Assembly: GCA_017456495.1 (NCBI GenBank)
Contig: JAFTJI010000146.1
Coordinates: 1 to 33,556, forward strand
Direction of reading: 5' to 3'
DNA from: Lentisphaeria bacterium
Lineage (GTDB): Bacteria > Verrucomicrobiota > Lentisphaeria > Victivallales > UBA1829
Length of the DNA stretch: 33,556 nt
Below, piece by piece: positions 1 through 33,556 of the stretch; within the stretch, counting starts at the first letter, position 1, and the number at the start of each line of letters is the position of its first letter. Under the pieces are notes generated by a model that was not told where the DNA came from, did not search any database, and worked only from the letters and a program-made list of their open reading frames with translations. Both the position numbers and the translations under genes were made by a program.

Positions 1-60
1 GATGAGCAAAAACATTTTTATTCGATGGTGTCAGGTCTTTCTGACTTGACAAAACACTAA
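1..60 (+). CDS. possible 3' end of an upstream gene (partial)
   Basis: Frame 1 is open from the window edge for 19 codons and ends in TAA at 58-60. The residues read like an ordinary protein tail (ends SGLSDLTKH), but the stretch is too short to assign a family. If real, the last codons contain the -35 box of the promoter for the next operon. It could equally be non-coding leader sequence. Confidence 0.3.
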   Translation, partial: DEQKHFYSMVSGLSDLTKH

Positions 61-74
61 ATAACAAGTATATT
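46..74 (+). promoter_or_regulatory. sigma70-type promoter of the glycan operon
   Basis: A perfect -35 box TTGACA (46-51) and a -10 box TATATT (69-74) are separated by 17 bases. Transcription would start near 81, giving a leader of about 84 bases before the TTG start at 165. A short inverted repeat, GTCAG/CTGAC (30-34 and 41-45), abuts the -35 box and could be a regulator site. Confidence 0.7.
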
Positions 75-86
75 AACAACGAAAGG

Positions 87-134
87 TTCGGGAACAATCA
101 TGGATACAAATTTTTACCCACAAAAATTCCCGAA
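87..134 (+). promoter_or_regulatory. leader stem-loop upstream of the glycan operon
   Basis: TTCGGGAA (87-94) and TTCCCGAA (127-134) form a perfect 8-bp stem around a 32-base loop, within the predicted 5' leader. No U-tract follows, so it is not a simple terminator. A 22-codon reading frame (ATG at 100, TGA at 166-168) starts in the loop and its stop overlaps the TTG start of the first gene. A role in coupling, mRNA stability or attenuation is inference. Confidence 0.4.
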
Positions 135-164
135 GGATCATTTAAAATTTAAGGAGATAAGAAC

Positions 165-1193
165 TTGAAACGTTTATTGTTTTCGGTTGGATTGCTGATC
201 CTTCCGTGTTTGTTCGGTCAGATGCGGGAGCTTTCCTTCTATGAAGTTCAGCCCCGCAAGGGTGAAATCGTCATTGACGGAAAATTGGATGAGGCAGCAT
301 GGAAAAATATTCCGGTTCATGGAAATTACTATGAATACTGGAAAAACAATCCCGGTCCCGGTGCATTGAAAACCACTTACCGTATGGTTTACGATGAAAA
401 AGGTCTTTACATGGCAGTCGTGAACTATGAAGATAATATTCCTGCACTTAAACGATCCATTACCGAATATGACAATGGGAATATCTGGATGGATGATTGC
501 GGTGAATTTTATTTTGACCCGGCGGCAGATGGAATCGGGTACACCAAGTTTACCATCAATGCCAACGGAGCTTTTGCTGATATGCGCCGTCAGGATACCG
601 CAGTTACTCTGAATGACTGGAACGGGATCGGAACGATGACTGCTGCATCTGTCGGCAAGGATTCCTGGACGATCGAAGCCTTTTTCCCGTGGGATGACCT
701 GAACGGTGTTCCGCAGATTGGAACCCTCTGGCAGTTCTGTCATGCCCGTTTCTCCTGGACAAATAAATTCCGCGGTATGACTTCTTCTCCCGGCGGAAAC
801 TACAACGCAACCGACAAGTTCGGCTATCTCTATTTTTCTGATGGAAAGACGAAACTTGATCCGGAAAAAATCGGACTTTTGCTTCAGACCAAAGCCGCAG
901 TTCCCTGGTGCATCCCCTGCGGAGATGTTCTCGTCAGCTGTACCGGATCTCTGTTGAAAATGGATTCTCTCGGAGAACTCCTGAAAGAAGAACAGGACAA
1001 ATACCGCCTTCTTGTTCTTGCAATCGAAACGATTGATCCCAAGATGTTTGCGAAAGATCTTGCCAGGATCCGCAAAGAAACTGCAGCGGCAAAAAAATCT
1101 GATCTTATGTCCCGTTACCGGACATATCAGGCTGCCAATAGCGCATTGTTCAATATCAAATGGACAATTCTTCTGAACAAATATTACAAATAA
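165..1193 (+). CDS. secreted CBM9-like carbohydrate-binding protein
   Basis: A 342-residue exported protein. A hydrophobic signal peptide covers about residues 1-18. Residues about 25-230 look like a family 9-type carbohydrate-binding (DOMON-like) beta-sandwich: the region opens with the hallmark IVIDGKLDEAAWKN, continues with a stretch like YDEKGLYMAVVNYED, and ends in a WTIEAFFPWDDL-type strand. Residues about 265-342 are charged and helical and may be a coiled coil. There is no catalytic module, so a glycan-binding or accessory role in the periplasm or at the surface is inferred. The start is TTG at 165, because an AAGGAG Shine-Dalgarno lies at 151-156 and the signal peptide begins there. 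It is the first gene of the five-gene operon and is followed after 25 bases by the GH42-like gene. Confidence 0.75.
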   Translation: MKRLLFSVGLLILPCLFGQMRELSFYEVQPRKGEIVIDGKLDEAAWKNIPVHGNYYEYWKNNPGPGALKTTYRMVYDEKGLYMAVVNYEDNIPALKRSITEYDNGNIWMDDCGEFYFDPAADGIGYTKFTINANGAFADMRRQDTAVTLNDWNGIGTMTAASVGKDSWTIEAFFPWDDLNGVPQIGTLWQFCHARFSWTNKFRGMTSSPGGNYNATDKFGYLYFSDGKTKLDPEKIGLLLQTKAAVPWCIPCGDVLVSCTGSLLKMDSLGELLKEEQDKYRLLVLAIETIDPKMFAKDLARIRKETAAAKKSDLMSRYRTYQAANSALFNIKWTILLNKYYK

Positions 1194-1218
1194 CATATAA
1201 AGAAAGAGAAGTGTGATC

Positions 1219-4200
1219 ATGAAAAAACTTTTGCTTTTATCTGCGCTCCTTGCAGGTTCTGTTGCATTTGCAAAACATGATGGCTGGTATGTCAATGATT
1301 TGACAGAAAATTACAAGACGGAACATTTGAGCTGGGATAAGACTACAGCACCGCTGAATGTGTTTTTCTATGTTCAGCCCACTGGTGCGCGAGATGTGAT
1401 CGAACTTGTGCAGCGTATGAACATCAAATATACTCCGTTTCTGACTCAGACGTACTATATATATGCTTCAGAAGGTGTTTATCGTGCAGCACTTTCCGGT
1501 ACAAGCCCTTATGAAAAGAATGAGGAACTGCGTGCGAAGCTCAGCGGTGATTTTGATGTGATCTATATCGGAAATGCTCCGTTTACAAAGGCACCGGCTG
1601 ATGCTCAGCTTCAGATGCTCCAGAAAGTTCAAAATGGGGCAGGGATGGTCATTTCTGCCACAAATCTTCCCTATAAAAAAGTGTTTGCCAACAAGCTTCC
1701 GCTTCCGGCATTCCTCAATGAAGTCGTACACTCTTACAACAAGAAAAATATCATTGCCTACCAGTTCGGCAAAGGCAGAATCCTTGTAATCAAGAATCAC
1801 TATGCAGGACCGGCAATGACCCAGAACTACCGCAGGGGCGACCACCGTGCAAGGGCAATTCAGGAAAATGAATATGTCTTCTACATGCGCGCTTTGCAGT
1901 GGGCAGCCGGAAAAGATGTATCTGTCGGAAAAATGGAAGACAAGGGTTCCTACCTTGCAGTAACTCCCGGCGTTCAGTACCGTATCCGCGATGAGTTCAA
2001 CAATGTTCTTGCAACCGGGGTTGCCAAAGACGGAAAAGTTCCAGTCCAGCAGTTTTCCAGCGGAAAATATTTCTGCGATATCATTGTAAAAGGCAAAGCA
2101 TGCGGAGTGTTTGCTTTTGAAAGAAAGTCCGCTTTGGGCGAGGGAGAGATCACGGTTTCTTCCGAATATCTCCGTGGAAAAGCACCGTTCAAAGGAACGT
2201 TCAAAATCACCGGAACAGTTCCAAGCACGATGGCAAAGCCGCTGACTTTGAACCTGACTCTTGTTGACCATCCCAACGGACGTGTCTGGGAGAAGAAATC
2301 TTTCAAGATGTTCCCCAACAGTGCAGTGGACTTTGAGTTCAAGAATTACCGTATGCCCAACGAAGCAGGTATTCTTTATGCAACTGTTACAGATGCCAAA
2401 GGAAATACCGTCCTGAAAGCGGATAAAGTTCTGTACTTCCCCTCAGACAAACTTCCGCTTTATTATCAAGCTACATTCGGTCAGGCAAACAGCATCAACA
2501 TGGCAAAGCAGCTTGTTGACAACATGGGATTCGGGACAGCTTTGGCTCACCTTACCAGAGCTTCCAGCCGTAATCTGGCAATGTTGAACTCCCAGCTGAT
2601 CCCGTACCTTGTCCGTGTCAACATGGGAATGAACCCCAATAAGAATGTGAAACTTCAGATCCTGAGCGGAGCCGAAAGCAAAGAAATCAAAAAATACAAT
2701 GACCAGAGTTTCTACAATCCCGTGATCAAAGAAATCTGGCGAAAACAGGTGGAAAGCCGTCTGGACGGACTGCCGGAACTTTCCCCGATCCTGTACAGTC
2801 TTGGTGATGAAAACGTTCTGAACCGTAATGCGGGATATGGTCCTTCCGACCTTCCTGCTTTCCGGAAATTTGTTGCGAAGAAGTATGGCACGATCGCAAA
2901 ACTCAATGCCAACTGGGGAACCTCCTACAAATCTTTTGACGAAGTCCCCCATCGTGATCTTTCCGTTTCCCTGAAAGAAAAACGGTTTGCGGAATGGAAC
3001 GACCATAATGAATATATGGAACAGATGTTTGCTGACATCCACCACTATACTGCCAAGCTGATCAAGGCAAAAGATCCTCATGCAAGAGTCGGTTTGGAAG
3101 GAACATTCGGCGGACATAATATTGAGCTGATGATGGAAGGTCTTGACTGGTGGGGACCCTATTCCAACATGCTGGAAGACCAGGTCCTGCGCAGTCTTTA
3201 TCCGGAAGTTCCCCGCTTTGTCTGGTCCGGATATCATAGCGAACGCAACATGAAAACACCGTTGATGAACCGCTATCTTCTGCTTGGTTCTGTGAACGGA
3301 AATGGATGGTATGCAGCAGGTTGTGACTTTAATCATGATATTCTTGCTGTTGACCAGTCTCCTTCTTTCTGCAAGAGCTTCAATGACAGTCTTCAAGAAC
3401 TCCGTTTCGGTATGGCTCAGACATTGATTGCCAACACCATGCTTTATTCAGGAATCGTTATTTTATGGAATCACGTTTCACGCCGTTATCCGAAAGTGGA
3501 TGAACGGTGTGTTTCTCCGGAATCCGGAATTGGACCTCTCATCCGTTTCTGCAATGCAACCGGATCCGGTTTTGAGTTCGTGACAGCCCGTAATGCAGCA
3601 AAACGGCTGCCCAAGATCAAAGTCCTCTTTGTTCTCGGAATCAACGCAATGAGCGATAAAGAAGCTGCGATGATCGTGGACTTTGTGAAGAAGGGCGGAA
3701 CCGTGATCGCAGACTTTGCACCTGCCCGTCTCAACGAAAATCTTGCGATCCGCAAGCAGAATCCTCTGTACGAACTGTTTGGAAATCAGGTTTTGAAACC
3801 CGGAAACAAATATGTTGTCAATGCATTGTCCATTCCCGGCTTCAAGGCATCCAAGGCTTTGGTAGATCCTGCCCGCAAGCCGATGGAAGTCCGGAAGGTC
3901 GGCAAAGGTAAAGCGATTCTTCTTAACTTCAACTTTGCAATCGTTGAAACTGCCGCAGATAAAACCACTCCGTTCGTCGGATTCATGAAGAATCTGCTGG
4001 TGAAGAACGGCGCATACATTCCTTACAGCCAGACAAATCAGGAACCTGTTTTCCGTGTCAGAAACGGAAAAGGTTTTGATCTTCTCGGCGTGTATAACAA
4101 CAAGAATAAAACAGCAACGACGATCAAATTTCCTGCACGCAAATATATTTATGCCGCCGGAAAAGGTTTCGTCGGTTATACTGACACTGTAAAAGTTGCA

Positions 4201-4524
4201 TTCTCTGAAGATGTTCCCCTGCATGTCTTTGCCGCATTTGACAAAAAGCAGGCAGCTCCTGCAGTCAGTGCTCCTGCAGCAGTGAAAACCGGTGAGAACA
4301 TTGTTCTTTCCTACAAGAATATTCCTGCCGGACGTACTGTCGTGATCCGCGTGATCGGTCCGGATGGAAAAGAACTTCTTGACCGGGGCGTTGTACTCAG
4401 CACCAATGATGGCAACTCCTACAGGTTCGGAGTTCCTTACAATGCTGTGAAGGGAACGTATAAATTCACCGTGAAGGATTACGAGACCGGACTTTCCGCG
4501 GTAAAGACTGTTATTGTGAAGTAA
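1219..4524 (+). CDS. secreted GH42-like glycoside hydrolase with GATase-like domains
   Basis: A protein of 1101 residues with a clear signal peptide (MKKLLLLSALLAGSVAFA). ATG at 1219 is preferred to the in-frame GTG at 1213 because the signal peptide starts there. Residues about 45-230 resemble a GATase-like domain and about 310-405 a beta-sandwich. Residues about 415-760 look like a GH42-type barrel: SLGDEN around E531 is a plausible acid/base, followed by the family-like segment FVAKKYGTIAKLNANWGTSY. A second GATase-like domain, similar to the beta-galactosidase trimerisation domain, covers about 798-860. An Ig-like domain closes the protein at about 1010-1101. The likely role is hydrolysis of a plant or host glycan outside the cytoplasm. 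The exact substrate cannot be read from sequence, and divergence from classical GH42 makes the family assignment tentative. Confidence 0.7.
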   Translation: MKKLLLLSALLAGSVAFAKHDGWYVNDLTENYKTEHLSWDKTTAPLNVFFYVQPTGARDVIELVQRMNIKYTPFLTQTYYIYASEGVYRAALSGTSPYEKNEELRAKLSGDFDVIYIGNAPFTKAPADAQLQMLQKVQNGAGMVISATNLPYKKVFANKLPLPAFLNEVVHSYNKKNIIAYQFGKGRILVIKNHYAGPAMTQNYRRGDHRARAIQENEYVFYMRALQWAAGKDVSVGKMEDKGSYLAVTPGVQYRIRDEFNNVLATGVAKDGKVPVQQFSSGKYFCDIIVKGKACGVFAFERKSALGEGEITVSSEYLRGKAPFKGTFKITGTVPSTMAKPLTLNLTLVDHPNGRVWEKKSFKMFPNSAVDFEFKNYRMPNEAGILYATVTDAKGNTVLKADKVLYFPSDKLPLYYQATFGQANSINMAKQLVDNMGFGTALAHLTRASSRNLAMLNSQLIPYLVRVNMGMNPNKNVKLQILSGAESKEIKKYNDQSFYNPVIKEIWRKQVESRLDGLPELSPILYSLGDENVLNRNAGYGPSDLPAFRKFVAKKYGTIAKLNANWGTSYKSFDEVPHRDLSVSLKEKRFAEWNDHNEYMEQMFADIHHYTAKLIKAKDPHARVGLEGTFGGHNIELMMEGLDWWGPYSNMLEDQVLRSLYPEVPRFVWSGYHSERNMKTPLMNRYLLLGSVNGNGWYAAGCDFNHDILAVDQSPSFCKSFNDSLQELRFGMAQTLIANTMLYSGIVILWNHVSRRYPKVDERCVSPESGIGPLIRFCNATGSGFEFVTARNAAKRLPKIKVLFVLGINAMSDKEAAMIVDFVKKGGTVIADFAPARLNENLAIRKQNPLYELFGNQVLKPGNKYVVNALSIPGFKASKALVDPARKPMEVRKVGKGKAILLNFNFAIVETAADKTTPFVGFMKNLLVKNGAYIPYSQTNQEPVFRVRNGKGFDLLGVYNNKNKTATTIKFPARKYIYAAGKGFVGYTDTVKVAFSEDVPLHVFAAFDKKQAAPAVSAPAAVKTGENIVLSYKNIPAGRTVVIRVIGPDGKELLDRGVVLSTNDGNSYRFGVPYNAVKGTYKFTVKDYETGLSAVKTVIVK

Positions 4525-4551
4525 TCAAATTTCAACTGAAAGGAAATAATC

Positions 4552-5634
4552 ATGAAACGTCTTATTGTACTTGGTGCATTGGCAATGGTTCTCGGGCTTT
4601 CTGCCCGTGAGCCCTCTATGAAATTGATCGACAAAACCTTTGATAGAAAGGGCGAAAAACTTCAGCATAAAGAGTGGGTCGTCAAGTTCCACCATGCTGA
4701 TTTGAACTTGAAAAATATCATTGACAAAGACGGTAAACTTGTCAAGAAAGCCTGGGGTGATTTCTTCCTTGGGCTGCGCCACGGAACGATCTACAACGGA
4801 TCCTGGGACATCTGGCACTTTGTCTCTGCCATGGACAAAAAATGGAAAGTTCTGCCGGAAAAAGAGCCCGCTTCAAAGGTTTCTTTTGTCCGTTTTGCAG
4901 ACAGCTCCTGTGTCAACATGGAATGGACAAACGGTTCCATCCGTGTTCTGCAGACCTCCGGTTCGCAGAAATGGGTTTATGTTAAAGTGACCATGCCTGC
5001 CGGAATCCACAAAGTGATGCTTTCAGTCCGTCCCGGCGGATCTCATCATGGAATCAAGGGCAGAGAACGTCATATCCGTTTCGGTTCCCTTGATATCGAA
5101 AGCAAGAACTTCAAAGTGAACACGATCCCGTTTGACGGCAAGACAACCGGGATGGCGTTCTATAACAAGAATTACAATGAAAAGAATGGTAACTTCCTTG
5201 TGTTTGAAGCCGAAAAGATCCAGACCATTCAGAACCATACGGAAAACCCTGTCAACGTTATTTTCTATCCGAAGAAAGGTGTGACTGAGCTGAACTTTGC
5301 ACTTGGTTACTTCCTGAATGAAGATGCCGAAGAAGTAATCCAGCGGTTCATGGTGGAACAGCTTCCGACGATCCGGAAAGGTCTGGATTCCATTCAGTGG
5401 GATAAAGCTCCGGATTTCTCTGAATTTACCAAAAATGCTGCTCAGGTGAAAAATCTGATTGCCGGTGTTCAGGGACCGGACAAAGCAAAATATGAAAAAG
5501 AATTTGCTGCCATCGTAAAGGATTATGAAGCGGCAAAGGCAAAAAATGATATCTCTGCATATACCGATGTTTTGGATCGCCTGCGTAAATTGCAGAAAAA
5601 GATCGGAAGCTCAACATTGGATTCATTAATGTAA
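4552..5634 (+). CDS. secreted protein of unknown function in the glycan operon
   Basis: A 360-residue protein with a signal peptide (MKRLIVLGALAMVLGLSA, then REP). I do not recognise a family. The body, about residues 25-280, is rich in aromatic beta-strands (for example GSWDIWHF, IRFGSLDIES, VNVIFYPKKG), as expected for a jelly-roll or other beta-sandwich that might bind carbohydrate. Residues about 285-360 are helical and charged and resemble in style the helical tail of the first gene of the operon. An AAAGGA Shine-Dalgarno at 4539-4544 supports ATG 4552. It lies 27 bases after the GH42-like gene and 12 bases before the GH39-like gene. Cotranscription suggests an accessory role in glycan capture or breakdown; this is inference from context only. 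Confidence 0.7.
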   Translation: MKRLIVLGALAMVLGLSAREPSMKLIDKTFDRKGEKLQHKEWVVKFHHADLNLKNIIDKDGKLVKKAWGDFFLGLRHGTIYNGSWDIWHFVSAMDKKWKVLPEKEPASKVSFVRFADSSCVNMEWTNGSIRVLQTSGSQKWVYVKVTMPAGIHKVMLSVRPGGSHHGIKGRERHIRFGSLDIESKNFKVNTIPFDGKTTGMAFYNKNYNEKNGNFLVFEAEKIQTIQNHTENPVNVIFYPKKGVTELNFALGYFLNEDAEEVIQRFMVEQLPTIRKGLDSIQWDKAPDFSEFTKNAAQVKNLIAGVQGPDKAKYEKEFAAIVKDYEAAKAKNDISAYTDVLDRLRKLQKKIGSSTLDSLM

Positions 5635-5646
5635 GTAAGGAAAAAA

Positions 5647-7017
5647 ATGGAAACGTTCGCATTCGACCGTTGCTGTGCAGAAGCAGATTTCGGCACTGTC
5701 TCCGGTAAATTCAATAAGGCTTTACATTCGACCAATACTGCGCCGAATCTTTCGAACCGGGGGATCCGGGATATCACGCAAATCTTCAAGAGCATGAATT
5801 TTGAGTATTCAAGAACTCACGATTGGGCGTTGTGGAACAGCGGTCAGCGTGTGGTTGATACTCACTTCGTATTTCCTCTGATGCACCTGGATCCGGGGGA
5901 TCCTGAAAATTACTATTTCGATCCCACGGACGAAATGATCCGGATCACTCAGGAAGCCGGAAGTAAAGTTTTCTACAGACTCGGAACCAGTATTGAACAT
6001 TCCGGATTGCGCCCCGAACAGAAGCATTTCAATTCCGTTCCTCCAAAAGATTACGGAAAATATGCAGAAGTTCTGGCTGGGATCATCCGGCATTACACGA
6101 AAGGCTGGGCGAACGGTTTCCATTATGACATGGAGTATTGGGAGATCTGGAAAGAGTCTGAGAACGATCCGACCTGCTGGAAAGGCTCTTATGAGGAATT
6201 TATCAAATTCTTTGTGATCGTCCTGAAACGTTTGAAGTCAGAGTTTCCGGAATTGAAGATCGGCGGCCCTGCCGCAACAGGATACCGGGAAGATTTGATC
6301 GGACCGCTTCTCGCAGCTTGCAAAGATGCCGGAGTTGCACCTGATTTCATCACCTGGCACAGCTATGAATGTATGCCGGATTCCCTGATCGGACAGCCTG
6401 CACGAATGAAAGAGTTCGTCAAGGCACAAGGTTTTCCGGATTGCGAACTCGGCGTGACAGAATGGCATTATCTTGTCAGCTGGGATGGTATTCAGCGGAA
6501 CATGAGCGAAGAGAATCGCCGTCTGGCTCTGGACAGTCAGGGCGGACTTTGCGGAATCGACTCTGCCGTATATAATCTTTCCGTTCTTTGCGGCTGGCAG
6601 GATACCGAACTGGATTTCGGTTTTTATTACGGAGCGAATCCCGTTGGCGACTGGGGGTATATGAACCATTTCGGCGGATTCAATAAAAATTACTTTTCCA
6701 TGTGTATGTTCGGTACGCTGCTCGGCACGTTTGAGAATAAAATCAAATCTCAGAAACTCGACAGCAATGTATATCTTCAGGGCGGTGTCTCTGATGACGG
6801 AAAAACCGGGATGCTGCTTGTTGCCGATTACCGCAGCGATGTAATGTCCCGCCAGGTGAAAGTTTCCGGTATGGATGGTGCGTTTGTCACTGCTCAGCTG
6901 CTGGATCACACACACAGTCTGACAGAAGTAAATGTATCGTTCAAAAATGGCGTTTTGACTCTCCCGAAGAATGCAGTCGGCTCAGCTGCTTTTCTTATAA
7001 AATTTGATAAACGGTAA
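5647..7017 (+). CDS. cytoplasmic GH39-like glycosidase (beta-xylosidase-type)
   Basis: A 456-residue protein without signal peptide, close to the usual length of GH39 enzymes. The N-terminal half fits a clan A (beta/alpha)8 barrel, with a stretch like FDPTDEMIRITQEAGSKVFY. The segment YWEIWKE places E170 as candidate acid/base (compare WNEP in GH39), and GVTEWHY places E272 as candidate nucleophile. The C-terminal part, about residues 380-456, is beta-rich, as in GH39 accessory sandwich domains. It probably cleaves oligosaccharides taken up after the secreted enzymes have acted. The substrate (xyloside, iduronide or other) is not readable. ATG 5647 follows a short AAGGA motif. The gene starts 12 bases after its upstream neighbour and ends 8 bases before the next gene, so translational coupling is likely. 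Confidence 0.7.
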   Translation: METFAFDRCCAEADFGTVSGKFNKALHSTNTAPNLSNRGIRDITQIFKSMNFEYSRTHDWALWNSGQRVVDTHFVFPLMHLDPGDPENYYFDPTDEMIRITQEAGSKVFYRLGTSIEHSGLRPEQKHFNSVPPKDYGKYAEVLAGIIRHYTKGWANGFHYDMEYWEIWKESENDPTCWKGSYEEFIKFFVIVLKRLKSEFPELKIGGPAATGYREDLIGPLLAACKDAGVAPDFITWHSYECMPDSLIGQPARMKEFVKAQGFPDCELGVTEWHYLVSWDGIQRNMSEENRRLALDSQGGLCGIDSAVYNLSVLCGWQDTELDFGFYYGANPVGDWGYMNHFGGFNKNYFSMCMFGTLLGTFENKIKSQKLDSNVYLQGGVSDDGKTGMLLVADYRSDVMSRQVKVSGMDGAFVTAQLLDHTHSLTEVNVSFKNGVLTLPKNAVGSAAFLIKFDKR

Positions 7018-7025
7018 GGTGAAAA

Positions 7026-10000
7026 ATGAGAAACCTCTTTCATGAATCTTTTGAAACGGTAACGGATGGTCTTCCTGGCGGCTGGTTTGTTGAAAACAAC
7101 TCAAACCTGAAAGCTGTTCCGGCAATCAGAAACGGAGAAAAGTGTATAGAACTTCTCTCTGCCGGAAACAAATATCTTCCGGTGATCCCGGACGTTTCCG
7201 ACTGTATTGTGAAGTGTACTCTGTCATTTGATTTTTCAATGACAAAAAATGATTTTGAAGGAGGTTTTGCCTATATCACATCATTCCGGTATGATACCGC
7301 AACCGGACGCGGACAGGCTGTAAGAATGCGGCGGAATCAGAAAAATGAAACTGTTGTTTATGAATATGGTACCGTCCGCCGGAATATTTTCACCAAAATC
7401 ACTGCTCAGGAATTTCCTGTTGCAGATGCAGAACTTGATAAGCCTTTTGAGATTCAAATGACGATCAGAGGTGAGTCTCTTACTGTTGATTCTTTCGGTC
7501 AGAGCGTTTCTTTTGAGGTCGCTCCCGGAAATGGCAAAATTGCAATCGCCCGGGAACATTTCTTTGATGTCCTGAAAATTCTCGCCTTTGATATTGAAAC
7601 GGATGAAGAGCTGATTGCCGGAAAGAAAACCGCTTTTACGATCCCGCTTTCAGAAGAACCGACCTATTATCCGTTGTTTTGTGACATTGAACTGGAAGAT
7701 TACGGAAACTGCATGGAAGCTTCTCTTTCTCTTCATGGCGGTGTGTTTGAAACACCTATCGGGGAGGGGACTTATCATGGCAGACGGATGGATCTTTTGA
7801 CCAATCCCTACTTGAAAGTGATCACCCCGGAAAGTTTCACCAAACACATTGTTTACAATGACCGCATCGTCATGATCCCGGATGGGCTTTCCGATGAATT
7901 TTTCTACAAAGTTCTGGCACAGAAAGTTGATTGGCCCTTCAAGCGGAATGTCCGTTTCCTGAAACCGGATACAGCGTTCGATCTTGCTTTCGGATTCGAT
8001 AATTTTGTACAGGTTCAAAATCGGGATTTTTCAGAATCACCTTCTGAGACAGTGTTTGATCTTGACGGAAATGTTCTTTATTCCGGACTTGGAATTACCG
8101 AAAAGAGTAAGATGGAGCTGCTTTCCAGAAGTGACAAAGAAATGCTGAACCGTCTTCCGAAGTCTGATCCCAGGTATGATAAGGCTGTACAGTTTGTCAA
8201 GGATAATCACTTTTTCTTTGAAAATGAGACCCCGGAATTCAAGGTGCGCCTGACCGGTAAAAATCTGCCGGAAAGTTTCCGGATCGTGCTGCAAAACGCT
8301 TTTTTGGAACCTGTCCGTGAACTCGAATATACAATGGAACGGACAACTGTCAAATATGGAGTTTCAGAATATTCTCAGAATCTTTTTACTGTTGAAGATC
8401 TGTCCGGTATTGAATGCGGAGTCTGGCAAATCCAGATTGACAGCACTGACGGCAGTGTGGAGGAGATGTCCAAACTCTGGGCGTTTGAAGTGATGTCCCG
8501 GGAAGAGGGCGCATTGCCGCCGCCGCTGCTTTCCGGCATCCCGTATCTTTATGATTCCCGTACAGAAACACGCGGTTTGATTACAGATGCCTTTGATCCG
8601 TGGAAAGGAAAAAGTGCCAATGCTCCGCATTACATTTCCTGTGCTAACTTCCTGCCGCCGGCTGCGAAAAAATATCAGGTGTTTTCCACCGTCAAAGCAT
8701 ACGGAAGAGAAAACTTCCTCTGGCTGGAACCCCGCTGTACCAATACGCATAAGATCGAGGATAACCTTGACAGTATCGCACAGACTGACTATGTGAATAT
8801 AGCGGAAGAGATCGTTCAGAAACCTTTGACCTGGCGTTATTCCTACCGCGGATTTGTCTTGAAGACGCTTATTGAGTTTATCAAGATGAAAAAAGATCCG
8901 AATTTCCCTCTGGAAGAGATGGAAAAATGGCTTGCTGAAGATGTCAAGAGCCAGCTTGATGAAAAGACCATGATTTATCTGGTTGATACTTACTGGGAAG
9001 AGTGGCTTGACTTTGCCAACAAGGCTTGTCATGAAAATAAAAAATCTATTCTGGAAGAACTGCGCAAGACAAATCCGAAACTCAAGTTTTCTCAGTACGG
9101 TCCGGGAAATATCTATGCAGCGAACTTCAAAGGTCCGGAATTTGCCCGTTATATCCAGAACGAAAATGCAACAAATGATGTCAACGGATTCTGGCAGTTT
9201 GAAGATTATCCCTTTGCCTGCCGTTATGATCTCAGCAGCGGAAGTTATTATCTGACATCCTGTCTGCTGCAGTTTCCCGGCGGACGTTTCTATCCGGAAA
9301 TTTATGTGGATGGCGGCGTTGCCGGTTGTCCGGACGGAGCTGTTTATTATGCGCATCCGCCCTTCGGTCAGCGTCCGGTTTCTTATCCGCAGCGCATGAC
9401 CAAGAATGTTTATGAGTTCTGTTACGGTTCCGCTCATTATGCGGATGATGGATTCCATTTCTGGGAAAAATGCGGATTCCAGGCATGCCGTTTCTTTCTG
9501 AAATGGTATGAAACGCTGCTGAGAGCATGGCGTGTGGTAAGAGATTACCGTCCGGTCAAACCTGTCTGCAAGATGGCGTTCGTTTCCTCCAAAGCATCTC
9601 TGCGAGCCGCCCGGGAAACTCAGTTCCATATCAATTATCCCATGTACCGGATCGTTGATGTCCGCAATACAGCGTCTGAAGATGTTCCTTACATTGCCAA
9701 GAGCTGCCGTATGCAGGGACTGAGTGCTGGTTTCCAGATTTTTGAAGAAAATATTCTGAAGCTGACCTCTGATGATGTTTCCATTGTTGTTCTGCCTCCG
9801 TTGAAAGGGATGGCTGAAGCGACCTTAAAACATCTGCGGAAACTCCATGCGGAAGGTGTTTCCCTGATCGGTTGTGAAGATGTGACCGGCATGGAAGATA
9901 TTTTCGGCGTGAAAGATTCCGGCTGCAGAAAAAATGTAACCTGGGTTTCCGGAACGGAAAACTTCCTGAACGGACAGAAAGAGTACTGCGATGATGAACG

Positions 10001-10463
10001 TTGTACAGGTCGTTGGGCGGCAGATGGTGCAGAGGTTCTGCTTTCTGCTGAAATTCCTGTATTAACTATCAAGCGGAACGGTGCTGCCAGCGCAGTATTC
10101 TTCAATGTCCCGCCGCATCTGGTGAAAGAAGATCAGCTTCATGACCGCTACGCATCTTCCAAAGATGCAATCAGTGATTTCATGCAGCGCGCAGTTGCGG
10201 AAGTTGTCACTATGATTTCCAAACCGTTGGTCCGGATCCATGGCGACGGACGTATTCTTGCCAACTACACAGAAAACGGTGCTGTCATTGTTCCGGTCTA
10301 TAATCCGTCTGATAAGAATACTCTGACTGCAATTCTTGAGATCGACAAATCTCTGTGCTGCGGAAAGAGCGTAACCGGTGACGTGCCTGTTACCTGTCTG
10401 TCGGAAGGAAAATACCGGCTCCGTCTGGAACCTGATGCCAGTGCATATCTGATTATCCGCTGA
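7026..10463 (+). CDS. very large cytoplasmic protein, putative glycoside hydrolase of unassigned family
   Basis: An 1145-residue protein with no signal peptide. Residues about 1-190 (FHESFETVTDGLPGGWFVEN at the start) look like a concanavalin- or laminin-like beta-sandwich. Residues about 200-520 contain further beta-rich segments. Residues about 525-835 look like a barrel with conserved-looking acidic and aromatic patches (DTYWEEWLDFANKA; NGFWQFEDYPF). Residues about 870-1010 resemble a GATase-like domain as in GH42 enzymes, and a small beta-sandwich ends the protein. The overall order parallels the secreted GH42-like protein of the same operon. I cannot name catalytic residues with confidence. 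The Shine-Dalgarno AAGGTGA (7015-7021) overlaps the stop codon of the GH39-like gene, so the two are tightly coupled. It is the last gene of the operon, ending 24 bases before the terminator hairpin. Confidence 0.6.
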   Translation: MRNLFHESFETVTDGLPGGWFVENNSNLKAVPAIRNGEKCIELLSAGNKYLPVIPDVSDCIVKCTLSFDFSMTKNDFEGGFAYITSFRYDTATGRGQAVRMRRNQKNETVVYEYGTVRRNIFTKITAQEFPVADAELDKPFEIQMTIRGESLTVDSFGQSVSFEVAPGNGKIAIAREHFFDVLKILAFDIETDEELIAGKKTAFTIPLSEEPTYYPLFCDIELEDYGNCMEASLSLHGGVFETPIGEGTYHGRRMDLLTNPYLKVITPESFTKHIVYNDRIVMIPDGLSDEFFYKVLAQKVDWPFKRNVRFLKPDTAFDLAFGFDNFVQVQNRDFSESPSETVFDLDGNVLYSGLGITEKSKMELLSRSDKEMLNRLPKSDPRYDKAVQFVKDNHFFFENETPEFKVRLTGKNLPESFRIVLQNAFLEPVRELEYTMERTTVKYGVSEYSQNLFTVEDLSGIECGVWQIQIDSTDGSVEEMSKLWAFEVMSREEGALPPPLLSGIPYLYDSRTETRGLITDAFDPWKGKSANAPHYISCANFLPPAAKKYQVFSTVKAYGRENFLWLEPRCTNTHKIEDNLDSIAQTDYVNIAEEIVQKPLTWRYSYRGFVLKTLIEFIKMKKDPNFPLEEMEKWLAEDVKSQLDEKTMIYLVDTYWEEWLDFANKACHENKKSILEELRKTNPKLKFSQYGPGNIYAANFKGPEFARYIQNENATNDVNGFWQFEDYPFACRYDLSSGSYYLTSCLLQFPGGRFYPEIYVDGGVAGCPDGAVYYAHPPFGQRPVSYPQRMTKNVYEFCYGSAHYADDGFHFWEKCGFQACRFFLKWYETLLRAWRVVRDYRPVKPVCKMAFVSSKASLRAARETQFHINYPMYRIVDVRNTASEDVPYIAKSCRMQGLSAGFQIFEENILKLTSDDVSIVVLPPLKGMAEATLKHLRKLHAEGVSLIGCEDVTGMEDIFGVKDSGCRKNVTWVSGTENFLNGQKEYCDDERCTGRWAADGAEVLLSAEIPVLTIKRNGAASAVFFNVPPHLVKEDQLHDRYASSKDAISDFMQRAVAEVVTMISKPLVRIHGDGRILANYTENGAVIVPVYNPSDKNTLTAILEIDKSLCCGKSVTGDVPVTCLSEGKYRLRLEPDASAYLIIR

Positions 10464-10486
10464 TAAAAAAACAGTTTTGTTTCCGG

Positions 10487-10523
10487 GCTGCTGCAGAATT
10501 TATATTTTGCAGCAGCTTTTTTT
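10487..10523 (+). terminator. factor-independent terminator of the glycan operon
   Basis: GCTGCTGCA (10487-10495) pairs with TGCAGCAGC (10508-10516). The stem can extend inward by four more pairs, one of them G-U. It is followed by seven T (10517-10523). It lies 24 bases after the last stop codon. Confidence 0.9.
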
Positions 10524-10526
10524 CGC

Positions 10527-10558
10527 AAAAAAAAGCGGTCAACCTGAGCTGACCGCTT
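10527..10558 (-). terminator. factor-independent terminator of the acr operon
   Basis: Read on the minus strand, AAGCGGTCA and TGACCGCTT (arms at 10550-10558 and 10533-10541) enclose an 8-base loop. An eight-base U-tract follows (A run at 10527-10534 on the plus strand). It sits just past the RND pump stop codon. Confidence 0.9.
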
Positions 10559-10575
10559 CAAAAAACTTATGAGCA

Positions 10576-13500
10576 TTATCCTTTTTTTCCGTTTACTTTT
10601 TCGCGCATCTTCTGGAAGATGACGTACATCGGCGGAATGAATGCCACTCCCAGGAATGTCGCACAGACCATTCCCCAGAATGAGGTGATCCCGATGATCT
10701 TCCGGCTTTCTGCACCCGCACCGGATGCAAAGAGCAGGGGGAGAACCCCGATGATAAAGCTCCATGCGGTCATAAGCACAGCACGGTAACGGTAGTTCGC
10801 ACCGTTCAAGGCAGAACGGGCGACAGATTTTCCGATCTTCCGTTCCTGCATGGAAAATTCCACCATAAGAATGGTACTCTTTGCACACAGACCGATCAAC
10901 ATAATCAATCCAAGCTGAGCATAAATATCCATGAGTAAACCTTTCACATAAAGAGCAATTGCGCCTCCAAGTCCGGCAAAGGCAACGGAAAGAATAACCG
11001 GAATCGGAACCGTCCAGGATTCATACTGAGCAACAAGGAAAAGATATCCGAAGAGAACCGCCAGCATCATCAGCACAACCAGACGCCCATCATTATTCTT
11101 TTCCTGATAACTCATATCGGTCCAGCTGACCGCATAGCTGTTGGAAAACTCTTTCGCTGTGATTGCTTCGATCCTGTTCATGATATCGCCTGTGGAAGCT
11201 CCCCGTTTCGGCATGACTGTGAAGCTGGCACACATGTTCTGGTTGAAACGTTCCAGTTTCCGGCTTCCGAGCGCAACTTTGATTTCGCAGAAAGAGTTGA
11301 GGGGAACCAGTTCCCCTTTGTTATTCTGAACAAGCAGTTCTTCCAGGTCGCTGATATCGGACCGATCCTCAAGATCCAGCTGAAGCTGAACTTTGAAAGA
11401 GTAGCCGTAAAGGTTGAAGTCATTGACATACAAACTTGCAAGGTTGCTCTGGAGTGCGGAGAAAACATTCCCGATAGGAACCCCCAAAGCTTCAGCTTTC
11501 TGCCGGTCAATATCAAGGAACAGCTGAGGCGTTCTTGCATTGAAGGTCGTATAAGCATACATCACATCCGGGAAGAGTTCTTTGTTGTTGAGAATGCCCA
11601 TGAGTTTTCCCACATGCGGCTCAAACTCTGTGGGGGATTCCCCGGTCATATTACGGAATGCAAAGGTAATTCCCCCTGTGTTCCCCAATCCCATGATTGC
11701 AGGCGGCTGGAACACACTGACGACCGCGCCGGGGATCGTTCTTCCCTGCGCTTCGATTTTGTCGCGGATGGCGTGAATTGAAAGATCTTTGCTGTTCCGT
11801 TTTGACCAGTCATCGAGGTCGACGATTGCAAAACCGATATTTTCACCGGAACCGCTCATAATGGAGAACCCGGCAACGGTGATCATCTTTTCCACACCGG
11901 GAACCTTCAGGGTCTTTTCTGTAAATTCCTTCAATGCTTTTTCGGTCAGATTGAGAGCCGCCCCCTGGGGAAGTTCAATTTCACACATGAGGTTCCCTTT
12001 ATCTTCATCAGGCAGGAAACCGCCGGGAGCAATTTTCAGCAGGTAGAAAAATGCTGCAAGCACGGCGAGAAGCAGAAGGATCGTGAGCCAGGCTCTGCGG
12101 ATCATAAATCTTGAAAAACCGAGATATCCGCCCTTGAATTTGTCCAGAACCCAGTCAAAAGAACGGAAAAAGAAATTCTTTTTCTTGTTGGGATCTTCCA
12201 GTTTCAGGATCAGGGCACACAACGCCGGACTGAGTGTCAGCGCGTTGACTGCAGAAATACAGAGAGCCACGCACATTGTCACAGCAAACTGCAGGTAGAT
12301 GGTCCCGACGATCCCGCCGTAGAACCCGATGGGAGCATAAATCGCAGCAGAGACCAGTGTGGTCGCAATCACAGGACCTGTCACCTGTTTCATACTTTTG
12401 CTGGTGGCTTCTTTTGCCGGCAGCCGTTCTTCCTGCATAATGCGCATGGTATTTTCCACAATAACGATCGCATTATCCACCAGTGACCCGATCACAAGGA
12501 TCAAACCGAAGAGTGTCAGCACGTTGATGGAGTAGCCCATCAGCATCATAAAGAAGAATGTTCCCAGCAGAGAAACCGGGATTGCCAGCATGGGAACAAC
12601 AGTCGCCCGCCAGCTCTGCAGGAAAACGTAGGTAATGGCAACAACAAGAACCAGGGTTGCGATTAAAGTCGTTGCGATCTCTTTAACGTTTACCATGATG
12701 TAGTTCGACGGGTCATAGGTGTGGTCGACGGTCACCCCTTTCGGGAACCGTTTCTGAAGATCGGCAAGCATTTCTGTTGCATCCCGGACAAGCTGAACCG
12801 CGTTGGCTCCATCCTGACGGTAGAGTGCAAGAGCAATACTCTGTTTTCCGTTGAGACTTCCCTCTTCGGTATAGCGTTCCGAGCCGAGTTCGATTCTGGC
12901 AATATCCCCGAGCTTGACCTGGCGTCCATCGTTGTTGGCAATAATGATCTCAGCAAACTCTTCCACCGTTTTCAAGCGGCTTGTCAAGTCCAGTTTGAAC
13001 TGAATATATTTATTGGCTTTCTCTCCGCCGACAGTTCCGGCTGCAGCGTCAGCATTCTGAGATTTCAGTGCGCCGATCACAGCTTCGGGAGTCAGGTTCA
13101 TTGCATTCATTTTAAGCGGATCCAGCCAGATACGCATACTGTAGTTCCGTTCTCCGAGAACTTCCACTGAACCAAGTCCGGGCAGACGCGCAAAAGCATC
13201 TTTAATATTCATCCGGACATAGTTGGAAAGCTCCAGATGGGATAGTACGGAGCCATCTGTCTGGAATGAGAACACGCCTGCCATATCGGTCGATTGCTTC
13301 GCGGTCACGACCCCGATCTGTTTCACGATTGCAGGAAGCTGGGCTTCCGCGCGCTGGACAGCATTCTGAACGTTGACCTGCGCAATATCTGAGTTGATTC
13401 CCGGCTTGAACGTCAGGGTCAGAGTATAGTTCCCGTTGTTATCGCTTTCTGACTTGAAGTAAAGCAGATCGTCAATCCCGTTGACCTGTTCTTCGATCAC

Positions 13501-13692
13501 TGCAGCAACCGTATCGGAAAGCATTTGAGAGGTTGCACCGGGATATCGGGCTGTAACTTTCACTGTCGGCGGCGCAATTTCAGGGTATTCAGCAATCGGC
13601 AGCTTGAACACACAGATGCACCCGATGATCGAGATCACAATTGAGATCACGAATGCAAATTTCGGTCTGTTGACAAAAATATCAGTAAACAT
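10576..13692 (-). CDS. RND efflux transporter, AcrB/HAE1 family
   Basis: A 1038-residue inner-membrane proton-driven multidrug exporter, close to E. coli AcrB in length (1049). It has the N-terminal transmembrane start (FVNRPKFAFVISIVIS), large periplasmic loops after the first and seventh helices, and the usual central helices. In helix 4 the motif is IGSLVDNAIVIVEN: D406 matches AcrB D407, but the next position, D408 in AcrB, is N407. The helix 10 lysine is present (GLCAKSTILMVEF), as are the helix 11 R and T (RYRAVLMT), so most of the proton relay is intact. It starts 12 bases after the stop of the adaptor gene, with which it forms an operon. No outer-membrane channel gene follows, so it must borrow a TolC-like partner encoded elsewhere. 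Confidence 0.95.
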   Translation of the reverse strand: MFTDIFVNRPKFAFVISIVISIIGCICVFKLPIAEYPEIAPPTVKVTARYPGATSQMLSDTVAAVIEEQVNGIDDLLYFKSESDNNGNYTLTLTFKPGINSDIAQVNVQNAVQRAEAQLPAIVKQIGVVTAKQSTDMAGVFSFQTDGSVLSHLELSNYVRMNIKDAFARLPGLGSVEVLGERNYSMRIWLDPLKMNAMNLTPEAVIGALKSQNADAAAGTVGGEKANKYIQFKLDLTSRLKTVEEFAEIIIANNDGRQVKLGDIARIELGSERYTEEGSLNGKQSIALALYRQDGANAVQLVRDATEMLADLQKRFPKGVTVDHTYDPSNYIMVNVKEIATTLIATLVLVVAITYVFLQSWRATVVPMLAIPVSLLGTFFFMMLMGYSINVLTLFGLILVIGSLVDNAIVIVENTMRIMQEERLPAKEATSKSMKQVTGPVIATTLVSAAIYAPIGFYGGIVGTIYLQFAVTMCVALCISAVNALTLSPALCALILKLEDPNKKKNFFFRSFDWVLDKFKGGYLGFSRFMIRRAWLTILLLLAVLAAFFYLLKIAPGGFLPDEDKGNLMCEIELPQGAALNLTEKALKEFTEKTLKVPGVEKMITVAGFSIMSGSGENIGFAIVDLDDWSKRNSKDLSIHAIRDKIEAQGRTIPGAVVSVFQPPAIMGLGNTGGITFAFRNMTGESPTEFEPHVGKLMGILNNKELFPDVMYAYTTFNARTPQLFLDIDRQKAEALGVPIGNVFSALQSNLASLYVNDFNLYGYSFKVQLQLDLEDRSDISDLEELLVQNNKGELVPLNSFCEIKVALGSRKLERFNQNMCASFTVMPKRGASTGDIMNRIEAITAKEFSNSYAVSWTDMSYQEKNNDGRLVVLMMLAVLFGYLFLVAQYESWTVPIPVILSVAFAGLGGAIALYVKGLLMDIYAQLGLIMLIGLCAKSTILMVEFSMQERKIGKSVARSALNGANYRYRAVLMTAWSFIIGVLPLLFASGAGAESRKIIGITSFWGMVCATFLGVAFIPPMYVIFQKMREKVNGKKG

Positions 13693-13704
13693 TCTGCTTC
13701 ACCG

Positions 13705-14787
13705 TTATTTTCTGTTGAGAGTTGGGATCATGCCGGGTTTCACTTTGTGAGTTCCTTCCGTAATGACAAACTCATCACCGGAAAGACCTTCTGTGACGAT
13801 CTGAAGTCCATCCGGTGTAGTTCTTCCGATTTTGACATCCCGTTCCATAACAACACCGTCTTTTCCGATGATATAGACACTGTATCCGCCTCTTTTGACG
13901 ATGAGGGCAGAGGGGCGGATCGCCGGTTTCTTCTGAGCATTTTTATTGTAGAGGAGAACCGTTACAAAACCTCCGGGGAGCAGTTCCCGGGATTTGTTGT
14001 TGAACTTTGCCCAGAGAGAGATCGTATTTGTTGTCGCATGAAGTTTATTGTCGACCCAATCGACAGAGACACTTTCTCCGGAAATGGATTTATCAGCCAG
14101 CTGCACTTTGATAAGGGTGTTTTTCTTGATCCCTTTCAAACCTCCGAAGTCTCTGCGGAAAATGACTTCGCTGATACTGAAGCGGACGTAGATCGGCGCA
14201 ATGCCGGTAATGTTTGTCAGCTTCCCTGTCTGCGGAGTGATCAGGTTCCCGTTGCTGTAAATGCTCTTTCCGATATAACCACTGATCGGGGCATAGATTC
14301 TTGTGTAAGAAAGAGTGTTTTCTGCATCTTTTAAAGCCGCTTTGATATCTTTCAGTTTTGCTCTTGCAGATTTGATTTCAAAAGATGCTCTGTCAAAAGA
14401 AGCTACAGACGTAGCATTGTCTTTCTGCAATTTCTGGCTTCGTTTGAATTCTTTGTCTGCATAGATCAAAGCAGCTTCCAAACTTTCTTTTTGTGCTCTC
14501 AGACTTTCAACTTTCGCAACATAAGAGGTATCTTCCAACTCATAAAGCAGTTGTCCTTTTCTGACAAAATCGCCTTCTTTGAAGTGCGTTTTGAGCAGGA
14601 CACCGGTAACACGGGGCATGATATCCGTGCTTTCCACAGCTTCTACGAATCCCGCATATCTTCTGGGAATTTCATTTTCTGTGATGATTGGTTTTTCCAC
14701 CGTTACCAATGGTTTTTCCATCTGTTGGGCAGAAGCCGTTGTGACAAATAATGCCGCGAGTGACGCCAATATGGTTTTGCGTAACAT
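13705..14787 (-). CDS. RND efflux periplasmic adaptor subunit (AcrA/MexA type)
   Basis: A 360-residue membrane-fusion protein that links the RND pump to an outer-membrane channel. A signal peptide of about 20 residues (MLRKTILASLAALFVTTASA) is cleaved by signal peptidase I. There is no lipobox cysteine, so unlike AcrA it is probably not lipidated. Then come the lipoyl half-motifs (VTGVLLKTHFKEGDFVRKGQ and YAPISGYIGKSIYSNGN), a central alpha-hairpin (about residues 75-135) and beta-barrel and membrane-proximal domains. The start at 14787 has an AAAGGA Shine-Dalgarno. The longer in-frame start at 14841 would bury the signal peptide and is rejected. It is the first gene of the acr operon, downstream of the divergent promoter and putative MarR operator. 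Confidence 0.93.
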   Translation of the reverse strand: MLRKTILASLAALFVTTASAQQMEKPLVTVEKPIITENEIPRRYAGFVEAVESTDIMPRVTGVLLKTHFKEGDFVRKGQLLYELEDTSYVAKVESLRAQKESLEAALIYADKEFKRSQKLQKDNATSVASFDRASFEIKSARAKLKDIKAALKDAENTLSYTRIYAPISGYIGKSIYSNGNLITPQTGKLTNITGIAPIYVRFSISEVIFRRDFGGLKGIKKNTLIKVQLADKSISGESVSVDWVDNKLHATTNTISLWAKFNNKSRELLPGGFVTVLLYNKNAQKKPAIRPSALIVKRGGYSVYIIGKDGVVMERDVKIGRTTPDGLQIVTEGLSGDEFVITEGTHKVKPGMIPTLNRK

Positions 14788-14852
14788 GTTTTTTCCTTTC
14801 CCCTTGATCATATAAAAATGACCTGTTTTTATGTTAAGCATTCAAAGAATTA

Positions 14853-14866
14853 GTTCTGTATAGAAC
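14853..14866. promoter_or_regulatory. putative MarR operator (palindrome)
   Basis: GTTCT-GTAT-AGAAC is a perfect 5+5 bp inverted repeat. It lies immediately downstream of the acr -10 box and covers the expected acr start site (near 14864), where a bound repressor would block transcription. It is in the control region shared with a divergent MarR-type gene, the classical arrangement. Binding is inferred. Confidence 0.5.
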
Positions 14867-14870
14867 GAAT

Positions 14871-14898
14871 AATATATCATAAAAACAAAAAAAAACAA
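14871..14898 (-). promoter_or_regulatory. promoter of the acr efflux operon
   Basis: On the minus strand, TTGTTT (14898-14893) is followed after 16 bases by TATATT (14876-14871), preceded by the extended -10 TGA. The predicted leader to the adaptor start is about 75 bases. Confidence 0.6.
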
Positions 14899-14919
14899 GC
14901 ATGAGATTAGAAAAAAAAC

Positions 14920-14947
14920 TTGTAAAAAAAGTTTCCTGTGATATATT
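14920..14947 (+). promoter_or_regulatory. promoter of the marR-type gene
   Basis: TTGTAA (14920-14925) is followed after 16 bases by TATATT (14942-14947) with the extended -10 TGA. The start codon at 14989 lies about 35 bases after the expected start site. Confidence 0.6.
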
Positions 14948-14988
14948 GAAAAATCTGCAAAACAGTTGATCTTAAAGGGAAAAACGTT

Positions 14989-15456
14989 ATGAAAAAATTG
15001 ACATTTGATATTTACATCATCAGTCGTCTTACCCATATCTACTATACCCGGGAACTCCGGAAAATCGGTTTGAGTTTCGGAGAATTTCCGTTCCTGATCA
15101 GTGTTTATGAAAACGAAGGTATTTCCCAGGAAGAACTTTCTTCTCTTCTCATCATCAGTAAAAGTACAACTGCGACTATGATCCGGAAACTTGCAGATGC
15201 CGGGTATGTACGGAAAGAAACCGATCCGGCAGATAAAAGAAATTTCCGTCTCTATATCACAGAGGAAGGTCTAAAATTTATTCCAGAGATCCGGCGCATT
15301 ATTGACAGCTGTCATGAGAAGATGACCGCGGGAATGACGGTTGAAGAAAAAAGTGATGTTTGTCGGAAAATCAAAAAAATACGGCAAAAATCCGAGAACT
15401 CCGGGATGAAAAATGGCAAAAAATCAAAAAAAACAGTAAAAAATCTTTCAGAATAA
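14989..15456 (+). CDS. MarR-family transcriptional regulator
   Basis: A 155-residue winged-helix regulator. The central HTH and wing are recognisable: ISQEELSSLLIISKSTTATMIRKL (about residues 45-68, recognition helix near 57-68), then AGYVRKETDPADKRNFRLYITEEG with the typical wing motif DKRNFRLYIT. The N- and C-terminal helices form the dimer interface in this family. The final 30 residues are very lysine-rich and unlike most MarR proteins. It is transcribed away from the acr operon across a shared control region and is probably its repressor, sensing a drug or metabolite. The start has AAAGGGA at 14974-14980. The efflux target is inferred from position. Confidence 0.9.
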   Translation: MKKLTFDIYIISRLTHIYYTRELRKIGLSFGEFPFLISVYENEGISQEELSSLLIISKSTTATMIRKLADAGYVRKETDPADKRNFRLYITEEGLKFIPEIRRIIDSCHEKMTAGMTVEEKSDVCRKIKKIRQKSENSGMKNGKKSKKTVKNLSE

Positions 15457-15464
15457 TAAGTTTT

Positions 15465-15512
15465 TTCAGAAATTCACTTGATTGATTGGCAAAATGGGAG
15501 TATATTTCTGAA
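15465..15512. repeat. inverted repeat bracketing a promoter
   Basis: TTCAGAAAT (15465-15473) and ATTTCTGAA (15504-15512) are perfect inverted repeats separated by 30 bases that hold the -35 box and overlap the -10 box of the next promoter. With no U-tract after the right arm it is a poor terminator. It could be a pair of operator half-sites or a weak 3'-end hairpin for the marR-type gene. Confidence 0.4.
15478..15506 (+). promoter_or_regulatory. promoter of the dehydrogenase-lptD-proS transcript
   Basis: TTGATT (15478-15483) and TATATT (15501-15506) are 17 bases apart. The expected leader is about 67 bases and ends with a good GGGAGG Shine-Dalgarno before ATG 15580. Confidence 0.6.
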
Positions 15513-15579
15513 TTATTAACAGGATGGTCTTTTTTGCCGATCCGGACAAAATACTAAAAGAAAGAGTAGGGAGGTTATT

Positions 15580-17250
15580 ATGGCAGTTCCATCAGAGATG
15601 TTGGCTTGGCAGATGTATGGTGCAGGGTTTGAAAAATTCGGCAGAGACGATAAACCGGTTGTTCTGCCTGTTCCTGATCCGAAAGCAGGCGAGCTTCTCG
15701 TCAAGATCGATGCCATCGGGCTTTGTTTTTCAGACGTGAAATTGATCCGTGCAGGGGAATCTCACCCCCGCGTTCTTGTTGACGATTTGGAAAAAGATCC
15801 CGTGATCCCCGGTCACGAAGCTGTGATGTCTATCGTCAAGGTCGGTGAAGGTCTTGAAGATAAATTCAAAGTCGGTCAGCGTTTCATCATTCAGGCTGAT
15901 ATCTATGTCAATGGAAAAGGCTATGCATACGGTTATGCCCTCAACGGCGGTATGGCTCAGTACAGCATTCTCGGTCAGGAAGTTCTGAACGGTGATGAAG
16001 GCTGCTATCTGCTGCCTCTCTCCGATAAAATGCCTTCCGCGATCGCAGCTCTCCTTGAACCCTGGACCTGCGTTTTCGCTTCTTATCACATCGGACTCCG
16101 TTCCACCCCGCTTGATGGCGGAAAGATGGGCTTCATGTTCGGCGCAAATGCTCAGAACAACTACGAGTTCGGTGATCTTCTCAGCAAAGCTGCTCCCGCA
16201 GAAGTTGTTCTCGCCGGTGCAGTCCCTGCTGGTTTTGCTGAAAAAGTCGGCGCAGCTTTCCCGAAAGCAAAACTTACCGTTTCCGAAACCTTCCCCGAAG
16301 GCATGACCTTCGACGATATTTTCCTCTGCGGCATCGGCGGTGATGTTCACTCCTATCAGCCCTTCTTCGGTTTGAACGCACGCGTCAACCTGATGGAAAA
16401 AGATGCAATTTCCGGCGTCAGCAGCGTTGACGTCGGCAGCATCCACTATCAGGGCTGGTTCTTCCAGGGAACAGCAGAAGCAAACTTCTCTGCTGCATAC
16501 GGAAGAAACGTCCGTACTTCTCTCAAGAAAGGCGGAACCTGCTGGCTCCCCGGCGGTGCAGGAGCAATGGGACAGATGCACACCCAGTTGGCTGTGACCA
16601 ATCCCGATGGACCTTCCAAGATCATCGTTTCTGATATGGACGACACCCGTCTTGCCAACGTTGATCAGCTGCTCCGTCCCGCTGCAGAAGCACGCGGCGT
16701 TGAGTTCAAACTTGTGAACCCCTCCAAGATGACTCCAGCAGAATTTGATGCTCTTCTCGATGAATTTGCTCCCGAAGGATTCGATGATATCGTTATGCTC
16801 GTTCCTGTTCCGGTCGTTCTTTCCGGTTCTGCAAAGCATCTCGGAAAAGATGGTCTCATGAACATCTTCGCCGGTATTCCTGCAGGAAAAGAGGCTGAAA
16901 TCGATCTGAACGGTGTTGTTTTCTCCGGAGCCCGTTTCATCGGTTCCAGCGGAAGCCGCACCGATGACCTTCGCATGACCCTGCAGCTCGCTGAAAGCGG
17001 TGCTCTTGATCCTGAAACAGCACTTGCCGGTATTGGCGGTATGATGGATCTTAAGAAAGGGCTGGATTGTGTTGCAAATGCCAAGTTCCCCGGAAAGACA
17101 GTCATCTATCCGAACTGCATCAATATGCCGTTGATGAAGAAGGAAGAGTTGATGGCTCTCGGCGGAGAGATCGCAGCTTCTCTGGAAAAATCCGGCGGCA
17201 AGTTCACTCAGGAAACCGAACAGGCTATCCTGAAGAAATTCGGTTGCTGA
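15580..17250 (+). CDS. zinc-type (MDR) dehydrogenase with duplicated nucleotide-binding region
   Basis: A 556-residue protein of the medium-chain dehydrogenase superfamily, which usually runs to about 350-410. The N-terminal GroES-like catalytic domain has the zinc ligands C49 (GLCFSDV), H79-E80 (GHE) and E160 (EPW); the four structural-zinc cysteines are absent. Two Rossmann-like units follow, about 178-275 and 316-432. Only the second has a glycine-rich loop (GGAGAMG, 325-331), followed by the acidic strand end SDMDD. Their ends are similar (TFDDIFLCGIGG against GFDDIVMLVPVP). The second unit recalls sorbitol- or sorbose-phosphate-type reductases, so oxidoreduction of a sugar alcohol or sugar phosphate is plausible but unproven. 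It is cytoplasmic. Synonymous choice is strongly biased to C-ending codons, suggesting high expression. It lies 20 bases upstream of lptD. Confidence 0.8.
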   Translation: MAVPSEMLAWQMYGAGFEKFGRDDKPVVLPVPDPKAGELLVKIDAIGLCFSDVKLIRAGESHPRVLVDDLEKDPVIPGHEAVMSIVKVGEGLEDKFKVGQRFIIQADIYVNGKGYAYGYALNGGMAQYSILGQEVLNGDEGCYLLPLSDKMPSAIAALLEPWTCVFASYHIGLRSTPLDGGKMGFMFGANAQNNYEFGDLLSKAAPAEVVLAGAVPAGFAEKVGAAFPKAKLTVSETFPEGMTFDDIFLCGIGGDVHSYQPFFGLNARVNLMEKDAISGVSSVDVGSIHYQGWFFQGTAEANFSAAYGRNVRTSLKKGGTCWLPGGAGAMGQMHTQLAVTNPDGPSKIIVSDMDDTRLANVDQLLRPAAEARGVEFKLVNPSKMTPAEFDALLDEFAPEGFDDIVMLVPVPVVLSGSAKHLGKDGLMNIFAGIPAGKEAEIDLNGVVFSGARFIGSSGSRTDDLRMTLQLAESGALDPETALAGIGGMMDLKKGLDCVANAKFPGKTVIYPNCINMPLMKKEELMALGGEIAASLEKSGGKFTQETEQAILKKFGC

Positions 17251-17270
17251 GATAAGGCTGAAACCACGAT

Positions 17271-19988
17271 ATGAAATTCTCACTGGTACGACGTTTAGCA
17301 GCTTGTGCAATGCTGTTCTTTTTGACAGCAGGCACCTTTACTGTCGCAGCTCAGAACCTTCCCGGCGGATCCACTGGATTCGCCGGAGTCGATGTAAAAA
17401 ATGTCCTGAAAAACATTGATGCCAGTGCGGATCTCTTTGAATATATCGGGGAAAACCTGATCGCGCGCGGTCATGTCGTTATCATTACCAAAACAATGGT
17501 TCTCAAGGCTGATAACGTAGTGATCCATTTGCCGTCACGTGATATGGAAGCATTTGGAAATGTCTCCCTTGTCAGGCGTGTCTCAAGTTTTAAATCAGTT
17601 GATCTGGAAGAATATCATCAGTTATTGGATGATGTCCGGAAAAAAATAGATATTCTTGGTGTCACACGGACGCCTCTTGGAAAAAAACGTATCAATCTCC
17701 GGATTACAGAGACCTCTGCCCATATTCAGGCAGACCGTCTTGCCGGAAACTTGACTACCGGAGAACTCCGCTTTGAAAACTTTGCAATGAAATCCGGAGC
17801 GTTATATGCGCTGGCAAGCTTTGCACGCAGAAATGCTTCCGGAGAGATCATTGCAGATAATACCCGTATTACAACATGTGATTATGTAGTGGATCAGAAC
17901 GATCACTATGCCTTTACTGCATCCAAAGCGTATATTACGCCCCGCAGTTATCACTCCGGATTGCAGAATTACAATGCAGATCACAGCGATCACAGCGTTC
18001 TTCTTGTCAATCCCATACTCCGTTTCTGGAATGCGCCGTTGCTTTGGCTTCCGGCTCTTTACAAACCCCGAGAAACAGACAGCTTCGGCGTTGATTTGAC
18101 GGTCGGTTATAAGAGTGAATGGGGAACATGGCTCCGTTCCAGTAAAAACTTTGATGTTTATGACGATCCCTATGTGAATGTCGGTCTTTTGGCTGACTTC
18201 TACGCAAGACGCGGATTCGGCTGGGGAATGACAGCTTCCATCGTAACGGGAAATTCCAGAACAGAATTTTTCGGTTATTCATTACGCGATAAGAATCCGT
18301 ATTTATTCCATGATCTTGAATACAGTGAGATTGAGGGTTTCAATCGACGCCGACGTCTTGATTTGAAAAAACACCGTTACGATTTCAAAGCAACGAATAT
18401 TACGCACATAACTCCCCGCCTTGACTTCCGTGCACAGGTTGAGTTTACCAGTGATATCGACTTTATCGAAGATTACTTTGAATCCAGATATAATTCTGAA
18501 CCTCAGCCCCCGACTTATGCCGCGTTGGAATACCAAGCCGATTGGGCTTCTTTTTCCGTACTGGCAACCGGACGTGTAAATTCCTTTGATTCCGTTGTCC
18601 AACGGATGCCTGAGGTTCGTATGGATATTTTCCGGCAGGAACTTTTCGGCGGACTCTACTATCAGAGTGAAAACTCTTTTGCGTATCTTTACAACCGCTG
18701 GAGATCTTTTGACCGTCCGGCTCTGTTTTCCGACAGTGAGCTGAAACGTCTGGAAAAGCTGCCTCCTGCGCAGTATGAAGCGGCTGTGAAAGCCAGAGAA
18801 AAATACTGGGACGGACGGACCCTGCACAATTACGGAAGCGGGCGTTTTGACTCTTTGCATATGTTCTACTATCCCCTGAATTTTGACTTCATCAATATTA
18901 TTCCGCGCGCCGGGATCCGGTTGACTGCTTACACAGCCACATCCGAGAATGAGGTGACAGATGAAGATTTGAATGCAATGTTCGGGACCAATTCCCTTTA
19001 TGGAAACTGGAGAACTGTCAATAATTTTGATGTTCGCAACCACGCAAAACTCCGTTTTATGAGCGAGTTCGGTGTCGAAGTCAATACAAAAATTTACCGG
19101 ACTTGGCAGAATGTCCGATCCTCATGGCTGGGGCTGGATGGACTTCGTCATGTAATTGTTCCGTATATCAATTATACTTACATTCCCAAACCGACTCTTG
19201 ACTACGAAAATATTTTATATTTTGATGATATCGACCGTTTACAGGAACAGAATTTTATCCGTTTCGGTATTCTGAATAAATTGCAGACACGCGGCGGCGA
19301 TTATGGCGCAGAACGGATCCGTCAATGGGCTTCTCTTGAAACCTATTGGGATTTTCATGCTTTGCGGAGAAATGGATTCAATCATTCCGGTGATTTGGGG
19401 ATCAAGCTTTCTTTCTCTCCGATAGATAATCTCAGACTCTCCGCAGAAGTTGTACTGGATGTCGGTGGAAACAATGATGAAGAATATACAATTTATCGTG
19501 GCCCCAACCATAAAGCGGACAAGCCCGGGATTATGGGGTGGAAGCATTTGAATGCATTGAAGGCGAATCTCTTCTATCGACTTTCCAAAGATTGGTATGT
19601 GAATGCAAGTTATTCATATACAAGCCGTTACTGGAGACGTTCCGTTTATTCTATGGGTTCCATGTTGGAAACATCCAATGCAACCTCTACGTCTCTTAAG
19701 GTTCTGGAACAGCCAACGCAGACAGCCAATCTTACTATTGGGTTCCCCACATACATTGACAAGCGTCTCAAAGGGGAATTTTATATGGTATATGATGTAA
19801 ATCAGGCATTGATGGAAGATATCGGAATCCGGCTTTTCCGCGACTTCCACTGCTTTAATGTTTCTGTAAATTTCGGCATGGAAACAGAGCGCGATTCTGA
19901 TGGCGACAAAGATAAATCTTTCTATATCGCCGGCTATGTCGGTCTGACTACCATGCCGTCAATGAAACTTGGAACAAAAGAAAAATAA
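17271..19988 (+). CDS. lptD: LPS-assembly outer-membrane protein LptD
   Basis: A 905-residue protein, longer than E. coli LptD (784). A signal peptide ends at about residue 27. Residues about 48-215 form the LptA-like OstA jelly-roll (DLFEYIGENLIARGHVVI, then DNVVIHLPSRDMEAFGNVSL), with a charged insert at about 108-140. TTCDY holds C203. Residues about 240-905 are the aromatic, alternating beta-barrel with a PLLWLPALYKP strand entry and the family-like end IGIRLFRDFHCFNVSVNF. LptD with the lipoprotein LptE inserts lipopolysaccharide into the outer leaflet, so the cell should be diderm with LPS. The Shine-Dalgarno is weak (AAGG at 17254-17257). It sits 20 bases after the dehydrogenase and 35 before proS, without visible terminator. 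Confidence 0.85.
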   Translation: MKFSLVRRLAACAMLFFLTAGTFTVAAQNLPGGSTGFAGVDVKNVLKNIDASADLFEYIGENLIARGHVVIITKTMVLKADNVVIHLPSRDMEAFGNVSLVRRVSSFKSVDLEEYHQLLDDVRKKIDILGVTRTPLGKKRINLRITETSAHIQADRLAGNLTTGELRFENFAMKSGALYALASFARRNASGEIIADNTRITTCDYVVDQNDHYAFTASKAYITPRSYHSGLQNYNADHSDHSVLLVNPILRFWNAPLLWLPALYKPRETDSFGVDLTVGYKSEWGTWLRSSKNFDVYDDPYVNVGLLADFYARRGFGWGMTASIVTGNSRTEFFGYSLRDKNPYLFHDLEYSEIEGFNRRRRLDLKKHRYDFKATNITHITPRLDFRAQVEFTSDIDFIEDYFESRYNSEPQPPTYAALEYQADWASFSVLATGRVNSFDSVVQRMPEVRMDIFRQELFGGLYYQSENSFAYLYNRWRSFDRPALFSDSELKRLEKLPPAQYEAAVKAREKYWDGRTLHNYGSGRFDSLHMFYYPLNFDFINIIPRAGIRLTAYTATSENEVTDEDLNAMFGTNSLYGNWRTVNNFDVRNHAKLRFMSEFGVEVNTKIYRTWQNVRSSWLGLDGLRHVIVPYINYTYIPKPTLDYENILYFDDIDRLQEQNFIRFGILNKLQTRGGDYGAERIRQWASLETYWDFHALRRNGFNHSGDLGIKLSFSPIDNLRLSAEVVLDVGGNNDEEYTIYRGPNHKADKPGIMGWKHLNALKANLFYRLSKDWYVNASYSYTSRYWRRSVYSMGSMLETSNATSTSLKVLEQPTQTANLTIGFPTYIDKRLKGEFYMVYDVNQALMEDIGIRLFRDFHCFNVSVNFGMETERDSDGDKDKSFYIAGYVGLTTMPSMKLGTKEK

Positions 19989-20023
19989 TCTTTCAACTTT
20001 CAAGATAAAGGTACACTCGAACT

Positions 20024-21751
20024 ATGAGAATGTCATCCATGATCGGACGCAGACTTCGGGAAGACCCCAAGGATGCAAAAACAGTTTCCCATAAATTTTT
20101 AGTGCGCGGCGGCTATGTCCGCCCGGTATCTGCAGGTATTTTCAGCCTGTTGCCGATCGCCAAACGGATCATTGCTAAAATTGAAGCTATCGTTCGCGAA
20201 GAAATGAATGCCGTTGACGGTCAGGAAGTTCTGATGCCTGTTGTGCTGCCCGCAGAACTCTGGAAAGAATCCGGACGTTTTGAAACTGTCGGACCTGAAT
20301 TGCTTCGCTTCAAGGACCGCAATGATAAGGACATGCTCCTCGGAATGACTCATGAAGAAGCAATCGTTCATCTCGTCCGTTCTGAGGTGAACAGCTACAA
20401 GCAGCTCCCGGTGATGGCTTATCAGATCCAGACAAAATACCGTGATGAAGCACGTCCCCGTGCCGGTTTGATTCGTGTTCGTGAATTTACTATGAAGGAT
20501 GCTTACAGCTTCCATACATCTCAGGAATGTCTGGAAAAATATTATCAGCGCGTTCACGATGCTTATGTCCGGATCTATGCAAGAGTCGGTTTGAAAAATG
20601 TCGTCTCCATCCGTGCCAACAGCGGTATGATGGGCGGAAGCATCTCACACGAATTTATGTCGGTTGCAGATTGCGGAGAAGATACGATTTTCCTTTCTCC
20701 CGACGGCTGTTACAAAGCAAACCGTGAAATTGCTGTTTCCGGTTTGAAGTTTGAAAAGACTGAGGCGGAGCTCCCCCTGGAAAAAGTGGAAACTCCGCAC
20801 ATGAAAACCATTGAAGAGGTTGCCGGTTTCCTGAATGTCAAGCCGGAACAGACCGGTAAAGCAGTCTTCTATTCCACAGCGGATAATAAGCTCGTCTTTG
20901 CCATGATCCGCGGTGATTTTGAAGTTAACGAAATGAAACTTCAGGCTGTGCTTCAGACACCGTCTCTTGCCTTTGCAAATGACAGACAGATTCTTGATGC
21001 CGGTGCTGTTCCCGGATTCGCTTCTCCTGTCGGAATCGATCCCGCCAAGTGCATCATCGTGGTTGATAAATCTGTCGAAGGAACTGCAAACCTTGTTGTC
21101 GGTGCAAACGAAGAAGGTTTCCACTACAAGAACTTCAACTATGGCAGGGACCTTGCAAATGTAACAGTGGCTGATATTGCCATGGTTCGTGATGGCGATC
21201 CCTGTCCGCTTACCGGTGAACCTCTGCTGATGAAACGCGGTATCGAAGTCGGAAATATCTTCCAGCTCGGAACGAAATATTCCAAGCCGATGAAGTGTGA
21301 ATATCTTGATGAAAACGGAAAATCCCAGCCGATGATCATGGGCTGCTACGGAATCGGCATCGGTCGTACCATGGCATCTGTGATCGAAGACTCTCATGAT
21401 GATTACGGACCGGTCTGGCCCATGTCCATCGCTCCCTATCAGATCCAGCTTTGTGCATTGAATCCCGATAAGGGCGGAGTCCGTGAGCAGGCTGATGCTC
21501 TTTATGAAGCTTTGACAAAAGCCGGAGTGGAAGTTCTTTACGATGATCGCGGAGAAAAAGCCGGATCCATGTTCAGCGATGCTGACCTGCTTGGTATTCC
21601 GTTCCGTGCGATCGTCTCTCCGAAGTCCGTAGAAAATGGCGTTTGTGAATTCAAACTCCGTACTTCCAGAGATGCTGAAATGCTGCCTCTTGACAGTGCT
21701 GCTGCGGTTTTGAAAGAAAAAGTTGAAGCGGAACTTGCCAAGTACCGTTGA
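20024..21751 (+). CDS. proS: prolyl-tRNA synthetase (bacterial type with editing domain)
   Basis: A 575-residue class II synthetase that charges tRNA-Pro, the normal length for the bacterial type. Motif 1 lies near residues 60-80 (MNAVDGQEVLMPVVLPAELW). Motif 2 is at about 138-165 (YRDEARPRAGLIRVREF, then MKDAYSFH) and motif 3 is GCYGIGIGRTMASVIED. The editing insertion (YbaK-like INS domain, hydrolysing Ala-tRNA-Pro) spans about 225-400, and the C-terminal anticodon-binding domain starts near 470. AAAGG at 20007-20011 supports ATG 20024; the in-frame ATG at 20030 would be further away. It is the last gene of the transcript and is followed by a strong terminator. Confidence 0.97.
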   Translation: MRMSSMIGRRLREDPKDAKTVSHKFLVRGGYVRPVSAGIFSLLPIAKRIIAKIEAIVREEMNAVDGQEVLMPVVLPAELWKESGRFETVGPELLRFKDRNDKDMLLGMTHEEAIVHLVRSEVNSYKQLPVMAYQIQTKYRDEARPRAGLIRVREFTMKDAYSFHTSQECLEKYYQRVHDAYVRIYARVGLKNVVSIRANSGMMGGSISHEFMSVADCGEDTIFLSPDGCYKANREIAVSGLKFEKTEAELPLEKVETPHMKTIEEVAGFLNVKPEQTGKAVFYSTADNKLVFAMIRGDFEVNEMKLQAVLQTPSLAFANDRQILDAGAVPGFASPVGIDPAKCIIVVDKSVEGTANLVVGANEEGFHYKNFNYGRDLANVTVADIAMVRDGDPCPLTGEPLLMKRGIEVGNIFQLGTKYSKPMKCEYLDENGKSQPMIMGCYGIGIGRTMASVIEDSHDDYGPVWPMSIAPYQIQLCALNPDKGGVREQADALYEALTKAGVEVLYDDRGEKAGSMFSDADLLGIPFRAIVSPKSVENGVCEFKLRTSRDAEMLPLDSAAAVLKEKVEAELAKYR

Positions 21752-21771
21752 GACTGACGTAACATTTATCT

Positions 21772-21806
21772 GCCCGGTGACACCAAACGTGCCATCGGGC
21801 TTTTTT
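21772..21806 (+). terminator. factor-independent terminator after proS
   Basis: GCCCGGTG (21772-21779) pairs with the arm ending CGGGC at 21800 through eight pairs (one G-T). Three more pairs follow beyond one mismatch, with loop CAAAC. Six T follow (21801-21806). Confidence 0.85.
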
Positions 21807-21874
21807 ACAGCGGGGATGATTCGTGAAGGTGATTTCAAAAGTCTTCAAAAATGTCAGAAAATTCTTGTTGCGAT

Positions 21875-21938
21875 CTGTAAAATGGGGCGTTTTCGGTGGT
21901 TACTCTGTGAGTAGCCACGCTCAACCTACCATTTTCAG
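21875..21938 (+). ncRNA. nested stem-loop element, possible structured leader or small RNA
   Basis: CTGTAAAATGG (21875-21885) pairs with CCATTTTCAG (21929-21938) apart from one bulged T. Inside, GTGGTTACTC (21896-21905) and GAGTAGCCAC (21909-21918) form a 10-bp hairpin with a TGT loop and a single T-G pair. Both arms being nested suggests one folded domain of 64 bases with an internal loop. No U-tract follows and I match it to no known riboswitch. It lies in the 242-base gap between the proS terminator and the YbjN-like gene. Nothing else is seen in that gap. Confidence 0.4.
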
Positions 21939-21993
21939 CTCATCAACAATCCTTTTTCAGCCAAAATTTGCCGGACTTTTGAAATTACCTCTT

Positions 21994-22455
21994 GTGAAAA
22001 AAATTGTTTTTACAGTTGCTGTTTTGTGTGGTATTCTGTCCGGTTTGAGTGCAGAAACATTGCTGCCGGAGAATGTGAATCAGGCGACATTGCAAAAAAT
22101 GCTGTCATCGCGGTATCCTGTAAAAACAGAGCAGGGCGTTTTATACGCCGAAGTGAATAAGACCCTGATCCGTGTTGTTCCCATCCGGAAATCCAAACTG
22201 CTTTGTCTGAGTGTTGCTTTCGGTGCTTCAGATCAGCGCAGTATTTCCCGGATGAAAGAGCTGGCAAACAGTTTTAATTACCGGAAACGTTTGATCAGAG
22301 TCGGGATCGGAGACGATGGAACTTCCTACTGTACATACTATGTTGTTTATACCGGAGGATTGAATGATAAAAACCTGTTCAGTGCGCTTGATTGGTTTTA
22401 TCTTCTGGCAAAATCATGGTGTGAGTATGTGTACATGGATGGAAAAGAACAGTGA
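21994..22455 (+). CDS. small secreted YbjN-like protein
   Basis: A 153-residue protein from GTG 21994. It begins with a clear signal peptide (about 20 residues ending GLSA, then ETLLPEN). The remainder resembles the YbjN fold, related to type III chaperones: a strand pair (LLCLSVAFG), a helix (ISRMKELANSFNYRKRL), strands carrying GIGDDGTSYCTYYVVYTGG and a closing amphipathic helix (NLFSALDWFYLLAKSWCEYV). Members are small helpers or regulators without enzymatic motifs; the precise role is unknown. No good Shine-Dalgarno precedes GTG 21994. An earlier in-frame GTG at 21823 would add 57 residues ahead of the signal peptide and run through the nested stem-loop, so it is less likely. The gene stands alone between the proS terminator and the next promoter. 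Confidence 0.6.
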   Translation: MKKIVFTVAVLCGILSGLSAETLLPENVNQATLQKMLSSRYPVKTEQGVLYAEVNKTLIRVVPIRKSKLLCLSVAFGASDQRSISRMKELANSFNYRKRLIRVGIGDDGTSYCTYYVVYTGGLNDKNLFSALDWFYLLAKSWCEYVYMDGKEQ

Positions 22456-22523
22456 AAATACACTTTTCTGCGTAATTTTTGTAATTTTTTGCGAAAAAAG
22501 TCTGAGAAATGTTAAATTTATCA

Positions 22524-22552
22524 TTGACTTTTTCGTGAAAGAGATTTATAGT
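22524..22552 (+). promoter_or_regulatory. promoter of the deacetylase / M24 operon
   Basis: TTGACT (22524-22529) and TATAGT (22547-22552) are separated by 17 bases. The expected leader is about 25 bases and contains a near-perfect Shine-Dalgarno AAGGAGGT (22572-22579), which predicts strong translation. Confidence 0.7.
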
Positions 22553-22583
22553 ACGACAATGACGAAATAACAAGGAGGTAGTT

Positions 22584-23462
22584 ATGGGCTCAATTAAAAC
22601 AGTTTTCGGTTTTGATATGGAAACCGATATCGGCAGCTGGACCCCGTGGTATGATGGGTTCGGACCCGGAACGGATGTGATTCTTTCCATCCTGAAAAAA
22701 CATGATATCAAGGCAACATTCTTCTTCACAGCAGATGCTGCGACCAAGAACGTTGAAGTTTTGAAAAAGGTTCGTGATGCAGGTCATGAAATCGGGGCAC
22801 ATACCCTGTTCCATGAAACCATCGGCGATCCTCTCTTTGAAATTCCCGGAGACGTTCCTGTTCTCCCCGAAGAAGTGGAAAACCGTATCCGCAAGAACAC
22901 AGAAATCATCGAAAATCTCTGCGGCGTCCGTCCGACAGCTTTCCGCTGCCCCCGTCTCTGGGGTTCTACTGCAGTTGTGAACACACTGGAAAAACTCGGT
23001 TACAAGGCAGATGCCACCTATCCGATGTATTTCTACCGTGAACAGCTGGAACCCTATCATCCGAGCAAGGATGACTGGACCAAGAAGGGCGATATGAAGC
23101 TGGTCGAACTGCCCAACTTCGCAGACCTTTCCATGGATTCCAAAGACCCGTACGGTCGTGATATGGACCAGTGGCCGCTGTGGCGTACCGAAAGCGCAGA
23201 AGCTGTTATGGAACACATCCGCAGCTATGCCAAGTACTGCACAGACCGCGGTGCGAACCCGTTCATCTGCTTCTACATGCATCCCTGGGAATTCCACAAG
23301 ATGCCGGAAGGCTTGCTGCACTATGGTGAAGGCGCAGTTCTTCCCGACCCGTTCATCATCAAGAACTGCGGTGAATATGCTGCAGAACAGTTTGATGTGC
23401 TGATCCAGAAACTGAAAGACTTCGGCTCTGAATTCTCAACAGCCGGTTCAATTACAATCTAA
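22584..23462 (+). CDS. polysaccharide deacetylase-family (NodB/PuuE-like) hydrolase
   Basis: A 292-residue cytoplasmic protein (no signal peptide) with a NodB-homology barrel. Motif 1 is FDMET (D11, E13) rather than TFDD. Motif 2 gives the metal-binding pair H73 and H77 (HTLFH). Motif 3 is RCPRLWGS (R121, P123), and a late motif YMHPWEF carries H233. The FDxE plus HPWE pattern and the lack of export match the group that contains allantoinase PuuE and the Helicobacter deacetylase HpPgdA rather than secreted chitin deacetylases. So the substrate may be a small amide or ureide rather than a polymer; this is inference. An M24 homolog starts 11 bases after the stop, with an AAGGAG Shine-Dalgarno, forming a two-gene operon. 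Confidence 0.85.
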   Translation: MGSIKTVFGFDMETDIGSWTPWYDGFGPGTDVILSILKKHDIKATFFFTADAATKNVEVLKKVRDAGHEIGAHTLFHETIGDPLFEIPGDVPVLPEEVENRIRKNTEIIENLCGVRPTAFRCPRLWGSTAVVNTLEKLGYKADATYPMYFYREQLEPYHPSKDDWTKKGDMKLVELPNFADLSMDSKDPYGRDMDQWPLWRTESAEAVMEHIRSYAKYCTDRGANPFICFYMHPWEFHKMPEGLLHYGEGAVLPDPFIIKNCGEYAAEQFDVLIQKLKDFGSEFSTAGSITI

Positions 23463-23473
23463 GGAGTAAAATC

Positions 23474-24652
23474 ATGAACACAAGTTTTATCCCGAAACAG
23501 GAGTACTTTGACAGAATCGCCAAGTTCCAGGCCAACATGAAGAAAGCCGGACTCGATGCATGTCTTGTACATGGTACCGAATCTGACTTTGCCAACGTCC
23601 GCTACCTCAGCGAATACTGGCCGACCTTTGAACAGGCTGGTGTCTTCGTCCCCGCAGAAGGTCCTGCTATCCTTCTGATCGGTCCCGAAAGTTGGAAGTA
23701 TGCTGTCGGACGCAGTGTTTTTGAACCCGAAAACATCATGATGCTCCTGAACTACCGTGAAGCAGCTGAACCCGATTATCCCGGAATCCCGCTCTCCACC
23801 TTTGCTGATGTCGCAAAGAAAGCAATGGGCAAGAAGAAACTCAAAAAGCTCGGTCTCTGCGGTACCGCTGTTATGACCATGCCCACCCTTAAAGCTCTCG
23901 AAAACCAGCTCCCCGGCGTTAAACTCGTCGTCGCAGAAGATGTCTTCCGTCCTCTCCGCTGGATCAAGAGCGAAAACGAGCTGAACAGCCATAAGAAAGC
24001 ATTCAAAGTCGCTGAAAAAGCAGTTGCAGCTATGCTCAACGAAATGAAGCCCGGCATGACTGAATTCCAGGCTCTTGCTATCGCTCAGCGCGAAATCTTC
24101 GCAAACGGCGGTGAATATGAAGGTCACAGCCTTTACTGCTTCGGCGGCGATCGTACCAGCAACGGTATCAGCCGTCCCACCTATGCTAAACTGAAAAAGA
24201 ATGAAATCATTCAGCTGAACATCGGTGCACGCGTTGGCGGTTACAGCTCCTCCATCGGTATCCCGGTTTACTTCGGTAAGCTGCCCAAGGAACAGATGGC
24301 TCTCGTTGAATTCGGTCTCCGCGCTCACAAGTACACCTTTGAACTTATGAAGGCTGGCGCAGATGCTGCATCCATCGCTAAGGACTACACCCAGTGGGGA
24401 ATCGATCAGGGCTGGGGCGACTACATGCTCTACGGTCCTGTCCACGGACTCGGTATCCAGGAAACTGAATCTCCCTGGATCGAAACCACCTCCAAGTACA
24501 AACTTCAGGAAAATATGACCTATCAGATCGATACCTTCTTCACCGGTAACGGTTATGGTCTCCGTTGGGAACGCGGCTGTATCATCAAGAAAGACGGCTG
24601 CGAACTCCTCTCCAAGAAGTTCATGTCTCTCAAGGATTGCAAACTCGACTGA
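23474..24652 (+). CDS. creatinase-like M24-fold protein lacking metal ligands
   Basis: A 392-residue protein with the two-domain layout of creatinase and Xaa-Pro peptidases: a creatinase N-terminal domain (about 10-165) and a pita-bread fold (about 172-390). Metallopeptidases need two Asp, one His and two Glu. Here the first Asp is N249 (LNIGA), the second is S260 (GYSSSIG), the His is kept (H324, GPVHGLG), the first Glu is D353 (YQIDTFF) and only the last, E366 (LRWERG), is kept. H218 matches the catalytic His region. Loss of the metal site is typical of creatinase, so C-N hydrolysis of a small substrate is more likely than peptidase action; the substrate is unknown. Strongly biased, C-ending codon use suggests high expression. 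A strong terminator follows. Confidence 0.85.
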   Translation: MNTSFIPKQEYFDRIAKFQANMKKAGLDACLVHGTESDFANVRYLSEYWPTFEQAGVFVPAEGPAILLIGPESWKYAVGRSVFEPENIMMLLNYREAAEPDYPGIPLSTFADVAKKAMGKKKLKKLGLCGTAVMTMPTLKALENQLPGVKLVVAEDVFRPLRWIKSENELNSHKKAFKVAEKAVAAMLNEMKPGMTEFQALAIAQREIFANGGEYEGHSLYCFGGDRTSNGISRPTYAKLKKNEIIQLNIGARVGGYSSSIGIPVYFGKLPKEQMALVEFGLRAHKYTFELMKAGADAASIAKDYTQWGIDQGWGDYMLYGPVHGLGIQETESPWIETTSKYKLQENMTYQIDTFFTGNGYGLRWERGCIIKKDGCELLSKKFMSLKDCKLD

Positions 24653-24680
24653 TTTTGCATCTCTCAAGAGAATACGAAAA

Positions 24681-24712
24681 ACTCCGGTTCAAACGAGCCG
24701 GAGTTTTTTTTT
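24681..24712 (+). terminator. factor-independent terminator of the deacetylase / M24 operon
   Basis: ACTCCGGTTC (24681-24690) pairs with GAGCCGGAGT (24695-24704) with one T-G pair and loop AAAC. A T-tract runs to 24712. A-rich sequence before the stem gives some bidirectional character. Confidence 0.92.
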
Positions 24713-24751
24713 CTATCAGATATTGAATTTGTTTTGCAACCTGACTAGTGT

Positions 24752-24779
24752 AAAAAGATGGAGCAGGGGTGGCTGCTCC
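24752..24779 (-). terminator. factor-independent terminator of the alpha/beta hydrolase gene
   Basis: On the minus strand, GGAGCAG and CTGCTCC (arms at 24773-24779 and 24760-24766) enclose a 6-base loop. A short U-rich stretch follows (A run at 24752-24756 on the plus strand). It lies just downstream of the hydrolase stop. Confidence 0.65.
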
Positions 24780-24790
24780 GGGTATGCGGC

Positions 24791-24806
24791 AATCTGAAAT
24801 CAGATT
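24791..24806. repeat. short palindrome over the hydrolase stop codon
   Basis: AATCTGA-AA-TCAGATT is a perfect 7+7 bp inverted repeat with a 2-base centre. It covers the last codons and stop of the minus-strand hydrolase. It may be a protein site, or add to the 3'-end structure formed with the adjacent terminator hairpin. Confidence 0.5.
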
Positions 24807-25657
24807 TCAAAATCGGGATAATTCCGGAGAATGAAACCTGTCAGCGGGGTAGGATCATCCATGCCGTGGGGATGATGTCCGTAAAGATTGCGGTTGAGGA
24901 TCTCAATATCGCCGCCGGCATCTTTGATCAATTTTTCCATGATGTCGATATTTGTTTCCGGCAGAACGGACTGATCCTGTCCGCTGCGGATGACCAGCGT
25001 GGGGATCTTTGCCTTTGCAATGGGAAGATAGTTGTTCAGCGGGTTTTTCGGATGCTTTCTCAACCCCTCAACATCTGCGACACCGTAAGCGGCAAGATGT
25101 TTTTTGTATTCTGTCTGCATGAACGGGATCAGAGTCGGGTTTGTGTTTGTTTCGTCGCGGTCTCCGGCAAAGGAAAGCGAACAGACCGGGGCATCAAGAT
25201 ACATTGCTCCGACAGTTTCGGGGTGTTCTGCTGCCCATCTCCAGGAGAAGAGACCGCCGTAGCTCATGCCGATCAATGCGGCTTTCTTGTGGAAGTGCAT
25301 CTTCTGGAGCATGTCATAAAACTTTTCCAGAATGCGGACGCCTTCATCATTCATATAAGTTTCAAACACGTCGATATGAACATGATGGAATCCGCGATCC
25401 AGCAGCTGCAGGGCAGGGGTTCTGGGAACAAAAGCTTCTGCCCATTGCAGACACCAGCTCCAGGGCAATCCCTGTGCCGGGTGCGGCGGTTCCACAATAA
25501 ACCCTTTGTGACCTTCCAGTTCAAAGTTGTGGCGGATATATCCGTGCCAGATCACGGTTTCCCCTTCGGGATAGGCAATCTGTTTTTTCGATGTGAAAGC
25601 ATATCTTTCATTTCCGGCAGCAGCCAGAGATTCCTTGCTCATTCCTTTGTCAGACAT
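24800..25657 (-). CDS. alpha/beta hydrolase
   Basis: A 285-residue cytoplasmic protein with an alpha/beta hydrolase fold. The nucleophile elbow is GMSYGG (S132), the acid is probably D228 (SGQDQSV) and the base is H261 or H264 (GHHPHGMDD). The oxyanion region precedes it (residues about 60-100). A cap-like helical segment at about 165-215 (TLIPFMQTEYKKHLAAYGVADVE) would shape the substrate pocket. It could be an esterase, peptidase or lactonase; substrate cannot be deduced. It is transcribed divergently from the metallophosphoesterase with an AAAGGAG Shine-Dalgarno. Its own promoter and terminator are visible, so it is probably monocistronic. Confidence 0.85.
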   Translation of the reverse strand: MSDKGMSKESLAAAGNERYAFTSKKQIAYPEGETVIWHGYIRHNFELEGHKGFIVEPPHPAQGLPWSWCLQWAEAFVPRTPALQLLDRGFHHVHIDVFETYMNDEGVRILEKFYDMLQKMHFHKKAALIGMSYGGLFSWRWAAEHPETVGAMYLDAPVCSLSFAGDRDETNTNPTLIPFMQTEYKKHLAAYGVADVEGLRKHPKNPLNNYLPIAKAKIPTLVIRSGQDQSVLPETNIDIMEKLIKDAGGDIEILNRNLYGHHPHGMDDPTPLTGFILRNYPDFEI

Positions 25658-25695
25658 GATAAAAACTCCTTTGTTGTATTAAAAGTATTCATTGT

Positions 25696-25723
25696 AATAT
25701 ACCAGTATTATTGTGCTTTTCAA
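25696..25723 (-). promoter_or_regulatory. promoter of the alpha/beta hydrolase gene
   Basis: On the minus strand, TTGAAA (25723-25718) is followed after 16 bases by TATATT (25701-25696), with the extended -10 TGG. Confidence 0.7.
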
Positions 25724-25734
25724 GCTGAATCTGT

Positions 25735-25763
25735 TTGAAAAAAACAGTTCTTAATGATATAGT
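25735..25763 (+). promoter_or_regulatory. promoter of the metallophosphoesterase gene
   Basis: TTGAAA (25735-25740) and TATAGT (25758-25763) are 17 bases apart, with the extended -10 TGA. The -35 box lies only 11 bases from the -35 box of the divergent hydrolase promoter, so the two may be regulated together. Confidence 0.7.
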
Positions 25764-25794
25764 ACTGCAAACAATATGATCAGGAGATTTTTAT

Positions 25795-27510
25795 ATGAAA
25801 AAGAAATGTTTTCTTTCATGTTTTCTTGCTGTTCTGTCACTCTGTTCCGGAGCGGCAGAAGTTGTCAAGGATTCTTTTTCGGTGGTTTTAGATCGTAAAT
25901 TCAAGCCGGAAGATGCTGCTGCGGTTTCAATGACCGGAAATCTGCCAGGGAAAAAAGTCAAGTTTACTATGACGGAACGCATGACGGTTGATTTGAGAAC
26001 TCTTTTCAAAAATACTGTTCCAATCGAAGACCGGGCGATCATCCTTTTCAAAATCAATTCAGAAAAAGATCAGGAACGCTATCTCTGGCTGTGGGCGGAT
26101 TACTGGTACACCTGCTATGTGAATGGAAAATTTGTCGCGTCGACCGAACCCGCCGGAGAGTTCGCTTTTCTTCATGATTATTACCGGACACCCCGCAAGA
26201 TCTCTTTGAAAAAAGGCGAAAACTTTGTGGCGATCCACACCAGACCGGGGCGCGCAAGCTGGAAAATTGTCTGCCGTCTCATGCCGGAACGGAAAGATTG
26301 GTATCTTGAAATCGTTGGACCTATGGTCACTCATATATCCCGAACCAGTGCAGTCGTGTTGTTTTACAGCGAATTGACTCAGGCTTATGATTTCAGCTAT
26401 TGGAAAAAAGGGAAAAAGAACGAAGCAAAAACGATCCCCGCAAAGTATGTTTACGGCAGAATTCCGATGAAAAATCTGTTCCGTCATGAATTGAGCGGGC
26501 TGGAGCCTGATACGGAATACGAATATGAGTTCCGCAATGTGGACCCGGACGGAATCAGTGAACACGGAAGTTTCCGCACCGCTCCGGCATCAGGGGTTGA
26601 ACATACTTTCGCAGCGATCAGTGACACTCAGACCGGTTATGAAGAACGGGAAAGCCTTATCCGGCAACTGGTGAAGATGGGACTTTTCAAAGATATCGAC
26701 ATGCTGGTGTCTCTGGGGGATGTTGCCAATGGATTGGATTATTTTATCTGGACTTACTTTGATTCCTATATCACCCCGTTCCGGGAAGAGGGCGTGACGG
26801 CTCCTTTCTATCCTGTTCGCGGAAATCATGAATACCGGGGACTTGATACAACGCCCTACACAGAATTTTTCGGATGTCCCTATTACTCTTTCCGGTACGG
26901 CGATGTTTTCTATATTGTTCTTGACACCGGAGAAGACAAAGCCCGCCGGAAGTATGGACACAAATATATGTTGATGACAGATACTTCGGAATTTTTCAAA
27001 CAGCAGAAAGCGTGGCTGGAAAATGTGATCAAAACGAAAGATTGCCGGGAAGCGAAATACAGGATCGTGCTTGCTCATGCACCCCCGTTTGAATGGGAAA
27101 AACCGTATTACAGCAAACAGATCTATGAGTTCGCAGCGTGTCTGATGGGCAAGGATCCGGAATGTAAAATCGACCTCTGGCTTTGCGGCGATATCCATGC
27201 ACCGTACCGTTTTGATCCGGTGACAGGTGAAATGGTCGGCGCAGAGCGGAAAGCCACCAAACGGAAACAGTGCAAACTGACTGCAACGGATGCAAAAAAC
27301 ATACATTTCCCGATTTATGTGAATGACGGTCCCGGCGGTCCCGGACAGGCTTACAGTGTGACCCGTGTCCAAGTCCGGAAAGATTCACTTCTCATCACCT
27401 GTACGGGTGTTGACGGAACCGTGATGGATCAGGTTGTGATCCGCAAAGGCAAGCCCTTTGAAGTTTTGAAAACGACCTGGAAGAAGTACATTCCGTATAA
27501 CGGGAAATAA
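25795..27510 (+). CDS. exported purple-acid-phosphatase-like metallophosphoesterase
   Basis: A 571-residue protein with a signal peptide (about residues 1-20). Residues about 90-150 look like a jelly-roll module (WYTCYVNGKFVAST). Residues about 172-263 are a fibronectin III-like domain of the kind that precedes purple acid phosphatases (GLEPDTEYEYEFRNV). Residues about 270-530 form the calcineurin-like phosphoesterase with SDTQ (D277), LGDVAN (D309), GNHE (N344, H345) and LAHAP (H428). The last motif reads GDIH (D466, H468) instead of GHxH, so one histidine ligand is replaced by Asp. The likely role is periplasmic or extracellular phosphate-ester hydrolysis. The substrate is unknown. It has its own promoter and terminator and is probably monocistronic. 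Confidence 0.85.
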   Translation: MKKKCFLSCFLAVLSLCSGAAEVVKDSFSVVLDRKFKPEDAAAVSMTGNLPGKKVKFTMTERMTVDLRTLFKNTVPIEDRAIILFKINSEKDQERYLWLWADYWYTCYVNGKFVASTEPAGEFAFLHDYYRTPRKISLKKGENFVAIHTRPGRASWKIVCRLMPERKDWYLEIVGPMVTHISRTSAVVLFYSELTQAYDFSYWKKGKKNEAKTIPAKYVYGRIPMKNLFRHELSGLEPDTEYEYEFRNVDPDGISEHGSFRTAPASGVEHTFAAISDTQTGYEERESLIRQLVKMGLFKDIDMLVSLGDVANGLDYFIWTYFDSYITPFREEGVTAPFYPVRGNHEYRGLDTTPYTEFFGCPYYSFRYGDVFYIVLDTGEDKARRKYGHKYMLMTDTSEFFKQQKAWLENVIKTKDCREAKYRIVLAHAPPFEWEKPYYSKQIYEFAACLMGKDPECKIDLWLCGDIHAPYRFDPVTGEMVGAERKATKRKQCKLTATDAKNIHFPIYVNDGPGGPGQAYSVTRVQVRKDSLLITCTGVDGTVMDQVVIRKGKPFEVLKTTWKKYIPYNGK

Positions 27511-27537
27511 TAAATTTTCTGCGGACAGCTGAAAAGA

Positions 27538-27580
27538 GTGAGTATTTTATGATTTTTATACTCACTTTTTTCATTTTTTT
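27538..27580 (+). terminator. factor-independent terminator of the metallophosphoesterase gene
   Basis: GTGAGTAT (27538-27545) pairs with ATACTCAC (27558-27565) over a 12-base loop. A T-rich tail runs from 27566 to 27580. Confidence 0.85.
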
Positions 27581-27593
27581 GCTTGATTTGACT

Positions 27594-27621
27594 TGATATT
27601 TTGTTGAATTTGTGCTATATT
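27594..27621 (+). promoter_or_regulatory. promoter of the topoisomerase operon
   Basis: TTGATA (27594-27599) and TATATT (27616-27621) are 16 bases apart, with the extended -10 TGC. The start codon at 27662 lies about 35 bases after the expected start site and is preceded by AAGGA. Confidence 0.65.
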
Positions 27622-27661
27622 CACCTGATGAAATAATAGCTTTTTACGAAGGATTTCAGAT

Positions 27662-29506
27662 ATGGCGTCAGAAGAAGAAACAGAGATGGATGTTGAGGTG
27701 ACCGGCGCGGCTGCGGCTTCCAAAGCCTATGATGCCGATACCATTAAAACCCTCAGTTCTCTGGAACATATCCGGCACCGTCCCGGAATGTATATCGGAA
27801 GAATGGGCGATGGCTCCCATCCCGATGACGGAGTTTATGTGCTTATCAAAGAAGTCATTGACAACAGTGTCGATGAATTTATTATGGGCTGCGGACGGAG
27901 AATCGATGTCTCCATTCACGACAACTTGATCAAAGTCCGGGACTACGGACGCGGGATCCCGCTGGAAAAGTTGGTGGACTGCGTTTCCAAAATCAATACC
28001 GGGGCAAAATATAACAGCGATGTCTTCCAGTTCTCTGTCGGTTTGAACGGAGTCGGTACGAAAGCAGTCAATGCTCTTTCTGAATTTTTCCGGGCAACCG
28101 CTGTCCGTGACGGTAAATTTAAAACCGCAGAGTTCCGCAACGGTGTTCTGGAAAAAGAATCCGACGGCACCACCGATGAACGGAACGGGACGACCATTGA
28201 ATTTATTCCTGATACCACACTTTTTCCGAAATATGTGATCAAACAGGAGTTTGTGGAGCGCCGACTCTGGATGTACGCCTATCTGAACAGCGGACTTTCT
28301 CTTTATCTCAACGGAACCACCCGTTACTATTCCAAGAATGGTTTGTGTGATTTGATCAATGCGGAAATCGGCGGGGAAAGTCTTTACAATGTCGTCCATT
28401 ACAAAGATAAAACGCTGGAATTTTCTTTCACTCACACCAATGACACCACGGAAAAATACTACTCTTTCGTGAACGGTCAGTACACCAATGACGGCGGAAC
28501 CCATCTTTCTGCCTTCAAAGAAGGACTGCTCCGTGCAGTCAATGAGTTCTCCGGAAAAGATTATGATGCCAGAGACTTGCGCGACGGGATCGTCGGTTCC
28601 ATTGCTGTCAAAATCCAGGAACCTGTGTTTGAATCCCAGACCAAGAACAAACTTGGCAATACCGATATCAAAGGCTGGGTCGTCTCCACGGTCAAACAGG
28701 CTGTGGAAGATTATCTCCACCGGAATCTGGAAGAAGCGGAACTTCTGTTTGAAAAGATCAAACGGAATCAGGAAGTCCGCAAGGAAATTCAGGCTGTCCG
28801 GAAAAAAGGAAAAGAGTTTGAAAAACGCATGAGTATGCGGAACAGCAAACTCAAGGATTGCAAATATCATTTCGGCGACCGTTCCAAGTTCGGCGATGAT
28901 ACCATGATCTTCCTGACAGAAGGGGATTCTGCAGGCGGTTCTCTCAACCAGAGCCGTGATGCCAATACTCAGGCGGTCTATGCGCTTCGCGGAAAAGTCT
29001 TCAACTGCTTCGGCGAAAAGATCGAAAAAGTCTATACAGTGGAAGAACTTTACTACATCATGCGGACACTTGATATTGAAGACAGTATCGAAAATCTGCG
29101 TTACAACAAAGTGGTGATCGCAACAGATGCTGACGTTGACGGTTTGCATATCCGGAACCTGCTGCTGACATTCTTCCTGACTTACTTTGAATCTCTGGTT
29201 CTTACCGGACATCTTTATATTCTGGAAACTCCGCTTTTCCGTGTCCGCAACAAGAAAGTGACTTACTACTGTTATTCGGAAGAAGAACGGGATCAGCGCG
29301 CCAGAGAGTTGGGCAAAGCGGAAATCACCCGATTCAAAGGGCTTGGGGAAATCTCCCCGAAAGAGTTCGGACAGTTCATCGGAAAAGATATCCGTTTGGA
29401 ACAGGTGACGATCGATCATACAAAGGGCATTCACGAAATGCTGAAATTCTATATGGGTGACAATACTCCCGAACGCTGGGATTTCATTGTCAATAATCTG
29501 GTGTAA
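27662..29506 (+). CDS. parE: topoisomerase IV subunit B (type IIA topoisomerase ATPase subunit)
   Basis: A 614-residue protein, within the usual ParE range and shorter than E. coli GyrB. The GHKL ATPase motifs are present: EVIDNSVDE (E64 as general base), RDYGRGIP (D94) and GLNGVGTK (127-134). The transducer domain follows. The TOPRIM domain has TEGDSAGGS (E420) and DADVDG (489-494), which bind magnesium. There is no GyrB-type insert in the C-terminal part. With the A subunit two bases downstream it forms a heterotetramer that decatenates and relaxes DNA using ATP. ParE rather than GyrB is favoured by length and by pairing with a ParC-type neighbour, but a gyrase-like activity cannot be excluded. 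The first 20 residues are an acidic and alanine-rich extension. Confidence 0.93.
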   Translation: MASEEETEMDVEVTGAAAASKAYDADTIKTLSSLEHIRHRPGMYIGRMGDGSHPDDGVYVLIKEVIDNSVDEFIMGCGRRIDVSIHDNLIKVRDYGRGIPLEKLVDCVSKINTGAKYNSDVFQFSVGLNGVGTKAVNALSEFFRATAVRDGKFKTAEFRNGVLEKESDGTTDERNGTTIEFIPDTTLFPKYVIKQEFVERRLWMYAYLNSGLSLYLNGTTRYYSKNGLCDLINAEIGGESLYNVVHYKDKTLEFSFTHTNDTTEKYYSFVNGQYTNDGGTHLSAFKEGLLRAVNEFSGKDYDARDLRDGIVGSIAVKIQEPVFESQTKNKLGNTDIKGWVVSTVKQAVEDYLHRNLEEAELLFEKIKRNQEVRKEIQAVRKKGKEFEKRMSMRNSKLKDCKYHFGDRSKFGDDTMIFLTEGDSAGGSLNQSRDANTQAVYALRGKVFNCFGEKIEKVYTVEELYYIMRTLDIEDSIENLRYNKVVIATDADVDGLHIRNLLLTFFLTYFESLVLTGHLYILETPLFRVRNKKVTYYCYSEEERDQRARELGKAEITRFKGLGEISPKEFGQFIGKDIRLEQVTIDHTKGIHEMLKFYMGDNTPERWDFIVNNLV

Positions 29507-29508
29507 TC

Positions 29509-31935
29509 ATGGCTGAAAAGAAGAAAAAATCCAAAGAGATCCCGCAGGAACAGATCGCTCCGGAAGAGGTTGTTCAGACTCCGGACGTGGAAAATGCTGA
29601 AGCTGCGGTCGTGGAAGAGGAAGAAGATTCCACCACTGCCATGGCGGAAACCGTTAAAGGAAATAATGAACTCCTCCGTAAGATGATGGGGGAAAACTTC
29701 ATTGAATACGCTTCTTATGTGATCAAGGAACGTGCGATCCCCGATGTGGATGACGGCTTGAAACCCGTACAGCGGCGTATTCTCTGGACCATGCACAAGA
29801 TCGACGACGGAACCTTCCAGAAGGTTGCGAATATCGTCGGCGAAACCATGAAGTACCATCCGCACGGGGATGCTTCCATCTATGATGCTCTCGTTGTCGT
29901 GGCGAATAAAGAACTGTTTATTGAAAAGCAGGGGAACTATGGTAATATCGTGACCGGTGACCCCTCTGCTGCAGCCCGTTACATCGAAGCCCGCCTTTCC
30001 AAACTCGGAAAAGAGGTGCTGTTCAATGATGGTATTACGGAACTGATTGATTCTTACGACGGCAGAAATAAAGAACCTGTCCGCCTTCCGATCAAGATCC
30101 CCGCACTGCTTCTGATGGGCTCCGACGGTATCGCTGTCGGTACCAATACCAAAATCATGTCCCATAACTTTGTGGAACTGCTCAATGCACAGATCGCTGT
30201 TCTGAAAGAAGAAGAGTTTCAGCTCTTCCCAGACTTCCTGCAAGGCGGGATCATGGATGCCTCCCAGTATGAAGATGGAAACGGAAAAATCACGCTCCGT
30301 GCTAAGATCGAACTGGATGGAAGAACTTTGATCATCAAGGAAATTCCTGCGTTCACCACCACCGGAAAACTGATGGATTCCATCGAAAAGGCGGCGAACA
30401 AAGGTAAAATCAAGATCGCATCCATTCATGACTTGACATCCAGCGAAGTCCGGATCGAGATCGTTCCCCAGCGCGGGTATGATCCCCAACGGGCGATCCA
30501 GGCTCTCTATCAGTACACCGATTGTTCTCTCTCCGTCAGCCTGAACCTGATGGTCATCAAAGAAAACCGTCCGTCCCGCATGACGGTTACGGAAGTTGTG
30601 AAGCGGAACACGGAAAAACTGCTGGAATATCTCCGCTATGAATTGAATATTGAAGTCGGAAAATCTCTTGATAAATTGCTGGTCCGGACACTTGCACAGA
30701 TTTTTGTGGAAGAACGGATCTATAAGAAGATTGAAAACTGCAAGACTTACGAAGCAATCGAAAAAGAAGTCCGAGCCGGATTGGAAAAATACCGCAGCGA
30801 ATGGGAACCGCTTCTTCAGCAACTGGTTCAGAACCTCCGCGACCGGGGCTTGGATCATCCCACAGATCCCGATGAAGCGTTGCGCTTCTCCCAATTGGAG
30901 CAGGGGATCATCCCCCTCGTGGAAATCGAACGTCTTCTTGCAATTCCCATCCGCAGGATCTCTCTGTTCGATATCAACCAGAATAAGAAAGATATGGCGG
31001 AAATCTCCAAACAACTGGAAGAAGCACAGAAGAACCTGAAACGTTTGAAAGCTTACGCAATCAAGTATTTGCAGAGATTGATCGACGAGTACGGACAATT
31101 CTTCCCCCGCAGAACCGAGATCCGTCAGGCGGCGTTCGATAAGATCGACGTCAGCGCAATCGCTCTGAATAACATCCGCGTCGGCTGGGATCGCAAAAAC
31201 TGCTATGTGGGAACCTCCGTCAAGAGCGATGATGTAGTCGTCTGTAATGAAGTTGATCATCTGCTTTGTGTTGAACGGAAAGGATCTTACAAGGTCATTG
31301 CAATTCCGGACAAAGTCTTCATTGACCGTCTTTACGAGTTCCGGAAGTATGATAAAAACACTGTTTTCGGAATTGTTTATTCTGATAATAAGACCGGAAA
31401 AGTCTACTACAAGCGGAGCTGTATCAGCCAGTTTATCCGCGATAAAGAGTACCGGATCATTCCTGAAAAATGCCGTTTGGAACTCATTACATCCCGTCCG
31501 AATGCGATTTATGAGTGTAAGATCGACACCCCGATCAAAGCGCGGCAGACACAGGAAATCGACCTTTCCAAAGCACCTTTGCGGTCACCGAAAGCCGGCG
31601 GACAACTGTTGTTCCCCCGGAAGATGACGAAAATCACCTTTGTGAAATATCTTGATGGCACCGAAGAACCGGAAGATCCGGAACTGATCAATGTCCCGCC
31701 GGATCCCGTCCCTGTTCCTCCGGAACCGGAAGAAGTGGAAGAAAATCCTGCAGTTCCGGAAGAAAAACCGGTCAAGAAAGCTCCTGTAAAAAAGAAGGAG
31801 GAAACTCCTGTACCGGAACCGGATGATGATTCTGAACAGTCTGAAAATCAGGAAGATACAAAAGAAGAAAAGCCCGTTGTACCTGAAACGGAAGACGATA
31901 ACTGGGGAATTTCCCAGATGGATTTTGGATTCTGA
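29509..31935 (+). CDS. parC: topoisomerase IV subunit A (DNA-cleaving subunit)
   Basis: An 808-residue DNA-cleaving subunit. An acidic, disordered-looking extension covers residues 1-50. The winged-helix core follows with HPHGDASIYDAL and the catalytic tyrosine Y158 (AAARYIEARLS). The position equivalent to E. coli GyrA S83 or ParC S80 is A122, as I recall for Bacteroidetes-type ParC. The tower and coiled-coil domain spans about 380-560. A short pinwheel-like domain covers about 565-690 and lacks a recognisable GyrA box, which argues for ParC over GyrA. The last 110 residues are an acidic, proline- and lysine-rich low-complexity tail ending in WGISQMDFGF. It starts two bases after the parE stop, so the two are coupled translationally, giving balanced subunits. 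Confidence 0.92.
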   Translation: MAEKKKKSKEIPQEQIAPEEVVQTPDVENAEAAVVEEEEDSTTAMAETVKGNNELLRKMMGENFIEYASYVIKERAIPDVDDGLKPVQRRILWTMHKIDDGTFQKVANIVGETMKYHPHGDASIYDALVVVANKELFIEKQGNYGNIVTGDPSAAARYIEARLSKLGKEVLFNDGITELIDSYDGRNKEPVRLPIKIPALLLMGSDGIAVGTNTKIMSHNFVELLNAQIAVLKEEEFQLFPDFLQGGIMDASQYEDGNGKITLRAKIELDGRTLIIKEIPAFTTTGKLMDSIEKAANKGKIKIASIHDLTSSEVRIEIVPQRGYDPQRAIQALYQYTDCSLSVSLNLMVIKENRPSRMTVTEVVKRNTEKLLEYLRYELNIEVGKSLDKLLVRTLAQIFVEERIYKKIENCKTYEAIEKEVRAGLEKYRSEWEPLLQQLVQNLRDRGLDHPTDPDEALRFSQLEQGIIPLVEIERLLAIPIRRISLFDINQNKKDMAEISKQLEEAQKNLKRLKAYAIKYLQRLIDEYGQFFPRRTEIRQAAFDKIDVSAIALNNIRVGWDRKNCYVGTSVKSDDVVVCNEVDHLLCVERKGSYKVIAIPDKVFIDRLYEFRKYDKNTVFGIVYSDNKTGKVYYKRSCISQFIRDKEYRIIPEKCRLELITSRPNAIYECKIDTPIKARQTQEIDLSKAPLRSPKAGGQLLFPRKMTKITFVKYLDGTEEPEDPELINVPPDPVPVPPEPEEVEENPAVPEEKPVKKAPVKKKEETPVPEPDDDSEQSENQEDTKEEKPVVPETEDDNWGISQMDFGF

Positions 31936-31951
31936 CAGAAAGGAAACTGAA

Positions 31952-32428
31952 ATGGCAGAGCAACTGAAAACGGAACGTCCCGATTGGGATACCTACTTTA
32001 TGGAAATCGCCAATGTGGTTGCCAGCCGGAGCAACTGTTCCCGCCGTCATGTGGCAGCCGTGATCGTGAAAGATAAACGGATCATCTCCACCGGGTACAA
32101 TGGAACTCCGCGCGGACTCAAAAACTGTCATGAAGGCGGTTGTCCCAGATGTTCTTCCAATGCACCATCCGGAAGCAATCTTGGCGAATGCCTTTGCAGT
32201 CACGGGGAAGAAAATGCAATCGTTTCTGCCGCTTATCACGGCGTGTCTGTGAAAGATGCAACGCTTTACACCACGTTCAGCCCGTGTCTGCTCTGTGCAA
32301 AAATGATCATCAACGCCGGAATCAGAGAAGTTGTTTACCGGGAGCGGTATTCCATTGATACGACTTCCGCCGCGATTTTGAAGGAAGCCGGTGTGATCCT
32401 GCGTCCTCTCACTTCCGATAATGAGTAA
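31952..32428 (+). CDS. dCMP deaminase-family protein (cytidine/deoxycytidylate deaminase)
   Basis: A 158-residue zinc enzyme, expected to deaminate dCMP to dUMP for thymidylate synthesis. The catalytic motif is H84-G-E86 (SHGEENAI) with PCLLC (C112, C115) binding zinc. Further cysteines and a histidine before it (C29, H60, C64, C67, C80, C82) resemble the second, structural zinc site of dCMP deaminases such as T4 and ComEB. The start is ATG 31952, 16 bases after the parC stop with AAAGGAAA upstream; a longer in-frame start within parC is rejected. Its stop overlaps the start of the next gene by eight bases. Cytosolic. Confidence 0.88.
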   Translation: MAEQLKTERPDWDTYFMEIANVVASRSNCSRRHVAAVIVKDKRIISTGYNGTPRGLKNCHEGGCPRCSSNAPSGSNLGECLCSHGEENAIVSAAYHGVSVKDATLYTTFSPCLLCAKMIINAGIREVVYRERYSIDTTSAAILKEAGVILRPLTSDNE

Positions 32429-33173
32429 AGCTCTGGAACGCCTCCGCCGATTGGCTGGGAAAGCCTCGGCGGACTACCGTATGATCCAGCCCGGAGATCA
32501 TCTTCTTCTGGGCGTTTCCGGCGGAAAAGACAGCCTTGTTCTTCTGAATGTTCTCTGCGCAATCAAAGCAAAGAGTCCGTTCCCTTTTACTCTCACAGCT
32601 GCGACTTTCGATCCCGGTTTTCCCGGGTTCGGGGCAGGGGAGACCGCAAAGTATTGTGAAAGTCTCGGTGTGGAACATCACATTATCCCCTTTGATATGC
32701 CAGCCTTGCTGAAAGAGAAAGGAAATCCGGAAAGCCCCTGCGTTCTCTGTTCCCGTATGCGGCGCGGCTGCCTTTACACTCTGGCACGGAAACTTGGGTG
32801 CAATAAACTCGTCCTCGGTCAGCACATGGATGATGTTGTGATCTCTTTCCTCATCAGCTTGAGCCGCGGGGAGGGGTTGACGACGATGGGACCAAATGTC
32901 CCGTCGGAAGATGGTACTCTGCGGGTGATCCGACCTTTGATTTATGCAAGAGAATCCCTTGTGGCAGAAGCTGCTGCCGGGTTGGATTTTCCGGCGCGCG
33001 GAGAGTGCCAATACAAAGAATATCTTTCAGAGAATGGCGTTCGTGCCTACTTCAAAGATTTGCTCGAAACAATGGAGCAAAGGATCCCGGATATCCGCAG
33101 TCACATTCTCCATTCTCTTTCAGATGTCCGTCCGGAATATCTGCTTGACAAACGTTTCCTGAGTCTGCCCTGA
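32421..33173 (+). CDS. TtcA-like tRNA 2-thiocytidine synthetase (PP-loop ATPase)
   Basis: A 250-residue protein with the PP-loop VSGGKDS (residues 32-38) that activates the target base with ATP. C107 and C110 (SPCVLCS) and C196 (RGECQYK) match the three cysteines that hold the iron-sulfur cluster in TtcA, which converts cytidine 32 of some tRNAs to 2-thiocytidine. It is shorter than E. coli TtcA (311), mainly at the N-terminus, and may act on a different tRNA position. GQHMDD is a conserved-looking motif. The ATG lies inside the dCMP deaminase gene (overlap 32421-32428), so translational coupling is likely. It is convergent with the next, minus-strand gene, with three bases between the stops and no visible terminator. 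Confidence 0.85.
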   Translation: MSKALERLRRLAGKASADYRMIQPGDHLLLGVSGGKDSLVLLNVLCAIKAKSPFPFTLTAATFDPGFPGFGAGETAKYCESLGVEHHIIPFDMPALLKEKGNPESPCVLCSRMRRGCLYTLARKLGCNKLVLGQHMDDVVISFLISLSRGEGLTTMGPNVPSEDGTLRVIRPLIYARESLVAEAAAGLDFPARGECQYKEYLSENGVRAYFKDLLETMEQRIPDIRSHILHSLSDVRPEYLLDKRFLSLP

Positions 33174-33176
33174 TCG

Positions 33177-33556
33177 TCAGATTTCTTCAAAATCCACTTC
33201 GCACCAGAGAACCGTCACGCCTTTACCCACGAATGAGAGAACATTATCGCCCTCTTTCAGAGCTTCGTCCGGGATAGTGTAAACGACAGGATTTTTGATA
33301 TTTCCGGGCAGTTTTCCGGTGAATCGTTCATCTGTTTTCTGACACAGGATTTTTCCGCATCGGACTTCATCCGGCAAGCCGTTTTCGCAGGAAAGAACCA
33401 GTTTTGCATTGCGATTTTTGACCGTTCCGCCAAGATTGATCCGGATGAATTTTGTCCATGTGCTGAGTTCCAGCGGCAGAACCGGCGCAATGGGGATCCC
33501 GATCGGTTTTGCGAGAAAATCTGTATAGGAGACGACATGCCGCCGTTTCTGTTTGA
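33177..33556 (-). CDS. 3' end of a minus-strand gene (partial, C-terminal 126 residues)
   Basis: The minus frame is open from the window edge to TGA at 33179-33177. The visible 126 residues contain beta-strand patterns such as LSTWTKFIRINLGG and DEALKEGDNVLSFVGKGVTVLWCEVDFEE, reminiscent of the jelly-roll ends of glycoside hydrolases or carbohydrate-binding modules (a galactose-binding-like fold). I cannot name the product or see its start. It may be another glycan-processing enzyme, like those at the other end of the window; this is inference. Confidence 0.6.
   Translation of the reverse strand, partial: KQKRRHVVSYTDFLAKPIGIPIAPVLPLELSTWTKFIRINLGGTVKNRNAKLVLSCENGLPDEVRCGKILCQKTDERFTGKLPGNIKNPVVYTIPDEALKEGDNVLSFVGKGVTVLWCEVDFEEI

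What the first reader, a model, noticed from the sequence alone, without database searches (positions are those of the whole stretch)
46..10523. Self-contained five-gene glycan-degradation operon with unclassified members
One promoter, tight spacing and one terminator hold three exported proteins (CBM9-like, GH42-like with two GATase-like domains, unknown beta-rich) and two cytoplasmic ones (GH39-like and an 1145-residue protein). There is no SusC/D, transporter, sulfatase or regulator inside. Secreted and intracellular steps of one pathway appear to be packaged together, with the substrate not recognisable from known operons.
Basis: partly seen in the sequence, partly recalled or inferred. 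Interest (0 to 1): 0.65.

Follow-up and report, generated by a model that had tools for sequence, protein, structure and literature searches.

The report
Conserved three-gene glycan module, two-gene extension
A gut Lentisphaeria bacterium carries an apparent operon of five sugar-polymer-degrading genes; three of them form a conserved, partly mobile exported set also found in Akkermansia and Kiritimatiellae, whose central enzyme resembles a beta-galactosidase family but seems to lack that family's catalytic nucleophile.

Summary
The operon is real: five co-directional genes (165-10463), gaps of 8-27 bp, closed by a terminator facing a convergent efflux operon. It is not one five-gene unit. P1-P2-P3 (exported: CBM9-like, GH42-like, unclassified) is a conserved core: three copies in this genome, relatives in other Lentisphaeria, Akkermansia and Kiritimatiellae. 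Of 27 P2 loci, 22 have P3 directly downstream and 17 have P1 upstream. P4 (GH39) and P5 (unclassified) follow P3 only in this genus; P4-P5 adjacency recurs once elsewhere, reversed.

P3 matches no family; its AlphaFold model is a beta-sandwich, loosely galactose-mutarotase-like, plus a helical bundle. P5 matches no family; its model is a CBM66-like domain on a GH35/42-like body. P4 keeps both GH39 catalytic glutamates. P2 keeps the GH42 acid/base (E533) in all 25 orthologues, but none has an acid at the expected beta-7 nucleophile site; an invariant glutamate (E629) sits on beta-5.

Best reading: exported binding and cleavage by P1-P3, cytoplasmic trimming by P4-P5. Substrate and transporter are unknown; no activity is shown.

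The parts
46..74 (+). promoter-like site, 11 of 12 matches
   Evidence: not enriched over shuffles, so only suggestive
165..1193 (+). P1: exported CBM9-like binding protein (342 aa, TTG start) with a charged, probably helical C-terminal region
   Evidence: PF06452 E 1.7e-8; orthologue L104 also reads from TTG; signal-like N-terminus
1213..4524 (+). P2: exported GH42-like protein (start 1213 GTG or 1219 ATG); invariant E533 on beta-4 and E629 on beta-5, no conserved acid on beta-7
   Evidence: PF02449 E 7.8e-7; profile to true GH42 E 2e-20; invariants over 25 orthologues; beta-7 comparison
4552..5634 (+). P3: exported protein of no known family; predicted beta-sandwich (about 20-255) plus C-terminal four-helix region (259-359)
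   Evidence: no family in Pfam/NCBIfam; AlphaFold pLDDT 86, pTM 0.84; Foldseek
5647..7017 (+). P4: cytoplasmic GH39; acid/base E170, nucleophile E272
   Evidence: PF01229 E 1.3e-12; PDB 5z3k E 2e-23; residue conservation
7026..10463 (+). P5: 1145-aa cytoplasmic protein of no known family; predicted CBM66-like domain, beta domains, GH35/42-like barrel, Rossmann and C-terminal beta domain; invariant E726, D727, E758, D770
   Evidence: no family; conservation over 21 members; AlphaFold pLDDT 88, pTM 0.84; Foldseek
10485..10518 (+). intrinsic terminator-like hairpin, 15 pairs, followed by a T-run

Best explanation
The locus is a glycan-degradation operon built from two modules. In the exported module, P1 (CBM9-like) and P3 (mutarotase-like sandwich with a helical tail) would hold or present a glycan, and P2, a large divergent GH42-like barrel protein, would cut it. 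In this genus a cytoplasmic pair was added: P4 (GH39) and P5 (GH35/42-like with a CBM66-like domain) would trim the imported oligosaccharides. Shown: gene order, conservation, family membership of P1, P2 and P4, export signals by sequence, predicted folds of P3 and P5. Inferred: co-transcription, catalysis by P2 and P5, the binding roles, and the division of labour across the membrane. Unknown: substrate and transporter.
For: Tight co-directional spacing and a shared terminator. P1-P2-P3 recurs in order: 22 of 27 P2 loci have P3 directly 3' and 17 have P1 5', directly or with one prepilin gene between; three copies in the own genome. P4-P5 adjacency recurs in G225 (L160) and, reversed and overlapping, in G166 of another family (L170). 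P3 and P5 families co-occur in 9 of 198 class genomes against 2.6 expected (hypergeometric 1.4e-4, not corrected for phylogeny). P4 catalytic glutamates intact. P5 model matches GH35 IaSGT over 752 alignment columns (E 1.8e-11) and CBM66 (TM 0.75). Neighbours of the core elsewhere include a GH78-type rhamnosidase domain directly after P2 (L123).
Against: No activity or expression data. P2 lacks the GH42 nucleophile at the expected place, so it may not be an ordinary hydrolase. P5 has no conserved acid on its presumed beta-4. P4-P5 are absent from most loci of the core, so a single five-step pathway is not general. Upstream genes are cut off by the contig end.
Confidence: 0.62

Rival explanations
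1. P2 is no longer a hydrolase: P1-P2-P3 form an exported glycan-binding or surface complex in which the barrel only binds, and only P4 and P5 catalyse.
For: No acidic residue at the beta-7 nucleophile position in any of 25 orthologues, whereas true GH42 proteins of the phylum keep MES there and GH167-like relatives keep a glutamate. P1 and P3 look like binding proteins. Prepilin-type genes sit beside the core.
Against: D532, E533, D597, H598, E603, D608, E629 and E638 are strictly invariant, which is unusual for a dead barrel. The core also occurs where no P4-P5 follow.
Confidence: 0.22
2. Two adjacent but independent operons or pathways: P4-P5 simply inserted behind the core.
For: P4-P5 follow P3 only in one genus. 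In G225 a stretch of about 270 bp separates P3 from P4, inferred from an 85-bp contig-end overlap.
Against: In the window and in L103 the P3-P4 gap is 12-16 bp, and in the window no terminator-like site lies between. P3 and P5 families co-occur beyond expectation.
Confidence: 0.25
3. Ordinary galactan or carrageenan-type locus with a known substrate, P2 acting like GH167 or GH42.
For: P2's best solved relatives by profile are a carrageenan-active GH167 (6ptm, E 3.6e-10), a GH35 glucosyltransferase and GH167 9whd (PMC6923384).
Against: Matches are short and local, the catalytic nucleophile is missing, and no sulfatase or anhydrogalactose gene is present.
Confidence: 0.1

Closest known systems
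GH42 beta-galactosidases (PF02449)
   Same: P2 barrel and following Rossmann domain align over the whole profile; acid/base glutamate on beta-4 kept
   Different: NE becomes DE; no beta-7 nucleophile; extra N-terminal domain; about 1100 aa; exported
GH167 exo-carrageenases (BovGH167, PDB 6ptm; PMC6923384)
   Same: best profile match of P2 in the PDB; large GH42-like architecture; gut and marine glycan loci
   Different: GH167 keeps both glutamates (E295, E472); P2 does not; no sulfatases around
GH35 IaSGT of Ignavibacterium album (PDB 7vkz; PMC8861115)
   Same: best structural match of the P5 model (E 1.8e-11); cytoplasmic; barrel, Rossmann and Ig-like domains
   Different: no sequence match; TM only 0.33 by query and 0.51 by target; P5 has an added CBM66-like domain and no conserved beta-4 acid
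GH39 (PDB 5z3k)
   Same: P4 sequence and both catalytic glutamates
   Different: substrate not assignable; K169 where close homologues have Asn
Bacteroidota polysaccharide utilisation loci (from general knowledge)
   Same: co-directional binding protein and glycosidases of one presumed pathway
   Different: no SusC/SusD pair; GntR and prepilin-type neighbours instead

Membership tests
GH42 (P2) | sequence match to the family barrel | tested here: met
   PF02449 29.2 bits against cut-off 21; hhalign E 2e-20
GH42 (P2) | acid/base Glu at end of beta-4 | tested here: met
   E533 invariant in 25 of 25
GH42 (P2) | nucleophile Glu at end of beta-7 | tested here: not met
   no D/E at the aligned position in any orthologue; GH42 references read MES. 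Rests on alignment; P2 structure was not predicted
GH39 (P4) | family profile match with acid/base and nucleophile glutamates | tested here: met
   (E170, E272)
CBM9 (P1) | family profile match above cut-off | tested here: met
   PF06452 35 bits against 23.4
GH35/GH42 superfamily (P5) | barrel plus Rossmann architecture | tested here: inconclusive
   Foldseek E 1.8e-11 but TM 0.33/0.51; no sequence match
GH35/GH42 superfamily (P5) | catalytic Glu pair on beta-4 and beta-7 | tested here: inconclusive
   E758 invariant on presumed beta-7, no conserved acid on presumed beta-4; strand numbering is inferred
galactose mutarotase-like fold (P3) | supersandwich fold | tested here: inconclusive
   many such folds among the hits but TM about 0.3
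Bacteroidota-type PUL | adjacent SusC/SusD pair | tested here: not met
   no such gene among the five; upstream unknown because the contig ends

The most novel reading that the evidence does not exclude
P2 founds a glycoside-hydrolase family in a GH42-type barrel with a rearranged catalytic site (beta-4 E533 with beta-5 E629, no beta-7 nucleophile), working with two dedicated exported partners, P1 and P3, as a transferable gut glycan module; P5 founds a second new family.
Probability: 0.33. Interest if true: 0.7.

Novelty: new variant of a known kind. Interest (0 to 1): 0.5.

Why it matters
Lentisphaeria and related gut bacteria hold large numbers of GH42-like proteins (over twenty in several genomes), and no study of this group was found in the open library searched here. 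This locus gives a short, conserved gene set, present also in sequenced Akkermansia muciniphila strains, on which a new enzyme family and two family-less partner proteins can be tested directly. If the catalytic site is rearranged as the alignment suggests, it would be an instructive exception within clan GH-A.

Tried and rejected
1) P5 by sequence: Pfam, NCBIfam and a PDB profile search gave nothing usable, so it was modelled. 2) P3 as a mutarotase: fold hits are weak (TM about 0.3) and no catalytic-type residue is invariant (only M1, W85, P161, A250, F266, W283), so a binding role is preferred. 3) P1 and P3 C-terminal helical regions as one shared domain: profile comparison not convincing (21 columns, probability 18%). 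4) P2 N-terminal domain as a duplicate of its second Rossmann domain: weak. 5) Substrate from neighbours of the core: mixed (GH78-type domain, GNAT, Gfo/Idh, beta-helix), no single answer. 6) Literature searches found no study of this locus in the open library. 8) The NCBIfam alpha-1,4-L-rhamnosidase hit of P4 (E 3e-4, 19.7 bits against cut-off 850) was not used to name a substrate.

Full report
What is there. The window is one whole contig (C133) of a 3.43-Mb, 233-contig genome. Its nearest relatives are Lentisphaeria MAGs: SIG79 carries a 92%-identical P2 and sheep-colon RGIG5373 a 74% one. Five plus-strand genes run from 165 to 10463 with gaps of 25, 27, 12 and 8 bp, ending in a strong terminator-like hairpin at 10485-10518; a convergent AcrB/HlyD operon with a MarR-type gene lies beyond. 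The promoter-like site at 46-74 is well placed but such sites are not enriched in the region. P1-P3 have signal-like N-termini; P4 and P5 do not.

Families. P1 is CBM9-like, P2 GH42-like, P4 GH39; P3 and P5 match no family in Pfam or NCBIfam above weak noise. Nor do their families when 25 and 21 members are scanned against Pfam, apart from one stray weak hit each. P4 keeps both GH39 catalytic glutamates, E170 and E272, invariant in the first 20 sequences aligned; its best solved relative is 5z3k.

The core is three genes. P2 and P3 searches across the phylum returned adjacent pairs in Victivallales and Akkermansia and three copies in the own genome. A scan of 84,980 species genomes with a P2 alignment gave 27 loci in Lentisphaeria, Akkermansia and Kiritimatiellae. 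Of these, 22 have P3 immediately downstream and 17 have P1 upstream, sometimes with a prepilin-type gene between; two loci are cut at the 5' side. Some loci are near-duplicates, so these counts are not independent. Within Akkermansia, 9 of 76 species genomes carry P2. In six such loci P1 is intact in one, frameshifted in one and reduced to a C-terminal remnant in four. The P2 tree places Akkermansia inside a gut Lentisphaeria group, sister to a copy from G037 (100/100), and Kiritimatiellae inside another, which suggests horizontal transfer.

The added pair. P4 and P5 follow P3 in the window and in L103. In G225 P4-P5 stand together at the start of one contig, and P1-P2-P3 at the end of another; the two contig ends share an exact 85-bp overlap, which fits one locus but could be a repeat. 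In G166, of another family, a P5 and a GH39 lie together in reverse order and overlap by 29 bp. Elsewhere both families stand alone. P5 occurs in 30 and P3 in 17 of 198 class genomes, together in 9 (hypergeometric 1.4e-4, uncorrected for kinship).

P2's catalytic site. Against true GH42 proteins of the phylum the P2 profile aligns end to end (E 2e-20). The beta-4 acid/base glutamate is E533, invariant in 25 orthologues, in a DE rather than NE motif. GH42 references read FLLMES or FLIMES on beta-7 and GH167-like relatives keep a glutamate there. P2 orthologues read WSG, WIG, WYG, WHG or WWG, with no acid. E629 on beta-5 is invariant. In characterised GH167 enzymes the two glutamates overlay the GH42 pair and nucleophile mutants are inactive (PMC6923384).

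P3 and P5 models. P3: pLDDT 86, pTM 0.84, a beta-sandwich followed by four helices; Foldseek's list is dominated by galactose-mutarotase-like folds but at TM about 0.3, so only a loose class can be named. P5: pLDDT 88, pTM 0.84; best match GH35 IaSGT (E 1.8e-11, TM 0.33 by query and 0.51 by target) and, for the N-terminal domain, CBM66 (TM about 0.75). Strictly invariant acids include E726 and D727 and E758 on or next to consecutive barrel strands, and D770 beside a low-confidence loop. The best match of P5 is itself an enzyme whose activity (beta-1,2-glucosyl transfer) departs from the rest of its family (PMC8861115), so substrate cannot be read from the fold.

Interpretation. The simplest reading is an exported binding-and-cleavage set extended by a cytoplasmic finishing pair. 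Export signals, family membership, order and conservation are shown by sequence; catalysis by P2 and P5, binding by P1 and P3, co-transcription and the substrate are inferred or unknown.

Noticed in passing
window 5647-7017, residue 169 of P4: Lys precedes the acid/base glutamate where the two close homologues (L103, L160) and most others have Asn.
   Followed up: partly
L083, L116, L117, L127, L129: P1 is decaying in Akkermansia: C-terminal remnants or a frameshift upstream of intact P2-P3.
   Followed up: yes
L110, L112, L087, L122, L123: Prepilin-type genes with an N-terminal methylation motif sit between P1 and P2 or directly before P2.
   Followed up: partly
L123:11355-12992: A GH78-type alpha-L-rhamnosidase domain protein directly follows P2; L122 has a similar-length gene there. 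In L106 and L107 a gene follows P3, a GNAT-type acyltransferase in L106.
   Followed up: partly
G000:C79, L111, L113: P3 copies of one paralogous lineage end before the helical C-terminal region.
   Followed up: no
L163 (G220:C70): Two P5 genes in tandem.
   Followed up: no
L130, L131, L137: P5 relatives in another genus begin with signal-peptide-like segments, unlike the window's P5.
   Followed up: no
L104 tail and L160 head: An exact 85-bp overlap joins two contigs of G225 between P3 and P4; nearby a GAGGAGGGGAAAAA...TTTTTCCCCTCCTC inverted repeat. A related pattern is absent from the window.
   Followed up: partly
window 24758-25738: 326-aa protein with no Pfam match.
   Followed up: no
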